A stretch of DNA of 64,000 nucleotides from positions 4,836,001 through 4,900,000 of the forward strand of contig NZ_CP011131.1 of the NCBI RefSeq assembly GCF_001442805.1, in the 5' to 3' direction. Every line of letters starts with the position of its first letter. Positions within the stretch are counted from its first letter, which is position 1. The DNA comes from Lysobacter gummosus (GTDB taxonomy: Bacteria > Pseudomonadota > Gammaproteobacteria > Xanthomonadales > Xanthomonadaceae). The translations under genes and the position numbers were made by a program. Under the pieces are notes generated by a model, which saw only the letters and a program-made list of their open reading frames with translations, did no database searches and was not told where the DNA came from. Shown piece by piece: positions 1-64,000 of the stretch.

Positions 1-442
1 GGTCTTCGAAGGCGCGCGCCAAGGCATCGGCGTCCATCAGCAGATCCGGGCGATGGATCAGCAGCAGATCGAGGCGATCGGTGTTCAACGCGCGCAGCGA
101 ATTGTCGACCGAAGCCAGCACGTGCTCGCGCGAGCTGTCGTAGGACTTGATCCGGTGCTCCGGCCGCTGCGCCGAAGTCAGCTTGATCCCGCACTTGCTG
201 ACGATCCTGATGCGATCGCGCAAGGACGGCTCGGCCGCCAACGCCTCGCCGAACAACGACTCCACCCGGTAGTCGCCGTAGATATCGGCGTGATCGAAGC
301 TGTCGATGCCCAGCGCCAGGGCCTGATGGATCCAGTCCCGGCGCTGATCGACATCGAAGTTCCAGTCGGCCATGCGCCACACGCCGGCGACGATGGGCGA
401 CAGTTGCAGGGCGGGCGTTTCGGTTTCGGTATGGACGGGCAT
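1..442 (-). CDS. Aldo/keto reductase (C-terminal part outside window)
   Basis: The minus-strand frame reads MPVHTETETPALQLSPIVAG, then a typical aldo/keto reductase N-terminal half: WRMADWNF, the catalytic-Asp/Tyr region GIDSFDHADIYGDYRVE, then RIRIVSKCGIK and RLDLLLIHRPDLL. These are (beta/alpha)8 barrel strands with the Asp-Tyr-Lys of the active site. The order resembles YdhF-type oxidoreductases that use NADPH to reduce carbonyls. About 147 codons are visible and the gene continues past position 1. The ATG at 442 is the best start, because another CAT five bases upstream is out of frame. The exact substrate cannot be inferred. Confidence 0.85.
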   Translation of the reverse strand, partial: MPVHTETETPALQLSPIVAGVWRMADWNFDVDQRRDWIHQALALGIDSFDHADIYGDYRVESLFGEALAAEPSLRDRIRIVSKCGIKLTSAQRPEHRIKSYDSSREHVLASVDNSLRALNTDRLDLLLIHRPDLLMDADALARAFED

Positions 443-604
443 GGCATGGACGCGGATCGGGGGATGCCCAGTCTATCCTGCGCCGTCCGCAACGCTGTGC
501 TGCGGGAGCGGAGCGAGCCTCCCAGCCAGGCTCATGCGCCGTAGCGTTTGCGCCGATACATCAGCAGGCCGCGGCGCGACCTCGCTGAACCTGCCCCGGC
601 GGGT

Positions 605-1156
605 TCAGGCGGCGCTGTCCGCCAATTCCTCGACGTGCGCGTAGACCGCGTCGAACACCGCTTCCAGACCCGGGTGCACGCCGCGCACGCCGGCGATCAC
701 GCGGGCCGACCACTCGAAGTATTCGCGCTTGCGGGCGGCCGACCAGTCCTTCGGCGGCGTCTGCAGCAGATCGCGCAGGTTGCAGATCTTGTCTGCAAGC
801 TTGATCAACTGCGCCGGCGCCGATGCGTGCGCGGCGTGTTCGATCTGCAAGCGCTTGCGCTCGTGCTTGCTCAGGGATTTGTCGTCGCTGACTTCCAACA
901 CCACCGCGGCGATCTGCGCGCCGAATGCGGCCTCGATTTGCGCAGCGGTGGTTTCGGTGTCTTCGATGGTGTCGTGCAGCAACGCCGCGCACAGCACCAG
1001 CGGGTCGTCGATGCCTCCCTCATTGGCCAGCACATCGGCCAGGGCCAGCGGATGGTTGATGTACGGCGTGCTGGCGGCGTCGAGACGGCGCTGATGGCGG
1101 TGGCGCTCGGCGGCGAACGCCGCGGCGCGCAGGATCAAGGCTTGCGATGGATTCAT
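605..1156 (-). CDS. HD-domain phosphohydrolase, MESH1-like (ppGpp hydrolase type)
   Basis: A protein of 183 aa beginning MNPSQALILRAAAFAAERH. It has the single-domain HD architecture of MESH1/SpoT hydrolase domains: HRHQRR followed by PYINHPLALA, the metal-binding LLHDTIEDT motif (His-Asp plus Glu-Asp), and LIKLADKICNLRDL. Family members hydrolyse (p)ppGpp or NADPH with Mn2+. There is no synthetase, TGS or ACT domain, so it is a small alarmone hydrolase type. The start is fixed by AGGAG seven bases before the ATG. A longer in-frame extension to 1330 is low-complexity and unlikely. It is a monocistronic gene as far as can be seen. Confidence 0.85.
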   Translation of the reverse strand: MNPSQALILRAAAFAAERHRHQRRLDAASTPYINHPLALADVLANEGGIDDPLVLCAALLHDTIEDTETTAAQIEAAFGAQIAAVVLEVSDDKSLSKHERKRLQIEHAAHASAPAQLIKLADKICNLRDLLQTPPKDWSAARKREYFEWSARVIAGVRGVHPGLEAVFDAVYAHVEELADSAA

Positions 1157-1338
1157 ACGGGCTCCTGCTGACGTCCAACCGATCGCGCCACGCAGTCGGG
1201 CTGCGCGGGCGGGGATTGGAAGGCGGGGATGGCGGCGAACGGCCGCGGGACGCGCCCGTTGCAGGCGCGAACACAATTTATCACGTTCGCGCCGCGCACG
1301 GCCGCCGCCGGTCGATTCCGGCGGCGACAAGCCTCGAC

Positions 1339-1764
1339 TCAGGCCGCTACCGCGGCGCTCGCCTCGATCTCGAACAACATCCCGTCCAGGGCCAGGCGCG
1401 GCACCGGAATCAAAGTGCAGGCGGGGCGGTGATCGGCGCCGAACGCCGCCACCAGTTCTTCCCCGAACACGTGCAGCCGCTCGTGGCTGTGATCGACCAC
1501 CAGCACGGTGAACTTCACCACATCGCGCGGGCCGGCGCCGGCCGCGGCCAGGGCGGTGATCAGATTGGCCATGGCCTGGCGCACCTGCGCGCGGAAGTCG
1601 GGATCGAGCGCGCCGTCGGCGGTTTCACCGCCCTGCCCCGCGACCAGTATCCAGCGCGCGCCGGCTTCGACCTGGGCCAGATGCGAATAGCCGTTGGGCG
1701 CGGGGTCGTACAGGCCGACGGGATTGCTGAGGGCGAAGACCGGCCGGGGAGATGCGGAGTTCAT
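1339..1764 (-). CDS. RidA/YjgF/UK114 family protein
   Basis: A 141-aa protein with the RidA fold pattern: an N-terminal SNPVGLYDP stretch, ARWILVAGQGG (the common G-Q strand), LITALAAAGAGPRDVVKFTVLVVD, and a C-terminal PACTLIPVPRLALDGMLFEIE. Canonical RidA deaminates reactive enamine/imine intermediates and has an Arg in the motif RxxxxxxxLP. Here the equivalent reads HRPACTLIPVPRLA, so the key Arg may be shifted, and membership of a non-RidA (Rid2-7) subgroup is likely. Cytosolic; no operon partner seen. Confidence 0.8.
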   Translation of the reverse strand: MNSASPRPVFALSNPVGLYDPAPNGYSHLAQVEAGARWILVAGQGGETADGALDPDFRAQVRQAMANLITALAAAGAGPRDVVKFTVLVVDHSHERLHVFGEELVAAFGADHRPACTLIPVPRLALDGMLFEIEASAAVAA

Positions 1765-2075
1765 GCGGATTCCTTGCGAATGGGGGATGGCGATGCGGCG
1801 ATGCGGACGCGTCGATGCGCGTCTTCGAATCGCTCGCCACGGTACGACGATACAGCCCGCTTCGCCGTGACATGCGCGCCGCGAAGAAATTTTTCGCTCA
1901 GCCCCCGCCGCGCCCGGCGGGCAAGGCGAACACCTCGCTCAACGCGCGCGGCGTTCGGATTCTCGCGTTCGGCCGCCACGCGGGCAGGCTACCGGCCCGA
2001 CGGCGGATACCGATCGCGTCGCGACTCCATGGCGGAATCTGCCATCCAACTTGCGCGAAGGCGCCGCGGCTTCGC
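1765..2075. other. Intergenic stretch without a recognisable gene
   Basis: This 311-bp gap lies upstream of the RidA gene and after the rhodanese gene. Both strands contain open frames of up to about 70 codons, but they are Arg/Ala-rich shadows without ribosome-binding sites or family features. No clear hairpin or promoter could be assigned by eye. Confidence 0.4.
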
Positions 2076-2489
2076 TCACGCCGCCGCCTCGGCCTCCCCG
2101 CTCGCCAGCGCGAAGCCTTCGTCGAGCCAGCCGGTGACGCCGCCGGCCATCAGCTTGACCGCATAGCCCAGCTCGGCCAGCCGCACCGCGCCGCGTGCGG
2201 CGCCGTTGCAATGCGGGCCGGCGCAGTAGACGACGAACAAGGTCGAGGCCGGGTACGCGGCCATGCGCGAGGCGATGATCTTGCGATGCGGCAGATTGAT
2301 CGCGCCGGGCACGTGGCCGCGCGCGTACAGCTCGGGGCTGCGCGTATCGACCAGCACGAAGCCGGGCTCGGCCGTGGCCATCGCGGCGTGGGTGTCCCAG
2401 CAATCGGTCTCGAAGGCGAATTGCGACTGGAAGTGCGCCAGCGCCGATGCGGGCGCGGCGGCGGGAATCTCGGTGACGGCATTGCGCAT
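2076..2489 (-). CDS. Rhodanese-domain protein
   Basis: A 137-aa single rhodanese domain: GFVLVDTRSPELYARGHVPGA (CH2A-type signature), HRKIIASRM, and the active-site loop VVYCAGPHCNGAARGA with the catalytic Cys in YCAGPHCN. Such proteins move sulfane sulfur to a thiol acceptor in the cytosol. The ATG at 2489 has GGAG upstream; the longer reading to 2567 would run into the regulator's promoter. It is transcribed divergently from the FtrA-like regulator 92 bp away. That pairing recurs in proteobacteria and suggests that the regulator controls it (inference). Confidence 0.88.
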   Translation of the reverse strand: MRNAVTEIPAAAPASALAHFQSQFAFETDCWDTHAAMATAEPGFVLVDTRSPELYARGHVPGAINLPHRKIIASRMAAYPASTLFVVYCAGPHCNGAARGAVRLAELGYAVKLMAGGVTGWLDEGFALASGEAEAAA

Positions 2490-2581
2490 GATCAACTCCG
2501 GCGAGGTAAGGACGACACGCTCATTGTCGGCAGCGCCCGTCTGCGCCACCATTGGCAGGATTGCCACACTTCGATCAAATC

Positions 2582-3616
2582 ATGCCGAAGTCCGCCGCAG
2601 TGCTCCGCAAGCCCGCGCGCGCCGCCGCGAAGACCGGCGCGCCGATCAATCCGCGCGTGGCGGTGCTGGCCTACGAAGGCCTGTGCGCGTTCGAATTTTC
2701 CTGCGCGGCGGAAGTGTTCGGGTTGGCGCGGCCGGAACTGACCCGCGAACGCCTGGGCCGCGATTGGTACCGCTTCGAAACCTGCGCCGCCCAGCGCCGC
2801 CCCTTGCGCGGCCAGTACGGCCTGAAAATCCAGGCCGACGGCGGACTGGACCGGCTGGCCCGCGCCGGCACGGTGATCGTTCCAGGCTGGAGCGGCAGCG
2901 ACGCGCCGGTGCCCGCCGCCATCGCCGACGCCCTGCGCGAAGCGCATGCGCGCGGCGCGCGGCTGCTGTCGATCTGCTCGGGCGTGTTCGTGCTGGCCGC
3001 GACCGGTCTGCTCGACGGCCGCCGCGCCACCACGCACTGGCGTTACCTCGAAACCCTGCGCGAACGCTATCCGCGCATCCGCATCGACGCCAACGCCTTG
3101 TACGTGGACGAAGGCCACCTGCTGACCTCAGCCGGCAGCGCCGCCGGACTGGACCTGTGCCTGCATCTGGTGCGGCGCGATTGGGGCCCGCGCATCGCCA
3201 ATCACGTGGCGCGGCGCCTGGTGATCGCGCCGCATCGCGAAGGCGGCCAGGCGCAGTACATCGAACGGCCGGTGCAACGCAGCGAACGCGGCGCGCTGGC
3301 GCCGCTGCTGGACGACATGCGCAGGCGCCTGGCCGAGCCGCTGACGATCGCCGAACTGGCGCGGATCGCGGCGATGAGCGAGCGCAGTTTCATGCGCCAC
3401 TTCAAGCAGGCCACCGGCGCCACGCCGGCCGACTGGCTGATCCAGGCGAGGGTCGAGCGCGCGCGCGAACTGCTGGAAACCACGCCCGCCTCGATCGACC
3501 GCATCGCCGGCGAGACCGGCTTCGGCAGCGCGATCACCATGCGCCACCACTTCCGCCGCAAGCTCGGCGTCAGCCCGCGCGACTATCGGCAACGCTTCGC
3601 GCGCGAACGCGGCTGA
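2582..3616 (+). CDS. FtrA/GlxA-type AraC family transcriptional regulator (DJ-1/PfpI + HTH)
   Basis: 344 aa in two parts. Residues about 20-190 form a DJ-1/PfpI-like sensor domain (VAVLAYEGLCAFEFSCAAEV; the nucleophile elbow LLSICSGVFVLAATGLL with Cys; RATTHWRYLETL). The C-terminal ~100 aa are an AraC double HTH (PLTIAELARIAAMSERSFMRHF, then GFGSAITMRHHFRRKLGVSPRDYRQRF). This is the layout of FtrA and GlxA regulators. The ATG at 2582 was preferred over a TTG ten codons earlier. It is divergent from the rhodanese gene, its likely target. Confidence 0.88.
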   Translation: MPKSAAVLRKPARAAAKTGAPINPRVAVLAYEGLCAFEFSCAAEVFGLARPELTRERLGRDWYRFETCAAQRRPLRGQYGLKIQADGGLDRLARAGTVIVPGWSGSDAPVPAAIADALREAHARGARLLSICSGVFVLAATGLLDGRRATTHWRYLETLRERYPRIRIDANALYVDEGHLLTSAGSAAGLDLCLHLVRRDWGPRIANHVARRLVIAPHREGGQAQYIERPVQRSERGALAPLLDDMRRRLAEPLTIAELARIAAMSERSFMRHFKQATGATPADWLIQARVERARELLETTPASIDRIAGETGFGSAITMRHHFRRKLGVSPRDYRQRFARERG

Positions 3617-3846
3617 AGCGCGGCGGCGCGGCGCAATGAGCGCGCGCGCTAAATCCGATCGCGATAACCGTCACGAATCGACAATCACGCTGTCCGGCGC
3701 CACCTGCTTTGCCCGTGGACCGGTAATGGGCCGCGTCCTCGCGCCGCCCGTTCTCCAGCTTCCGCCAGGATGGCATGCCGCGAGCGGCCGCCCTGGCCGT
3801 GCGCGGACTGCTGTCGCGCGGGCACCCCACCGACCACGGAGCCCCC

Positions 3847-4671
3847 ATGAGCACCTTCACCACGCGCGCCGGTATCGAGTTGTACTACAAGGATTGGGGC
3901 AGCGGTCCCGCGGTGGTGTTCTGCCACGGCTGGCCGCTGACCGCCGACAGTTGGGAAGCGCAGATGTTCTTCCTGGCCGGCAACGGTTTTCGCTGCATCG
4001 CCCACGACCGCCGCGGCCACGGCCGTTCCGCCCAGCCTTGGGACGGCAACGACATGGATCACTACGCCGACGATCTGGCCGAACTGATCGAACACCTGGA
4101 CCTGCGCGATGCGGTCCTGTTCGGTTTCTCCACCGGCGGCGGCGAAGTGGCGCGCTACATCGGCCGTCACGGCACCGCGCGGGTCGCGAAAGCCGGACTG
4201 ATTTCGGCGGTGCCGCCGCTGATGCTCAAGACCGAGCGCAATCCCGGCGGCTTGCCGAGCGAGGTGTTCGACGGCCTGCGCGCGGCCTCGCTCGCCGACC
4301 GTTCGCAGTTGTACAAGGACCTGGCCGCCGGCCCGTTCTTCGGCTACAACCGGCCCGGCGCCAAGCCTTCGCAAGGCGCGATCGACTGGTTCTGGGTGCA
4401 GGGCATGGCCGGCGGCCACAAGAACACCTACGACTCCATCGCCGCGTTCTCGGCCACCGATTTCACCGAAGACCTGAAGAAATTCGACGTGCCGACCTTG
4501 ATCGTGCACGGCGACGACGATCAGGTCGTGCCGATCGACGCCGCCGGCCGCGCATCGGCCAAGTTGATCAAGAACAGCAAGCTCATCGTCTACCCGGGCG
4601 CGCCGCACGGATTGACCGACACCCACAAGGACCGGCTCAACGCCGATCTGCTGGCGTTCTTGCAAGGCTGA
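3847..4671 (+). CDS. Alpha/beta hydrolase, cofactor-free haloperoxidase/arylesterase type
   Basis: A 274-aa alpha/beta hydrolase. It shows the oxyanion [10 protein letters not shown] segment, HDRRGHGRS, the nucleophile elbow [13 protein letters not shown] (Ser in GFSTGGG), the acid [14 protein letters not shown] and the catalytic His in [11 protein letters not shown]. The GFSTGGGE elbow is diagnostic of the non-haem chloroperoxidase/aryl esterase group, which hydrolyses esters and can form peracids. No signal peptide. GGAG sits eight bases before the ATG. It stands alone, followed by a strong hairpin. Confidence 0.9.
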
Positions 4672-4685
4672 AACCCGAGGCCGGG

Positions 4686-4707
4686 CGCCCGGCGTTTTCG
4701 CCGGGCG
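4686..4707. terminator. GC-rich perfect hairpin after the hydrolase gene
   Basis: The nine-base arms CGCCCGGCG and CGCCGGGCG are separated by TTTT, fifteen bases after the hydrolase stop. There is no U-tract, so termination efficiency is uncertain; it could equally stabilise the 3' end of the mRNA. Confidence 0.5.
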
Positions 4708-4751
4708 GTGCGGGCGCTAAGCTGGGCCCGCACCGACACGATGGGCCGGCG

Positions 4752-5207
4752 ATGGCGACCGACAAACGACGCGTAGCGTTTACCGACGAAGACGGCGATC
4801 ACCTGGGCGTCTACTACCTGCCGGCCGATTCGATCGACTGCGAGGACGGCGATTTCAGCGCCCTGTGCGCAATGGGCACCGCAGTCTTGCGCGGCCGCAG
4901 CTTCGCGCGCTCCAATCTGTATTGGGCCATCCTGGCGGACAGCGACCTGTCCGGATGCATTTTCCAGGGCGCGGATTTGCGCGGCGCGAACTTGCGCGGC
5001 GCGAATCTGGCCGGCGCGAATCTGCGCGATGCCGACCTGGGCCTCGACGCGCTCGGCGGCGCCACCCGCGTGCAAGGCGCCGATTTCAGTGGTGCGCAGT
5101 TGCACGGCTGCAAGCTTGAAGGCGCGCAGTACGACGACAGCACCCGCTTCCCGGCCGGCTTCGATCCTGTATCCGCGGGCATGATCGAGACTGCGCCGCG
5201 GCGCTGA
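4752..5207 (+). CDS. Pentapeptide-repeat protein
   Basis: 151 aa. After an N-terminal segment (MATDKRRVAFTDEDGDHLG) come two blocks of A(D/N)LXX pentapeptides: CIFQG ADLRG ANLRG ANLAG ANLRD ADLG, and later ADFSG AQLHG CKLEG AQYDD. Such repeats build a right-handed quadrilateral beta-helix. Some members mimic DNA and protect gyrase (Qnr/MfpA), but this one is short with few coils, so that role is not supported. A hypothetical protein follows 20 bp downstream and may be co-transcribed. Confidence 0.8.
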   Translation: MATDKRRVAFTDEDGDHLGVYYLPADSIDCEDGDFSALCAMGTAVLRGRSFARSNLYWAILADSDLSGCIFQGADLRGANLRGANLAGANLRDADLGLDALGGATRVQGADFSGAQLHGCKLEGAQYDDSTRFPAGFDPVSAGMIETAPRR

Positions 5208-5227
5208 TATCCCTCGCCTGCATCCGA

Positions 5228-6178
5228 ATGGACTCGACCCACGTCATGAAGACTCTGCAACTGTGGCCCATTGTCACGCTCGATCCGGGCTCGGGCGAAC
5301 TGGTCGCTTTCGATCCCGGCCCGCAGCGCACGCTGTATACCCTGCATACGCTCGGATCGCCGGATCATCGCGGCGGCGGCCCGGCTTCGTCGAAGCACCG
5401 TCCGGTCGCGTCGCGGCGCTATCGCGCGCAGGCCTGGCTCGACGGCGAATGCGTGTTGGACGCGATCATCGACGACAAGCATCACAACATCCATCACTTG
5501 CAACCACTCGGCGACGATCTGTTGCTGGCCTGCGCGCGCTCCCATCAGCGCGGCGGTTACAGCCGCCTCAACGGCCGCGTGTACTCGCGATCGGGCGAGT
5601 TGTTGCGCGAATTGGCGCTGGGCGACGGCATCGAGCATCTTCAGACGACGGCGCGCGGCGAGATATGGACCGGGTATTTCGACGAGGGGGTATTCGGCGA
5701 CGACCCGATTTCCACCGCGGGCCTGGTCGCCTGGGACGCGCAAGGAACGAGCGTGTTCCGCTACGATCCGCCGGCACCGCTGGACAGCATGGCCGATTGC
5801 TACGCGCTCAACCTCGCCAGCCATAACGAAACCTGGTTGTGCTACTACACCGGCTTTCCGCTGGTGCAACTGCGCGATCACCGCATCGTGCGCTCATGGA
5901 CGTTGCCCGATCCCGCGATCGGTTCGCATGCCTTCGCCGTGCATCATCGCCATGTCCTGTTCGCCGGAGGCTACCGCCATCGCGATACTTATCACTTGCT
6001 GAGCCTGGATGACGGTCCACAGGCCTGCGCGGCGGCGAGTTTCGAATTGATCGACGAAGACGGCGAGCCGCTGCGCGCGGCGCGCATCGCCGGCCGCGGC
6101 GATACGCTGTACCTGCTCAGCGGCCGGCGCATTTACGCCTGCGACATCCATCGGGCGATCAGCGAATCCGGCCGCTGA
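5228..6178 (+). CDS. Hypothetical protein, beta-propeller-like
   Basis: About 316 aa (or 310 from the second Met, MKTLQLWPIVTLDPGSGE). No family is recognised with certainty. The sequence alternates short hydrophobic strands with GD/DG turns, for example DGECVLDAIIDDKHHNIHHL, REIWTGYFDEGVFGDDP-like and HVLFAGGYRHRDTYHLLSLDD. This is the texture of a beta-propeller or of a sensor-like repeat protein. No signal peptide, so it is probably cytosolic. It follows the pentapeptide gene closely in the same direction. Confidence 0.6.
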   Translation: MDSTHVMKTLQLWPIVTLDPGSGELVAFDPGPQRTLYTLHTLGSPDHRGGGPASSKHRPVASRRYRAQAWLDGECVLDAIIDDKHHNIHHLQPLGDDLLLACARSHQRGGYSRLNGRVYSRSGELLRELALGDGIEHLQTTARGEIWTGYFDEGVFGDDPISTAGLVAWDAQGTSVFRYDPPAPLDSMADCYALNLASHNETWLCYYTGFPLVQLRDHRIVRSWTLPDPAIGSHAFAVHHRHVLFAGGYRHRDTYHLLSLDDGPQACAAASFELIDEDGEPLRAARIAGRGDTLYLLSGRRIYACDIHRAISESGR

Positions 6179-6208
6179 CCGCCGCCTCGGCGATCGCCGG
6201 CGCCAGGC

Positions 6209-7738
6209 TCACGGCGCCGCCGGCTTGCGCGCCTGCAACTGCCGCTCCAGGTCGCGCTGGAAGGCTTCCCCTTCGGCCAGCTTGCGATCTATCTGTTCCA
6301 TCGACAGCCAGCGCCCTTGCGCGAACACGCCGTCGATCTTCGCCACGTTCTGGACATCGGCCAGCGGATCGGCGTTGAGCAAGACCAGGTTCGCGCGTTC
6401 GCCCTCGCGCACCGCGCCGCTGCCGGCGCCCGGGTCGAACAGGCGATGGGCGTTGATCGAGGCCGCGCGCAGCACTTCCACCGGCTTGAGGCCGATCTCG
6501 CGCAGTTCGATCATTTCCTGTTGTGCCGACACGCCGAACGGCAGCCCAGGCAAGGGAGCGTCGGTGCCGACAGTGAAGCCGACCCCGCGCTTCCACAACT
6601 CGCGCGCGAGCACGCGGCCGAAGTCGTAGCCGGCCGAGAAGCGGTCGGCGTTCTCCTGATCGCGGAAGGCCTGGCTCAGATAGCGGTTGGCCGGCGGCGC
6701 CCACTCGCGGCGCGTGACCGGATCGACCAGTTTCAGCCATTCGCCGGGAACCGGCGGCACTTCGCGCTGCACGTACATGCCGACGATGGTCTTGAGCGTG
6801 ATCAGGCCGGGCGACACCGACATGCGGCTATCGACCATCGCCTGCGCCAGCGCGTCGATGTCCTTCGGCGCCAGATCGCTGCCGAAACGGGCGAAGCGCG
6901 CCAGCTCTTCGATGTGGGCGACGTTGGTCATCGGATGGGCGAAGGTGAAATCGCGATCGGCGCAGGTGCCGCAACCCAGTTGCGGCAGATGGCCGGTGGT
7001 GATGAAGCCCTGTCGCTTGGATTCTTCGACCACGGCCAGATAGGTTTCGCGATTGAGGAACTGATACGGCTTGATGAAATCGTAGCCGCGTTCGCGCGCG
7101 CGGCGCACCGCGGTGACGCCGTCGGCGGCGGTGGTCGGCGCCTCGGGTTTCGACGCCGGCACCGCGCCTTCGGGCTTGGCCGCGACCGCCGCGCGCGGGC
7201 CGTTGATGAGCTTGCCAACGTACAGCTTGGGCCCGTCGATGCGGCCGGCATCGATTTCGCCGCGCAGCCACAACAGGTCGTCATCGCTGCTCACGCTGCC
7301 GCCCAGATTGGCCGCGCCGGTAACGCCGGCCTTGAGCAGGCTCAACATCACCTGGCGGTCGTAGCGATGGTCGCGGCCCAGATCCAGGCCGGACAGCGTC
7401 GCGTCCTTGCTGCCGCGAATCGCGCCCTCGGTGGCCAAGTGCAAGTGCGCATCGACGAAACCGGGCACCAGGAACTTGCCGCGCCCATCCACCACCGACG
7501 CGTCCTTGACCTTCGCCACCGCGCCGGGCGGCAGAATCCGCGCGATCTTGCCGTCGCGAATCAGCACCGTGCGATGCGCCAGCACTTCATCGGTATCGGC
7601 CGGAATAACGGTGACATCGCGAACCACCCAGCTGCCGGCGGGCTCGACGGACGCGGCGGCCGGCGGCGCCGTCGCGGTTGCGGCGGCCGCCGTTGCCGGC
7701 GCCGCGCCCAAGACCATGCCCAGCAGATAAGCGATCAT
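6209..7738 (-). CDS. Secreted amidohydrolase-family protein
   Basis: 509 aa. An N-terminal signal sequence (MIAYLLGMVLGAAPATAAAA) is followed by the amidohydrolase start pattern (VVRDVTVIPADTDEVL, TVLIRDGKIARILPPGA) and the metal-binding PGFVDAHLHL motif (HxH). Later come ITTGHLPQLGCGT, TNVAHIEEL and GFTVGTDAPLPGLPFG, which supply further His/Asp ligands. The C-terminus has the typical GERANLVLLNADPLADV. It is an imidazolonepropionase-like periplasmic metal hydrolase; the substrate is unknown. The start at 7738 is supported by GGAGACAGGA just upstream. A much longer in-frame reading to 8101 is not credible. Confidence 0.88.
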   Translation of the reverse strand: MIAYLLGMVLGAAPATAAAATATAPPAAASVEPAGSWVVRDVTVIPADTDEVLAHRTVLIRDGKIARILPPGAVAKVKDASVVDGRGKFLVPGFVDAHLHLATEGAIRGSKDATLSGLDLGRDHRYDRQVMLSLLKAGVTGAANLGGSVSSDDDLLWLRGEIDAGRIDGPKLYVGKLINGPRAAVAAKPEGAVPASKPEAPTTAADGVTAVRRARERGYDFIKPYQFLNRETYLAVVEESKRQGFITTGHLPQLGCGTCADRDFTFAHPMTNVAHIEELARFARFGSDLAPKDIDALAQAMVDSRMSVSPGLITLKTIVGMYVQREVPPVPGEWLKLVDPVTRREWAPPANRYLSQAFRDQENADRFSAGYDFGRVLARELWKRGVGFTVGTDAPLPGLPFGVSAQQEMIELREIGLKPVEVLRAASINAHRLFDPGAGSGAVREGERANLVLLNADPLADVQNVAKIDGVFAQGRWLSMEQIDRKLAEGEAFQRDLERQLQARKPAAP

Positions 7739-7784
7739 TCCTGTCTCCCACTCGTGAGGTGTCGATGATAAGCACCGGCCGCGA

Positions 7785-7970
7785 AGCCGCGGCGGCCGGA
7801 ATCGGGCGGCGCGCTCGCAGCGTCCGCCCTCAACAGATGCGCGTCGTTGCGTTATGGTTGAAAGATCCGCCGCAATCGTTGCCGCCCCGCGTGGCCGCAC
7901 CGGCGGGCGCGGCGATCGCGATCGCGACGCCGGCGTCCGATTCAGAGTGTCGAACATGAAACAGAACATC
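7785..7970 (+). repeat. Direct repeat copy 1 (sirtuin promoter and first codons)
   Basis: About 186 bp that recurs in diverged form at 12211-12390. Nearly identical blocks are GCCGCGGCGGCCGG, the TCGGGCGGCGCGCTCGCAGC stretch, CAACAGATGCGCG, TATGGTTGAAAG, and the end block TTCAGAGTGTCGAACATGAA followed by ACAGAACATC. This copy contains the functional start of the sirtuin gene. Confidence 0.85.
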
Positions 7971-8639
7971 GTCGTATTCACCGGCGCCGGCGTCAGCGCC
8001 GAAAGCGGCCTGAAGACCTTCCGCGACATGGGCGGCCTGTGGCACGAGTATCGTCTGCAGGACGTCGCTTCGCCGCAGGCATTCGAGCGAGACCCCGCCA
8101 CGGTCCTGCGTTTCTACAACGAGCGCCGCAAGGCCGTGCTGGCCGCGCGCCCGAACGCCGCGCACGAGGCCATCGCGCGGCTTGAGGACAAGTACAGCGT
8201 CGTCGTCATCACGCAGAACATCGACGACCTGCACGAGCGCGCCGGCTCCACCCACGTGATCCACGTGCACGGCGAAATCCTCAAGGCGCGCAGCAGCGCC
8301 GACCAATCGCGCATCTACACGCTCAAGGGCCCGCTGATCGAGATCGGCGATCTGTGCGAACTGGGCAGCCAGTTGCGTCCGGATGTGGTCTGGTTCGGCG
8401 AAGGCGTCCTGCACCTGGAGCAGGCGGCGCAGCATTTCTCCAACGCCGACAAGGTGCTGGCGATCGGCACCTCGCTGACCGTATTCCCGGCCGCGGGCCT
8501 GGTCGATTACGCCCCGCCCACCGCCGAGCGCGTATTCGTGTCGCCCGAACTGCAGGAGGTGCCGCGTTATTACCGCTTCCTGCAGGGCACCGCGGTGGAG
8601 ACGGTGCCGCCGTTGGTGGCGCGGTGGTTGTCGCACTGA
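7956..8639 (+). CDS. SIR2-family NAD-dependent protein deacylase (class III type, without zinc cysteines)
   Basis: 227 aa with the full NAD-binding signature: TGAGVSAESGLKTFRDMGG, TQNIDDLHERAG, the catalytic His in HVHGEIL, RPDVVWFGE and IGTSLTVFPAAGL. A YNER (YxxR) pair after FERDPATVLRF matches the class III (SIRT5/CobB) desuccinylase feature. The region between HGE and RPDVVWFGE has a single Cys, so the usual zinc tetracysteine is absent. Zinc-less relatives occur in Bacteroidetes and other bacteria. The promoter lies within a segment duplicated at 12.2 kb. Confidence 0.9.
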   Translation: MKQNIVVFTGAGVSAESGLKTFRDMGGLWHEYRLQDVASPQAFERDPATVLRFYNERRKAVLAARPNAAHEAIARLEDKYSVVVITQNIDDLHERAGSTHVIHVHGEILKARSSADQSRIYTLKGPLIEIGDLCELGSQLRPDVVWFGEGVLHLEQAAQHFSNADKVLAIGTSLTVFPAAGLVDYAPPTAERVFVSPELQEVPRYYRFLQGTAVETVPPLVARWLSH

Positions 8640-8736
8640 GACGGCTCATCCGTCTTCGGCACAGTTGAATCGCGGCGGTTAAGCCGCTCGGTCTTCGGGC
8701 ACATTTATTCAACCTTGAAGGTCGCGTCCACAGGAC

Positions 8737-8783
8737 GTAGCCTCGAACCCAGCCGCTTCAAGGACTGGATATGCGCCGACACC
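8737..8783 (+). repeat. Degenerate copy of the lipoprotein gene leader
   Basis: The segment ending TTCAAGGACTGGATATGCG and CCGACACC closely resembles 9326-9374, where CTCAAGGAATGGATATGCG starts a real lipoprotein gene. Here the frame from ATG 8771 starts MRRHRSWMML but then loses any signal-peptide character. It looks like a decayed or truncated paralogue start. Confidence 0.5.
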
Positions 8784-8930
8784 GCTCATGGATGATGCTG
8801 AACCCGTCATCAGCTTTGACCGCATGCGACTTTCGCCCGTCCGCCGGTAGAGCCACGCAGTGGCTTGAGCAGAACCCACAGCCCGGGCAACGACCATCGA
8901 GGCTTACCTCTGCGCCAAGGGACAGCAATA

Positions 8931-9298
8931 ATGAAAAAATCCAGAAATTACTGCTCCTTGGCTTTTTCACCATGCTGGCTTCATGCGGATGCGAGACCGG
9001 CCATGTCGGAACTGTCTATTCCCCAGACAGAAAACACAAAGCGGTGCTCGAACAATCACAGGGCGCCCCAGGGATGTGTTTTACCTCGGTACACGTGATG
9101 AGCGTCCCCCCAATGGAAGCAAGCACAGTCACTGATCCGATTGCCGGATTCGAAGCTCCGTACGACTACAAGCAGCTGAAGATCCGATGGATTTCAAACG
9201 ACACCTTACAAGCGTCCTATCCAGGATTTCGACCTGGCGAGTTTCCACGTTCGAGCTTCCGTTCCGGAGACGAGATCAAATTCGAATTTCCAAAGTGA
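8931..9298 (+). pseudogene. Small lipoprotein, reading frame broken at an A6 tract
   Basis: From codon 3 the frame reads KIQKLLLLGFFTMLASC, an ideal lipoprotein signal with lipobox LASC, then GCETGHVGTVYSPDRKHKAV and on to SGDEIKFEFPK. The only good start, ATG at 8931 with AAGGGA upstream, is followed by six A's, which puts it one base out of frame. Seven A's would give MKKIQKLLLL in frame. So this is either a one-base deletion (mutation or sequencing error) or a slippage-controlled gene. Without the shift the mature part needs a start at Met 8990-8992 inside the signal. The base composition is less GC-rich than its surroundings. Likely partner of the downstream lipase, possibly immunity-related (inference). 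Confidence 0.6.
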
Positions 9299-9361
9299 CC
9301 GGCTCGACGTTGGCGATGTCTGCGACGAGCCTAAAAACGCGAGGCGTCTCAAGGAATGGAT

Positions 9362-9991
9362 ATGCGACAACACCTTTTGTGGATTGGCCTGAGTCTGTTG
9401 CTGCTCTTGTCCGCTTGCAGCTCTTCCTCGCACGAGAAAATCATGCCCGACTTCAAGCAGAACCCGCACCCCAAGCAGGCCTACCTGCTGACCCTGACCA
9501 TCGCCAATGCTCCAGGCCCATTCAAGTCAGTCGCGGGCATCGTGCAATTCGACGTGGTGACGCCGGAATGTCTACCGCCTCCCAGCGAGAACGGTGGCAT
9601 GCCCTGGCCGATACCGGTCCATCACATCCCGATTGCCTGGACTCGGGTCAGTGACACCGAATACACCGGCCTGGTGCACCTCGATGAAATGATCGATGAG
9701 GACTACTACGGTCGTGGCGTGTGTCGCTGGAAGTTGATCCAGGCTCGCGCGGATCTGATGGCTACGGGAGCGAAAGGTGAAACTCGGTTCATACCTAGTA
9801 TCGATTTGAACCAATTGGAAGCGCAGCAGGCTCAAGCCACCTATTTCGTAAGGGCGGACTATTTAGATACTGAGATCACGAGCCTGGAACATCCGGTTAA
9901 TTTCGGGGAAACCGAACGCTCGACCATGACTCATCTGCGAGACAGCGAACTGTTCACTGTCTCTCTCGCTCCAAAGGCAACCAAGTCATGA
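9362..9991 (+). CDS. Lipoprotein upstream of the lipase effector
   Basis: 209 aa. MRQHLLWIGLSLLLLLSAC is a lipoprotein signal with lipobox LSAC, followed by SSSSHEKIMPDF. The mature part is beta-rich (AYLLTLTIANAPG, VAGIVQFDVVTPEC, SDTEYTGLVHLDEM). No known family is recognised. The ATG at 9362 has AAGGA at the right distance; the ATG at 9356 is too close to it. Its stop overlaps the lipase start (ATGA at 9988), so the two are translationally coupled. A membrane-anchored lipoprotein coupled to a lipase toxin fits an immunity role, as for Tli or X-Tfi proteins (inference). Confidence 0.8.
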   Translation: MRQHLLWIGLSLLLLLSACSSSSHEKIMPDFKQNPHPKQAYLLTLTIANAPGPFKSVAGIVQFDVVTPECLPPPSENGGMPWPIPVHHIPIAWTRVSDTEYTGLVHLDEMIDEDYYGRGVCRWKLIQARADLMATGAKGETRFIPSIDLNQLEAQQAQATYFVRADYLDTEITSLEHPVNFGETERSTMTHLRDSELFTVSLAPKATKS

Positions 9992-11508
9992 CCATCACGT
10001 CCCAGCAGTACGCCCATCTGGCATCGCATTCCTACGGCGAAGTGCACAACGGACTGAAAGGCCAAATTCACCATCTCGTCGGCGATAAATTCGAACGCGA
10101 AGGTGTAACGTACAAGGTCTTGGAATCCATGGATCGCCCGTCCGGCTACCAGGGGGCCATCTACCAGCGCGTGGATACCGGCGAGATCGTGGTGGCGCAT
10201 CGCGGCACCGAATTCGATCGCGAGGCCAAGAGAGATGGCCTCATTGCAGACGGCGGCATGGTGACCAAAGGCGTCAATCCCCAGATCGATGACGCGCTGG
10301 AGTTGACTAGGCACGCATTGGACCACGCAAAAAAGAGTGTTCGTAGATACGGCCATATCCCCGAAGTCACCACCACCGGCCATTCCCTAGGCGGCGGCCT
10401 GGCCCAGGCCACCGCGCACAAATTCGGCCTGCGCGGCGAAGCCTTCAATCCCTACGGCGCCGCCAGCCTCGACTACGGCGTGCCCGAAGGCGGCAACCGC
10501 TTCGTCAATCACGTCATGGCCGGCGATGCGGTCAGCGCCGCGAGTCCGCATTACGGCCAGGTTCGCGTCTACGCCAAGCCGGAAGAAATCAGCAGTCTGA
10601 AAGCCGCCGGTTACAACAACCACGAAGGCCTTTCGACCGACGCCCTGCATCGCGCTCCGATCGTGGCGGCGGTGCTGTCCGGAACCAAGGGCACCTCGCA
10701 CAACATGGACAACTTCCTTAACGTTGATGGCGCCGGCAACAAGGATGTCTCCGTCCTCAGCGATCCCAGGACCCAGGCCTTGGCTAAGCAATACGAGCCG
10801 ATGATCGACAAGTACCGCGACGATGTTCGCCACTTGCGCGGCGGCATCACCCAAACCGTCGAAATCGGCGAGAAAGTGGTCGAGCTGCACGAGAAGGCTG
10901 CCAAAAGAGCTGTCGAGACCGGCGTACAGACCGGCAAGGCGGTCGTCGACACCGGCGAGAAGATTCTTGAACTGCACGAGAAGGCCGACAGGAAGGCCGC
11001 CGAGCTAGGCGTGCAAGTCGGAAAGCAAGCCATCGAAACCGGCGAGAAAGCGGTCGATCTGGGCGTTTATGCCGGGAAGAAAGCCATCGAGGCAGGCGAG
11101 CACTTTGGCAAGAAGGCCGCCGAACTGGGCGAAAGCGTCGGCCGGAAGGCCACGCAGGTCGGGGAGAACGTCGGCAAGAAGGCGTACGAAGCGGCCGACA
11201 GCATCAGCGACTTCCTGCACTCCAAAGCCGCTGCAGTCGGCGCCGGCACCGCGCTGCTCAGCAGGGACCCCTTGGCCTTCGTCAAACAAATGACTCAGGC
11301 CCATGCCTCCGGCGATCGGGAAACTTTCCGCGCGATGACCCAGTCCGCCGCGAACCACGATGCCGGGCAACAACTGCGCCAACAGGCCGTCGCCACCGTC
11401 GATCGGCAAGAGCAACAGCAAGCGGCCGAACGCTTGGTCGCGCAACAGCAGCAACAACGCGAGCAGCAGCAAGCCGCATCGCATAGTCACGGTGGCCGCT
11501 CGCGCTGA
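9988..11508 (+). CDS. Class 3 lipase-like protein with helical repeat stalk, candidate antibacterial effector
   Basis: 506 aa, no signal peptide. Residues about 1-250 are a class 3 lipase domain: YQRVDTGEIVVAHRGTEFD (oxyanion region), TTTGHSLGGGLAQATA with nucleophile Ser133, FNPYGAASLDY and GDAVSAASPHY. Residues about 290-410 are amphipathic helical repeats of the type ETGxxxGKxAxETGEKxxEL. The tail is Gln-rich (EQQQAAERLVAQQQQQREQQQ). Leaderless lipases paired with a lipoprotein are typical of type VI (Tle) or Xanthomonadales type IV (X-Tfe) effectors. I do not recognise a full XVIPCD secretion domain; only the Gln-rich tail is reminiscent. Confidence 0.8.
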   Translation: MTITSQQYAHLASHSYGEVHNGLKGQIHHLVGDKFEREGVTYKVLESMDRPSGYQGAIYQRVDTGEIVVAHRGTEFDREAKRDGLIADGGMVTKGVNPQIDDALELTRHALDHAKKSVRRYGHIPEVTTTGHSLGGGLAQATAHKFGLRGEAFNPYGAASLDYGVPEGGNRFVNHVMAGDAVSAASPHYGQVRVYAKPEEISSLKAAGYNNHEGLSTDALHRAPIVAAVLSGTKGTSHNMDNFLNVDGAGNKDVSVLSDPRTQALAKQYEPMIDKYRDDVRHLRGGITQTVEIGEKVVELHEKAAKRAVETGVQTGKAVVDTGEKILELHEKADRKAAELGVQVGKQAIETGEKAVDLGVYAGKKAIEAGEHFGKKAAELGESVGRKATQVGENVGKKAYEAADSISDFLHSKAAAVGAGTALLSRDPLAFVKQMTQAHASGDRETFRAMTQSAANHDAGQQLRQQAVATVDRQEQQQAAERLVAQQQQQREQQQAASHSHGGRSR

Positions 11509-11556
11509 GTCGCCCGCCCTCGCTGAAACTTGCCGTGACCGTTCGCCAAAGGAGAA

Positions 11557-12135
11557 ATGCCCCACATGGACCAGCAGGAAATGACCGAGCTGATCAGCGC
11601 GACCGCCACGCTCATGGAACAGTTCGAACGCAACTGCACCCAGATCGAACACCAGCAGCGCGCATTATCGCAACAGTTGAAAACACTGTCGCTGCAGCTT
11701 CCGGAGACCGTCCGGCAATCGGCCGACGCCACCTTGAGCCATCTGCCTGGCGCACTGATGGGCAAACTGCAAAGCGGCCTGGAACAGCCTGTTGACGATT
11801 ATCAAAAGCGCTTGAGCCAAGCCGGCGCGCTTTTGGGCAACGGGTCGCAGGCGCTCGCTCAGCAGCTGCAGCGCATGGAAGCTCTGCACAAGAACCTGCT
11901 CTGGAAAACCTCCGCCGTGCTTATCGGGTGCATGGGGCTGCTGCTGGCCGGCGGCGCCTGGCTGTCCACGCACTATGCCGGCGTGATTCGCGACAACCAG
12001 ATCGCGGCCGACAAACTCAAAGCGATCAACAGCGCCGATCTAACCCTGTGCAGCGGCCGTCTGTGCGCCAACATCGATCGCAAGGCCCAGGGGTACGGCG
12101 ACAAAAGTCAGTACCTGCCCGTGCAACAACGATGA
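11557..12135 (+). CDS. Coiled-coil, single-pass membrane protein next to the lipase
   Basis: 192 aa (189 if the second Met, MDQQEM, is used; AAGGAG lies 2 bases from the first ATG and 11 from the second, so the start is unsettled). Residues 1-120 are predicted helical with Gln/Leu heptads (HQQRALSQQLKTLSLQL). One transmembrane segment follows near 128-148 (TSAVLIGCMGLLLAGGAWL), then a short tail with CSGRLCANID and YGDKSQYLPV. Similar small proteins occur beside Xanthomonadaceae effector or mobilisation genes. Function unknown; it is probably the last gene of the lipoprotein-lipase operon. Confidence 0.75.
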   Translation: MPHMDQQEMTELISATATLMEQFERNCTQIEHQQRALSQQLKTLSLQLPETVRQSADATLSHLPGALMGKLQSGLEQPVDDYQKRLSQAGALLGNGSQALAQQLQRMEALHKNLLWKTSAVLIGCMGLLLAGGAWLSTHYAGVIRDNQIAADKLKAINSADLTLCSGRLCANIDRKAQGYGDKSQYLPVQQR

Positions 12136-12210
12136 TCGACGACACGGCCGCAACTTCGCCCCGACTGGGATGCGAACAGGCGGTGGTGCCGATCGCATGA
12201 AACGCTCAGC

Positions 12211-12390
12211 GCCGCGGCGGCCGGATCGGGCGGCGCGCTCGCAGCGTCTGCCCCAACAGATGCGCGCCGTTACGCTATGGTTGAAAGCCCCCCCATGATC
12301 GCCGCCCAGCGCGAACGCATCGACGGGCGCGGCGCGCGCGATCGCAGGGCCGGTTCCCGATTCAGAGTGTCGAACATGAAACAGAACATC
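12211..12390 (+). repeat. Direct repeat copy 2 (diverged sirtuin promoter)
   Basis: About 180 bp matching 7785-7970, with scattered substitutions and small indels and the same end block including ATGAAACAGAACATC. It fills most of the 345-bp gap between the membrane protein and the next gene (12136-12480). No other gene is seen in the gap. Confidence 0.85.
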
Positions 12391-12474
12391 TCGGTCGCCT
12401 TGTTCTGGCGGATGTCCCGATACAGGCAAGCCGGCTTCGCTGACGTTAGGATCAACCCATCGGATCACAGGTGA
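12376..12474 (+). pseudogene. Remnant of a second sirtuin gene start
   Basis: The ATG and the next four codons (MKQNI) match the sirtuin at 7956. After that the frame diverges completely (SVALFWRMSRYRQAG) and stops after 33 codons. It is a by-product of the duplicated promoter segment, not a functional sirtuin. Confidence 0.6.
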
Positions 12475-12480
12475 CAGCCG

Positions 12481-12963
12481 ATGCTCGCCTCGAAAGCCTT
12501 CGTGTTCTCCCTCATGGCGACGACCCTGGCCGTCTGCATCGCCGCGCCGGTGTTCGTGCTGCAAGCCAGTCCGTACATGCAGCCCGGACAGAACTGGACG
12601 GGGGGGTTGCTGATGGGCGAGGACTTGCGCCTGCTCGATTCCGGACGTTACGTGAGCCGGCCGTGGCGCGATATCTGTCCGCGCGATTCGTTTTCGTACG
12701 GCAGTTGGCGCCGATCGGGCGATGTGATCGTGTTGCACGCAGACCGGCCCGACGTTCCCGAGCGCCGCCTGTGCGCGGCCACGATAAGAAATTGCCCGAT
12801 GCTGATTCCGCTGGACCAAAAGAACCCGGTGAAGTGGATCAGCCCCGGGGTCGTGTTCGGCCGCGACGGCGAACGATGCGTCGGACGTCTTGACCGGGAC
12901 GGTCACACCGGCCGTCTGTTGCGCGGCCTGAGCTGCCTCAAGCCCGAACGCAAGCCCGACTAG
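12481..12963 (+). CDS. Hypothetical exported/membrane-anchored protein
   Basis: 160 aa. A hydrophobic N-terminus (AFVFSLMATTLAVCIAAPVFVL) is a signal peptide or anchor. The rest has several Cys (DICPRD, RRLCAAT, RNCPML, ERCVGR, LSCLK) and looks extracytoplasmic, with disulfides possible. No family recognised. It starts just after the duplicated sirtuin leader; the region upstream ends in CAGGTGACAGCCG, a weak ribosome-binding site. Confidence 0.6.
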   Translation: MLASKAFVFSLMATTLAVCIAAPVFVLQASPYMQPGQNWTGGLLMGEDLRLLDSGRYVSRPWRDICPRDSFSYGSWRRSGDVIVLHADRPDVPERRLCAATIRNCPMLIPLDQKNPVKWISPGVVFGRDGERCVGRLDRDGHTGRLLRGLSCLKPERKPD

Positions 12964-13025
12964 GCGCCCCGCAAAACATACGCAAGCGTGTGGACAACCC
13001 ACTGAGCCGCTCCTAGACTCCGGCC

Positions 13026-13523
13026 ATGCGCCTTTCCCTCACCGCCGAACGCAGCATCGCCGCCGCGCCCGAGGCGGTGTTCGCCCTCGCCCTCGACAGC
13101 GAACGCTTCCCGGCGCTGTTCGAAGGCTACGGGCCGATTCCCGGACTCAAGCGCATCACGCCGCTGGCGCCGGCCGCGGTCGGCAGTCTGCGCGCGCTGG
13201 AAAACCGCGACGGCTCGAAGTTGATGGAGCGCATCACCGTGCTCGATCCGCCGCGCCGCCACGCCTATGTGCTCAGCGGCTTGCGCCCGCCGCTGTCGTG
13301 GCTGGCGCGCGAAGGCCACGCCGATTGGCGCTTCGAAGCCGAACACGACGACGGCAGCGAATCGACGCGGGTGGTGTGGCGCTACGAATTCGAACTCACC
13401 AGCGCGCTGGCCTGGCCGCTGGCCGCGCCGCTGCTGCGCGGCTTCATGCGCGCGGCGATGCGGCGCTGCCTGGACCGCATGGCGCAGAGCCTGGAAGGCG
13501 CGTGGCGCAAGGAGCGCGGCTGA
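13026..13523 (+). CDS. SRPBCC (polyketide cyclase/dehydrase-like) family protein
   Basis: 165 aa. The START/SRPBCC helix-grip pattern is visible: RSIAAAPEAVFALALDSERF at the N-terminus, the GSLRALENRDGSKLMERITVL strands, ADWRFEAEHDDG, TRVVWRYEFEL, and a long C-terminal helix MRAAMRRCLDRMAQSLE. Such proteins bind hydrophobic ligands. Its stop overlaps the start of the sterol desaturase-like gene by one base (TGATG), so the two are coupled and may act on the same lipid (inference). Confidence 0.8.
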   Translation: MRLSLTAERSIAAAPEAVFALALDSERFPALFEGYGPIPGLKRITPLAPAAVGSLRALENRDGSKLMERITVLDPPRRHAYVLSGLRPPLSWLAREGHADWRFEAEHDDGSESTRVVWRYEFELTSALAWPLAAPLLRGFMRAAMRRCLDRMAQSLEGAWRKERG

Positions 13524-14386
13524 TGCAGGACTGGATTCTGCTGGCGCTGGCGCCGGTGTTCCTGCTGTTGATCGCGCTGGAGGCGTGGTATTGGCGCAAG
13601 CGCCGGCCCGATCAATACAGCCTGCGCGATACCTTGTCGAACGCGGCGCTGGCGTTGATGCACCAGGCCAGCGACGCGGTCGCGTGGCTGATCGTGATCG
13701 GCATCTACTACGCGGTGTACGCACACCGTTTGTTCGAATTGCCGCCGGCCTCGCTGTGGACCATCGCCGCGCTGTTCCTCGCGCAGGATTTCTTCTACTA
13801 CTGGTTCCATCGCGCCAGCCACCGCATCCGCTGGATGTGGGCCTCGCACGTCACCCATCACTCTTCCGAACGCCTGAACCTGTCCACCGCGTTCCGCCAG
13901 AGCCTGACCTACCCGATCTCGGGCATGTGGCTGTTCTGGCTGCCACTGGCCTGGATCGGCTTCGAGCCCAAGCACATCGTCGCGGTGGTGGCGATCAATC
14001 TGGCCTTCCAGTTCTTCGTCCACACTCAGGCGGTGGGCAAGCTGGGCTGGCTGGAGAAAATCTTCAACACGCCCTCGCACCATCGCGTGCATCACGCCCG
14101 CAATGCGAAGTACATCGACCGCAACTACGCCGGCGTGCTGATCGTCTGGGACAAGTGGTTCGGCACCTACGTGGAAGAAGACGAACAGGTGCCGTGCGAA
14201 TACGGCATCGTCGGCCAGGTGCGCGGGCACAATCCGATCCGGCTGACCTTCCACGAATGGATCGCGATGTTCCGCGATGCCTGGCGCGCGCGCGGGCTGC
14301 GCGGCGTGTTCGGGCAGTTGTTCGGGCCGCCGGAACGCTCGCTGTCGCATCTGGATGCGGCCGCTGGAAACGAAGCCGGCCGCTAG
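13523..14386 (+). CDS. Sterol desaturase/fatty acid hydroxylase family membrane protein
   Basis: 287 aa integral membrane protein with N-terminal hydrophobic helices and the three di-iron histidine boxes in order: HRASH (HxxxH), HVTHHSSE (HxxHH) and HHRVHHAR. This is the ERG3/C5-desaturase superfamily, which hydroxylates or desaturates lipids in the inner membrane. Coupled with the upstream SRPBCC gene. The lipid substrate is unknown; bacterial members often act on alkyl ethers, hopanoids or fatty acyl chains. Confidence 0.88.
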   Translation: MQDWILLALAPVFLLLIALEAWYWRKRRPDQYSLRDTLSNAALALMHQASDAVAWLIVIGIYYAVYAHRLFELPPASLWTIAALFLAQDFFYYWFHRASHRIRWMWASHVTHHSSERLNLSTAFRQSLTYPISGMWLFWLPLAWIGFEPKHIVAVVAINLAFQFFVHTQAVGKLGWLEKIFNTPSHHRVHHARNAKYIDRNYAGVLIVWDKWFGTYVEEDEQVPCEYGIVGQVRGHNPIRLTFHEWIAMFRDAWRARGLRGVFGQLFGPPERSLSHLDAAAGNEAGR

Positions 14387-14435
14387 GATCGGTTGCCGGC
14401 GCTGTTGTTCGCGCCACGACCGGCGCGGGCCCCGC

Positions 14436-15053
14436 TCAGTCCTGGGTTTCGCCCGACAGCGGCGTCGCCCGCATCGATTCGCGACGCTCGAACGCATCCA
14501 GCCACGCGCTCAGTCGCGGCCGGCCGGCGCGGAAATCGGGCAGCTCGCGAAACTCCAGCCAGCTCAGCGCCGTCGCCACCGCGATATGGCCCACGTGCAC
14601 GGCCGTGTCGGTATCGAGTTCGCGTTCCAGCCAATCGTAGCTTTCGATCAGCTTTTGCGTGTAACCCGTGCGTAGCGCCTCATAGCGCAGCGCTTCGGGC
14701 CGGCGCACGGTTTCCCAGCGCACCTTGATGCCGAAGTCGGCCAGCCCCTGCGCCAGCGCCTGAAGTTGCAGCACATGCCAACGCGCTTCGCCGTCGCGCG
14801 GAATCAGCGGCGCGCCATCGTGCAGCGTGTCCAGGTAGGCGCAGATGACGTCCGAATCGAATATCGGCGTTTGTCCGGGGCGGATCAGCACCGGCACCTT
14901 GCCGAGCGGATTTTGCGCATAGACCGTTTCGTTGCGCAGGGTCGGGCTGGTCTCGTGATGCACGACCTCGATGCGATCGGCCAGACCGGCCTCGTGCGCG
15001 AACACCAGCGCCTTGCGCGCATACGGCGAGTGGGTTTGATAGAGCAGTTGCAT
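14436..15053 (-). CDS. Glutathione S-transferase family protein
   Basis: 205 aa. N-terminal thioredoxin fold with YQTHSPYARKALVFAHEAGL, the cis-Pro loop GKVPVLIRPG and DSDVICAYLD (GSH gamma-Glu binding). The C-terminal domain is all-helical. The active-site Ser/Tyr candidates lie in THSPYARK. Cytosolic detoxification or isomerase type. Its 3' end faces the 3' end of the sterol desaturase gene. Confidence 0.87.
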   Translation of the reverse strand: MQLLYQTHSPYARKALVFAHEAGLADRIEVVHHETSPTLRNETVYAQNPLGKVPVLIRPGQTPIFDSDVICAYLDTLHDGAPLIPRDGEARWHVLQLQALAQGLADFGIKVRWETVRRPEALRYEALRTGYTQKLIESYDWLERELDTDTAVHVGHIAVATALSWLEFRELPDFRAGRPRLSAWLDAFERRESMRATPLSGETQD

Positions 15054-15098
15054 GGCGAACCTTATGAGTTTGCAAAAGCGGAAGAGGGGCGCAAGGCG

Positions 15099-16592
15099 CT
15101 ACGCGACGGCGCTCAGGCTATCGGTTCGCGCCGTGTCGTGGGTGGTGCGCGCGGCATCGTGCAGCACCTGGGCCAAGGCTGCGGTGAGCCGGCGCGCGGT
15201 GGGCAGGTGCAGGAATTCGTTCGGCCCGTGGGCGTTGGATTGAGGGCCCAGCACACCGGTGACCAGGAACTGCGCATGCGGATAACGCTCGCCGAGCATG
15301 GCCAGGAACGGAATGCCGCCGCCTCCGCCGATCAGGGCGCTGGCGCGGCCGAAGGCGCGTTGCGAGGCGCGCTCCAGACTCTCGGCCAGCCACGGCGCCG
15401 CCGCTGGCGCATGCCAGCCGCGGCTGGCGAAATCCAGTTCGAAGCGCACGTCGCTGCGATACGGCGGGTCGGATTCGAGCAAGGCCTGCAAGCGTTTCGC
15501 CGCCGCGTCCGGGTCCAGAGTCGGTGGCAGGCGCAGGCCCAGTTTGAGCGCGGTAAACGGCTGCATCACCGCAGCCGCGTCGGCCACGCGCGGCGCGCCG
15601 TCGATGCCGGTGATCGCCAATTGCGGCCGCCAAGAACGATTGAGCGCGAGTTCGCACAGATCGTCCTGCACCGGCTGTGTCCGCGCGTGGAACGGAAAGC
15701 TTTCGAGCAACCCCGGCCCCAATGCGGCCGCCGCCATCGCGGCCTGTTCGCGGCGGTGGCGCGGGATCTCGACGTGGAAGTCGGCGACGATCTCGCCGGT
15801 CGCGGGATCTTCCAGCCGCGACAACAACTGCCGGGCGATGCGGAAACTCGACGGCACGATCCCGGACGCATCGCCGGAATGCACGCCTTCATCCAGCACC
15901 CGCACTGTCAGGGTGCCGGCCACCTGTCCGCGCAGCGAGGTCGTGGTCCACAGTTGCTCATAATTGCCGCAGCCGGCATCGAGCGCGACGATCAACGCAG
16001 GCTGGCCCAGGCGCGGCGCGAGTTGTTCGATGTAGGCCGGCAGATCGATGCTGCTGGATTCTTCGCTGGCCTCGATCAGGATCTGGCAACGCGGATGCGC
16101 CAGGGACTGTGCGCGCAAGGCGAGCAATGCCGCGATCGCGGCGAAGATCGCATAACCGTCGTCGGCGCCGCCGCGACCGTACAGGCGATCGCCTTCGAAC
16201 ACCGGCGTCCACGCATCGCGCCCCGGCGCCCAGCCCGGCATCGGCGGCTGTTTGTCCAGATGACCGTAGATCAGCACCGGCGCATCGCTTGCACCGCGGC
16301 CATGCGCCGGGATATCGATGAAGATCAGCGGCGTGCGCCCGGGCAGCTGCAACGCTTCGATGCTGGCGCCGGGCACCGCGATCAGATGCTCGCGCGCCCA
16401 GGCGGTCATCAGGTCGGCCGCGCGTTGCATATGGCCGTGCGCGGCCCAATCGGGATCGAAGGCCGGCGACTGGCAGGGGATGGCGATGTAGTCGCACAGC
16501 GCCGGCAGGATGCGCTCCTGCCAGAGGCCATCGACATGGCCTTGCAGCGCGGCGAAATCCAACTCGGCCGAATCCAGCTTGGGAGCATCCAT
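15099..16592 (-). CDS. M20 family dipeptidase
   Basis: 497 aa. All M20 metal and catalytic features are visible: IYGHLDKQPPM (HxD), YGRGGADDGYAIFA (bridging Asp), EASEESSSIDL (Glu-Glu catalytic base), VALDAGCGNY (Asp) and the terminal GPNEFLHLPTARR (His). An insert dimerisation domain lies between. The length fits the cytosolic carnosinase/PepV-like group. It is divergent from an Lrp-type regulator 143 bp away, which suggests amino-acid-responsive control of peptide use (inference). Confidence 0.9.
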   Translation of the reverse strand: MDAPKLDSAELDFAALQGHVDGLWQERILPALCDYIAIPCQSPAFDPDWAAHGHMQRAADLMTAWAREHLIAVPGASIEALQLPGRTPLIFIDIPAHGRGASDAPVLIYGHLDKQPPMPGWAPGRDAWTPVFEGDRLYGRGGADDGYAIFAAIAALLALRAQSLAHPRCQILIEASEESSSIDLPAYIEQLAPRLGQPALIVALDAGCGNYEQLWTTTSLRGQVAGTLTVRVLDEGVHSGDASGIVPSSFRIARQLLSRLEDPATGEIVADFHVEIPRHRREQAAMAAAALGPGLLESFPFHARTQPVQDDLCELALNRSWRPQLAITGIDGAPRVADAAAVMQPFTALKLGLRLPPTLDPDAAAKRLQALLESDPPYRSDVRFELDFASRGWHAPAAAPWLAESLERASQRAFGRASALIGGGGGIPFLAMLGERYPHAQFLVTGVLGPQSNAHGPNEFLHLPTARRLTAALAQVLHDAARTTHDTARTDSLSAVA

Positions 16593-16735
16593 GACGGCAC
16601 CTCGGGGGGAGGCGGAAAGGCTAACGGCGCCGGCGCGCGTTTGCGCCGCATAGCGACGGCGCCGGACGCGGTTTTTCCGCGCCTGCCGCCTGCGCTGGGT
16701 GATTTTTCGCCGACGCCTGGATTTAAGATGCGCGC

Positions 16736-17212
16736 ATGAAACTCGACCGCTTCGATCGCCAACTGCTCAATCTGGTGCAGGAAGACGCCGGCCAGACCGC
16801 CGAGCGCCTGGCCGAACAGGTCGCGCTGTCGCCCTCGGCGATCCAGCGCCGCCTGCGGCGCATGCGCGAGGACGGGGTGATCGTGCGCCAGGCGGCGCTG
16901 CTCGATCCCAGGCAGATCGGCAAGCCCACCTTCTTCATCGTCTCGCTGCAGGTCGAGCGCGAGCGCCCGGAACTGCTGGCGCAACTGCGCCGCTGGCTGT
17001 CCGCGCAGGATCAGGTGCAGCAAGTGTTCTACGTCACCGGCGAGGCCGACTTCGTCCTGGTGATGACCGCGCCGGATACGGAGAACTTCGACGCGCTGAT
17101 GATCCGCATGGTCGAAGACAACCCCAACATCAAGCGCTTCACCACCAATGTCGCGCTCAGCCTGGTCAAGCGCGGGCTGACGATTCCGGTATCGCTGGAC
17201 GAAGACGACTGA
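16736..17212 (+). CDS. Lrp/AsnC family transcriptional regulator
   Basis: 158 aa. N-terminal winged HTH (LDRFDRQLLNLVQEDAGQTA, LSPSAIQRRLRRMREDGVI), linker, and a C-terminal RAM/AsnC ligand-binding domain (FIVSLQVERE, VQQVFYVTGEADFVLVM, IKRFTTNVALSLVKRGL). Local regulators of this kind sense an amino acid and control adjacent genes. It is flanked by the divergent M20 peptidase and the downstream PLP lyase, both plausible targets. Confidence 0.9.
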   Translation: MKLDRFDRQLLNLVQEDAGQTAERLAEQVALSPSAIQRRLRRMREDGVIVRQAALLDPRQIGKPTFFIVSLQVERERPELLAQLRRWLSAQDQVQQVFYVTGEADFVLVMTAPDTENFDALMIRMVEDNPNIKRFTTNVALSLVKRGLTIPVSLDEDD

Positions 17213-17227
17213 GCTGCGCGCACGGCG

Positions 17228-17247
17228 GCGCGATCGCGCGGTTTTTT
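17228..17247 (+). terminator. Likely intrinsic terminator after the Lrp-type gene
   Basis: The palindrome GCGCGATCGCGC is followed by GG and six T's, 16 bp after the regulator stop. This is the form of a short rho-independent terminator. The PLP lyase therefore probably has its own promoter in the remaining ~60 bp. Confidence 0.55.
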
Positions 17248-17306
17248 CGCATCGCGCGGCCCCGGGATGCGGCGCAAGCGCGCGGCGGCGCCGCCACACT
17301 GGCGGC

Positions 17307-18350
17307 ATGAACGACTCCTGGCTCAACGACCCGGCGCAACTGTGGTCGGACTATCGCCCCACCCGACTGCTCGATCTGCCCGAACTGGCGCAACACTGCG
17401 GCGTGCGGCGCGTGCTGGCCAAGGCCGAGAACGAACGGCCGCTGGGCAATTTCAAAGTTCTCGGCGGCATGGTCGCCGGCCTGCGCGCGTTGAGCCGGCT
17501 GACCGGCGCGCGTTCGCTGGAGCAGTTGCGTCAGGCTTGCGGCGGCCGCGCAACGAGGCCGCGATTGATCTGCGCCAGCGACGGTAATCACGGCCTGTCG
17601 GTGAGCGCGGCAGCGCAGCGCGCAGGCGCGGCGGCGCGCGTCTACTTGCCCGCGGCGGTGTCGCCGGCGCGCGCCGCGCGCATCCGCGCGCTCGGCGGCG
17701 AGGTGGTGCGCGTGGACGGCAGCTACGACGACGCAGTGCTGGCCGCGCACGCCGCGGCGGCGCGCGGCGACGGCGTGTTGATCGCCGATACCAGCGCCGA
17801 CCCGGCCGATCCAGTGGTCGCCGATGTCATGGCCGGTTACGGCCTGATCGCGCGCGAACTGCACGCGCAGTTGCGCGAGCGCGCGCACGAACGACCCAGC
17901 CACGTCTTCGTGCAGGCCGGCGTCGGCGGACTCGCCGCGGCGATGGCCGAAGGCTTGCACGCGCAGTTGCGCCTGCCTGCGCGCATCGTCGCGGTCGAAC
18001 CGCGATCGGCCGCCTGCCTCGCCCACGCCTTGGCGCGCGCGGCGCCGGTGCGGATCGACGGCGACCTGGACACCTGCGCGGAAATGCTTTCGTGCGGTCT
18101 GGCCTCGGCCTCGGCATTGGCCGTGCTGCAGCGGCACCGGGTGAGCGCGTTGAGCGTCGATGAAGCCCAGTTGTCGGCCGCGCCCGCGCTGTTGCGCGCC
18201 GGCGGCGGGCCCGACAGCAGCGCGTCCGGCGCCGCCGGATGGGCCGGACTGCTGCATGCGACCGCCGATCCCGCCCTGCGCGATGCGCACGGCCTGGACG
18301 CCGACAGCAGCGTGCTGTTGCTGATCACCGAAGGCGCGATGCGCGAGTAG
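17307..18350 (+). CDS. PLP-dependent ammonia-lyase (diaminopropionate ammonia-lyase-like)
   Basis: 347 aa fold-type II PLP enzyme. The Schiff-base Lys is in ERPLGNFKVLGG, the substrate-binding loop is CASDGNHGLSVSAAA, the phosphate loop is QAGVGGLAAAMAEG, and the C-terminal LLLITEGAM matches the ITEG end motif of diaminopropionate ammonia-lyase/threonine dehydratase relatives. Likely deaminates a hydroxy- or amino-substituted amino acid to a keto acid. It lies downstream of the Lrp regulator in the same direction. Confidence 0.85.
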   Translation: MNDSWLNDPAQLWSDYRPTRLLDLPELAQHCGVRRVLAKAENERPLGNFKVLGGMVAGLRALSRLTGARSLEQLRQACGGRATRPRLICASDGNHGLSVSAAAQRAGAAARVYLPAAVSPARAARIRALGGEVVRVDGSYDDAVLAAHAAAARGDGVLIADTSADPADPVVADVMAGYGLIARELHAQLRERAHERPSHVFVQAGVGGLAAAMAEGLHAQLRLPARIVAVEPRSAACLAHALARAAPVRIDGDLDTCAEMLSCGLASASALAVLQRHRVSALSVDEAQLSAAPALLRAGGGPDSSASGAAGWAGLLHATADPALRDAHGLDADSSVLLLITEGAMRE

Positions 18351-18431
18351 AGCGGTGCACGCAGCGCGCATTCGTTCGCAAGTAATGCGTGAACCGGCAA
18401 CGACGCGACCGCGAACGCTCGCGTCGCGGCA

Positions 18432-19325
18432 TCACCGCCGCGACAGGCAATCGAGCAGGAATTCCACGGTCGCGCGCACACCGGGCAACTGGCCGCGGCG
18501 ATGCGGCATCACCAGCGTCGTCGTCACCTGTCCCGCGCTCCATTGCGGCAGCACCCGGCGCAGGCGGCCGTCTGCGAGTTCGTCGCGGCACATGCGCTGC
18601 GGCAACACCGTCACGCCGAGCCCGGCGACCGCGGCGGCGCACAGCACGCGGCCTTCGTTGGCGGTCATGCGCGCGATCGGCTCGACCTCGATGCGGGCGC
18701 CAGCCGCGTCTTCGAGCGTCCACGCCGTGCGTCCGGACAGGCCGGTCAGCAGGGCGTCGTGCCCGGCCAGATCCTGCGGCCGCTGCGGTTCGCCGCGCTG
18801 CGCCAGATACGCCGGCGCGGCGACCACGACGATGGTTTCCACCAGCGCCTGACGCTGGATCAGGCCCGAATCGGGCAAGGGCGCGAAGTGGCTGCGCACG
18901 CCGATGTCGTAGCCCTCCTGGACCAGATCGACCCAGCGATCGCTGACGTCGAGTTGCACATGCAGGCGCGGATACGCCCGCGCCAGCGCCGGCAGATGTT
19001 CGGCCAGATAGTCCTGCGCGGTCGGCACGCCGCAGGTGATGCGGACCTTGCCGCTGGGTTCGGCGACGCGGCGGCGCACGATGTTCTCCGCCGCCTCGGT
19101 TTCGATCAGCGCCGCGCGCGCGTGCTCGTGGAAGTCGCGGCCGGTGTCGGTGAGGGTGAAGCTGCGCGAGGTGCGGTGGATCAGGCGCACGCCGAGTTCC
19201 TCCTCCAGCGCCGCCACCCGCTTGCTGACCGTGGACTTGGGCACGCCGAGCCGGCGCGAGGCCGCGGCGAAGCCGCCGTGCTCGACCGCGGCGGCGAACA
19301 AGACCAGATCGTTGAGATTGAGCAT
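18432..19325 (-). CDS. LysR-type regulator divergent from a GST gene
   Basis: 297 aa from MLNLNDLVLFAAAVEHGG. N-terminal winged HTH (FAAASRRLGVPKSTVSKRVAALEEELGVRL) and a periplasmic-binding-protein-like effector domain. A GTG 12 codons upstream is possible but falls on the operator-like palindrome. The STVSKRV recognition helix and HRTSRSF resemble the CrgA/DsdC-like clade that often controls neighbouring oxidoreductase or GST genes. It probably regulates the divergent GST through the 19345-19390 sites. Confidence 0.88.
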   Translation of the reverse strand: MLNLNDLVLFAAAVEHGGFAAASRRLGVPKSTVSKRVAALEEELGVRLIHRTSRSFTLTDTGRDFHEHARAALIETEAAENIVRRRVAEPSGKVRITCGVPTAQDYLAEHLPALARAYPRLHVQLDVSDRWVDLVQEGYDIGVRSHFAPLPDSGLIQRQALVETIVVVAAPAYLAQRGEPQRPQDLAGHDALLTGLSGRTAWTLEDAAGARIEVEPIARMTANEGRVLCAAAVAGLGVTVLPQRMCRDELADGRLRRVLPQWSAGQVTTTLVMPHRRGQLPGVRATVEFLLDCLSRR

Positions 19326-19344
19326 GCCCGCAAAGTACACAAGC

Positions 19345-19390
19345 GTGGACTTTGAGTCCACTTTTCCCCGACTACACAGCCAAAGTCCAC
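19345..19390. promoter_or_regulatory. Candidate LysR operator between the regulator and GST
   Basis: A perfect 7-bp inverted repeat, GTGGACT-TTG-AGTCCAC, lies at 19345-19361. A further half-site AAGTCCAC follows at 19383-19390. These lie in the 140-bp divergent promoter region just upstream of the LysR gene, as expected for autoregulation and activation of the GST. Confidence 0.65.
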
Positions 19391-19465
19391 GAACTTACAG
19401 TGACTCCACCGCCGCGACACGCACACAGCCTGTGTCCCGGCTCACTCACTTAAGAAGGAAACCCC

Positions 19466-20170
19466 ATGTCCCCGATCCTTTACTACGGCGTCCCCTCCGG
19501 CTGCTCGTTCGGCTCCATCGTCGCGCTGGAATGGTCCGGCCTGCCCTACCGGCTGGCGCGAGTGGAGATGCCCGAGATGATCCACACCGACGCCTACCGC
19601 ACCATCAACCCGGTCGGCGAAACCCCGGCGCTGCTGACCGAGTCGGGCGACGCCTTGGTCGAAAGCATGGCCATCCTCAACCACATCGGCGCCAACGCCG
19701 TCGCCAGCGGCATCGCCTACCGGCAGGGCACGCGCGAGTTCGACGAACTCAACCGCATGCTCGCTTTCCTCAACACCACCTTCTTCAATTCCTTCGCCTC
19801 GCTGTGGCATGTTCTGGAGCACGAAGTGGACGAGGCGACCAAGGCCGCGCTGACCGAATACGGTCGCGGCCGCGTGGTGCGGGCGCATGAGGAGTTGGAG
19901 CGCATGCTCGGCGACAAGCCCTGGCTGCTGGGCGAACATCGCACCTTGGCCGATGCGTATTTCGTCGGCATTGCCCGCTGGACCAAGTATCACGAGGTCG
20001 TCGATCGTCGCGACTATCCGAACTTGCAGCGCCTGTACGACAAGCTGCAGGCCGATCCGGCGGTGGTTTTCGCGCATGCGATCGAACAGCAGCAGCCGGC
20101 TCGCAGCAGCGGCGGGTTTCTAGGCGAGGTCGCTTTGGATGAGGCGGTGCGGTACAAGCGGGCGGCTTGA
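19466..20170 (+). CDS. Glutathione S-transferase
   Basis: 234 aa. N-terminal thioredoxin fold (LYYGVPSGCSFGSIVALEWS; the SGCSFGS loop places the active-site Ser/Cys), NPVGETPALLTESG cis-Pro region, DALVESMAILNHI, and a helical C-terminal domain containing WLLGEHRTLADAYFVGIARW (N-capping box). GAAGGA precedes the ATG. Divergent from the LysR regulator, its probable controller. Confidence 0.9.
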   Translation: MSPILYYGVPSGCSFGSIVALEWSGLPYRLARVEMPEMIHTDAYRTINPVGETPALLTESGDALVESMAILNHIGANAVASGIAYRQGTREFDELNRMLAFLNTTFFNSFASLWHVLEHEVDEATKAALTEYGRGRVVRAHEELERMLGDKPWLLGEHRTLADAYFVGIARWTKYHEVVDRRDYPNLQRLYDKLQADPAVVFAHAIEQQQPARSSGGFLGEVALDEAVRYKRAA

Positions 20171-20188
20171 TCGGCGCTTGGAGAGTTA

Positions 20189-20372
20189 AGAGCAAATCCC
20201 CCCTGCCCCCCCTTTTTCAAAGGGAACCGATCGCCGCGAATCCTCGAGGCCTGCAGGCAGACGCGCTGATATGACGCGTCGATTTACCTACGCAGGCCTT
20301 GCGGCTTCAACTCGTCCCATCCCTTTAGAAAAGGGGGCAAGCATCCGCGAAGCGGATGCGGGGGATTTGAGC
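20189..20372. repeat. Pair of inverted C-rich intergenic repeats
   Basis: Unit A at 20189-20224 (GAGCAAATCCCCCCTGCCCC, then TTTTTCAAAGGG) and unit B in inverse orientation at 20321-20372 (CCCTTTAGAAAAGGGGGC, with an inserted GCATCCGCGAAGCGGATGC hairpin, ending GGGGGATTTGAGC) bound a ~95-bp centre. A related unit lies at 25580-25657. This is a dispersed intergenic repeat, possibly a mobilisable MITE-like element or a terminator module. No gene is seen in the gap. Confidence 0.7.
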
Positions 20373-20386
20373 TGTTGCTGTCGCCC

Positions 20387-21526
20387 TCAAGCCTCAGCAA
20401 CCGCCTCAGCCCGCACCAGCGGCCGCCGCTTGCCCGGCCGGCTAGGCCACGCATGCCGCAAGATCCGCCAAATCACCTGCGCGAACTGCTTAGGCAGCGA
20501 ACCAGTATCGTAATGCTGGCCGTATCGCCCGCAGATCTCCCGAACCTCCACCGCCAACGCCGCATAGCGCCGCGCCGGAATGTCCGGATAGAAATGATGC
20601 TCGATCTGATGGCTCAGATTGCCCGTCATCAGATCCATCCACTTGCCGCCGGTAAGATTCGCCGACCCGCGCAACTGGCGCAGATACCAATGCCCGCGCG
20701 ACTCGTTGCGTACCGATTCCTTCGGGAACACTTCCACATCCGTGGTGAAGTGACCGCAGAAGATCACCGTGTAAGTCCAGATGTTGCGCATCACGTTGGC
20801 GATCAGGTTGCCGATCAGCACCGGCAGGAAAAACGGCCCGGCCAGCGCCGGAAACAGCACGTAGTCCTTGAGCAACTGCTTGCCCATCTTGCGGCCGACC
20901 GGCGCGAACTTGCGCCACATCGCCCGATGCGTGGTCTTGCCGGCCAGCCAGCGGCCCACGCGCAGTTCCTGGATCGCCACGCCCCACTCGAACAGGATCG
21001 CGAACACCACCGCGATGAACGGCTGCAGCAGATAGAACGCGCGCCAGCGCTGCTCGGGGAACAGACGCAGCAGGCCGTAGCCGATGTCGTCGTCCATGCC
21101 GCGCACGTTGGTCCAGGTGTGGTGCATGTAGTTGTGGGTTTTGCGCCAGTTGTCGCCGGTGGCGACGATGTCCCACTCGTAGGTCTTGCCGTCCAGGTGC
21201 GGATCGCGCATCCAGTCGTACTGGCCGTGCATGACGTTGTGGCCGACTTCCATGTTCTCCAGGATCTTCGCCAGGCCCAGCAACACCGTGCCGGCGATGC
21301 AGGCCGGCCAGAACAGCCACGACACGAACGCACCGCCGATCGCGCCGACGAACAGCAGCAGGCGGCCGAACAGGCTGATGTAGCGCACGGCCGCGACCAC
21401 GCGGCGGATGTAGTCGGCATCGACCCGGCCCAGTTGGGCGACGGTGCGCGCGCGCAGCGCGTCGAGTTCTTCGCCGAAGCGGTCGAGTTCGGTCGGGGTC
21501 AGCGGACGATTGCGGGCAGTGGTCAT
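20387..21526 (-). CDS. Fatty acid desaturase (DesB-like)
   Basis: 379 aa integral membrane di-iron desaturase. The three His boxes are HNVMHGQ (HxxxH), HNYMHHTW (HxxHH) and QIEHHFYPD (QxxHH). Hydrophobic pairs flank them (LLLFVGAIGGAFVSWLFWPA; FFLPVLIGNLIANVM). It introduces a cis double bond into acyl chains aerobically, taking electrons from a ferredoxin-type reductase. That reductase is encoded 7 bp upstream on the same strand, matching the desC-desB order of Pseudomonas. Confidence 0.88.
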   Translation of the reverse strand: MTTARNRPLTPTELDRFGEELDALRARTVAQLGRVDADYIRRVVAAVRYISLFGRLLLFVGAIGGAFVSWLFWPACIAGTVLLGLAKILENMEVGHNVMHGQYDWMRDPHLDGKTYEWDIVATGDNWRKTHNYMHHTWTNVRGMDDDIGYGLLRLFPEQRWRAFYLLQPFIAVVFAILFEWGVAIQELRVGRWLAGKTTHRAMWRKFAPVGRKMGKQLLKDYVLFPALAGPFFLPVLIGNLIANVMRNIWTYTVIFCGHFTTDVEVFPKESVRNESRGHWYLRQLRGSANLTGGKWMDLMTGNLSHQIEHHFYPDIPARRYAALAVEVREICGRYGQHYDTGSLPKQFAQVIWRILRHAWPSRPGKRRPLVRAEAVAEA

Positions 21527-21533
21527 GAGCGGA

Positions 21534-22640
21534 TCACAGATCGAGGACGAGGTGGCTGGTCGCGCTGTTCACGCACAGACGCAGCGAAGACACCGGTTCG
21601 GCCTGAACATCGCCGGTGTGCAGATGACGGGTGGTGCCGGAGGTTTTGCCGCACGAGCAGGTGTTGCACAGACCCATGCGGCAACCCGAGGGCAGCTTCA
21701 GGCCTTGCGATTCCAGCGCGGTCAGCAGCGACTCGCCGCGCGGCAGTTCCACGGTGCGGCCGCTGCGCGCGAGCAGGACTTCGACCGTGCCGCTTTCTTC
21801 CAGCGTGCGCGGCGGCGGCGTGAAAGCTTCCGCGGCGAAGGCGCGCGCCTGCGCGGCGCCGGACTCGCGCGCCTGCACGACGAAACCGCCCGGGCCGCAG
21901 GCATAGACCTGACGCGCGGACAGATCGCCGACATGCCTGGCCAGCAGCGCCGGATCGATGCGGCCGGCGTCTTCGTCGTCGTCGCGCGGCTCCTGCCGGG
22001 TCAGCAGAAAGCGCACGCGGAAATTCGGATGCCGGGCCGCGATCTCGCGCAGCTCATCGACGAAACATAATTCTTCGCGGCGACGCGCCCAATACAACAC
22101 GGTCAGCGGCGCCGGCATGCCTTGCGCGGCCAGTTCGCGCGTCATCGCCATCAACGGCGTGATGCCGCTGCCGGCGGCGAGAAACAGCCACGCGCCATCG
22201 ACGCGTTCGGGCAGCACCATGTCGCCGAAAGCGGCGCCGAGTTCCAGCACGTCGCCGACCTTGGCCTCGCCGTGCAGATGGCGGCTGAGCTTGCCGCCCT
22301 CGATCGCCTTGACCGTGATGGCGATGCGGCCGTCGCCGCGCGGCGCGTGCGACAGGCTGTAGCTGCGCTGCACCAGGACACCATCGATACGCGCGCCGAC
22401 CATCAGATGCTGACCGGCGCGGGCGCCGCGCCAGTGCCGGTTCGGCGCCAGCAGCAGGGTCACCGCGTCGGCCGAGGCCTCGCTGCGGCCGACGATGCGC
22501 GCCAGCGAGCGCTCCCAGGACCAGGTCGGATGGAGCCTGGAGGCCCAGAAATCAAAGACTTGCGGAGCCACCAGGGGCGCGATGAGCCGTCGAAGACGGC
22601 TCTGGGGGCGGCGGGTGGAGGGGCGGATGGCAGCGTTCAT
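21534..22640 (-). CDS. Ferredoxin reductase with fused 2Fe-2S domain (DesC-like)
   Basis: 368 aa from MNAAIRPSTRRPQSRLRRL. FAD domain (RSYSLSHAPRGDGRIAITVK; RSYS is the flavin-binding motif), NAD(P)-binding domain (FLAAGSGITPLMAMTREL, VYACGPGGFV), and a C-terminal plant-type [2Fe-2S] ferredoxin with LPSGCRMGLCNTCSCGKTSG and a distal Cys (SLRLCVN). It supplies electrons to the desaturase. The ATG at 22640 was chosen because further upstream codons cross the operator region. Confidence 0.9.
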   Translation of the reverse strand: MNAAIRPSTRRPQSRLRRLIAPLVAPQVFDFWASRLHPTWSWERSLARIVGRSEASADAVTLLLAPNRHWRGARAGQHLMVGARIDGVLVQRSYSLSHAPRGDGRIAITVKAIEGGKLSRHLHGEAKVGDVLELGAAFGDMVLPERVDGAWLFLAAGSGITPLMAMTRELAAQGMPAPLTVLYWARRREELCFVDELREIAARHPNFRVRFLLTRQEPRDDDEDAGRIDPALLARHVGDLSARQVYACGPGGFVVQARESGAAQARAFAAEAFTPPPRTLEESGTVEVLLARSGRTVELPRGESLLTALESQGLKLPSGCRMGLCNTCSCGKTSGTTRHLHTGDVQAEPVSSLRLCVNSATSHLVLDL

Positions 22641-22650
22641 AGCCGGAACT

Positions 22651-22690
22651 ATACACATATCCGCACAGGTGTGTGCACAACCGTATATTA
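22651..22690. promoter_or_regulatory. Divergent des promoter/operator region
   Basis: Between the ferredoxin reductase and the TetR-type gene lie ATACACATATCC, the inverted repeat GCACA-GGTG-TGTGC (22663-22676), the palindrome TGTGCACA and an AT-rich TATATTAATT. This is the only AT-rich patch nearby and fits a TetR operator over a promoter. The consensus differs from the known Pseudomonas DesT site. Confidence 0.55.
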
Positions 22691-22711
22691 ATTCCGTAAC
22701 AGAGGTATCAT

Positions 22712-23419
22712 GTGCGCTGCCCGTCTTCGCGCCAGCCATCCGTGAGCCAACGCCTCCATACCGATATCGACGCCGATACGCACCCGGGCCGCAAGGCGAC
22801 GATCTCCCGTGAGGACCTGATCGCCGCCGCGCTGAAACTGATCGGACCGCACCGCAGCGTGTCCAGCCTGAGCCTGCGCGAGGTCGCGCGCGAAGCGGGC
22901 ATCGCCCCGAACAGTTTCTATCGCCAATTCCGCGACACCGACGAACTGGCGGTGGCGCTGATCGACCTCGCCGGACAATCCCTGCGCCAGATCGTCGGCG
23001 AAGCGCGCCAGCGCGTGGCCGCGCGCCGCAGCATCGTGCGCAGCTCGATCGAAGCGTTCATGGATCAACTGCGCGCCGACGACAAACTGCTGCACGTACT
23101 GCTGCGCGAAGGCACGGTCGGCTCGGACGCGTTCAAGCGCGCGGTCGATCGCGAGCTGTCGTTTTTCGAAGAAGAGCTGCGGGTCGACCTGATCCGCCTG
23201 GCCGCGATCGACAAGGTCACGCTGTACGAACCGGCCCTGGTCGCGCGGTCGATCACCCGCCTGGTGTTCGCCATGGGCGCCACCGCCATGGACATGCCGC
23301 GCGAGAAAGACCCCGAGCTGATCGAACAGATGAGCGTGATGGTGCGGATGATCCTGGCCGGCTCACGGGCGATGTCGATGGCGGCGAAGAACGCGGCCAG
23401 AAGCGCGGCCAATCGCTGA
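22712..23419 (+). CDS. TetR family regulator, FabR/DesT-like
   Basis: 235 aa from a GTG with GAGG seven bases upstream (a later GTG at 22742 has no such site). The HTH reads LSLREVAREAGIAPNSFYRQFRDTDEL, almost the FabR/DesT signature. The C-terminal helical domain has the acyl-CoA-sensing type length. In Pseudomonas, DesT represses desCB and senses the saturated/unsaturated acyl-CoA ratio. Its placement divergent to a desC-desB-like pair supports the same role here. Confidence 0.87.
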   Translation: MRCPSSRQPSVSQRLHTDIDADTHPGRKATISREDLIAAALKLIGPHRSVSSLSLREVAREAGIAPNSFYRQFRDTDELAVALIDLAGQSLRQIVGEARQRVAARRSIVRSSIEAFMDQLRADDKLLHVLLREGTVGSDAFKRAVDRELSFFEEELRVDLIRLAAIDKVTLYEPALVARSITRLVFAMGATAMDMPREKDPELIEQMSVMVRMILAGSRAMSMAAKNAARSAANR

Positions 23420-23452
23420 GCGCGTTCCGGCGCTGGCGCCACCGCGCGCAGA

Positions 23453-23923
23453 TCAGCGCAGCGGCAATTCGAAGAACGACATCGGCTGCGCATCGGGCGT
23501 GGCCAGCAGGCTGGCCAACAGCGCGGCGAACTGCCTGGGATCGGGTTCGCAGCCCGGGCCCCAGTTGTAGCGCCCGCGCGCGTCGCGCTCGGCGATCATC
23601 GTCAACTCCCTGCCGTCGGGCAGCACGGATTTTTCCAGATAAAACACCCGCACCGGCTGCGGGCGCACGATAACGGCGAGGAAATACACTTCGTTGCGCT
23701 GCTGCGGCGCGGGCAGGCTCAACATCAGCATGCTCGGCCCGTCTTCGCCGACGCGCAGGCGGTCGATCGCGATGCCGTCCTCGCCGACGCGATCGTCCTC
23801 GGGCAGATCCTCGCCGACCTGCGCCCAGAACTTGCGCAAGGCCTGCACGCCGCCTTCGCCGCCGAACGCGTTGACGAAGGCCACCGGTTCGCCGACGGCG
23901 AAATCGGCCAGCAGGTATTTCAT
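23453..23923 (-). CDS. Hypothetical protein
   Basis: 156 aa from MKYLLADFAVGEPVAFVNAF. No family recognised. Beta-rich, with VYFLAVIVRPQPVRVFYLEK and ELTMIAERDARGRYNWGPGC. No signal peptide or membrane segment. Neighbours give no functional hint. The start at 23923 was preferred to an upstream Met seven codons earlier on codon context only. Confidence 0.6.
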   Translation of the reverse strand: MKYLLADFAVGEPVAFVNAFGGEGGVQALRKFWAQVGEDLPEDDRVGEDGIAIDRLRVGEDGPSMLMLSLPAPQQRNEVYFLAVIVRPQPVRVFYLEKSVLPDGRELTMIAERDARGRYNWGPGCEPDPRQFAALLASLLATPDAQPMSFFELPLR

Positions 23924-24018
23924 TCGCAGATGATGGGCGCGCATGGGCGGACTCGATCGATATCGCGGGAAAGAAGTCTTGCGCGGGTTATCGGCGAAGC
24001 GGACATCGCCGGCGCGGC

Positions 24019-24489
24019 TCAGCGCAGATCATTGACCACGATGCCGCGCTTGCGCAATCGCTCGATGATCTCCCGATCGTGGTGCTTCCACAGATCCCCG
24101 GCCACCACCGCCTCGGTGCTGCCGTCCTCGTAGGTTGCCGTCCACACTTCCTCGCTCACCCGTCGGCCGCGCCGCGCCGTGCGTTCGCGCACGCCGATCG
24201 CGATCTCGCGCACCCGCGCCAGATCGAAACCTTTCGGCCCGTAGCCGGGCATGAACCAGATCCCGTGCGGCTGCTCCAGGCGTCGCTCATCTAGCGTCAC
24301 CCGATCGAGAAACATCCCCGGCGCCATCACCCCGCCGACCAGCGCCGCCATCAGGAAACACACGAAGGCAAAACGCAGCGCCAGCTTCTGCTTATGGCGC
24401 CGCTTGATGAAGAACACGCCCAGGGCGGCCAGCGCCAGGGCTACCGCGGTTACGGCCAGCGGGATGTAGAGCGCGAGCTTGTAGGTCAT
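24019..24489 (-). CDS. Hypothetical two-TM membrane protein
   Basis: 156 aa. Two hydrophobic helices are at residues about 5-27 (ALYIPLAVTAVALALAALGV) and 38-57 (FAFVCFLMAALVGGVMAPGM). A soluble C-terminal part follows (VREIAIGVRERTARRGRRVS, YEDGSTEAVVAGDLWKHHD). No known family. The ATG at 24489 begins MTYKLALYI; the region upstream in frame lacks coding character. Confidence 0.65.
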   Translation of the reverse strand: MTYKLALYIPLAVTAVALALAALGVFFIKRRHKQKLALRFAFVCFLMAALVGGVMAPGMFLDRVTLDERRLEQPHGIWFMPGYGPKGFDLARVREIAIGVRERTARRGRRVSEEVWTATYEDGSTEAVVAGDLWKHHDREIIERLRKRGIVVNDLR

Positions 24490-24603
24490 TGCAGAGTGTT
24501 CCTGGGCAAGGCGGGCGGTGATCCGGCGCGGATGTTCCCACGCGCGCTTACGCGGCGCCGCTAGGGAAAACCCCACGCAGCAGACGTCTGCCAAGCATTA
24601 CGT

Positions 24604-25446
24604 TCAGACCGCGCCCTGCCCCGGCTGCGCCAGCTCGATCCGTTCGAGTATCGCGCTCCAGATCGCCCGGGGCGGCGCCGCGGCGTAGCCCGATTCCTGC
24701 GCATCATTGCATTCGATGACGATCCAGCGACCGTCCACGGCCCTGGCTATATCGACCACAAGGAACGGCACTTGCAGACGCCGCGCCGCCTCGTGCGCCA
24801 GCGCGAGTCCGGTGTCGATATCGTCGCAGGCATAGTCGGCCGCCTGATACCAATAGCGGCCCCACCCCACGCAATGCCCGCGCCACCAGAAACTACGGAA
24901 CTCCATCGACGCCGGCACCTTTCCGGGGATACCGCCCGCTACCGGCTGCAGCGGCACGAACTCGCGCACGACCGGCCGCTGCCAATGCAGTACCGGATCG
25001 CGGCGGTATTGCTCAGCGGCCCATACGTATTGACCGCGATCGCGAATGATCGACAGTTTCAGATTGTGCTTGTTGGTCTGACGCGAGCCCTTGAGGAAGA
25101 TCGGCCAGGCAAACTCGCGCTCTATCTCCGTCGCGTCCGGCAATTGCTCGAAAATCCGCGTGCGCGGCGTCATGTCGGTCAGTAGCGGATACCACACCGA
25201 CAACTCGCTGGCCCGCTCGTGCTGCTCGGGCGTGTTCACCGGACGCAAACCCCAATCGAGCTTTTCCTGGTACTGCGCGGCATAGTCCTCGACCGCGCCG
25301 ACGCGCAGGACGCAGGGGGTGTCGCCTTCGAAAAATGCCGGATGGCTGCAGCGAAAATACAGTTCGAAATCGAAGTCGTAGACCGCGACGCCGACCGGCG
25401 CGCTGACGATCGTCAACTTGTCTTCCAATAATGCGATCCGCAGCAT
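24604..25446 (-). CDS. ATP-grasp domain protein
   Basis: 280 aa. A C-terminal ATP-grasp-like half is visible: FLKGSRQTNKHNLK (nucleotide-binding Lys), VVREFVPLQPVAGG, SMEFRSFWWRGHCVGWGRYW, and metal-binding VPFLVVDIARAVDGRWIVIECND (Asp and Glu-x-Asn-Asp). Proteins of this type (DUF4343-like) form carbon-nitrogen ligase products or peptide modifications. No partner gene is adjacent, so the substrate is open. Confidence 0.75.
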   Translation of the reverse strand: MLRIALLEDKLTIVSAPVGVAVYDFDFELYFRCSHPAFFEGDTPCVLRVGAVEDYAAQYQEKLDWGLRPVNTPEQHERASELSVWYPLLTDMTPRTRIFEQLPDATEIEREFAWPIFLKGSRQTNKHNLKLSIIRDRGQYVWAAEQYRRDPVLHWQRPVVREFVPLQPVAGGIPGKVPASMEFRSFWWRGHCVGWGRYWYQAADYACDDIDTGLALAHEAARRLQVPFLVVDIARAVDGRWIVIECNDAQESGYAAAPPRAIWSAILERIELAQPGQGAV

Positions 25447-25579
25447 GGCCGTGTCCCTACGATGGCCGCGGACGCTATCTCGCGTCGCGTGCTCTGGTGG
25501 GAACGATAACGTCTGGCCGGGAAAAAACCACTGCGGCCGTGGTTGATCCGGCCTGTGGCATCGTCATGCGTACGGTTGA

Positions 25580-25657
25580 AGAGCCAATCCCCCGCGCGGC
25601 GGGCGCTCCCGTACTTCGGGCTTTCGTCGCGCGCAGCCCCCCTTTTTCAAAGGGGGC
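25580..25657. repeat. Third copy of the C-rich intergenic repeat
   Basis: GAGCCAATCCCCCGCGCGG, a central hairpin-like CCCGTACTTCGGG, and AGCCCCCCTTTTTCAAAGGG resemble the units at 20.2-20.4 kb. It sits in the 255-bp gap between the ATP-grasp start and the end of the 861-aa gene. Confidence 0.65.
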
Positions 25658-25701
25658 GAATTTACGCGCCTGTTTGTGGCCTGGGTCTGTCGGCCCGGCG
25701 G

Positions 25702-28287
25702 TCAGGGCAAGTACTTCAATGCATTGTCCGCATCGGACTGCGAAAGCCGGCCGGCCTTCACCGCATCGCCGATCGCGGCCCGGGCGTCGCCACTCCACAG
25801 ATCGCCGTAGCCGGAAATGAACTGAGTGAAGCTTTCCAGGCGACCATCCTGCTGCAGTCGGCCGATCATCTCGGCGCGGTAGGCCGGGTCGCTGTTGTTC
25901 TTGAGGTCGTTGCCCAGGCTCATTTCCCAAGTCGTGCTCAAGCCGTCGCGCTCGTAATCGCGCACCGCCGCGTCGCGCTGTTCGGCCGCCTGGCCGAACA
26001 ACTCCGGCGATTGCTGCTTGGCGTAATCGCTCGCGTCCGGATACAGGTTCTCGACGAAGCCGCGCAACTGCTGCGCATACTGCTCCGGCGAAGGATTGGC
26101 GTTGCTGCGCTGGTTGAACAGGTCCCAGGCGAATTCGGAATTATCCTGCGCGAGTTTCTCCGCGAAGGGCTGCACTTCCGAACCGGTCAGGCCGCAGGCC
26201 TTGGCCGCATCGACGAAGGCCTGCGCATGTCCGGGCGAGAACGCGATGCCCGGCTGGGACTTGATCAACGACTGCACCTGCTCGGGCGTCATGTCCAAGT
26301 CCTTGGTCATCTCGTACAGCTTGGAACCGCTGGCGACCATGTTGTCGATGATCGCCGGGTCCACGCCGGCCTCCTTCAACAAGCCGCGGATCTCGTCGCG
26401 GCGTTCGCCGCCGTTGATCAGCTCGCCGACGAAGCCGCCGACGCCGGAGACGATGCCGCCGATGCCGGCCACGATCGCGCCGGGAATCGCGGTGGGCGGG
26501 AAGCACTCAAGCGCGCTGCCGAGCACGCCGATGGTGTCGCCGAACAAGGCGATGGCGTAGCCGACGTTGCCGTCCTTCGCCTCGCCGAAGCTGTGCACGA
26601 ACGAGGCGGTGTTGGCGATCAGGCCCAGCCCGGGCGCCAGCTTCGCGGCGAAACCGGCCGCGCCGGTGAAGGTGCCGGCGTACTGCGCCAGCCGTCCGCT
26701 CTCGGCCAGGCCGTTGAGCGCGCCGGAAATCAGGCGCGCGCCGTTTTCGCCGGCCTGGGCATAGCCCTTGACCGCGTTGACGTAGTCGCCTTCCTTGCCC
26801 GCCGCGGTCGCCGACACCGCGCCGAGCACCACGCCCGCGCCGGCGAACGCGCGCATGGTCGGCGAGGCATCGTTGTAGAGCTTGGAGTAATAGTCGATCG
26901 CCTTGAAATCGCCCTTGGCGAAGGCGTCGAGGACTTTCTGCCCCTCGCTGAAATCCTTGTAGCCGCCCCACGCCGGCACGCCCTTGCCGATGGCGTCCAT
27001 CAGGTTGGTGAACTGCGCCTGCGCGGCGCTGACGCTGCCGTCGTTCTTGGCCAGCAGTTCGGCCATCGCCGAGGACGACGCGTTGGTCAGCACCTCGCCG
27101 TTGAGATCGGTGAACTTCGCGAACGCGGCGCCCAGGGCCGAATCCGGAACGCGCTGCACATCGGCCAGGTATTGCAGGGCGGTGATGCCGTGGCCGCTTT
27201 CGGCCAGGGCGACGACCGAATCGTGGACCTGCTGCGCTACTTCGGGATCGCGCACCGAGGCGTCGAGCACCGCGTCGCGATTGCTCGCCAGATAATCGTT
27301 GAGCGCCTGCGAGGTCTGGATCGCCTTGTCGTAGGTCGGCTTGTGATCGGGGTCGTTGCGATACGCCTCGATGAACTTCGCCTGCTGCTGCGGCGTCAGC
27401 GGGCCGGCTTCGGCCAACAATCCGCCGAGTTCCTTGTCGAGCTTGGCCGCATCGTCCTTCGCGCTCTTCTGCGCGCCGCTCAGATCATCGACCTTGTCCG
27501 CGACCGCGCGCGAGGCGTCGGTGGGCCCGACCTGCGACAGGCCGATTCGCTGCGCGACGTCGGTCCAGACCGGATTGGTCGCCGCATCGCTGCGGATGTC
27601 GCTTTCCTTCAGCGTGCCGCGCTGCAGGCCGGCATCGACCAGATTGGCGAACGCATCGCGGCGGGCGTCGCCTTGCGCGTCGGCGCCCCAGCTGTAATTA
27701 CCGGAGGCGTCTTTCTGGAACAGACTGCCCGGCATGGTGCTGGCGCCAGCCTGCAGTTCGCCGCCGTCCTTCGACAGCCGCGCCAGTTCGCCCAGATAGG
27801 CCTGATCGTTGGGATGCGCCTTGGCCAGTTCGGTCAACTGATAGGTCGAGGTGATGCCGGTGCCCTGCACCTGATCCTTGTAGTCCTGCTGCGCCTGACT
27901 GACCTGCTGATCGACCGGCACGCTCGACACCGGCGCCGGATCGTCGGCGGGCTTGCCGGCGGACAGGTTGGCGTACTCCTCGCGCACCGTCGCCGGGCTG
28001 CGCGTTTCCACCGCGTCGTTGACCGCGTCCTTGCCGAACACCGATTCGACTTTCAGCAACTGCGGCGCGTCGAGCTTGGCCGCCAGATCGTTGACGAAAT
28101 CGGTGCGGTCGCTGACCGACATCGCCTCGACGTCGGTCTTCAGCTGCGCCTGCTGCTCCGGCGTCATCTGCTTGATCGCGGCGTTGGCCTGCGCCGGATC
28201 GGCCTTCTTCAACTCCGGCGGCGTAGGCGGCGGGGGCGGAGGCGGCGGCGAGATGTAGGGAGTGCGGTCGTCGATCATCATGACCAT
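25702..28287 (-). CDS. Large 861-aa protein with proline-rich head and Gly-rich hydrophobic core, unknown
   Basis: The N-terminus MVMMIDDRTPYISPP runs into an eight-proline stretch and then soluble helical, Gln/Asp/Ala-rich sequence to about 470. Residues about 477-500 (FAGAGVVLGAVSATAAG) and 585-630 (FGDTIGVLGSALECFPP, AIVAGIGGIVSGVGGFVGEL) are Gly-rich hydrophobic stretches like those of translocators or pore-forming toxins. The C-terminal 230 aa are again soluble (TPEQVQSLIKSQPG; WDLFNQRSNANPSPEQYAQQ). There is no signal peptide and no recognised family. GAGG precedes the ATG. It stands alone. A secreted effector or toxin is possible but is inference. Confidence 0.75.
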   Translation of the reverse strand: MVMMIDDRTPYISPPPPPPPPTPPELKKADPAQANAAIKQMTPEQQAQLKTDVEAMSVSDRTDFVNDLAAKLDAPQLLKVESVFGKDAVNDAVETRSPATVREEYANLSAGKPADDPAPVSSVPVDQQVSQAQQDYKDQVQGTGITSTYQLTELAKAHPNDQAYLGELARLSKDGGELQAGASTMPGSLFQKDASGNYSWGADAQGDARRDAFANLVDAGLQRGTLKESDIRSDAATNPVWTDVAQRIGLSQVGPTDASRAVADKVDDLSGAQKSAKDDAAKLDKELGGLLAEAGPLTPQQQAKFIEAYRNDPDHKPTYDKAIQTSQALNDYLASNRDAVLDASVRDPEVAQQVHDSVVALAESGHGITALQYLADVQRVPDSALGAAFAKFTDLNGEVLTNASSSAMAELLAKNDGSVSAAQAQFTNLMDAIGKGVPAWGGYKDFSEGQKVLDAFAKGDFKAIDYYSKLYNDASPTMRAFAGAGVVLGAVSATAAGKEGDYVNAVKGYAQAGENGARLISGALNGLAESGRLAQYAGTFTGAAGFAAKLAPGLGLIANTASFVHSFGEAKDGNVGYAIALFGDTIGVLGSALECFPPTAIPGAIVAGIGGIVSGVGGFVGELINGGERRDEIRGLLKEAGVDPAIIDNMVASGSKLYEMTKDLDMTPEQVQSLIKSQPGIAFSPGHAQAFVDAAKACGLTGSEVQPFAEKLAQDNSEFAWDLFNQRSNANPSPEQYAQQLRGFVENLYPDASDYAKQQSPELFGQAAEQRDAAVRDYERDGLSTTWEMSLGNDLKNNSDPAYRAEMIGRLQQDGRLESFTQFISGYGDLWSGDARAAIGDAVKAGRLSQSDADNALKYLP

Positions 28288-28776
28288 GGCGCTGTCCTCG
28301 CAGGCGGTGACTCAAGCGGACAGCCTAGGGCGTCGCGATGTGCGGTGATACTGGGGACAGCCCTAGTGATTTCGCGGTTTTCCCTGTTCAGCGTGACCGT
28401 CGCGCGGAGTGCGCGCGCATGGAGGCCGCGCCGCGAACCGCCGCCGCTCACAGGGAGAACGACGTCGGTCGCGACGCGGCCGGAACTCGTTCCAGTGCAT
28501 GCCGGCCCGGTCTCGCGCGATCCGATTCGATCGCGCCAAGTGTTGCGAGCCCACGCTAGACAAGCGCATGAGGATTTACGAGGACGATTCCGGGAACAAA
28601 CCGGGCCGCATCGGGACAGCCCGCGATCCGTTGCGCATTGCAGCGAATTCGCAGTGCGATGGGCATCGCGCTCGTTACTGCGGCGTCGCTCGGCGCTGTG
28701 ATCCCAGACAGTCATGCGACTGAAACGCGGGTCCCGCAAAGTGTGGCTCCCTCGATCCCCCGATCCCGAGCCCTCC
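28288..28776. other. Intergenic region upstream of alkaline phosphatase
   Basis: A 489-bp divergent region. Several short open frames exist, including one starting MGIALVTAASLGAVIPDSHA (28659) that resembles a signal peptide but runs out of frame into the phosphatase gene. I see no PHO-box-like direct repeat and no clear terminator. Confidence 0.4.
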
Positions 28777-30426
28777 ATGCGCCAGACTCCGAATTCCGTC
28801 GCCGCCACCGTTCTCGGCGGCGCCATCTTCACCGCTCTCATCGCCCTGCCCGTGCTGGCCGCGCCCAAACAGGCCGCGCCCAAGTCGCCGGCCCGCCAGG
28901 AAAGCGCGCAGCGCTGGTTCGAGGAAGGCGCGCAGACCGCGCGCGACGGCGCCAACCTGCGCCCGAGCCCGTTCAAGGCCAAGAACGTGATTCTGTTCGT
29001 CGGCGACGGCATGGGCATTTCCACCATCTCCGCCGCGCGCATCCGCGAAGGCCAGCTCAAGGGCGGCAGCGGCGAAGAGCATTCGCTGTCGTTCGAGCGC
29101 CTGCCGTACGTGAGCCTGTCCAAGACCTACTCGGTCGATGGCCAGACGCCGGATTCGGCGCCGACCATGACCGCGATGGTCACCGGCATCAAGACCAACC
29201 AGGGCGTGCTCAGCGTCACGCAGAAAGCCAAGTACGGCGACTGCGCCTCCGCGCGCGGCCAGGGCGTGGTCACCATGCTGGAACTGTCCGAGGCGCTGGG
29301 CCTTGCGACCGGCATCGTCAGCACCGCGCGCATCACCCACGCCACGCCGGCGGCCACGTATTCGCATACGCCCAACCGCGATTGGGAAAGCGACGCCGAG
29401 CTGCCCGCCGAGGCCAAGGCCAACGGCTGCAAGGACATCGCCCGCCAGTTAGTCGAATTCCCCTACGGCGACGGCCTGGAAGTCGCGCTCGGCGGCGGCC
29501 GCGGCTACTTCCTGCCCAACACCGTGAGCGATCCGGAAGACGCCGGCGCCGCCGGCCGCCGCAAGGACGGCCGCAACCTGCCGCAGGAATGGGCCGCGCG
29601 CGCGGCTTCGCCTTACGTGTGGAACAAGGCCCAGTTCGACGCCGTCGATCCGCGCCGCACCCGCCATCTGCTGGGCCTGTTCGAGCGCTCGCACATGGAA
29701 TACGAGCAAGACCGCCCGAACGACAGCGGCAAGGAACCGAGCCTGGCCGACATGACCTCGAAGGCCATCGACGTGCTGGAAGCCAACAGCCGCAAAGGCT
29801 ACTTCCTGATGGTCGAAGGCGGCCGCGTCGATCACGCGCACCACGCCGGCAACGCCAGCCGTGCGCTCACCGACACCATCGCGCTGTCGGACGCGGTGCG
29901 CAAGGCGTTGGAGAAGACCTCCGAGCGCGACACCCTGATCATCGTCACCGCCGACCACAGCCACACCTTCACCGTCGCCGGCTATCCCGACCGCGGCAAC
30001 GACATCCTCGGCAAGGTCGTCACCAACGGCCGACTGGCGCTGGACAAGAACGGCAAGCCCTACACCACGCTGGGCTACGTCAACGGCCCCGGCTACCGCG
30101 GCCCGAACGCGCGTCCGGACCTGACCGCGATCGACACCACGCACCAGGATTACCTGCAGGAAGCGACCGTGCCGCTGAGCGATGAAACCCACGCCGCGGA
30201 AGACGTCGCCATCTACGCCCGCGGCCCCGGCGCGCATTCGTTCCAGGGCGTGGTCGAGCAGAACACGATCTTCCACGTGATGGCGCAGTCGCAGCGCAAC
30301 ACCAGCATCTTCCTGTGCACCCTGCTGGGCCAGTGCGGCAACGGCCGCGGCCGCTCCGCGATCGCCGCCCCGCTGATGGAAGAAGACCTGCGCGCGGGCA
30401 TGGCGCGGCAGTCGGCCAAGCTGTGA
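28777..30426 (+). CDS. Alkaline phosphatase (PhoA superfamily), exported
   Basis: 549 aa from MRQTPNSVAATVLGGAIF, with a signal peptide ending near ALPVLAAP. PhoA-type ligands are visible: LFVGDGMG (Asp, Zn2/Mg), TPDSAPTMTAMVTG (Ser nucleophile after Asp), ITHATPAATY (Thr, Mg), MVEGGRVDHAHHAGN (Glu Mg; Asp and His Zn1), TADHSHTF (Asp-His, Zn2) and GPGAHSFQG (His, Zn1). It releases phosphate from monoesters in the periplasm. Longer than E. coli PhoA (471 aa). Coupled by TGATG to a secreted partner. Confidence 0.92.
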   Translation: MRQTPNSVAATVLGGAIFTALIALPVLAAPKQAAPKSPARQESAQRWFEEGAQTARDGANLRPSPFKAKNVILFVGDGMGISTISAARIREGQLKGGSGEEHSLSFERLPYVSLSKTYSVDGQTPDSAPTMTAMVTGIKTNQGVLSVTQKAKYGDCASARGQGVVTMLELSEALGLATGIVSTARITHATPAATYSHTPNRDWESDAELPAEAKANGCKDIARQLVEFPYGDGLEVALGGGRGYFLPNTVSDPEDAGAAGRRKDGRNLPQEWAARAASPYVWNKAQFDAVDPRRTRHLLGLFERSHMEYEQDRPNDSGKEPSLADMTSKAIDVLEANSRKGYFLMVEGGRVDHAHHAGNASRALTDTIALSDAVRKALEKTSERDTLIIVTADHSHTFTVAGYPDRGNDILGKVVTNGRLALDKNGKPYTTLGYVNGPGYRGPNARPDLTAIDTTHQDYLQEATVPLSDETHAAEDVAIYARGPGAHSFQGVVEQNTIFHVMAQSQRNTSIFLCTLLGQCGNGRGRSAIAAPLMEEDLRAGMARQSAKL

Positions 30427-31172
30427 TGCGCAGCGGATCGACCACGCTGGCAGTGCTGTCGTTGTCCATCGCGGTGTCCTTCGCGTTCGCCGGCCCCTCG
30501 CGGGCCGGCGGAGCGACGCAAAGCGGCGACGATACGAAGTACGCCGCGCCGGCTGTCGCAACAGCGTCGGCGTCCGCTTCGCAAGCGCTGGTGGCCGAGT
30601 ACCAAGTCCGCGACGCCAAGGGCGGGCGAACCCTGGTACTGGTGCGCTCGGCCGACCGCATCGAATACCGCATGCAGGGCGAACCGGTGGAGCTGTGGCG
30701 CAAGACGCCCGACGGCATCGCGCGGCTGGAACTGTTCGCGAAGGAACAGCGCAGCGTTTCGTGGTCCCCCGGCGATCTGCGCACCATCGGGCAGATGCCG
30801 CAGTGGCCGCAACTGGCCAGCCTGATCGACCCCGAACTGCGGACGGCGCTCAAGCGCGACGGCCAGACCAAGGCCTTCGGCACCACCGCCGCGCGCTATA
30901 ACGGCGAAAGCGCCGAAGGCCAGCCGATAGCGCTGGAATGGATCGAAGCCGACGCCCTGCCCGCGTACTACCGCACCGGCAAGCGCAAGGCCAAGACCGG
31001 CGAACCCGGTCTCTACGAACTGCGTCTGCGCAAGCTGGAGCGGGTGAGCGCGGATGCGGCGTTCACCGCGACGATCGACTATCGCGAGACCGATTACGCG
31101 GATCTGGGCGATATGGAACTCGATCCGTTCGCGGCGAATTATGTGAAGCAGCACAGCGGCCATACGCACTGA
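30426..31172 (+). CDS. Secreted hypothetical protein coupled to alkaline phosphatase
   Basis: 248 aa. Signal peptide MRSGSTTLAVLSLSIAVSF to about residue 27. The mature part has strands such as LVAEYQVRDAKGGRTLVLV and RIEYRMQGEPVELWRKTP, and ends VKQHSGHTH. Its ATG shares bases with the phosphatase stop (TGATG), so the two are translated together. No family recognised. A periplasmic accessory role for the phosphatase is plausible (inference). Confidence 0.75.
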   Translation: MRSGSTTLAVLSLSIAVSFAFAGPSRAGGATQSGDDTKYAAPAVATASASASQALVAEYQVRDAKGGRTLVLVRSADRIEYRMQGEPVELWRKTPDGIARLELFAKEQRSVSWSPGDLRTIGQMPQWPQLASLIDPELRTALKRDGQTKAFGTTAARYNGESAEGQPIALEWIEADALPAYYRTGKRKAKTGEPGLYELRLRKLERVSADAAFTATIDYRETDYADLGDMELDPFAANYVKQHSGHTH

Positions 31173-31228
31173 AACAACCGGCCTGTCGGCGGCATCGAAC
31201 CGCCGCAGGCCGATGCCGTCGCAGCCGA

Positions 31229-31696
31229 TCAATTTGCGGCAGTATCCGCCAGCGACCACTTGAGCACGACGAAGCCGGAGGAATCGCCGGGCACGTGTCT
31301 GCGTTCGCTGTCGCCGGCGACCACGGCCTGCAGCCTCCATGGCGAACGCGGATAGCCGAACAGCGCCAGATGGCTGCCGTTTTCGTCGAACGCGCCCAAC
31401 TCCGGCATATCGGCGCAGTACGGATTCGACGCCGACTTGTTTTCGCCGGGCTGTTTTTCTCCGGCCTGAAAGTCCCCGTGCAGGCAGCGCCTGCTCTTGC
31501 GGGGCACCCATCCCATCGCCAGCGCCGCCTTGCGAAAATCGGCGTAGCCGGCTCCGGCGGCGAGATTCTTTTTCGACCTCGCGATGAAATCCGCGGTCGT
31601 TTCGGCGCGGGATCGGCTCGGCTTCTTGTCGGTCGCAGGCTCACAGGCAGTCAGCGCCAGGCAGATCAGCGCTATCGTCGGAAGACGAAAATTCAT
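31229..31696 (-). CDS. Hypothetical lipoprotein
   Basis: 155 aa. MNFRLPTIALICLALTAC is a lipoprotein signal with lipobox LTAC, followed by EPATDKKPSRSRAETTADF. Mature part with RRCLHGDFQAGEK, NPYCADMPELGAF and WRLQAVVAGDSERRHVPGD. No family recognised. It lies 63 bp downstream of the YcaO gene on the same strand; a functional link is possible but not shown. Confidence 0.75.
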   Translation of the reverse strand: MNFRLPTIALICLALTACEPATDKKPSRSRAETTADFIARSKKNLAAGAGYADFRKAALAMGWVPRKSRRCLHGDFQAGEKQPGENKSASNPYCADMPELGAFDENGSHLALFGYPRSPWRLQAVVAGDSERRHVPGDSSGFVVLKWSLADTAAN

Positions 31697-31759
31697 CAGT
31701 AACGATCCAAGTATCTTTAGCCGAGCAGATGCCCGGACATCGCACCAGCGGGTTCGCGC

Positions 31760-33034
31760 TTATCCCGCCGATGTCTCGACAGACGCATCGCGCATCGCGC
31801 GCACAGGCAACCCGCCCGTGAGCAACGCCATGCCGCGCCGCCCCGGCGCCATCACCATGCCGGTGGTGACCAGCAGGAAGCGCTCAAGCTCCAGCGATAC
31901 GCAACTGACCACGCAGAACGCATCGCCCTCGCGGTGATGGACCAAGTGATGCACGTCGATGCCGCGCCCGGCCAGGGTGACGATCAATTCTCGCAGCAAC
32001 GCCGACGGCGGCTGTCGCTCGCGTTGTGGGTACGACCAGTCCGTCTGCCGCATGCGCTGACGCTCCACCTGAAAATAAGCGCAGGCGCGCAGCTTCGGAT
32101 ACTCGCTCAGCGCCTGCAGCACCTGCCGGCTGTACTCACCCACGGTGGCCAGACGCTGCCCCACCAGCACCGTCTGCACCAGTTCGGTCAGCGCGCGGAT
32201 CGCCGCATGGCCGGCGTACAAGGACGCGCCGTACCCACTCGGGAATACCGCTTCGCCATCAAGGATGCGATCGGTGGTGGCGATGAATGCCGGCACGCCG
32301 AGATCGCTGGTCGCATCGATCAACAACACTTCGCGACCCAGTTGTTCGCTCGCGGCCGCGTGCACCGCCGCGACCGATTCGGGCAGCGAGCCCGGATCGA
32401 CCCAGGCGCCGAAACTCGAAGCATCGCCCAGGTAATGCGCGAGCAGGAACAACGACCACGAATCGCGTTCGATCAGTTCGCCGATCGCATGCACCGCCGC
32501 TTCTTCCAGGCTGGCGCCGATCGCGGTCCCGCTGTTGGAGCCGTAGCGGATCACGCTGGCGTAGTCGAAGTCGTCGCCCGGCAACAGATCCGCCAGCGCA
32601 TTGGGCCGGCACAGGAACGCCGGCACGGCGAGCGCGTCGCCATCGCTTTCATCGAAAAACCGGCGATAGCACAGGCAACTCAGTTGCCGCGAGGCCTGCC
32701 GGCCGAACTCGGCAACGAACGGCAACGCGGCATACCGCGGATCGGCGAACAGTTGCGTGGCGGCGCGCAATTCCACGCGTTCTTGCGGCGCACAGCTGTT
32801 CGCGTAGATATGCTCCACCGCCTCGTACAACGCGCCGACCCGCGCCGCCTCGGGCTCGCCCTTGCCGAAGCCGCTGCCGATGGCCTCGCCGTCGGCGTCG
32901 TGCACCATGCACAGCGCGCCTTGCAGCCCCGTGTCGCTGCTGTCGATGCGCGCGCTCCAGCCTTGCTGGGCGATAAAGGCCCTCACCACTCGCTCGGCCC
33001 CGGCCAGCGACCGCTCGCGTTCCAACGGAATCAT
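31760..33034 (-). CDS. YcaO-domain peptide-modifying enzyme
   Basis: 424 aa. YcaO hallmarks appear in order: GFGKGEPEAARVGALYEAVE (GKG at 57-59, ExxE at 71/74), YGSNSGTAIGASLEEA (166-181), AIGELIERDSW (ERD at 189-191), then AAIRALTELVQTVLVGQRL. YcaO enzymes phosphorylate a backbone amide with ATP and install azolines, thioamides or amidines in ribosomal peptides. The C-terminus (LPVRAMRDASVETSAG) lacks the PxPxP ending of azoline-forming members. No E1-like, TfuA or dehydrogenase gene is adjacent. The start at 33034 has AAGGAG upstream. The gene follows a 45-codon peptide gene across a terminator. Confidence 0.88.
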   Translation of the reverse strand: MIPLERERSLAGAERVVRAFIAQQGWSARIDSSDTGLQGALCMVHDADGEAIGSGFGKGEPEAARVGALYEAVEHIYANSCAPQERVELRAATQLFADPRYAALPFVAEFGRQASRQLSCLCYRRFFDESDGDALAVPAFLCRPNALADLLPGDDFDYASVIRYGSNSGTAIGASLEEAAVHAIGELIERDSWSLFLLAHYLGDASSFGAWVDPGSLPESVAAVHAAASEQLGREVLLIDATSDLGVPAFIATTDRILDGEAVFPSGYGASLYAGHAAIRALTELVQTVLVGQRLATVGEYSRQVLQALSEYPKLRACAYFQVERQRMRQTDWSYPQRERQPPSALLRELIVTLAGRGIDVHHLVHHREGDAFCVVSCVSLELERFLLVTTGMVMAPGRRGMALLTGGLPVRAMRDASVETSAG

Positions 33035-33061
33035 GCCCGCGCTCCTTGCGCCATGGGTTCG

Positions 33062-33099
33062 CAAAAACGAAGCGGCCCGGCCTGAGCCGCGCCGCTTCG
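33062..33099 (-). terminator. Intrinsic terminator/attenuator between peptide gene and ycaO
   Basis: On the minus strand, arms CGAAGCGGC and GCCGCTTCG with an inner CGGC-TCAG-GCCG stem form a near-perfect hairpin, followed by TTTTTGC. It lies 16 bp after the peptide stop and 27 bp before the ycaO start. This would leave most transcripts peptide-only, with read-through for the enzyme, as is common in RiPP operons. Confidence 0.8.
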
Positions 33100-33115
33100 C
33101 TCACACCCTCGCCGC

Positions 33116-33253
33116 TTACTTGGCGAGCAGATCCAGGATCGCCTTCTCTTCCGGCGTCGGCGCCGGCGCCTGGTTCTGGCTGACCTGCTGCTGCGCGGCA
33201 ATGGCCAGGCTGACAGGCGACTTGACGATGGTCGTTCCGATCAACTTCTTCAT
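33116..33253 (-). CDS. Candidate RiPP precursor peptide, 45 aa
   Basis: The peptide starts MKKLIGTTIVKSPVSLA and ends PTPEEKAILDLLAK, with a Gln/Ala/Pro-rich middle (AAQQQVSQNQAPAP). GAGG lies seven bases before the ATG. It contains no Cys; the only hydroxyl residues are Thr7, Thr8, Ser12, Ser15, Ser25 and Thr33. No signal peptide or double-Gly leader cleavage site is obvious. Its position immediately upstream of ycaO, separated by a hairpin terminator, is the evidence for precursor status. The family is unknown to me. Alternatively it could be an unrelated small protein. Confidence 0.7.
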   Translation of the reverse strand: MKKLIGTTIVKSPVSLAIAAQQQVSQNQAPAPTPEEKAILDLLAK

Positions 33254-33769
33254 ACAGTCCCTCGTAGGTGTTGGTGCAAGCGATAAATCCCCGCAGTGCC
33301 GGACCATGGCGCCGGTGTGAACCGCGCGCTCGCGGCGGCCTGCTGATCAGCAATACGCCGGCCGTGACCGGGGAGTCAATCACAACCAGATCGCGGGCCG
33401 TGTGGTTATGCGACTGCGGCCACAGATTCGCGGGTTTTGGCTGGGGCCGGCGGGTTCACGGCGCCGCCTTTCCCGGCGAACAGACGCCTGGGTCCAACGT
33501 AACTGCGAAACGAAACGGCGACGACAAACGGGCCCGCGAGCGCTAGCCGCAAACACCCGCGGCCAATCGCCGCAAGGCCTACAGCGCATGCGCTGCAACC
33601 TGTCGAATTTCCGCGTTCGATGCGATCACGAACGCACACAGCGAAACATCCGCTTTGCCGCATCCGCCCGAAGCGCGCCGCGCGGTGATGAACGCGATCG
33701 ATCCATGTTAGCTGTTGCACCGCGAACGCCCCGATGCGTTCGCATCACTCACAAAAGGAACTTGAACGA
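33254..33769. other. Intergenic promoter region of the peptide gene and a secreted protein
   Basis: 516 bp between two divergent genes. Open frames inside are Arg/Pro-rich shadows without ribosome-binding sites. Promoters for both flanking genes must lie here, but no convincing -35/-10 pair could be assigned by eye. Confidence 0.4.
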
Positions 33770-34321
33770 ATGAAGACGATGCTTAAGCAACTCGCGGGCC
33801 TGACCGCGCTGTCGATGGCCCTGATCGCCGCTTCCCCCGCCTACGCGCAGAACGCCCACGCCGGCCTCAACGTCCGCGCGGCGGCGCCCGCGGGCGTGAC
33901 TCTCGTAGCGTTGAACCGCTACGTCGATTCGGGCTTTCGCCGCTTGCACTGGACCAGCCTGATCCCGCCGTACGGCTCGGTTTCCTACACCCTGCAAGGC
34001 GCATCGGGCTCGGTATCGAGCACGCCGTTCGATGGCTCGCATCCGTTGTACAGCTGCTTCCTGACCAATCCGAACATCGTCGGCCAGCGCGACGACTTCA
34101 CCTCGACCGATCCCAACTGCGAAGGCCAGCAACGTCATCCCGGCGCCTGGGGCCAGAACGGCTACATCGCATCGACCAACATCCCCGGCACCATTCCCCT
34201 GTACCGCTGCCTGTACAACAACGGCCAAGGCTGGTTCGACCACTTCGACACCGTGCACGCCAACTGCGAAGGCGGATCGAACGTGGTGAACGAAGGCATT
34301 CAGGGTTACGTTTTCAACTGA
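33770..34321 (+). CDS. Secreted protein with two internal Cys-containing repeats
   Basis: 183 aa. Signal peptide MKTMLKQLAGLTALSMALIA, cleaved near SPAYAQ. The mature part holds two related units: HPLYSCFLTNPNIVGQRDDF followed by TSTDPNCEG, and IPLYRCLYNNGQGWFDHF followed by DTVHANCEG. Each has PLYxC and NCEG, suggesting a disulfide per repeat. The pattern recalls the short repeats appended to secreted hydrolases (DUF5648-like), but here they stand alone. Strong terminator directly after the stop. Confidence 0.75.
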   Translation: MKTMLKQLAGLTALSMALIAASPAYAQNAHAGLNVRAAAPAGVTLVALNRYVDSGFRRLHWTSLIPPYGSVSYTLQGASGSVSSTPFDGSHPLYSCFLTNPNIVGQRDDFTSTDPNCEGQQRHPGAWGQNGYIASTNIPGTIPLYRCLYNNGQGWFDHFDTVHANCEGGSNVVNEGIQGYVFN

Positions 34322-34328
34322 GTTGCCG

Positions 34329-34360
34329 GTGCCCGCTCCGAGTATGGAGCGGGCACTTTT
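34329..34360 (+). terminator. Rho-independent terminator
   Basis: The perfect 11-bp stem GTGCCCGCTCC / GGAGCGGGCAC with loop GAGTAT is followed by TTTT, seven bases after the secreted protein's stop. Confidence 0.9.
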
Positions 34361-34487
34361 CTACCCCGCCTGGCGCGCGATGTTAGGCGACTTAGCGAAG
34401 GCAGCGGACTGGGTGTATCGCCAACGCATTCGCATCGACCCGGCATCGTCTACGATCAACAGAACACTCTCAGCCGATCGTCCGCCC

Positions 34488-34865
34488 ATGACCGCGCTCA
34501 ACCTGCGAACCGTCGAAGCCAAAGTCTTCGTGCCAGCCCGCGGCTTCGAGTTGTCGAAACGCTTCTACACCGCGATCGGTTTCGCCATTCCGTGGTCGTC
34601 GGACGATCTGGCCTACGTCCATCACGGCGACTGCAGTTCCCTGTTGCAGAAGTTCTACCTCGCCCAGCACGCGCAGAACTTCCAGATGCATCTGCTGGTG
34701 GAGAACGCCGACGATTGGTGGCGGCATCTGGCCGAGCAGAACATCGCGCAGACCTTCGGCGTGGACATCGGCGCACCCGAGGATCGGCCATGGATGATTC
34801 GCGATTTCACCCTGGTCGATCCGACGGTAGTGTTGTCACGGATTGGGCATAACTTGCCGGTGTGA
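34488..34865 (+). CDS. VOC (glyoxalase/bleomycin resistance-like) family protein
   Basis: 125 aa from MTALNLRTVEAKVFVPARGF. VOC beta-alpha-beta-beta-beta pattern: SKRFYTAIGFAIPWSSDDLA, NFQMHLLVENADDWWRHL, then APEDRPWMIRDFTLVDP with the C-terminal VDPTVVLSRI. Not all metal ligands of glyoxalase I are evident, so the function is open. A longer reading to 34323 would overlap the terminator and was rejected. Confidence 0.75.
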   Translation: MTALNLRTVEAKVFVPARGFELSKRFYTAIGFAIPWSSDDLAYVHHGDCSSLLQKFYLAQHAQNFQMHLLVENADDWWRHLAEQNIAQTFGVDIGAPEDRPWMIRDFTLVDPTVVLSRIGHNLPV

Positions 34866-34936
34866 TGTCATTGTCCGGCTGAGACCTGCGAGACTGCGGC
34901 GGTCCGGGATCGCCGCCGGGTAGATAGGAGCGCGAC

Positions 34937-35224
34937 ATGCCAACCGATTTTTCATTGATTATCTTCAAAGCGGATTCCGTCGAGGTGGTCTGCGAGCGCT
35001 GGCTCGGTGGCAAATCCACCTATGGCGCTGCGTTGGATGTGCTCTCGCGACCGCCGACGTTGGCGCAGCTCGGACTCGAATGCTGGTCACCGGTTTCACC
35101 GGATGAGGTACAGCTCATCGCCGTTCACAGCTATGTGGATGGCGCCACGCCCGAGGATATCGTCGAGCTGTCGTCGCGTTTTCCGTCACCGCTCTATCTT
35201 TGGACGTTGGAACGCGACTACTGA
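34937..35224 (+). CDS. Small hypothetical protein
   Basis: 95 aa starting MPTDFSLIIFKADSVEVVCE, with TAGGAG seven bases upstream. Mixed alpha/beta with ALDVLSRPPTLAQLGLECWS and SPLYLWTLERDY. No signal peptide. No family recognised. It follows the VOC protein by 71 bp. Confidence 0.65.
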   Translation: MPTDFSLIIFKADSVEVVCERWLGGKSTYGAALDVLSRPPTLAQLGLECWSPVSPDEVQLIAVHSYVDGATPEDIVELSSRFPSPLYLWTLERDY

Positions 35225-35251
35225 TTCCATACCGGAGTTACGCCTCCCCCA

Positions 35252-36043
35252 TCAAACCCGCGAAACAAACTCCAAACACAACCGCCCCTCCGCCTGACTG
35301 GCGACAATCTCCACCCCCTCCCCCGAATCAAGATCGAACCCCACCGTCGCCGATTCCATCCGATTCGGCTTCTCCGGGTCCCACTCGCGCAACGTCACCG
35401 TGTGCGAGCCGGCGGACAGGCGAACGTATACGGCGTTGGCGGGGGCGTGGTCGGCGAGGTAGCTCGGGGTGCGGGCGATGTTGCGGTCGACGTAGAGCTT
35501 GTGTTCGGCCAACAGCAGGCCGCCGACGGCGCGCACCAGCAGGCTGCAGGTTTGCGAGCGTTCGGCGAGTTCGTGCCGGCTCGGCAAGGGCGGCGGCCAT
35601 TCGCCGGGTTTCAGGTCGCGGCCCAGCACGTAGCGGTGGCCGTGTTCGAGTTCGAACAACCAGTGCTCGCGCGGTTGTACCTGGCCGTCTTTCACCGGGA
35701 CGTAGGCGCCGGGGCCGCCGAAGCGTTCGCTCATGCACAGCCAGAAGTCGCCCGGCATCGCTTCGTTGACGATGTCGGCGGGGCGGCCCTCATGGAAGGG
35801 GTAGTCGAAGGCGACCAGCGAGATCCGCGCGTCGGCGTCCACCCGATACACGCAGCGGTAGCCGGCCCACAGCGCCGAGCACAGGAAGCGCCGGTCGGGC
35901 GTGGCCTGCGCGCGCGCGCGGTAGAGATCGCCCCATTGCCGGGGCGCGTCGGGGTCGCACAGCAGTACGTTGCGCAGGTGCAGGCCGTCGAAGTCGAGGG
36001 CCTCGCATTCGTTGAGCAGGACGTGGGGCGTTTGCGCGGTCAT
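35252..36043 (-). CDS. Hypothetical protein
   Basis: 263 aa from MTAQTPHVLLNECEALDFDG. Soluble; AGYRCVYRVDADARISLVAF and EHGHRYVLGRDLKPGEWPPP are in the N-terminal and middle parts, and a beta-sandwich-like C-terminal portion carries VYVRLSAGSHTVTLREWDP. No recognised family. The start was set at an internal Met because upstream codons are low-complexity and lie close to the M28 peptidase 3' end. Confidence 0.6.
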   Translation of the reverse strand: MTAQTPHVLLNECEALDFDGLHLRNVLLCDPDAPRQWGDLYRARAQATPDRRFLCSALWAGYRCVYRVDADARISLVAFDYPFHEGRPADIVNEAMPGDFWLCMSERFGGPGAYVPVKDGQVQPREHWLFELEHGHRYVLGRDLKPGEWPPPLPSRHELAERSQTCSLLVRAVGGLLLAEHKLYVDRNIARTPSYLADHAPANAVYVRLSAGSHTVTLREWDPEKPNRMESATVGFDLDSGEGVEIVASQAEGRLCLEFVSRV

Positions 36044-36172
36044 ATCGGGGGGCCTGTCCGTGGCGGGTGTCGCCCTTGCGGGCGGAAACGAACGCGGCCG
36101 CGCGGAGGCGAGCTCCGGCGCGGCCGCGACGTCCAGCATCGCGCCGGCATCGGCCGGCGCGATTGAACCGTG

Positions 36173-37870
36173 TTACTTGGCGCCGCGGTCGGCCGCGCTC
36201 GCATCGCGCGCCGCGCGGAACTCCGAATCCTGGCTCCAGTTCGGCCAGCGGTTCGAATTGGCCAGATCGTTGCCCAGGGTGTAGAGCACCTGCAGGTCGC
36301 GCGCCATGCCGGTGAAGGTCCAGCTGGACTCCCACTGGTCGGCGGGCTGGTGGTAGCGATCGCGGGTGTAGGCCTCTTGCTCGGCCTTGCCCGCGGCTTG
36401 CCCGCCATCGACCTTGTCTTCGCCCGAGCCGAACGAGACCGCCGGCACGCCGCGCTTGGCGAAGGGGAAATGATCGGAGCGGAAGAAGTGCCCGGCTTCC
36501 GGCTTCGGGTCGGTGACGTAGTTGAGGTTCCAGCGCTGGCCGGTGGCGATCAGCTCATCCAGCAGCTCCTGCTTGGCGCTGCCGGAAGTGGTGAAGTCGC
36601 GCGACGGGCCGGTCGGATCGAGCGCGTCCATGTTGATGACGGCGACGGTCTTGCTCAGCGGGTACAGCGGACGCGCAGAGTAGTACTCCGAACCCAGCAG
36701 GCCCTTTTCTTCCGCGGTGACGTTGAGCAGCACCACCGAGCGCTGCGGCTTCTTGCCCTTGGCGAAGGCGCGGCCGATTTCGATCAGCGCCGCGGTGCCG
36801 GTGGCGTTGTCCACCGCGCCGTTGTAGATCTTGTCGCCCTTCGCATCGGGCTGGCCGACGCCCAGGTGATCCCAATGCGCGCTGTAGATGACGGTCTCGT
36901 CGGGCTTCTTGCTGCCTTCGATACGGCCGACGATGTTCTGCGAGGTGATCACCGCGCTGTCGACCACGTAGTTGGCCGAGAGGGTGACGTTCTTCAGCGT
37001 GACCGGCTTGAACTCGCGGGTCTGCGCCTGCTTCTTGAGCTTGTCGAAGTCCAGGCCGGCGCTCTTGAGCAGGCTCACGGCGAAGTCGCGCTGGATCCAG
37101 CCTTCCATGGTCGGGTGCGAGGCGCCGGGCTTGTCGCGGACCACGTCGAACATGGTGTTGGTGTTGGAGTTCTTGACCGTGGCCCAGCCGTAGGAGGCCG
37201 GATCGGTCTCGTGCACGATCAGCAAACCGACCGCACCGCGGCGCGCGGCCTCTTCGAACTTGTAGGTCCAGCGGCCGTAGTAGGTCATGGCCTTGCCGCC
37301 GAAGTCGCCCTGGCCGGATTCGAAGTCCGGGTCGTTGATCAGGACGATGGCGATCTTGCCTTTCAGATCGACGTTCTTGAAGTCGTCCCACTGGCGCTCG
37401 GGCGCGGTGATGCCGTAGCCGGCGAACACCAGCGGGGCGTTCTTGATGGCGACGTTGGTGGAGCCGTCGAGCGCGGCGCGCACGGCGATCTCGTTGCCCT
37501 GGGTCAGGGCGCGGGCCTTCTTCTTCACCGACACCGACAAGCTAGGCGTGCCGGCGATTTCCGCGCGCAGCAGCGGCACCGGCTGGGTCCACAGGCGCTT
37601 GCCGTCCTTGAGCTCGCCGCCGGGCTGGACGCCGGCCGCCTTAAGCTGGGCGACGACGTAGTCGATGGTCTTGGTCTCGCCGGCGGTGGCCGGGCCGCGG
37701 CCCTCGAACTCGTCGGAGGACAGCACCTTCACTTCCTCCGACAGGCGCTTGGTGTCGAAGGTGGGGGCTTTGGGCGCCTTCGGCGCTTTGGCCGGCTTGG
37801 CGGCGATGGCCGGCATCGAAAGGACGGCGGCGCAGAGCACCGCCAACGGGGTGGCGATTGGGAACTTCAT
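36173..37870 (-). CDS. Secreted M28 family zinc metallopeptidase with PA domain
   Basis: 565 aa. Signal peptide MKFPIATPLAVLCAAVLSMP ending at AIAA, then a Lys/Pro/Ala linker. A PA-like insert is around residues 130-260 (APLVFAGYGITAPERQWDDF, GKIAIVLINDPDFE). M28 ligands: YSAHWDHLGVG (His), GAVDNATGTAALIE (Asp), LLNVTAEEKGLLGSEYY (Glu-Glu), INMDALDP (Asp) and YHQPADQWE (His). It is an exported aminopeptidase or carboxypeptidase, typical of proteolytic Lysobacter-like lifestyles. Monocistronic. Confidence 0.9.
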   Translation of the reverse strand: MKFPIATPLAVLCAAVLSMPAIAAKPAKAPKAPKAPTFDTKRLSEEVKVLSSDEFEGRGPATAGETKTIDYVVAQLKAAGVQPGGELKDGKRLWTQPVPLLRAEIAGTPSLSVSVKKKARALTQGNEIAVRAALDGSTNVAIKNAPLVFAGYGITAPERQWDDFKNVDLKGKIAIVLINDPDFESGQGDFGGKAMTYYGRWTYKFEEAARRGAVGLLIVHETDPASYGWATVKNSNTNTMFDVVRDKPGASHPTMEGWIQRDFAVSLLKSAGLDFDKLKKQAQTREFKPVTLKNVTLSANYVVDSAVITSQNIVGRIEGSKKPDETVIYSAHWDHLGVGQPDAKGDKIYNGAVDNATGTAALIEIGRAFAKGKKPQRSVVLLNVTAEEKGLLGSEYYSARPLYPLSKTVAVINMDALDPTGPSRDFTTSGSAKQELLDELIATGQRWNLNYVTDPKPEAGHFFRSDHFPFAKRGVPAVSFGSGEDKVDGGQAAGKAEQEAYTRDRYHQPADQWESSWTFTGMARDLQVLYTLGNDLANSNRWPNWSQDSEFRAARDASAADRGAK

Positions 37871-38159
37871 GGGGAGGCCCTCGGATGGTCCGGCCGATAC
37901 TAGCCAGGAGGGCGTGATGGGTCTATCGGCCGTTGGGCATTTGTGGCGCGGAGCGGAAGCGGAAGCGCCGGCCGACGGGGTTCGGACGATGAGGCGGGCG
38001 CGCCTGCCCGGGCATACCCGCCACGGAGGGGCCGGCACGGACGGGCTCATCGGCGCGGTGAACCCTGGGTCGGCCGAGCCTCCGACGGTGGCCGCCAGGA
38101 CGTCGGCCCGGACCGGACCGGCGACGGCCTGGTCTGCCAGGCAAGCGCGAGCAAAGGCG

Positions 38160-39431
38160 CTACGACAAGCGCTCGTCCAGGCCGAGCACGATGTCGCGTT
38201 CCAGATCGAACGGCAGTACCCGCAAGCGCAGACTGTCGGAGTAGACGAACTCCTCCAGCGGCGCGTGAAAGTCGACGGTTTTCGGATAGACCAGAAACAA
38301 CTCGCCGCGATCGTCCAGATAGTGCCGGCCATAGGCGAACAGCTGATAGAAATCCGATTGCGCCAGCCCGTACTTCTCGCCGGCCATGCCGCGCGAGACG
38401 TCCAGCCGTTTCCACTTGGTATCGAGTACCCAGCTGCGATCGCGGCGCGACAGCAGGAAATCGGGCTTGAGCTGGAACCAGTCGCGCTCGCGGTGGCGGC
38501 ACAGGTGACGCGAGGACGCGCCGGGTTTGACCGCGGTGTCGGCCGGCAACTGGCGCCGCAGACATGCCTCGACATAGCGCTCGAACACCCGTTCCATCGG
38601 GAACAGCAAACTCAGGCCGCGCCATGCTCCAGCGACGGCGAGCGGACTGTGGCCGCCGAGAATCACGCTGCACCAGGGCTTCAACGGCCGGTAGTGGGCC
38701 ATCAAGCGATCCTCGCGCCAGTCGCGAAAATCCGTGGCGTGATCGGCGCTGACGGGCACCGCCGCCAGATAGCTGGCGAGTTCCCGCGACAAGCGCCAAT
38801 TGCGCGGGTCGCCGGTCAGCTTGCAGACCCGGTCGAGCGCGCTGCGCAGCAAGCGGTTTTCCGCTCGGTCGCAATCGAATATGTCGTGCTCGATCTGGAA
38901 CAGGTGCTCGCGTCCGGGCGGTTGCCGCAGCTGCCGCGTGACATCCAGCCGACCGCGCAGATAGCGCTGTTGCTCGCGCACGGCGCGGTAATCGAAGCGT
39001 ATGCCGCGCTTGATCAGATGGTCGAGGCCTTCGAGAAACTGCCGCATCACCCATTCGGTCAGCGGCGCATCGAAGGTACGCAAATGCGTCGCGGCGCTTT
39101 CGCGCGGGCTCAGATTGAGGCAGCGCGACAGCATCTTGCACAACAGATTGCGGGCGGCAGCGACGGCCTGCTCATCCTGGCCGTCGACGTGCTTGGGCAA
39201 TATCTCGATGCGGGTGCCGCACGGCGCCTCGATCACACCGACATAATTGTCCAATCGCAGCCAACGCCGACCCTCGAGTTGCACCAGGGCCGCGCCGGAT
39301 GCGCGCAGGCGTTCGCTTTCCGCGCACAGCCAGTCGAAGACAGCGACGGGAACGGCGGCTTCGTCCAGGGAACCCGCGGCCGCGCCGGTGGTCAGACGCG
39401 CGTACTCGCGGACAGTGACCAGAGCGGCCAT
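38160..39431 (-). CDS. mcrC: McrC, nuclease component of McrBC type IV restriction system
   Basis: 423 aa. N-terminal LVTVREYARL, GVIEAPCGTRIEILPK, and the McrBC 5-methylcytosine restriction pattern through LTEWVMRQFLEGLDHLIKRG. The C-terminal PD-(D/E)xK nuclease is LKPDFLLSRRDRSWVLDTKWK. It follows mcrB by 2 bp. McrC supplies the nuclease and stimulates McrB GTPase for cutting modified DNA. Intact itself, but the upstream mcrB frame is broken, so the system may be inactive. Confidence 0.92.
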   Translation of the reverse strand: MAALVTVREYARLTTGAAAGSLDEAAVPVAVFDWLCAESERLRASGAALVQLEGRRWLRLDNYVGVIEAPCGTRIEILPKHVDGQDEQAVAAARNLLCKMLSRCLNLSPRESAATHLRTFDAPLTEWVMRQFLEGLDHLIKRGIRFDYRAVREQQRYLRGRLDVTRQLRQPPGREHLFQIEHDIFDCDRAENRLLRSALDRVCKLTGDPRNWRLSRELASYLAAVPVSADHATDFRDWREDRLMAHYRPLKPWCSVILGGHSPLAVAGAWRGLSLLFPMERVFERYVEACLRRQLPADTAVKPGASSRHLCRHRERDWFQLKPDFLLSRRDRSWVLDTKWKRLDVSRGMAGEKYGLAQSDFYQLFAYGRHYLDDRGELFLVYPKTVDFHAPLEEFVYSDSLRLRVLPFDLERDIVLGLDERLS

Positions 39432-39433
39432 GG

Positions 39434-41958
39434 TCAGACCGCGATGATGCCGCGATAACTGTCGGCCTGGCCGAACGCTTCCGTATCGACCTGCCAGATC
39501 CGGTTTTCAAGCGGCCAAATCGGTCGTGCTGCCGAACAGGCCTTCGACCGACCGCTTGGGCTCGATGATGAATCGATGCCCTTCGGCCTTGTTCTGATCG
39601 TTGAGCACCCAGCGGATTCGTTCCCAGTCCTCGAAGAAGTATTCCTGCAGCAGCGGCAGAATCTGATTGCGGAACACGGCGGCCAGACGCGACAGGCTGC
39701 GCTCCTTGTCGAGCGCCATGAAATACGCATGCCCCAGGTGATGGTCGCGATCGAGCAGAACCTCGATGCGCCGATTCATGACCGCGAGCATCTCGCCGAT
39801 ATTGACGCCTTCCACGACGATCGCAGACAGCAACTCGGGCCGCGACGGCATCTCGGAAGAACTCGAAGCGGCGCCGCAGGGCGATGTCCAGCCCGGTCAG
39901 GGAGCGGTCGGCGGTGTTCATCGTTCCGATCAAATGGACATTGCCCGGAACCCCGAACCTCTCCTTCGAATAGGGAAGGATGACCTCCAGCGCCTCGTCC
40001 TCGCCGACGCGCTTGGACGGCTCGATCAAGGTGATCAGCTCGCCGAAAATACGCGAGATATTCCCGCGATTGATCTCGTCGATAATCAGTACGTGCGGCC
40101 GCGCGCCGGGCTGCGCTTCGCCCTGCAGCCCCAGCAGCTGCTCCAGCTTGTCGCGGTCTATGGAGCCGTCGTGCAACTGGTAGATCGTCATCTGGCTGAA
40201 CTGATTGTGCATCAGCTGATCGAGCGGCAAGGATGGCTCGTAGACGCGCAGCCAGCGGATCGCGCGGCATTGCGTGTACTCGTCGCCCTCGCGCGGAACC
40301 GGGCGGTAATCGCCGATGACCTCACCGATGGCGCGGAACTTCTGCAGGCCGTCGCTGACGACCAGCAAATCGCCCTGCTTGATCCGCAGCAGGAACGTCG
40401 CCACCGCGGTCACGGCGTAATCGCCGGACTCCACCTTCTGGCCTTCGCGCAGGAAGCGTTGGTAGACCTCGGCCCGGGTAGTGCAACCACTGAAGTCGAT
40501 GCCGTCGCCGTACCCCAGCAGCGCGATGCCGTTCTTGATGCATTCCTCGTAGATGTACGAATCGCTGCCCCGGCTGTTGCCGAGCGACATCTTCCAGATG
40601 CGCTTACCGGAAAGGTCGAACGGCGCCTGCGCTTTCCTGGCTATCTTCGCGCCGGCGGCCGCGGCGCAGATCGATTTGAATACGCCATCGTCCACTTCAT
40701 AACGCAGGGCGCCGCCATCGACCGGCGCATGTGCGCGGATTCCTTCGACGAAATCCTCGTAGCTGAAGCTTTGATGGAAGGTCACGAACTGCACCAGCTT
40801 GTCGTGGACCAATTCGTCGAAACGCTTTTTCAAGACTGCGCGCCCGCCCGGGTCGGCGGCATGTTGGGCCAACAGGTCCGGAGCGAGGATTTCCAACGCC
40901 TTGTCGATCGCGTGATAGGTCTTGCCCGTGCCCGGCGGGCCAAACAGAATCTGATTGAGGGGCGGCTTGCTCATCATCGGGGTCCTTTCGAAAGGCGGCT
41001 CGGCGACTCGGTTGCGGACAGGCGACACGGCGGGGAGCTGGCGCGAAATCAGGTAGCGCCCTTCGGCTTCCGGCGAGATGTGGACGATGTCGCCGGCCTT
41101 GATGTCCGCGTCGGAAAAATAACGGTTCAAGCGCTTGCGCAGGCGGCCACGGGTGTCGCTCGACGCGCGGATGTCGGACTCGAATTCGAATCCGGTGTCG
41201 GTGCGGAAGCGCGCGACTTCGCCATGTTCCTCGTCGCCTAAGCCACCCCGCATGTTTTCGGGAAACGGCGCCGACACCAGATTGAGGGTCAGATAGCCGT
41301 TGCGCACCGCGCCGTCGGTGAGCTTGATCGCGTAGGGATTGTTGCGCGCCCACTCCCGCCACAAGCGATGACTGAAGGCGACGATGGACTCGGACTGCGG
41401 CCGGCGCGCGGCGATGTCGCGATACAGCCGGCTTTGCGGCAATTCGCGGCGGCTGTTCGCCGGCAGGCCGAGAAATCCCAGCAACGGCTTGCGCAGGTAG
41501 ACGCAGACGATCTGCGGCGACTGCCGGGACTGATAGTGAAAGGCGATTTTCCAGCGGTACGCCTCGCCCAACGGGCTGGCGTCGATGTCCTCGAGCCGGC
41601 CATCGCGCGCGGCCGTGGCCACGGCTATTACTTCGCGCCTGACCGCTTCGAAGGCCTCGGCCGCGGTCCGGCCGAACTTGCGATACCAGCCGTACTGGCC
41701 GTCGTATGCACGCGAAAGATCGTCGTCGGCCGCCGTGGTGGCGATAGCGGTGGCGGCGACGCGGGAGTAAATGCCGAACTTGAACGCCGATCCGCCCCAG
41801 ATGCTGCCCAGGCCGTCCAGCCGGCTTTCCATCCAGTAGACGAAACTGTTCTTGTCGCCGGCGGTGGCGTATTCGGGCAGCGTCATCGTGCGCAGACGCT
41901 CGATCGGCCAGGCCTGAAGGAAATCGTCCCAGACGCGAGTGTCTTGATCGAACGCCAT
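39434..41958 (-). pseudogene. mcrB: McrB GTPase with DUF3578-like N-terminus and EVE-like insert; two frameshifts
   Basis: The N-terminal ~230 aa (FVYWMESRLDGLGSIWGGSA) resemble the DUF3578/MrcB-N DNA-reader domain. The AAA+ motor has Walker A FGPPGTGKTYHA, FHQSFSYEDFVEGI, Walker B VLIIDEINRGNIS, and the McrB GTPase signature MNTADRS near residue 680. Between them, residues ~450-590 look like an EVE/PUA modified-base reader (GIALLGYGDGIDFSGC; RIKQGDLLVVSDGLQKF). After ALRRRFEF one extra base near 39855 shifts the frame to EMPSRPELLSAIVV, and a second near 39511-39516 shifts to LENRIWQVDTEAF before the stop. Removing both restores a normal McrB end. Confidence 0.85.
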
Positions 41959-42124
41959 CGATTCTGTCCCTGTCCCTGGAAGCTCGCGGAACGATACAAC
42001 AATCGCGATGGTCTGAGCGCTGGATCGGCAAGGTCGAATGTATGCCTACGCGGGCCGGTTTCGTACGAACGGCCGCGGATGCTTCATCGCCGAATCAACC
42101 GCCGCACGAACCGGCCGCGCAAAG

Positions 42125-42967
42125 TTACGGCAACTCCAACACCAACTTGCCGAACTCCGCCACCGCCGGCGTGCACCCGCCCGGCCGGCGCAGCAGCACG
42201 AATTCGGCCGGCGGCAGCGAGGGCAGGCCGTATTGGCCGTCGACGATGCGCATGCCGGGCAGGACGTCGTCCTCGATCATCACGGTGATGCCCAGGCCCG
42301 CGGAGATCGCCGCGTTCAAGCCTTGCGAGCTGGGCGAGGTGAACATCACGTGCCACTCCACATCGGTGCCGTCGAGCGCGGACACGCCGATCTGGCGGTT
42401 GATGCACGGCGAGGGGAAAAACGCGAACGGCAGCGAGCGGCCGGGGGCGACGTCGAAGGTGTCCGATGCGACCCAGACGAAACGCGTGCGCCGCAGCACC
42501 GTGTCGGCGGCGCCGCCGGGCAATGCGATGACGACGGCCAGATCGAGCTCGTCGGCATCGACCATCTGGCGCAGGTCCATGCTCATGCTCACGCTGATGT
42601 CCATGCGCACGGCCGGGAACGCGCGGGTGAACTGGCACAGCAGGTTGGGCAGGCGGTCGCCGATGAAATTTTCCGGCACGCCGAATCGCACCACGCCGGT
42701 GATCGGCGAGGGCTGGAAGCGCCGCGACAGCGCGTCCAGCGATTGCAGGATCTGTTCGGCGTGGCGCAGGAAGTCTTCGCCGTCCTCGGTCAGGGTCAGC
42801 CGGCGCGTGGTGCGGTGAAGCAGCGAGCAGCCCAGCTGTTCCTCCAGGCGGCGGATCTGATGGCTGACCGCGGACTGGGTCAGGTGCAGGCGCTCGGCCG
42901 CGCGGGTGAAGCCGCCGGATTCGGTCACGGCGACGAAGGTTCGCAGCAGGGTCGGGTCCAGGTCCAT
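42125..42967 (-). CDS. LysR-type regulator beside an MFS transporter
   Basis: 280 aa. HTH: FTRAAERLHLTQSAVSHQIRRL near the N-terminus, then FRRTTRRLTLTEDG-like and a substrate-binding domain (GVPENFIGDRLPNLL; GITVMIEDDVLPGMRI). Divergent from the MFS pump 320 bp away, with a TN11A-type inverted element in front of it. It probably controls itself and the transporter. Confidence 0.9.
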   Translation of the reverse strand: MDLDPTLLRTFVAVTESGGFTRAAERLHLTQSAVSHQIRRLEEQLGCSLLHRTTRRLTLTEDGEDFLRHAEQILQSLDALSRRFQPSPITGVVRFGVPENFIGDRLPNLLCQFTRAFPAVRMDISVSMSMDLRQMVDADELDLAVVIALPGGAADTVLRRTRFVWVASDTFDVAPGRSLPFAFFPSPCINRQIGVSALDGTDVEWHVMFTSPSSQGLNAAISAGLGITVMIEDDVLPGMRIVDGQYGLPSLPPAEFVLLRRPGGCTPAVAEFGKLVLELP

Positions 42968-42984
42968 GCCGTCAGCATACGTCG

Positions 42985-43003
42985 ATTGATGATTGCGATT
43001 AAT
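42985..43003. promoter_or_regulatory. Candidate LysR binding site
   Basis: ATTGAT-N7-ATTAAT, an imperfect inverted repeat in the only AT-rich patch, lies 18 bp upstream of the LysR start codon and in the divergent region toward the MFS gene. Confidence 0.55.
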
Positions 43004-43082
43004 AGACCCTACAAAATTTAATCATTTCCCTCATGAGTCGGGTTTGGCCAGAATGATCGCCATCGACTCGCCACCGCCGCTT

Positions 43083-43177
43083 TCGTGGGAGGGGTTTGCA
43101 CCCCGGGGCCTTTCGATCAGCGCTTGCATTTAATTGGTATCGGATCGAAAGCGCCGGGGCGCAAGCCCCTGCCACGA
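43083..43177. repeat. Imperfect inverted repeat in the LysR/MFS gap
   Basis: TCGTGGGAGGGGTTTGCACC, then CTTTCGATC, pairs imperfectly with GATCGAAAGCGCCGGGGCGC, then CCTGCCACGA, around an AT-rich centre. It is related to the 35-bp element at 52840-52952 (shared GTGGGAGGGG core). It lies within the 319-bp gap 42968-43286, otherwise without genes. Confidence 0.7.
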
Positions 43178-43286
43178 CAGCCGCCGCCCCTCCCGCTTGC
43201 CTAATCCCGAACCGCGCCGCCCCGGCGTGCGCGGCGACGCCGCGCCGTGGCCGCCGCCCTCGGCCGCTTTCACGAAGGACGCCGCA

Positions 43287-44837
43287 ATGACCTTGTCCCC
43301 CGCCGCCCGAAACACCCTCGCGTTGGCCGCCGTCAGCCTGGCCGCGCTGATGTTCGGCCTGGAAATCTCCAGCGTGCCGGTGATCCTGCCGACCCTGGAG
43401 CAGCAACTGCACGGCGACCTGCGCGACATGCAGTGGGTGATGAACGCCTACACCCTGGCCTGCACCACCGTGCTGATGGCCGCCGGCACCCTCGCCGACC
43501 GCTACGGCCGTCGCCGCGTGTTCGTGATCAGCACGATCGCCTTCGGCCTGACTTCGCTGTTGTGCGGCTGGGCGCAGAGCATGCCGGTGCTGATCGGCGG
43601 ACGTTTCCTGCAAGGGCTGGCCGGCGGCGCGATGCTGACCAGCCAGTTCGCGATCCTCTCGCATCAGTTCCGCGACGGCCGCGAACGCAGCCGCGCGTTC
43701 GCGGTGTTCGGCATCGTGTTCGGCGCCGGGCTGGGCTTCGGGCCGATCATCGGCGGCGCGATCGTGGCGCTGTCGAACTGGCATTGGGTGTTCCTGGTGC
43801 ACGCGCCGCTGGCGCTGCTGACCTGGGCGCTGATCGCGCTGGGCGCGCAGGAATCGCGCGAAGCGCAATCGCACAAGCTCGACCGCGCCGGCCTGCTGAC
43901 CTTGTCGCTGGGCGTGCTGGGGCTGACCTACTACATCACCCAGGCGCCGGAATCGGGCTATGCCGATCCGCTGCTGTTGGGCGTGCTCGCGCTCACCGTG
44001 CTGAGCCTGATCGCGTTCGTGCGGGTGGAAAAACGCCATCCGCATCCGATGTTCGATTTCGGCGTGTTCCGCATCCGCGAATTTTCCGGCGCGATCATGG
44101 GCTCGATCGGTATGAACTTCAGCTTCTGGCCGTTCATGATCTACCTGCCGATCTATTTCCAGAGCGCGCTGGGCTACGACACCGTCACCGCCGGTCTGGC
44201 TTTGCTGGCCTACACCTTGCCGACGCTGGCGATGCCGCCGCTGGCCGAGCGCTGGTCGGCGCGCTATCGCCCGGGCTGGATCATTCCGCTGGGCCTGTTC
44301 GCGATCGGCCTGGGTTTCCTGGCGATGCGCTACGGCAGCGCGCGGTCTGATGCGAGCTGGATCACCATGCTGCCCGGCGCCCTGCTGGCCGGCTGCGGCC
44401 TGGGCCTTACGAATACGCCAGTCAGCAACACCACGACCGGATCGGTGCCGGCCTCGCGCACCGGCATGGCCTCGGGCATCGACATGAGCGCGCGGCTGAT
44501 CACGCTGGCGATCAATATCGCGTTGATGGGTTTGATCCTGATCGCCGGCATCGCCGCGCATCTGCGCTCGGTGTACGGAGCCGCGCTCGACGGCACACAG
44601 TTGCGCGCGTTGGCCGGACGGGTGGCGGCGGGCGATTTGAGCGCGGCGCAGGCCCTGCGTTTGCCGGGTCAGGTGCAGGAGATAGCGCGCGAGGCGTTGG
44701 TCCACGGCTTCGGCTGGGTGCTGTGGTACGGCGGCCTGGGCGTGTGGGTGCTGGCCGCGCTGAGTCTGGCGCTGTTCGCGCCCGCGCGCGCGGCGACGCC
44801 AGCGGCGGGCGCAAAGGCGGAAGCCTGCGGCCGGTAG
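43287..44837 (+). CDS. MFS multidrug/drug:H+ antiporter, DHA2 (14-TM) type
   Basis: 516 aa from MTLSPAARNTLALAAVSLAA, AAGGA seven bases upstream. About 14 hydrophobic helices. MFS motif A (GTLADRYGRRRVFV) is between TM2 and TM3, motif C-like VFGAGLGFGPIIGGAIV in TM5, and QWVMNAYTLACTTVLM in TM2, as in EmrB/QacA. It exports drugs with proton exchange across the inner membrane. No EmrA-like adaptor is adjacent. Likely regulated by the divergent LysR protein. Confidence 0.92.
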   Translation: MTLSPAARNTLALAAVSLAALMFGLEISSVPVILPTLEQQLHGDLRDMQWVMNAYTLACTTVLMAAGTLADRYGRRRVFVISTIAFGLTSLLCGWAQSMPVLIGGRFLQGLAGGAMLTSQFAILSHQFRDGRERSRAFAVFGIVFGAGLGFGPIIGGAIVALSNWHWVFLVHAPLALLTWALIALGAQESREAQSHKLDRAGLLTLSLGVLGLTYYITQAPESGYADPLLLGVLALTVLSLIAFVRVEKRHPHPMFDFGVFRIREFSGAIMGSIGMNFSFWPFMIYLPIYFQSALGYDTVTAGLALLAYTLPTLAMPPLAERWSARYRPGWIIPLGLFAIGLGFLAMRYGSARSDASWITMLPGALLAGCGLGLTNTPVSNTTTGSVPASRTGMASGIDMSARLITLAINIALMGLILIAGIAAHLRSVYGAALDGTQLRALAGRVAAGDLSAAQALRLPGQVQEIAREALVHGFGWVLWYGGLGVWVLAALSLALFAPARAATPAAGAKAEACGR

Positions 44838-44852
44838 GCAAGGATCGCCCGC

Positions 44853-45764
44853 TCAGAAGAACGCGATCCCCGGCCGCAACGCGAACTGGAAGATCAGCAA
44901 CTGCGCCGCCACCATCAGCGCCGCGCCCAATGCCGACGGCGCGGATTCGACCTGTCCGATCCGCTGCGGCCTGGCGAACCAGGCATAGGCCTGCAGCCAG
45001 AACACGCCGATCACGAATTCCGCCACCGGCACGATCGCGACCTGATCCAGACTGCCCGGCACCCGCATCGCGACGATCACCGGCAGGGCCAGCAACGCCG
45101 GCAAGGTCGCGGTGCGCAGCATGAAGCCGCTGCGGCGCAGCGGCGTGGCGACATCGCCGGCGTTGGCGGCGAACTCCAGCAGCGGCCGGGCGAAACGCGT
45201 CGCCAGGATCACGATGACCGGCAAGGCGATGCCGGCCAGCACCAGCTTGGTCGCCTCGCTCAACTGCAGATAGTCGAAGGCCATGCCGACATCGTTCTGC
45301 GGAATCACCGCGCCCACCACCACCTGCGGCAGCGATTGAAAGAAGCCGTGAAAGGCGGTCCACAGTACGAACAATCGCAAGCTCGCCGAGCGCGGCGGGC
45401 GCAGCTTCAACCACAGGCTGAAGCCGATCGCGGTCAGCAGGATCGCCAACGCGCCGGTGCCCTGGAACAACCGCGCCAGCGGGTTGTCGCCGTCCCAATG
45501 ATGATTGTTGTGGAACAGCGTCGCCTTCAATCCCGGCGTCAAGGCCTTGGGCAGCACCAGGAACAATTCCTGGATGAAGAAGATCAGGCTGAAGCTGAAC
45601 GCATACATGAGGCCCGAGTTGAGCGACAGCCGCCAATCCCAGCGCGCGCGCGGCGGCACCGGTCCGCGCTCGCGGCGCAGCAGGCCGAACAGCGCGAACG
45701 CCAGCGGCGCTGCGACCACGGCGAACAAAGAGGCGTAGACGACACAGGCGGTACTGGCGTTCAT
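44853..45764 (-). CDS. Hypothetical polytopic membrane protein
   Basis: 303 aa with about seven hydrophobic segments (CVVYASLFAVVAAPLAFALF; YAFSFSLIFFIQELFLVLP; FQGTGALAILLTAIGF; KLVLAGIALPVIVILA; ALLALPVIVAM; AALMVAAQLLIFQFAL). NHHWDGDNPLARLFQ is between TM2 and TM3. No family recognised. It ends 15 bp from the MFS gene stop (convergent). Confidence 0.7.
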   Translation of the reverse strand: MNASTACVVYASLFAVVAAPLAFALFGLLRRERGPVPPRARWDWRLSLNSGLMYAFSFSLIFFIQELFLVLPKALTPGLKATLFHNNHHWDGDNPLARLFQGTGALAILLTAIGFSLWLKLRPPRSASLRLFVLWTAFHGFFQSLPQVVVGAVIPQNDVGMAFDYLQLSEATKLVLAGIALPVIVILATRFARPLLEFAANAGDVATPLRRSGFMLRTATLPALLALPVIVAMRVPGSLDQVAIVPVAEFVIGVFWLQAYAWFARPQRIGQVESAPSALGAALMVAAQLLIFQFALRPGIAFF

Positions 45765-45921
45765 GCGGGCGCTCGCAGGATGTTGACAGGTGTTGATGCC
45801 AGCACCGCCGCCGCGGTTGCAGGTGCTGCAAGGATTTCTTTTGCCTGCCGCGAGAAATCCTCGTTTGTCGGCGCCGCGGCGGCTGCGAATAATCCAGGCT
45901 CGCCCCGAAGGAGATCCCCCG

Positions 45922-46818
45922 ATGCAACGACGTCACTTTCTGCAATGCGCCAGCGGCCTGCTGTTGGCCGCCGGCACCGGCGCCGCGTTCGGCGCCGCCG
46001 CGCCCAAGGCCGGGCACGAGCCCGACTGGAACGCCCGCCTGCGCGCATTGGAGAAGCCCACCGGCGGCCGCCTCGGCGTGGCCGCGATCGACACCGGCAG
46101 CGGCCAGAGCATGCAGTGGCGCGGCGATGAGCGCTTTCGCATGTGCAGCTCGTTCAAGTACCTGCTGGCCGCGGCGGTGTTGCGTCAGGTCGAACTGGGC
46201 AAGCTGACGCTGGATCGCAAGGTTCCGATCACCGCCGCCGACATGATCTCGCACGCGCCGTTCACCCAGCCGCTGGTGGGCTCCAGCGCCACCGTCGCGC
46301 AGTTGTGCGAAGCCACCACCACGCTCAGCGACAATCCGGCGGCGAACCTGCTGCTGCCGCTGGTCGGCGGACCGCAGGGGTTGACACGGTTTCTGCGCGA
46401 TATCGGCGACACCGTCACCCGTTGCGATCGCACCGAGCCCGAGCTCAACCGCGGCGCGGCCGACGATCCGCGCGACACCAGCTCGCCGCTGGCGCAGGTG
46501 GCGACGATGCGCGCGCTGCTGCTCGGCGATGCGCTGAAGCCGGCATCGAGAGAACAGCTGACCGCATGGCTGGTCGCGAACAAGACCGGCGACAAGCGCC
46601 TGCGCGCGGGCCTGCCGGCGGGCGTGCGGGTTGGCGACAAGACCGGCACCGCCGGCGAGGCCAATAACGATGTCGGCATCGTCTGGCCGCCGGGGCGCGC
46701 GCCGATCCTGATCGTGAGTTATCTGCAGACCGCCAAGCTCGACGACGCCGCGCGCGATGCGGTGCATGCGCAGGTCGCGCGGCTGGTGTACTCGGCCTGG
46801 GGCGGCGCGGCGGCGTGA
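45922..46818 (+). CDS. Class A beta-lactamase, twin-arginine signal
   Basis: 298 aa from MQRRHFLQCASGLLLAAG, with an RRHFL twin-arginine type signal. AAGGAG precedes the ATG. Class A motifs: FRMCSSFKYLLAA (Ser70-x-x-Lys73), TTTLSDNPAANLLL (SDN130), DRTEPELN (Glu166xxxAsn170) and VGDKTGTAGEANND (KTG234). Cys69 is present, but the position of Cys238 seen in disulfide-type carbapenemases is not Cys. It hydrolyses penicillins and cephalosporins in the periplasm. No ampR-like gene is adjacent, so it may be constitutive. Confidence 0.93.
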   Translation: MQRRHFLQCASGLLLAAGTGAAFGAAAPKAGHEPDWNARLRALEKPTGGRLGVAAIDTGSGQSMQWRGDERFRMCSSFKYLLAAAVLRQVELGKLTLDRKVPITAADMISHAPFTQPLVGSSATVAQLCEATTTLSDNPAANLLLPLVGGPQGLTRFLRDIGDTVTRCDRTEPELNRGAADDPRDTSSPLAQVATMRALLLGDALKPASREQLTAWLVANKTGDKRLRAGLPAGVRVGDKTGTAGEANNDVGIVWPPGRAPILIVSYLQTAKLDDAARDAVHAQVARLVYSAWGGAAA

Positions 46819-46977
46819 AGTCGCGTTGCGTTGCGCGCAGGCGGCCGATCGCGTCGCTTGCGCTCACCGTGACCGCGTTGGCGGGGAGCGATGACGGCGC
46901 TCGTTCGATGGCGTGACTTAGAATCATGATCAGGAGGACAGCGCCGCGACGGCGCCGTCCACGCGCCAAGGAACCGC

Positions 46978-49080
46978 ATGACCCGCAAAACCTGGATCTG
47001 GCTCGCCGCCGGCCTCACCGTCGCGGCGCTCGCCGCGACCTTCGTGTTCGAACCCGGCACCCGCCGCCTGATCGCGACGGTCGCGGCGCCGCCGGCGCCG
47101 ACGCCGATCGGCTGGATCGCGCAACTGGAACAGGTCGCCGGCGACGGCGTGCGCGGCCTGCGCGACGGCGCGGCCGCGCAGGCGCGCTTCGCCGATCCCT
47201 ACGGGCTGGTACGCAGCGGCAACGGCACGCTGTATCTGAGCGATGCCGGCGACAGCAACCGCATCCGCATGATCCGCCCCGACGGCAGCGTGGCGACGGT
47301 GGCCGGCTCGAAAGAAGGCTTCGCCGACGGCGTCGGCACCGCCGCGGCGTTCAGTACGCCGTCGGGGCTGGCGCTGGACAGCGCGGGCAATCTGTATGTG
47401 GCCGATACAGGCAATCATGCGATCCGCAAGATTTCCAAACTCGGCGCGGTCACCACGCTGGCCGGCACCGGCATCGCCGGCTATCGCGACGGCCCCGGCG
47501 CGCAGGCGCAGTTCAATGGCCCGATCAGCGTCGCCGTGGATCAGCGCGGCCGCGTGTTCGTCGCCGACACCTACAACGACCGCATCCGCGTGATCCAGCC
47601 CGACGGCACCGTCAGCACCCTGGCCGGCGGCGACAAGCCCGGATTCCTGGACGGCGCCGCGGCGATCGCGCGCTTCGACACGCCGACTGCGTTGGCGTTG
47701 GATGCGCAGGGCCTGCTGTGGGTCGCCGACACGCGCAACAAGGCACTGCGCAAGGTCGAACCCGATGGCGACGTGATCACTCTCACCCTGGTGCCGGACA
47801 GCGAAGGCGGCAATCCGCTGTATCGGCCGTCGGCGCTGGCGATCGCCCACGACGGCGTGATGTACGTCGGCGACATGCTCTCGGGCCTGACCTTTCAGAT
47901 CCGCCCCGACGGCAACTGGACGGTGCTGACCGGACAGGCGCAGGAACAACGGCTGTCGCTGCCGGCGGCGATGACGCTGGATCGCGACGGCGCGGTGTAC
48001 GTGACCGACGCGGCGAGTTATCGCGTGCACCGCATCGCCCCGGCCGCGGCGCAACCGATCGCCAGCGTGGCCGGGCCGTCGCCGCAGGACCCGCTGCCTT
48101 TCACCGCCGGACGCTGGCCGCTGAAGCCGCAGGACGGCTGGCACGAAGTGGTCGGCACGCTCGGCGAAGTGCGCGGCGACGGCCAACACGAAAGCCGCCA
48201 CCATCTGCACGGCGGCCTCGACATCCGCGGCGACATCGGCCAGCAGGTGCTGGCGATCGCCGATGCGAAGGTCAGCAATCCGTCCAGCGCCTGGGGCTTC
48301 GGCAATCTCGGCGAAGGCGCGGCGCTGGATCAGATCAGCTACATCCACATGCGCGTGGGCCGCACCGCGCAGGGCGAGCCGATCGATCCGGCGCGGTTCC
48401 AGTCGATCATGGACGATGCCGGCAAGATCGAACGCATGCGCCTGCTGCGCGGCACCCGCTTCAAGGCCGGCGATGTGCTGGGCACCATCAACGCGATGGC
48501 GCACGTGCACCTGAGCCTGGGCGCCGCCGGTTACGAGCGCAACGCGATCAGCCTGGACTTCAGCCATTACGCCGATCACTACCCGCCGCGCATCGAGCGC
48601 ATCGAATTGCTCGACTCGTTGGCGCAGCCGCTGCGCACCAAGCTCAAGGGCCGCGTGTTGGTGTCGCGCGCTTTGTCGGGGTTGCAGATCGTCGCCGAAG
48701 CCTGGGACCAAGTGGACGACAATCTGCCGCGCCGGCGGCTGGGTCTGTATGCGCTGGGCTATCAGTGGCTGGACTCGGCCGGACAACCGCTGCCGGGTTA
48801 TGAAAGCCCGCGCATGAACATCGAATTCAATCGTCTGCCCTCGCAGGCCGACGCGACCAAGACCGTGTACGCGCCCGACAGCGGCATCACCGTGCACGGC
48901 AGCGCGATCACCCGCTTCCGTTACCTGCTGACCAACACCGTGCGCGACGGCCAGCTGAGCGCCGGACTATGGCTGCCGAGCGAACTGCAGCCGGGCGACT
49001 ACACCTTGCGCATTACCGCCCGCGATTACAGCGGCAACGAGGCGGCGGCGAATCGAGATCTGGCGGTGACTTTGCAGTAA
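46978..49080 (+). CDS. NHL-repeat beta-propeller fused to M23-like peptidase domain
   Basis: 700 aa. One N-terminal membrane anchor/signal (WIWLAAGLTVAALAATFVF). Residues ~50-365 are NHL repeats: ADPYGLVRSGNGTLYLSDAG, TPSGLALDSAGNLYVADTGN, GPISVAVDQRGRVFVADTYN, TPTALALDAQGLLWVADTRN. Residues ~380-530 resemble a LytM/M23 domain with HHLHGGLDIRGDIGQQVLAI and a late HVHLSLG His pair. A C-terminal Ig-like part follows (PGDYTLRITARDYSGNEAA). M23 enzymes cut peptide cross-links of peptidoglycan. The first metal-site Asp is present but catalytic competence is uncertain. Confidence 0.85.
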   Translation: MTRKTWIWLAAGLTVAALAATFVFEPGTRRLIATVAAPPAPTPIGWIAQLEQVAGDGVRGLRDGAAAQARFADPYGLVRSGNGTLYLSDAGDSNRIRMIRPDGSVATVAGSKEGFADGVGTAAAFSTPSGLALDSAGNLYVADTGNHAIRKISKLGAVTTLAGTGIAGYRDGPGAQAQFNGPISVAVDQRGRVFVADTYNDRIRVIQPDGTVSTLAGGDKPGFLDGAAAIARFDTPTALALDAQGLLWVADTRNKALRKVEPDGDVITLTLVPDSEGGNPLYRPSALAIAHDGVMYVGDMLSGLTFQIRPDGNWTVLTGQAQEQRLSLPAAMTLDRDGAVYVTDAASYRVHRIAPAAAQPIASVAGPSPQDPLPFTAGRWPLKPQDGWHEVVGTLGEVRGDGQHESRHHLHGGLDIRGDIGQQVLAIADAKVSNPSSAWGFGNLGEGAALDQISYIHMRVGRTAQGEPIDPARFQSIMDDAGKIERMRLLRGTRFKAGDVLGTINAMAHVHLSLGAAGYERNAISLDFSHYADHYPPRIERIELLDSLAQPLRTKLKGRVLVSRALSGLQIVAEAWDQVDDNLPRRRLGLYALGYQWLDSAGQPLPGYESPRMNIEFNRLPSQADATKTVYAPDSGITVHGSAITRFRYLLTNTVRDGQLSAGLWLPSELQPGDYTLRITARDYSGNEAAANRDLAVTLQ

Positions 49081-49153
49081 GGCGCGGCTGCGCCCTCTCC
49101 CGCTTGCGGCCCCAGGCGACTGCCTTGGGCCGGACAGAGGGCGCGAACCCGAA

Positions 49154-49633
49154 TCACTCGGCCGCCTTCGTCTCCAGCTTCATCAACTGGAACGACACCT
49201 TGCGGAACTGGTCCTCGTCCACCCGCTTCAGGCTCTGGCGTTTGCCGCCCTCGGCTTTGACCAATTCGCCTTCCACGTAATAAGTCTGGCCGGCTTGCGC
49301 CTGCAACTCCAAGGCTTCGCCGCCGGCCGCGAGCGCGAACTGGCGCGTGCCCGGCTCGATGACATGGACCGCGTACTGGCCGAACCGCAGCTGCGCGAAC
49401 TCGTTGCCGCCTTCGCTCAGGGCGAAGATTTCCTTGTTGCCGAAAAACGGCCGCTTGCGATAGAAAACGATCTGCGCCTGGCCCTCGGGCGCCGGATCGA
49501 TCTTCACCGCGGCGCGTTCGGAACTGACCGTCGCCGCGATCGCATCGTTGATGATCATCGGCATCTGCGCCTTGGCATGGCCGAATGGAAACAGCGCGAC
49601 CGCCAGCACGGCGCAATAAAGTACACAACGCAT
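49154..49633 (-). CDS. DUF2846-type secreted protein
   Basis: 159 aa. Signal peptide MRCVLYCAVLAVALFPFGHAKA. The mature pattern APEGQAQIVFYRKRPFFGNK, FGQYAVHVIEPGTRQFAL, AQAGQTYYVEGELVKAEGGK matches DUF2846-like envelope proteins of unknown function. Convergent with the NHL-M23 gene. The intergenic 49081-49153 holds GC-rich inverted segments that could end both transcripts. Confidence 0.75.
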   Translation of the reverse strand: MRCVLYCAVLAVALFPFGHAKAQMPMIINDAIAATVSSERAAVKIDPAPEGQAQIVFYRKRPFFGNKEIFALSEGGNEFAQLRFGQYAVHVIEPGTRQFALAAGGEALELQAQAGQTYYVEGELVKAEGGKRQSLKRVDEDQFRKVSFQLMKLETKAAE

Positions 49634-49728
49634 GGACTCCCCCTGGATGACGGTCGCCGGCCGCGACACGGATATCTTATGCGCCCCGCCCGCGCAGGAG
49701 ATTCCCCGCGACGCCGGCCGCGCGCGCA

Positions 49729-50124
49729 TCAGACCTGAGCGGCCGGCCCCCGCCTGATCACGCTCAGAGCGACCAGCGCTCCTACCAGCGCGATGCCGAA
49801 GCCGGTGATGCTCAACAGCGGCCGCCAATCGATCAATGCCGCGCTCATGCCCAACGCCGACAAAGCGCACAAGACCATCGCCGCGAGCGGCTTGCGCCAC
49901 AACAGCATCGCCCCGCCGACCAGCAAGCTCGCCGTGGCGAGCCAGTACGCGCCGAAAAGCACCATGGAGACATCGCCGCTGCTCACCATCTCCAGCATCG
50001 AGGGCGCGCCCAGAAGCGCCAGCAGCACCTGCACGAAAGCCAGGATCGCCACGCAAAGGCTCCACTTCGACCGGGAGGAATCAGGGACCGTCGAGGAAGG
50101 AGCGCGATAGGGATCTTGATTCAT
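49729..50124 (-). CDS. Small four-TM membrane protein
   Basis: 131 aa. A soluble head MNQDPYRAPSSTVPDSSRSK of the DPYRAP type seen at the start of many small Xanthomonadaceae membrane proteins, then four hydrophobic helices (CVAILAFVQVLLALLGAP; MVLFGAYWLATASLLVGGAM; AMVLCALSALGMSAALI; GFGIALVGALVALSVI). Function unknown. Confidence 0.75.
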   Translation of the reverse strand: MNQDPYRAPSSTVPDSSRSKWSLCVAILAFVQVLLALLGAPSMLEMVSSGDVSMVLFGAYWLATASLLVGGAMLLWRKPLAAMVLCALSALGMSAALIDWRPLLSITGFGIALVGALVALSVIRRGPAAQV

Positions 50125-50154
50125 GCGAGCCAGACCGGGGAATGACTGCGCGAA

Positions 50155-50934
50155 CTATGCCCGACTGTTTCCACCGCCGCCACGGCGGCGCGGCGATGAA
50201 GTCTTGCCCGGATCGTTCGGCGACGCCTTCGCCCGCGGCTCGACCTTGCCCGACAACAGCAACTCGATCGCCAACCCCGCCTCGGCCGCATCCACGCGCT
50301 GCCCGCTGATCACATCGGCGTACAGGAACGACTCGCACAAGCGCACGATCAGATACGACAAGGTGTCGACATTGAGCGGCAGCACCAGCGCGCCCTGATC
50401 GGCCTGATGGCGCAGCAGTTCGCGCACCTGGCCGATCACCCGCTCCTGCACCGGCCCTTGTTTCGAAGTCAGCAGGCGCAGGGCGAATTCGGCGTCCTGC
50501 TCGATGAAACGGCGCAGCGGCGGATACACCAGCATCGCCCGGATCGCGTATTCGCAGATCGCCGCGACGCGGCGCGGCCCGCGCCCGGAGGTCGCCGCCG
50601 CGGCCTGTTGCAGCAAGGGCTCGCACAGCGACCACACCACTTCGCCGAGCAGTTGCTCGCGGCTGCCGACCCAGCGGAACGCGGTGGCGCGGCCGATGCC
50701 CAATTCGGCGGCCAATGCGCCGATGTCCAATCGCTCGCCCGCGATCCAGCCGCGGCGCGCGGCGCGGAACAGGTCCAGCGGGGTGGCGCGGCGCGGCGTG
50801 GATTCGCGCAAGGCCTGCTCGAGCCGGGTCTGGGCCGGCGCGGGTTTGGCCTGGACCGCGGCGCGCTTGGCCGAAACCGGCTTGGACGGGCCTTTCGGCG
50901 GGGCGGCGGGCTTGCGCGCGGGCGACTTGGGCAT
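50155..50934 (-). CDS. QsdR-type TetR family regulator
   Basis: 259 aa from MPKSPARKPAAPPKGP, a Lys/Pro-rich tail. The HTH reads LDIGALAAELGIGRATAFRW followed by VGSREQLLGEVVW. The GIGRATAFRW motif and LFRAARRGWIAGERLDI are typical of the QsdR subgroup. The C-terminal helical domain has VDTLSYLIVRLCESFLYADV. Divergent from an acyl-CoA dehydrogenase, with operator-like repeats in the 76-bp gap. Confidence 0.87.
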   Translation of the reverse strand: MPKSPARKPAAPPKGPSKPVSAKRAAVQAKPAPAQTRLEQALRESTPRRATPLDLFRAARRGWIAGERLDIGALAAELGIGRATAFRWVGSREQLLGEVVWSLCEPLLQQAAAATSGRGPRRVAAICEYAIRAMLVYPPLRRFIEQDAEFALRLLTSKQGPVQERVIGQVRELLRHQADQGALVLPLNVDTLSYLIVRLCESFLYADVISGQRVDAAEAGLAIELLLSGKVEPRAKASPNDPGKTSSPRRRGGGGNSRA

Positions 50935-50955
50935 GGCCTGGACGAATTCCCGGAT

Positions 50956-50990
50956 TGACTCCTGATGAGTCACATGTAAAGAATGACTCA
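50956..50990. promoter_or_regulatory. Operator-like repeats between qsdR-type gene and acyl-CoA dehydrogenase
   Basis: TGACT-N5-TGAGTCA-N11-TGACTCA: three half-sites. TGAGTCA (50966-50972) and TGACTCA (50984-50990) form a perfect inverted repeat; TGACT at 50956-50960 adds a third half. They sit between the two divergent start codons, the expected place for a TetR operator. Confidence 0.65.
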
Positions 50991-51010
50991 CCCACTGCCG
51001 GAGCGCAAGC

Positions 51011-52813
51011 ATGAGTTCCAGTCCGCTGATCGACCGCCGCCATCTGGATTTCATGCTGTACGAACTGCTCGAGGTGGAGCGCCTCGCGCGTTATCCACGC
51101 TTCGCCGAGCATGGCCGCGAGACCTTCGACGCGGCGATCGAACTGGCGCATCAACTGGCGGTGAGCAAGTTCCTGCCGCACAACCGCAAGAGCGATCTCA
51201 ACGAACCGCGCATGGTCGATGGCCGGGTCGAGCTGATCCCGGAAATCGGCGAAAGCCTGCGGGCGTTCAACGAAGCCGGCTTCATGGCGGTGCTGGCCGA
51301 CTTCGAAGACGGCGGCATGCAATTGCCGTTCGTGATCGGCGCGGTGTGCGACTGCATGTTCTCCGCGGCCAACCCGTCCACCGTCGCCTATCCGGCGCTG
51401 GCGCGCGGCGTGGCCAATCTGCTCGAGGCCTACGCCAGCGACGAACAGAAACGGCTGTACATGAAGCCGATCGTCGATGGCCGCTACTACGGCACCATGT
51501 GCCTGTCCGAGCCGCAGGCCGGTTCTTCGCTCGCCGACATCAAGACCCAGGCCGAACCGCAGGCCGACGGCAGTTATCGCATCAGCGGCGCGAAGATGTG
51601 GATCTCCGCCGGCGACCACGAACTCGGGGAAAACATCGTGCATCTGGTACTGGCGAAGATTCCCGGCGGGCCGCCCGGCGTGCGCGGCATCAGCCTGTTC
51701 ATCGTGCCGCGCTGGCGTGTTGGCGACGACGGCGCACGCGGGCCGCGCAACGATGTCAGTCTGGCCGGACTGAACCATAAGATGGGCCAGCGCGGCAGCG
51801 TCAACACCTTCCTCAAGTTCGGCGAGTCCGGCGACTGCCACGGCTATCTGGTCGGACAGCCGCATCAGGGTCTGACGTACATGTTCCACATGATGAACGA
51901 GGAACGCATCGGCGTCGGCCTGGGCGCGGTGCAGCAAGGCAGCGCGGCGTATCTGTATTCGCTGCAGTACGCGCGCGAACGCCGCCAGGGACGTCATCCG
52001 GACCAGAAAGATCCGGCCTCGCCGCCGCTGCCGCTGATCGAGCACGCCGACGTGCGGCGCATGCTGCTGTTGCAGAAATGCTGGGTCGAAGGCGCGCAGG
52101 CGCTGGGCTTCTACACCGCGCTGCTGGTCGATCAGGCGCTCGATCCGGACGACACCGTGCGCGGCGAAAGCGCGCTGCTGCTGGATCTGCTGACGCCGAT
52201 CATCAAGGCCTGGGGTTCGGATTACTCGCTCAAGGCCAACGAACTGGCGATCCAGATTCTCGGCGGCTACGGCTACACCCGCGAGTATCCGGTCGAACAG
52301 TGTTATCGCGACAATCGCATCAATCCGATCCACGAAGGCACCAACGGCATCCAGGCGTTGGACCTGCTCGGACGCAAGGCGATGATGCAGAACGGCGCGG
52401 CGTTGAAGCTGCTGTTGCGCGAGATCGGCGCGAGCTGCGCGCAAGCCGCCGCGTTACCGGAATTGCAGGCGCTGGCCGCGCAACTGGGCGCCGCGGCGAA
52501 ACTGGCCGGCGCCGCCACCGCGGCGGTGGGCCAGCGCATGGCCGCCGGCGAAGTGCGCCTGGGTTTGGCTAACGCCGGGCATTACATGACCCTGCTCGGC
52601 CATGTCGTCATCGGCTGGTTGTGGCTGCGTCAGGCGACGATCGCGCAAAACGCGCTCGCCACTGCCAGCGAAGCCGATACCGCGTTCTATCAGGGCAAGC
52701 TGCAGGCTTGCCGGTTCTTCTTCGCCCATGAATTGCCGCAGGTGGAACTGGCGGCGAAGTTGGTGAGCGAGGCCGAGCCCAGCGCGCATGCGATGCGGGC
52801 AGAATGGTTTTGA
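51011..52813 (+). CDS. Acyl-CoA dehydrogenase (C-terminal extended, FadE-like)
   Basis: 600 aa, the long class with an extra C-terminal domain. Motifs: [20 protein letters not shown] (substrate/FAD loop), [60 protein letters not shown] and [20 protein letters not shown] (the Glu in HEGTNGIQ is the catalytic base). It catalyses the first beta-oxidation step in the cytosol. Probably repressed by the divergent QsdR-type protein. Confidence 0.92.
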
Positions 52814-52839
52814 TGAAGGCGCCGGCCGACGCGGCTTGG

Positions 52840-52952
52840 AGGTCTTTTGTGGGAGGGGCTTCAGCCCCGATGCTTTTCGGTGAGATCCGCGGAAAGTTCA
52901 AGGCGATTTGAGCCAAGAGCATCGGGGCTGAAGCCCCTCCCACAAAAGACCT
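52840..52952. repeat. 35-bp perfect inverted repeat
   Basis: Arms 52840-52874 and 52918-52952 are exact inverse complements (AGGTCTTTTGTGGGAGGGGC and 15 further bases on the left arm) around a 43-bp spacer. It lies between convergent genes, so it could act as a bidirectional terminator. A relative is at 43083-43177. Confidence 0.9.
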
Positions 52953-52975
52953 AAAGCTATCGCCGCAGCTCGAAC

Positions 52976-54139
52976 TCAACGCCCGGCGATGCCGATCCCC
53001 ACCGGCGCGCCGTTGCCGAACACGATCGGCGCGCGCGCCGGCTTGAGCGTATCGCCGTCGATCCTCAGCACATGCAGCGCGCGATCGTCGATGCTCTGCG
53101 CCAGCACGGTCCTGGAATCCTCGCCGAACACCAGGCCCTCGGCCCAGGCGCCGATGGGCGCTTCGGCCACGCGCCGCAGCCGGCGGTTTTCGAGCTTCAG
53201 CAGCACCACCAGACTGTTCGGCGAATAGAAGGGATGATCCTTCGGCCGGTTGCTCATGTTCTGCACCGTCGTCGCCGCGTAACGGCCGTCGGGCGAACAG
53301 GCGACGTCTTCCGGCGCCGAGCCGACCGCGACGGTGTCGATCACGCGCGGCTTGGCGCCGGTGGTGTCGATCAGGCTGACCGTGTCGATATCGCCGTTGC
53401 CGGCATCGGGAATGCCGAAGTTGCCGACCACGGCCAGTCCGCTGTCGCCGCAATAGGCGACGGTGAACGGCGTGACGCCGGCGACCATGTCGCGGATCGG
53501 CGGCGTCTTGATGCGCTCGTTTTCCAGCGCATACAACGACACGCGCTGCGCGTCGGCCTGGGCGACCAGCATGTGCTTGCCGTCGGCCGGGAACGAGACG
53601 GTGAGCGGCCCGCGCCCTGCCTCGAGAGGTTGCTTGTCGGCGATGGCGACCTTGCCGTCGCGGATCGACAGCCACACCAGCGCGTTGTCGGGATTGGACG
53701 CCACCACCGCCATCGCGCCGCCGGGATGGAACTTGACCGAGGACGGCCGCACGCCGAGCGCCAAGGTCTGGCTCAGGCGCGGGGTCTTGCCGGACAGATC
53801 GACCACCGACAGCGTGTCGTCGTTGGCGTAAGCCTTCGGATCGGCCGCATCCACGCGCGAGGACGACACCACTAGCGCCAGATCGCCGCGCGCGGACACC
53901 GCCAGCGATTCGGGCGGGCCCAGGTAACTGGTCGGCAGCTTCACTTCGCCGAGTTTGAGCAACTCGCCGCCATCGAGCTTGAAGAACACCGCCGAATCGC
54001 CGGCCGGCTTGGCCGCGATCGCGCTCTGGCCATCGACCAGGATCGCCTTGGAATCCACTGCAACGCCGACGACCTGCGCGTTGGCGGCCAGCGCGGCGAG
54101 GATCAGGCTCAGGGCGAGCGGCAGGCGAGATGCGTTCAT
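52976..54139 (-). CDS. YncE-like secreted seven-bladed propeller protein
   Basis: 387 aa from MNASRLPLALSLILAALAAN, a signal peptide ending near ANAQ. The repeated propeller blades are SVVDLSGKTPRLSQTLALGV, RPSSVKFHPGGAMAVVASNP, VSFPADGKHMLVAQADAQRV and GSAPEDVACSPDGRYAATTV. This resembles the lactonase/YncE superfamily. No catalytic residues can be assigned. Periplasmic. The upstream region carries the tandem duplication at 54228-54622. Confidence 0.8.
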   Translation of the reverse strand: MNASRLPLALSLILAALAANAQVVGVAVDSKAILVDGQSAIAAKPAGDSAVFFKLDGGELLKLGEVKLPTSYLGPPESLAVSARGDLALVVSSSRVDAADPKAYANDDTLSVVDLSGKTPRLSQTLALGVRPSSVKFHPGGAMAVVASNPDNALVWLSIRDGKVAIADKQPLEAGRGPLTVSFPADGKHMLVAQADAQRVSLYALENERIKTPPIRDMVAGVTPFTVAYCGDSGLAVVGNFGIPDAGNGDIDTVSLIDTTGAKPRVIDTVAVGSAPEDVACSPDGRYAATTVQNMSNRPKDHPFYSPNSLVVLLKLENRRLRRVAEAPIGAWAEGLVFGEDSRTVLAQSIDDRALHVLRIDGDTLKPARAPIVFGNGAPVGIGIAGR

Positions 54140-54227
54140 GCGGGCGTCCTTCGGGGGAGGGAGCGTCGATGATCGGCAACGCGGCTGCGCACGGCCCCTG
54201 TCGAATGTCATGCCGAGGCGCTGCGAT

Positions 54228-54622
54228 CTCGGCGATCTCCCTCTCCCTCTCCCGCTTGCGGGAGAGGGAGAGGGAGAGGGAGAGGGAGAGGGGATGAGCG
54301 CCGCGGCGCGAATGCTCTTGCTCTTAAGGAAACCTCACCGCTGGCCGGACACCCTCACCCCAACCCCTCTCCCGCCAGCGGGAGAGGGGCTTCATGCGCA
54401 CTTCTGTTGGCAGCCTCGGCGATCTCCTTCTCCCTCTCCCTCTCCCGCTTGCGGGAGAGGGCCGGGGTGAGGGATGAGCGCCGCAGGCGCGAATGCTCTT
54501 GCTCTTAAGGAAGCCTCACCGCTGGCCGGACACCCTCACCCCAACCCCTCTCCCGCGCCCCGTAGGAAGTCACCTTGGGTGGCAAGCGGGAGAGGGGCTT
54601 CATGCGCACTTCTGTTGGCAGC
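54228..54622. repeat. Tandem ~190-bp duplication with purine-rich microsatellite
   Basis: Copy 1 (54228-54414) and copy 2 (54415-54622) share CTCGGCGATCTCC, CTCTCCCGCTTGCGGGAGAG, GCGAATGCTCTTGCTCTTAA, CGCTGGCCGGACACCCTCAC and GGCTTCATGCGCACTTCTGT. Copy 1 carries a (GAGGGA)n-type run; copy 2 has a ~30-bp insertion. Both end in GGCAGC. Each copy has two strong CTCTCCCGC/GCGGGAGAG hairpins. It occupies most of the 613-bp divergent gap 54140-54753; no gene is seen. Confidence 0.85.
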
Positions 54623-54753
54623 GGTCCTGTTACCGACGCTCAGCAACACCCGCCGATGAAACTATCCGTGCGGCAACACCAGCTAGCGCCAACCGCAAGC
54701 CCGCCTTAAGGTCAGCGCAAGCGGCCCCAACGCCGCATCCCCCAAGGACCGCC

Positions 54754-55170
54754 ATGCCCGTCGCCACCGTCAACGCCCGCACCGAACCCACGCCCTTCGT
54801 GGTGACCTTCATCGACGACGGCGGCCACACCTGGCAGGCCGACGAACCGGCCGAGCTCGGCGGCGGCGACAGCGCTCCCTCGCCCGAGCGCCTGCTGCTG
54901 TCCAGCCTGGGCGCCTGCACCGCGATCACCGTGCGCATGTACGCCGCGCGCAAGCAGTGGCCGCTGGCCGGAGTGGAAGTCGCGCTGCGCTTCAATCCCG
55001 ACGGCAAGCCGGCCGCGGGCACCGATATCGAACGCAACATCCGCCTGCTCGGCGAGCTCAGCGAAGAACAGCGCGAGCGCTTGCTGCAGATCGCCAACGC
55101 CTGCCCGATCCACAAGGTGCTGACCGGCGAGGTACGCATCGCGACCCGCCTGGACGCGGCGCAAGCCTGA
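54754..55170 (+). CDS. OsmC/Ohr family protein
   Basis: 138 aa. OsmC pattern with two peroxidatic cysteines: [18 protein letters not shown] and [14 protein letters not shown]. These reduce organic hydroperoxides. The NAxARTEP N-terminus and Cys spacing fit the YhfA/OsmC-like subgroup. AAGGA precedes the ATG. Cytosolic; single gene. Confidence 0.88.
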
Positions 55171-55210
55171 GCCGCGGCGACCGCGCGTAGCGGTCGCCGC
55201 GTGGGCGGCG

Positions 55211-58200
55211 TTACTGCGCCGCCGGCGCCGCCGCGGCGGTGCGGTGGAAGCTGTGGAACGCCCGCTGCACCAGCACGAAGAACAGCGGAATGAAGATCAC
55301 GCCGAGGAAGGTGCCGGCGAGCATGCCTCCGAACACGCCGGTGCCGATCGCGCGCTGAGCGCCGGCGCCGGCACCGGTCGCGACCGCCAGCGGCAACACG
55401 CCGAAACCGAACGCCAGCGAGGTCATCAGGATCGGGCGCAGGCGGCTGTGCGCGGCCAGCACGGTGGCTTCGATCAGCGACTTGCCCTGCTCGACATAGT
55501 GCTTGGCGAATTCGACGATCAAGATCGCGTTCTTCGATGTCAGCCCGACCGTGGTCAACACCGCCACCTGGAAGTACACGTCGCGCTCCATGCCGCGCAT
55601 GAAAGTGAACACGACGACGCCGATGATGCCCAGCGGCACCGCCAGCAAAATCGCCACCGGCATCGACCAGCTTTCGTACAAGGCCGCCAGCCACAGGAAC
55701 ACCACCAGCAGCGACAGCGCATACAGCAGCGGCGCCTGCGACACCGCTTCGCGCTCCTCGAACGACTGGCCGACGAACTCGGCGGCGAAGCCCTGCGGCA
55801 ATTGCGCGACCAGGCGCTCGACTTCCTGCATCGCCTCGCCGGTGCTCAGGCCTTCTACCGCCTCGCCGTTGAGATTCATCGCCGACACGCCGTTGTAGCG
55901 TTCCAGCTGCGGCGGGCCGTGTTCCCAGCGCGAAGTCGCGAACGCCGCCACCGATACCATCTCGCCCTGCTTGTTGCGCACGTGCCAGCGGCCGAAATCC
56001 TCCGGCCGCATGCGGAACGGCGCGTCGGCCTGCATCACCACGCGCTTGACCCGGCCGCGATCGATGAAGTCGTCGATGTAGCGCCCGCCCCAGGCCACCG
56101 ACAGCATGTCCTCGACATCGCTCATCGACAGCCCCAGCGAGGCCACTTTCTGCGGATCGATGTTGATGTACAGCTGCGGCGTGTCGTCCTGGCCGTTGGC
56201 GCGCACGTTGGCCAGCAAGGGGCTCTTGGCCGCCAGCTCCAGGAACTTGTCGCGCGCCGCGGTCAGCGCCTTGTGGCCCTGGCCGTAGCTGTCCTGCAGA
56301 TAGAAATCGAAACCGACCGAATCGCTGAGCTGGACCACCGGCGGCGGCGCGAAGGCGAACACGCGCGCGTCGGTGATCTTCGACAACTGCTTGGCTGCGC
56401 GCTGCTGCACCGCCTTGACGCCGAGCTCGGCGGGCTTGCGCTCGCTCCAGTCGCGCAGCTGGATGAAGCCGAATCCGGCGTTCTGGCCCTTGCCGCTGAA
56501 GTTGGAGCCGGCCACGGTGAAGGTCGCCGCCACCGCCTTGCTCTCGTCTTTCAGGAAGATGTGTTCGACCTGGTCGAGCACCTTCAAGGTCCGCGCCTGG
56601 GTCGCGCCGACCGGGCCCTGCACCATCGTCAGCAGATAGCCCTGGTCCTCGGCGGGCAGGAACGCGGTCGGCAGGCGGAAGAACAGCACCGCCATCAGCA
56701 CGCCCAGGCCCAGGTACACCGCCACCCAGCGCAGCGGCCGCTTGAGCATGCCGGCGATGAAACCCTCGTAACGCCGCCCGCCCTGGTCGAACTTGGTGTT
56801 GAACCAATGGAAGAACCCGCGCTGGCGCCGCGGCGCGGCCGGGTCATAGGGTTTGAGCAAGGTCACGCACAGCGCCGGGGTCAGCACGATGGCGACGATC
56901 ACCGACAACACCATGGCCGAGACGATGGTGATCGAGAACTGCCGGTAGATGACCCCGGCCGAGCCTTGCAGGAACGACATCGGAATGAAGATCACCGACA
57001 GCACCGAGGCGATGCCGATCAGCGCGCCGGTGATCTGCTTCATCGACTGCGAGGTCGCCTCCACCGGCGTCATCCCTTCCTCGTGCATCAGCCGCTCGAC
57101 GTTCTCGACCACGATGATCGCGTCGTCTACCAGCAGGCCGATCGCCAGCACCACCGCGAACATGGTCAGCATGTTGATGGACAGGCCGACCACGGCCAGC
57201 ACGATGCAGGTGCCCAGCAGCACCACCGGCACGGCGATGGTCGGGATCAGGGTGGCGCGGATGTCCTGCAGGAACAGGTACATCACCACGAACACCAGGA
57301 AGATCGCCACGAACAAGGTCTCGACCACGCCGTGGATCGACATGCGCACGTAGGGCGAGGTGTCGAACGGAAACACCGCGGTCAGCCCGCGCGGCATCTG
57401 CGGCTTGAGCCGGTCGAGCTGGGCCTTGACGCCTTCCACCATCGCCAGCGAGTTGGCGCCGTTGGCCAGGGTGATGCCGATGCCCGAGGTGGGCTTGCCG
57501 TTGTAGCGCGCCAGGCGGCTGTAGTCGGCACGGCCCAGTTCGACCCGGGCGACGTCGCCCAGGCGCAGGCTGGCGCCGCTGCCGCTTTCGTTGCGCAGGA
57601 TGATGTTGCGGAACTGCTCCGGCGTGCGCAGCCGGCCCAGCGCGATCACCGAGGCGTTGAGCTGCTGGCCCTGCACCGACGGCGTGTCGCCGAGCTGGCC
57701 GATGGAGGCCTGCGAGTTCTGCGCCTGCACCGCCGCCGACACGTCGGCGGGGGTGAGCTTGTACGAGTTGAGCTTGTCCGCGTCCAGCCAGATCCGCATC
57801 GCGCGCTTGGAGCCGAACAACTGCACGGTGCCCACGCCGGGCACGCGGCTGAGCGAATCGAACACGGTGGTGGCGACGAAATCGTCGATTTCATCCGTGC
57901 GCAGATTGCCGTTGGTGGAGACGAAGGCGACCACCAGCTGGCGCGCGCCGCTGGCCTTGGTGACGGAAATCCCCTGCTGCTGCACGATCTGCGGCAAAAG
58001 CGGGGTGGCCTGCTGCAGCTTGTTCTGCACCTGGATCTGGGCGAAATCCTGGTCGGTGCCGGTGACGAAGGTCAGGCTGACGGTGACGTTGCCGTAACGG
58101 TCGCTGGTGGAGACGATGTCCTTGAGCCCCTCCAGCCCGGTCACGTTCTGCTCGATGATCTGCGTGACCGATTCCTCCACGGTCTCGGCCGACGCGCCCG

Positions 58201-58348
58201 GATAGCTGGCCTCGATATCCACCGACGGCGGCGCGATATCGGGATAACGCGAAATCGGCAACCGCGTCAGCGCATACAGCCCCACCAGCACGGTGACGAT
58301 CGCGATCACCCACGCGAGGATGGGGCGCTTGATGAAAAAATGCGACAT
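55211..58348 (-). CDS. RND multidrug efflux transporter (MexB/AcrB-like)
   Basis: 1045 aa HAE-1 type. MSHFFIKRPILAWVIAIVTV start, twelve TM helices with FAVVLAIGLLVDDAIIVVEN (the proton-relay Asp pair) in TM4, large periplasmic loops including GPVGATQARTLKVL and DKLNSYKLTPADVSAAVQAQ, and the TM10-12 block LTTVGLTSKNAILIVEFAKH. It pumps diverse drugs to an outer-membrane channel. The adaptor is 15 bp upstream in the same operon; no outer-membrane TolC-type gene is in the window. Confidence 0.95.
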   Translation of the reverse strand: MSHFFIKRPILAWVIAIVTVLVGLYALTRLPISRYPDIAPPSVDIEASYPGASAETVEESVTQIIEQNVTGLEGLKDIVSTSDRYGNVTVSLTFVTGTDQDFAQIQVQNKLQQATPLLPQIVQQQGISVTKASGARQLVVAFVSTNGNLRTDEIDDFVATTVFDSLSRVPGVGTVQLFGSKRAMRIWLDADKLNSYKLTPADVSAAVQAQNSQASIGQLGDTPSVQGQQLNASVIALGRLRTPEQFRNIILRNESGSGASLRLGDVARVELGRADYSRLARYNGKPTSGIGITLANGANSLAMVEGVKAQLDRLKPQMPRGLTAVFPFDTSPYVRMSIHGVVETLFVAIFLVFVVMYLFLQDIRATLIPTIAVPVVLLGTCIVLAVVGLSINMLTMFAVVLAIGLLVDDAIIVVENVERLMHEEGMTPVEATSQSMKQITGALIGIASVLSVIFIPMSFLQGSAGVIYRQFSITIVSAMVLSVIVAIVLTPALCVTLLKPYDPAAPRRQRGFFHWFNTKFDQGGRRYEGFIAGMLKRPLRWVAVYLGLGVLMAVLFFRLPTAFLPAEDQGYLLTMVQGPVGATQARTLKVLDQVEHIFLKDESKAVAATFTVAGSNFSGKGQNAGFGFIQLRDWSERKPAELGVKAVQQRAAKQLSKITDARVFAFAPPPVVQLSDSVGFDFYLQDSYGQGHKALTAARDKFLELAAKSPLLANVRANGQDDTPQLYINIDPQKVASLGLSMSDVEDMLSVAWGGRYIDDFIDRGRVKRVVMQADAPFRMRPEDFGRWHVRNKQGEMVSVAAFATSRWEHGPPQLERYNGVSAMNLNGEAVEGLSTGEAMQEVERLVAQLPQGFAAEFVGQSFEEREAVSQAPLLYALSLLVVFLWLAALYESWSMPVAILLAVPLGIIGVVVFTFMRGMERDVYFQVAVLTTVGLTSKNAILIVEFAKHYVEQGKSLIEATVLAAHSRLRPILMTSLAFGFGVLPLAVATGAGAGAQRAIGTGVFGGMLAGTFLGVIFIPLFFVLVQRAFHSFHRTAAAAPAAQ

Positions 58349-58363
58349 CCAGTCTTCCCTGAA

Positions 58364-59533
58364 TTAACGGCCGGCGCTCGCGGCCGGCGCCGGCCTGGAC
58401 ACCGGCACCGCCTTCACGAGCATGTCGGGCTCTACCTTCTGCCCGCCTTCCACGATCACGCGTTCGCCCGCCTTGAGCCCGTCCTCGACCAGCCACTGGT
58501 CGCCGACCGTGCGCGACACGCGCACGCTGCGCTGCTTGACCTTGTTGTCCTTGTCCACGACCCAGGCGCTGGCCTTGCCGTCGGCGTCCAGGGTCACCGC
58601 CTGCTGCGGCGCCAGCAAGGCATCGGCGAGCGTGCCCTCCTTGACGATCGCGCGCACGTACATGCCCGGCAACAGGGTCAGCTTCGGATTGGGCACCACC
58701 GCGCGCAACAGGAAGTTGCCCGTGGTCGGGTCGACGGTGACGTCGGAGAACTGCAGCTTGCCTTCGTGGCCGTAGGCCGCACCGTTTTCCAGTTGGATGC
58801 TGACCGCCGCGCCGGCGTCGCTGGATTGCAGCCGGCCCGAATCGATCGCCTGCTTCAGCGCCAGCCAGTTGGCGCTGGGCTGATTGACGTCCACGTAGAT
58901 CGGATCGAGCTTCTGCACCAGCGCCAGCGGCTCGTCCTGGTTGGCGGTGACCAGCGAACCTTCGGTGACGTTGGACTTGCCGATACGCCCGCTGATCGGC
59001 GCGACGATGTTGGCGTAGGCCAGATTGACCCGCGCGCTCTGCAAGGTGGCGCGCGCCACGCCGACTTCGGCCTGGGCCTGGTCGGCGGCCATGACCGCGC
59101 TCTCGTTGTCCTGCTCGCTGACCGCGTGGATCTTGTTCAACTCGCGCGAACGCCTGGCCGCCAGTTGCGCGGCGTGGGCGGTGACCTCGGCCTTGCGCAG
59201 ATTGGCCTGCGCGCTGTCGAAGCTCGCCCGGTACACCGCATCGTCGAGCTGGTACAGCGCCTGCCCGGCCTGGACGAATTCGCCCTCGACGAACAAGCGC
59301 TTTTTCACGATGCCGCTGACCTGCGGACGGATGTCGGCGACCTGCATCGCGCGGGTGCGGCCCGGCAACTCCTGGGTCAGGACCAACGGGGCATTGACGA
59401 GCGTGACCACGCCGACCTGCTGCGGCGGCTTGCTCCCGTCCTCCTGCGAGCGGCTTTCGCCGCAAGCAGGCAACAGGATCGCGAGCGCACATCCGGCGGC
59501 GAGCGCCATGGCATTGCTGACTGACGAACGCAC
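58364..59533 (-). CDS. RND periplasmic adaptor (MexA/AcrA-like)
   Basis: 389 aa from a GTG with AGGAG ten bases upstream. Lipoprotein signal (LAAGCALAILLPAC, lipobox LPAC), then membrane-fusion architecture: barrel-sandwich hybrid (IRPQVSGIVKKRLFVEGEFV), helical hairpin (LAARRSRELNKIHAVSEQDN), lipoyl half (ANIVAPISGRIGKSNVTEGS) and beta-barrel (YVRAIVKEGTLADALLAPQQ). It links the RND pump to an outer-membrane channel. First gene of the pair. Confidence 0.95.
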   Translation of the reverse strand: MRSSVSNAMALAAGCALAILLPACGESRSQEDGSKPPQQVGVVTLVNAPLVLTQELPGRTRAMQVADIRPQVSGIVKKRLFVEGEFVQAGQALYQLDDAVYRASFDSAQANLRKAEVTAHAAQLAARRSRELNKIHAVSEQDNESAVMAADQAQAEVGVARATLQSARVNLAYANIVAPISGRIGKSNVTEGSLVTANQDEPLALVQKLDPIYVDVNQPSANWLALKQAIDSGRLQSSDAGAAVSIQLENGAAYGHEGKLQFSDVTVDPTTGNFLLRAVVPNPKLTLLPGMYVRAIVKEGTLADALLAPQQAVTLDADGKASAWVVDKDNKVKQRSVRVSRTVGDQWLVEDGLKAGERVIVEGGQKVEPDMLVKAVPVSRPAPAASAGR

Positions 59534-59544
59534 TGCAGTTTCTC

Positions 59545-61572
59545 CTAGCGACCGCCGGGCATGGAATCATGTCCGGTATCGAGAACGACGGGATCGATGT
59601 AGCTCACGCTCTCGAGAATGTAGAACTTGCGCAGATGGAACGCGTCGCGGTAGATCGGCTCGTCGTTCTTGGTGATCGAAGGGCATACGCCTTCCGGGCA
59701 CAGGCCGCCGAGCGGATCGATCAGGGTCGCGTTGTTGTCCTTGGCGATCTGCCGCAACCGTACCAGGAACGGCTCGTACGCCGTCAACAGGTGCTGCTTG
59801 CTCGCCGGCTCGCTGTTGACCCGGAAACCAGGCGCAAAAATGGTGCGCTGGACCATCTGCCGCGGCGCGAAGCCCGGATTGAGCGGCGCGTTCTGCATGA
59901 TGTAGACCTTCTTGCCCGAGGCGGCGAAGCCCTCGACCATGCGGCGCACGTTCTCCAGCGCCGGATCGGCCACCGGCAGCAGCGGGCGCACTTCGCCGAC
60001 GTGATCGCTGTCGCGGTTGCCGGTCAGGTACGAGTACCACGAGAAGCCGATCACCACCGATTCGATCGGCGCGGTCTTGGCCATGGCGATGGCATCGACC
60101 AGCAGCTGCCGGCACTTGGCGTGGGCGACGCGGGTGATTTCGTCGTGCGGGGCGCAACCCGGGCGCCAGGCGAAGATCGCGCCGCGGCTGTTGCCCGGAT
60201 GCTCCTTGAGCACCTTGTCCACGCGCCAGTGGTACTGCGCCAGGGTGCTGTCGCCGATGAACAAGACCTTCTTCGCGCCGGTGCCGACGTTGAGGAAACC
60301 CGGCTCCTTCGGATACGGGAAGTCTTCGTTTTCGGCGGCGAGGATCTTGGCCACATCGGCCGGGATCGGACGCGCCGGGATCTGGGTCTTGTAGGTCAGC
60401 CAGCCGCCGACCGCGCACACCGCCATCGTCGCGAACAGGCCGCTGGCGACCTTCAGCGTCTTCGGCGAGCCGCGCAGCGGCCGCTCGATGTAGCGATAGG
60501 TCAGCCACGCCAGCACGAACGACAGGGCCACCACGCCCACGCGCAGGGCCGGGGTGTAGTCGCGCCAGTCGATGGTATGGGCCAGCGACAGCAGCGGCCA
60601 ATGCCACAGGTACAGCGGATAGCTGATCAGGCCGACGAACACCATCCAGCGCTGGCTCAGCACGCGGCGGCTGATGAAGCTGCCCGGGCCGGCGGAAATC
60701 AGCAGCACCGAACCGATCACCGGCGCCAGCGCCCACCAGCCGGGGAATTCCATCTTGTTGTGCAGGAACGCGAACGAACCGATCAGCAGCACCGCGCCGA
60801 GGTTGGCGCGGGCGTTGTCGCCGAACAAACCCTTGTGCGGAATCCACGACGGCAGGCTTTCATGTCCGCCGTGGGCGGCCTTGTTCTGGGTGGCGAAGGC
60901 GAGCAAACCGCCGAGCGAGAGCTCCCACAGGCGCGCGGTCGGCAGATAGAACGACTGCAGCGGTTCTTCGTGCACGGCCGACACGTTCAAGTAGAACGAC
61001 ACCACGGTGATCGCGCCGAGCAGCGCCACCTGCCAGCGGCCCAGTCGCCAGGTCGCCCACAGCAGCAGCGGCCACACCAGGTAGAACTGCTCTTCCACGC
61101 CCAGCGACCACAAATGCACCAGCGGCGCCTCGATCGCGCCGAAGTACAGGTTGGTGTCGATGAACAAACTCAGATTGAGCACGAAGGCCGCGCCGGCGGC
61201 TATGTGTTTGCCCAGTTGCTCGAATTCGTCCGGCAACAGCACCAGCCAGCCGAACAGGAACACCGTGATCATCATGGTGATCAGCGCCGGGAAGATGCGC
61301 TTGATGCGGCGGCCGTAGAAGCCCAGCAGGCTGAACTGCTGCTTGTTCAAGGCGCGCAGCAGGATGCCGGTAATCAGATAACCGGAGATGACGAAGAAGA
61401 TATCCACGCCGACGAAGCCGCCGGGTATCAGCGCCGGGAACGCGTGGAAGATCACCACCGGCAATACCGCGATGGCGCGCAGGCCATCGACGTCGGGTCG
61501 GTAATCCAGGTGCGGCGCTGCGGGTTTTTCCTTGGCCGGCGCGATGGCGTCGGTTGTGACTGCAATGGACAT
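59545..61572 (-). CDS. OafA/YrhL-type acyltransferase with C-terminal SGNH domain
   Basis: 675 aa. Acyltransferase-3 domain of ~10 TM helices: YRPDVDGLRAIAVLPVVIFH, RIKRIFPALI, the catalytic-type PLVHLWSLGVEEQFYLVWPL, and ISYPLYLWHWPLL. A periplasmic C-terminal SGNH half follows with VLFIGDSTLAQYHWRV (Ser) and DAFHLRKFY (Asp-His). This architecture moves acetyl groups onto surface polysaccharides. It sits in the same-strand cluster with the MBOAT and AlgJ-like genes. Confidence 0.92.
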   Translation of the reverse strand: MSIAVTTDAIAPAKEKPAAPHLDYRPDVDGLRAIAVLPVVIFHAFPALIPGGFVGVDIFFVISGYLITGILLRALNKQQFSLLGFYGRRIKRIFPALITMMITVFLFGWLVLLPDEFEQLGKHIAAGAAFVLNLSLFIDTNLYFGAIEAPLVHLWSLGVEEQFYLVWPLLLWATWRLGRWQVALLGAITVVSFYLNVSAVHEEPLQSFYLPTARLWELSLGGLLAFATQNKAAHGGHESLPSWIPHKGLFGDNARANLGAVLLIGSFAFLHNKMEFPGWWALAPVIGSVLLISAGPGSFISRRVLSQRWMVFVGLISYPLYLWHWPLLSLAHTIDWRDYTPALRVGVVALSFVLAWLTYRYIERPLRGSPKTLKVASGLFATMAVCAVGGWLTYKTQIPARPIPADVAKILAAENEDFPYPKEPGFLNVGTGAKKVLFIGDSTLAQYHWRVDKVLKEHPGNSRGAIFAWRPGCAPHDEITRVAHAKCRQLLVDAIAMAKTAPIESVVIGFSWYSYLTGNRDSDHVGEVRPLLPVADPALENVRRMVEGFAASGKKVYIMQNAPLNPGFAPRQMVQRTIFAPGFRVNSEPASKQHLLTAYEPFLVRLRQIAKDNNATLIDPLGGLCPEGVCPSITKNDEPIYRDAFHLRKFYILESVSYIDPVVLDTGHDSMPGGR

Positions 61573-61656
61573 GGGGCTACCTGTGCTTGGCAAGAGTTGA
61601 ATGGAATCCGCTGAAGGCCCGCGCGTTCGCGCCGGGCCGGCATGGACCGTCCGGGT

Positions 61657-62853
61657 TCATCCGTCGCCGGGTTTGCGCCTGCCCTCCTCTTGCCACCGCT
61701 TGCTGTGCACCTTCAACCACTCCACCCGCTCCATCAGCACCTTCACGTAGGCGTCGGTGTAGACCTGCGCGCCGGATTGCGAGAGATGCGACCACTCGGG
61801 AATGTCGAGGTTGTGCATCTGGGTGTAGTCCTCGAAATGGATGCCGAACGAGTTGGTCTCGCGCATCAATCGATCCCAGCCCACCGCGCGCGGGAAGCGC
61901 ACGCGCTCCACATCCAGCAGATGGCCGGCCGAAGGCGTGCGCAACCACACCACTTCACCGCCCCTGGCGCGGATGCGATCGATGTCGGGCTTGGTCTTGG
62001 CGATCACGCGATCGACCAGGTCCTTTTCGATCGGATCGCCGATCCAGTACTGGCCCCAAACGTAGCGCGCGTGTTCGTTCAAGCGCGGATCGGTCTCGAT
62101 CCGGTTCCACAGATACATCTGACGGTCGTCGTAGGACTCGGCGATCTTCCATACCGACAGCGGCGCCACGCCTTCGCGTTGCGGCCAGTCGGCCCGTTCG
62201 AGCAGCTTGAACAAGGTGTAGTTGCTGTCCAGGAACGCCAGATCGCGCGAGGCGGCCTTGTACAGCAGATGGCCGGACTTCTGCGAAGGCGTCTGGTGAT
62301 CGATGTACTTCAGCACCGTCACGCGCCGGCCCAGCTCATCGCTGAAATAGCTCGATTCGCTGATGCCGATCACCACCAGCCCGGCGAAGCGTTCGTCGGA
62401 GGCCAGATCGTGCAGGAACGGCTGCGCGCTGGTGGCCGGCAAGGCGAGCTGCAGCGGCTTGCGTCCGGTGAGTTCCTCCCACTTGCTCAGCTCGGTGCCG
62501 AACAGCACGCGCGAGTCGCCGATGATCACCACCGAATCGGCGGGCAGCTTGTCCAGCCTGCGCCGCTGTTCGACCCAGTAGTCGCGATCGTCGTCCAGAT
62601 CGCCCGCCTGCAGGCCGAGATGGCGCATCGCGATCTCCCAGCCCAGCACCAGCAGGAAGGTGCTGATCAGCACCTTCAGCATCAGCTTCGGCCAGGGTTG
62701 ATCCGGCACCGGACGCGCCAGCCCGGTGCCGAAGCTGCTCTCCGAATCGGCGGTGGAAACGGCCGAATGCGGACGCTGCGACGGATCGGGTCCGAGCAGA
62801 TCGGGGGCGACGGCGCCGGCGTCAAAACTGGAAGTAGATGAAACCATCGCCAT
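61657..62853 (-). CDS. AlgJ/AlgX-like SGNH O-acetylation protein
   Basis: 398 aa. A soluble ~55-aa N-terminal head is followed by one TM (LKVLISTFLLVLGWEIAM). The exported domain has VVIIGDSRVLFGTEL (GDS nucleophile), GLVVIGISESSYFSDELG, and a late DIPEWSHLSQSGAQVYTDAY with the SHL His. This matches proteins paired with MBOAT acetyltransferases in alginate-like O-acetylation. Its start overlaps the MBOAT 3' end by 32 bp. The first Met could also be the third residue (62847). Confidence 0.85.
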   Translation of the reverse strand: MAMVSSTSSFDAGAVAPDLLGPDPSQRPHSAVSTADSESSFGTGLARPVPDQPWPKLMLKVLISTFLLVLGWEIAMRHLGLQAGDLDDDRDYWVEQRRRLDKLPADSVVIIGDSRVLFGTELSKWEELTGRKPLQLALPATSAQPFLHDLASDERFAGLVVIGISESSYFSDELGRRVTVLKYIDHQTPSQKSGHLLYKAASRDLAFLDSNYTLFKLLERADWPQREGVAPLSVWKIAESYDDRQMYLWNRIETDPRLNEHARYVWGQYWIGDPIEKDLVDRVIAKTKPDIDRIRARGGEVVWLRTPSAGHLLDVERVRFPRAVGWDRLMRETNSFGIHFEDYTQMHNLDIPEWSHLSQSGAQVYTDAYVKVLMERVEWLKVHSKRWQEEGRRKPGDG

Positions 62854-64000
62854 TCCCTTGCGTAATGATGGTCAGAAACAGCATGCCGCTCATGGCCGAG
62901 ACCAACAGCCATTGCGGAGCGCGCGCAACCACGTGTTCCAGCTCCTTGTCGCGCATATGCCAATGCGCGAACAGGGTCAGGACCACGCAGACCATGCTCA
63001 GAACGATCTGATACAACGACAGGATCGGCGCGGCGTCGGCATGCAGGCCGATCATGCTGCGGTAGATCGACATCGCCTCGGCCAGCGTCGGCGAACGGAA
63101 CAGCACGCGGGTGCAGGTGATGATCCAGAACGTCAGCAACATCATGCTGACCTGGAACCACAGCCCCTTTGGAATGTTCCAGGCCTTGGTCTTGCGCCGC
63201 ATCCAGCGCTCGCCGCACAGCAGCAGGCCGAATACGCCGCCCCAGATCACGAAGGTCCAGTTCGCGCCGTGCCACAGGCCGCTGATCAACAAGGTGATCA
63301 TCAGATTGAGGTAGGTGCGCGCTTCGCCGTCGCGACTGCCGCCGAGCGGGTAGTACACGTAGTCGCGCAGCCAGGTCGAGAACGAAATATGCCAGCGCCG
63401 CCAGTATTCCGCGATGCCGATCGCCGCCAGCGGCGCGCGGAAGTTGTTCGGAATGCTGAAGCCAAGGCACATGGCCGCGCCGATGGCGGTGACCGAGTAA
63501 CCGGCGAAGTCGAAGAAAATCTGCGTGGCGAACGAGGCCGTTCCGACCCAGGCGTCGACACCGGTGATCGGGTCGCCGTTGCCGTAGACCGCATCCACCG
63601 CCGGCGCGAACACGCCGTCGGCCAGCACCACTTTCTCGAACATGCCGAAGATCATCAGCGCGAATCCCCAGCACAGCTGATTCGCCGTGGCGGTGCGCGG
63701 ACGCTGGAACTGCGGCACCAGATCGGCGGTGCGCAGGATCGGGCCGGCCACCAACTGGGTGAAGAACGACACGAACAAGGCGAAGTCGAACAACTTCGGA
63801 ATCGGCTCGACCCGCTTCCAGTAGATGTCCAGGGTGTAGGACATCGAATGGAAGATGTAGAACGAGATGCCGACCGGCAGCAGGATGTTCCACTTCGGCG
63901 CGGTGTACTGCACGCCGATCAACTGCATCAGCGCGTGCCAGTTCTCCTGCGCCCAGTTGCCGTATTTGAAGAAGCCCAGAAAACTCAGGTTGAAGATGAT
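62822..64000 (-). CDS. MBOAT family O-acyltransferase (start outside window)
   Basis: The visible 392 codons begin mid-protein (IIFNLSFLGFFKYGNWAQE at the right edge), and the true N-terminus lies beyond 64000. MBOAT features: WRRWHISFSTWLRDYVYYPL (conserved Trp-His and Arg-Asp-Tyr), and the catalytic His in LISGLWHGANWTF, with about eight TM helices. AlgI-like. It passes acetyl groups across the inner membrane to the AlgJ-like partner for polysaccharide modification. Confidence 0.93.
   Translation of the reverse strand: MIFNLSFLGFFKYGNWAQENWHALMQLIGVQYTAPKWNILLPVGISFYIFHSMSYTLDIYWKRVEPIPKLFDFALFVSFFTQLVAGPILRTADLVPQFQRPRTATANQLCWGFALMIFGMFEKVVLADGVFAPAVDAVYGNGDPITGVDAWVGTASFATQIFFDFAGYSVTAIGAAMCLGFSIPNNFRAPLAAIGIAEYWRRWHISFSTWLRDYVYYPLGGSRDGEARTYLNLMITLLISGLWHGANWTFVIWGGVFGLLLCGERWMRRKTKAWNIPKGLWFQVSMMLLTFWIITCTRVLFRSPTLAEAMSIYRSMIGLHADAAPILSLYQIVLSMVCVVLTLFAHWHMRDKELEHVVARAPQWLLVSAMSGMLFLTIITQGNGDGFIYFQF

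Follow-up and report, generated by a model that had tools for sequence, protein, structure and literature searches.

A 45-aa peptide ORF devoid of Cys and the gene of a stand-alone YcaO protein, found side by side in a 64,000-nt stretch of DNA from Lysobacter gummosus (hereafter the window), very probably constitute a functional precursor/enzyme unit. The reading that we favour, to which we give a probability of about one half, is that of a minimal, partner-free YcaO unit that would be guided by a follower at the C-terminal end of the peptide and would activate a backbone amide, most likely leading to an amidine (-18 Da). The evidence comes from the co-occurrence of both genes within the bacterial family, from a C-terminal motif that recurs upstream of distant YcaO genes and from the position of the enzyme in the YcaO tree.

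Both genes are located on the minus strand, the peptide ORF being upstream of the YcaO gene and separated from it by 81 nt (Table 1). The 45-codon gene with a good ribosome-binding site reported in the preliminary description was found as stated. The YcaO gene almost certainly starts at the ATG at 33034, because close homologues begin with MIP[LY]ERER; the listed TTG at 33064 would be an extension, 10 codons too long. Elsewhere in the window, positions 38160-41958 (-) carry McrBC-type restriction genes (McrC by Pfam, E 1e-106; the larger upstream ORF is McrB-like by eye only), and positions 24604-25446 (-) encode an R2K-clade ATP-grasp protein (PF14243, E 7e-27) beside small proteins that match Pfam weakly or not at all.

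Table 1. Features of the peptide/YcaO locus (positions in the window)
Feature	Position	Strand	Basis
45-aa candidate precursor peptide MKKLIGTTIVKSPVSLAIAAQQQVSQNQAPAPTPEEKAILDLLAK	33116..33253	-	Cys-free ORF; profile matches in 11/395 family genomes
Ribosome-binding site GAGGG	33259..33263	-	5 nt before the peptide ATG
Peptide residues 1-16, N-terminal region, presumed core	33206..33253	-	Core status inferred
Peptide residues 12-15, most variable	33209-33220	-	Pairwise identity, group-A peptides
Peptide residues 32-45 PTPEEKAILDLLAK, C-terminal follower-like motif TxxExxxL...AK	33119..33160	-	Alignment invariants and motif test
Region between the two genes, including hairpin 33072-33090 with T-rich tail, possible attenuator	33035..33115	-	
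Stand-alone YcaO, 424 aa from ATG 33034	31760..33034	-	Pfam PF02624

Within the family, YcaO proteins matching that of the window at any level were found in 17/395 genomes, in a scan that scored at most four candidates per genome, the L. gummosus genome being checked separately. At least 23 close full-length genes (47-100% identity) are carried by 11 Lysobacter genomes, window included. The eight remaining matches, in six genomes, are weaker and all partial save that of genome G145, which is near full length, shows 36% identity and is preceded by a small ORF of another kind (L012/L033). A profile built from 17 peptides gave 24 matches in 11/395 genomes, which are also the 11 with the close YcaO genes, and each match lies just upstream of one of 23 YcaO genes, on the same strand. 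As the profile was made from these very peptides, their recovery is unsurprising; the informative part of the co-occurrence is that neither orphan peptides nor close YcaO genes lacking a peptide turned up among the 395 genomes. The search for homologues that had been proposed beforehand thus found a conserved peptide directly upstream of all 23 close Lysobacter ycaO genes. A G/A-rich stretch resembling a Shine-Dalgarno sequence precedes every one of the 24 peptide ORFs, and pS exceeds pN in 25/26 related peptide pairs, which are non-independent (the other pair is identical). Among 5.8 billion proteins, 35 homologues of the peptide were found, none of them functionally named save one, P0083, which one source calls 'multisubunit Na+/H+ antiporter MnhC subunit', an apparent misannotation. 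At one locus (L044, same place as L007), two different precursor-like peptides are encoded 438 and 83 nt upstream of a single YcaO gene.

The window peptide, which begins with MKKLIGTTIVK, was compared with its relatives in an alignment of 17 Lysobacter peptides (17/24, near-copies being left out). Only M1, T33, E36, L40, A44 and K45 are invariant; in P0107, a further database homologue, Asn replaces T33. Among 15 peptides of the subgroup of the window (group A, leaving out the longer P0092, the partial P0099 and the other, tandem-peptide type P0086 and P0087), the mean pairwise identity is 0.87 for residues 1-11, 0.45 for 12-16, 0.62 for 17-31 and 0.92 for 32-45, so that constraint is strongest at the C-terminal end of the peptide. 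This end contains a [ST]xxE sequence, the classic helix capping box, and it probably serves as a follower guiding the YcaO protein. The N-terminal end is less uniform, as two Lysobacter subgroups have 58-59-aa peptides that start with MG, not MKK; an MKK start should not be trimmed by Met aminopeptidase. A small ORF from a Mycobacteriaceae MAG (L085) ends with LTAAEQQLLAQLAK, which closely resembles the C-terminus TPEEKAILDLLAK of the Lysobacter peptides.

More distant relatives of the enzyme were obtained by a profile scan of one genome per species (84,980 species), which gave 78 loci among the best 80 of 92 relatives; the same type of scan with a single YcaO sequence as query returned nothing, whereas the alignment query found these relatives. 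The 70 non-Lysobacter YcaO proteins among the best 80 of 92 show 24-40% identity, belong mainly to Pseudomonas, Yersinia, Stenotrophomonas, Nonomuraea and other actinobacteria, and in many cases have a candidate small ORF upstream. Seven of these 70 were left out of the motif count, namely six bottromycin-type loci (L125, L128, L132, L133, L134 and L135) and one with a short upstream sequence (L101). A small ORF that has a start and a ribosome-binding site and carries [LVPI][TS]xxExxx[LI] near its end is present within 700 nt upstream at 50 of the 63 distant loci thus retained from the best 80 of 92, against 3/2458 control windows of the same size taken from the same loci, in a set that includes close relatives (18 Pseudomonas), hence non-independent loci, and with a motif chosen after the peptides had been seen. 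Upstream of YcaO genes of other types, the count is 0/17. The looser [TS]xxExxx[LI] gives 51/63 versus 18/2458 controls, and the strict T..E...L, a pattern based on the Lysobacter invariants although already noticed elsewhere at that stage, 44/63 versus 8/2458.

The motif is missing at 13/63 distant loci; the peptides of the two Stenotrophomonas loci have NxxExxxL and hence escape the rule, and one of the 50 matches, from Paenibacillus (L130), looks unlike the others. Whole-peptide profile comparison gave weak values, 21% for actinobacterial pairs, 6% for Pseudomonas/Yersinia and 0.3% for bottromycin; homology to the whole bottromycin precursor was rejected on this last value, the C-terminal motif alone being in common. 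Some distant loci are slightly larger. In the three Pseudomonas loci examined out of 18 (L102, L098 and L117), a SAM methyltransferase gene overlaps the solo YcaO gene, about 1-3 kb past the YcaO start, and L102 and L117 also carry a gene for an S33-like alpha/beta hydrolase downstream. The genome of Mycobacterium szulgai (L067/L166) contains ten YcaO matches, one of which is found about 560 bases from the solo-type YcaO gene, on the same strand, with a small ORF apparently between them.

In the YcaO tree, the window enzyme falls on the side of the stand-alone, bottromycin-type proteins. Indeed, a careful 60-row tree unites the window group, the solo pairs, BtmF and BtmE against fused, S12-like and other YcaO proteins with 96/94 support, the outgroup type labels resting on length, end sequence and genome. 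This tree omits 53 rows of a 113-row quick tree, including rows with long branches (e.g. L094, L110, L114, L130, L131, L147, L149 and L153). The Lysobacter and BtmF proteins form separate clades (100/100 each) with long branches, the BtmE group also has its own clade, and the window YcaO does not branch from within BtmF. As the clades are separate and the branches long, descent of one group from another is not supported.

Pairwise searches also relate the window enzyme to the second of the two bottromycin YcaO proteins. A bottromycin precursor with a GPxVVFDC core was found at seven actinobacterial loci, where gene order and similarity led us to take the first YcaO following the precursor as BtmE and the next one as BtmF. 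In tblastn against a small set of six of these loci (L134 excluded), to which the E-values refer, the window YcaO matches BtmF with E 3e-22 to 1e-31, versus a best E of 1.6 for BtmE. Three solo YcaO queries behave likewise, with E 3e-18 to 3e-33 against BtmF and weak or no matches to BtmE (best E 3e-10, for a Stenotrophomonas query against L084; the rest at least 4e-4). The window YcaO, most solo rows and 6/6 BtmF rows have an N-terminal ERE; it is only a hint, because one of three BtmE rows and one solo row have ERA and another solo row ERQ. The bottromycin follower LSALEMEEL contains the same [TS]xxExxxL motif. According to passages of one report, BtmF and the amidohydrolase BtmI form the macroamidine, a follower-bearing substrate being suggested for both (PMC5103208), and passages of another state that the bottromycin machinery binds the C-terminal follower and that both YcaO proteins act without partner proteins (PMC7136475). 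Two bottromycin loci have peculiarities of their own: that of Saccharopolyspora sp. NFXS83 (L084) combines a precursor near 5650 and its two YcaO genes with a solo YcaO gene at 10040-11239 and its MGVVILLVDHAESL... peptide, no more than about 6 kb apart, and that of Streptomyces orinoci (L134) encodes, at about 8142, a bottromycin-type precursor with the variant core MGPLVVFDC.

The stem-loop with a T-rich tail between the two genes had been described as an intrinsic terminator. A central GC-rich hairpin does recur, being recognised by eye in 22/23 predicted structures (not in L039) with differing sequences, but a T-run is seen solely in the window and in the three loci most closely related to it. 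Folding of the window hairpin has a z of -3.2; hairpins rank among the lowest 5% of 100 shuffles at 11/23 loci and not at 12/23, and the surrounding 5-kb region shows no excess of terminator-like sites (3 versus a shuffle mean of 3.8). It is possible that the hairpin is an attenuator holding the enzyme level below that of the peptide; since it separates the genes, the peptide is probably in excess over the YcaO protein.

According to our preferred reading, the two genes would be a self-contained unit modifying a ribosomal peptide that is made in probable excess over its enzyme. The YcaO protein, acting alone, would recognise the C-terminal helix of the peptide through the capping box TxxE, L40 and the terminal AK, a step modelled on the follower use of the bottromycin enzymes. 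With ATP, it would then activate an amide of the peptide backbone within the N-terminal half, and an amine (the N-terminal one, or that of K2, K3 or K11) would attack the activated amide to give an amidine ring, with a loss of 18 Da. Removal of the follower and export would be ensured by genes located elsewhere, or would not occur at all. Taken separately, the amidine product has about even odds: the MKK start, which offers no N-terminal Gly, the lack of processing genes among the scanned neighbours and the structural nearness of the enzyme to thioamide-forming archaeal YcaO proteins count against it.

The likeliest of the alternatives, although itself unlikely, is a thioamidation independent of TfuA, converting a backbone C=O to C=S (+16 Da). 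The window YcaO matches PF02624 with E 9e-34, and its model adopts a YcaO fold across residues 10-422, the best structural match being the enzyme MJ1094 of M. jannaschii (19% identity), which we take to be a thioamidase. Stand-alone archaeal YcaO proteins thioamidate methyl-coenzyme M reductase. The ATP-binding motifs announced in the preliminary description are all there, GKG, ExxEH and ERD being invariant, like GxGxS and R...E..Q, among 30 aligned YcaO proteins. Against thioamidation, the enzyme is akin to the bottromycin-type side of a tree that held no archaeal YcaO for comparison, and the abstract of PMC8120280 describes thioamide RiPP clusters with an adjacent TfuA. A search of the complete L. 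gummosus genome gave no TfuA match, and membership of the TfuA-YcaO thioamide RiPPs was rejected on this ground.

Formation of oxazoline or methyloxazoline on Ser/Thr, which the preliminary description had proposed alongside backbone chemistry, is improbable. The peptide does offer S12, S15, S25, T7, T8 and T33 and, as first described, no Cys, and passages of PMC5103208, which report no encoded cyclodehydratase partner, imply a role of the stand-alone BtmE in forming the thiazoline. However, apart from T33, within the C-terminal motif, no Ser/Thr is conserved in the 17 aligned peptides, and position 15 is occupied by S, T, Y, A or H among the 15 group-A peptides. Because these residues are not conserved, an oxazoline is less likely, and backbone (amidine) chemistry, as read from the alignments, appears the better inference. 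The enzyme side points the same way. The protein ends with ...MRDASVETSAG, without the PxPxP of azoline formers, as had been noted; the complete genome has no cyclo_dehy_ocin match and a single sub-threshold one for cyclo_dehyd_2, 1.6 Mb distant; and the score with TOMM_cyclo_SagD is 61 bits for a cut-off of 219. An azoline-forming TOMM cyclodehydratase was thus rejected from the missing ocin partner, the C-terminus and the SagD score, and an S12-type YcaO from the absence of NF040716, the model of E. coli YcaO, among family matches at E up to 1.

It is equally improbable that the YcaO protein acts on another cellular target, the small ORF encoding a regulator or adaptor and not a substrate. 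The units occupy differing chromosomal sites, and no amidohydrolase or exporter gene was seen beside the pair among the neighbours scanned, which look ordinary (alkaline phosphatase, McrC-type McrBC component, M28 peptidase, LysR and MFS); both the sites and the lack of an exporter would suit such a role. By contrast, the two peptides ahead of one YcaO gene in one genome, the variable middle between conserved ends, which fits a precursor, and a C-terminus like a bottromycin-type follower argue against it. The surroundings define no larger conserved set: ORFs of at least 70 aa outside the peptide and YcaO genes, within about 10 kb, are common to at most three of the five Lysobacter subgroups and mostly to two (shadow frames of the YcaO gene itself matched more widely), none recurs in all five, and an operon with further conserved genes was rejected accordingly. 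Within the subgroup of the window, the locus is stably inherited, because the phosphatase-bearing flank is syntenic in 5/6 relatives. As had been described, no E1-like, ocin-ThiF or TfuA gene was seen among the scanned neighbours, and the co-occurrence in the family together with the neighbour and genome scans supports a compact pair devoid of partner proteins. Finally, ATP-dependent cleavage of the peptide backbone, as by MusD (PDB 7u58), is very improbable, MusD being a much longer chain (784 residues) and eight other YcaO entries fitting the enzyme model better.

The pair does not stand alone, in view of the similar motif pairs at 50/63 distant loci; such pairs are undescribed in the open-licence literature searched, where the exact peptide strings have no match either, although the datasets of PMC8442711 may list the actinobacterial peptides. 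Passages of PMC10745450 report an L. gummosus YcaO gene that is up 2.5-fold in a transcriptome in RM medium versus the 5/5 medium control and has three orthologues in L. capsici; this gene would belong to the same family as the window YcaO, and these passages name no peptide. More tentatively, the data may reveal a large, unrecognised class of minimal follower-guided YcaO RiPPs across Proteobacteria and Actinobacteria, often consisting of two genes, with a follower bearing the TxxExxxL capping box and a partner-free, amidine-forging YcaO, of which bottromycin would be an elaborate branch and Lysobacter would carry up to three paralogous pairs per genome. The macroamidine chemistry of bottromycin has few known relatives. 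If these pairs perform it with two genes and no partner, they would offer a simple test bed for amide activation by YcaO enzymes and a naturally occurring collection of potential macrocyclases that differ in their cores. Searching for a small TxxExxxL ORF upstream of a stand-alone YcaO gene would then also be a way of finding peptides missed by annotation in Lysobacter and other soil bacteria.

Among known systems, the archaeal MJ1094, which thioamidates a McrA glycine, is distant from the window enzyme in sequence, as given above; to our knowledge, its substrate is a large protein and no small peptide is paired with it. Streptamidine (AmiA/AmiD) has in common with the window a YcaO and a precursor without a Ser/Thr/Cys-rich region, the amidine being shown there and proposed here. 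According to passages of PMC8442711, for which 1514 stand-alone actinobacterial YcaO proteins were mined, the C-terminus of AmiD is rich in proline, AmiB is proposed as its partner, and the system includes FecBCDE-like genes and ALV-containing motifs. The window peptide lacks ALV and its YcaO has no proline-rich end, so that membership of the streptamidine family was rejected, and no AmiB or FecBCDE-like gene was seen among the window neighbours scanned. The solo pairs of Pseudomonas, Yersinia, Nonomuraea and others resemble the window in having a small motif ORF upstream of a related stand-alone YcaO gene, but 46/50 of their motif peptides can start with MG, as in bottromycin, whereas that of the window starts with MKK. 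This start also distinguishes the window peptide from the bottromycin precursor, along with the absence of the GPxVVFDC core and of any Cys; furthermore, the L. gummosus genome has one YcaO gene and no BtmE-type second one, no bottromycin tailoring gene was seen among the neighbours scanned, and the enzyme belongs to a clade separate from BtmF. Nevertheless, the window shares with the bottromycin system (BtmD, BtmF/BotCD) a stand-alone YcaO from the same half of the tree, a C-terminal [TS]xxExxxL motif and the lack of an E1-like partner.
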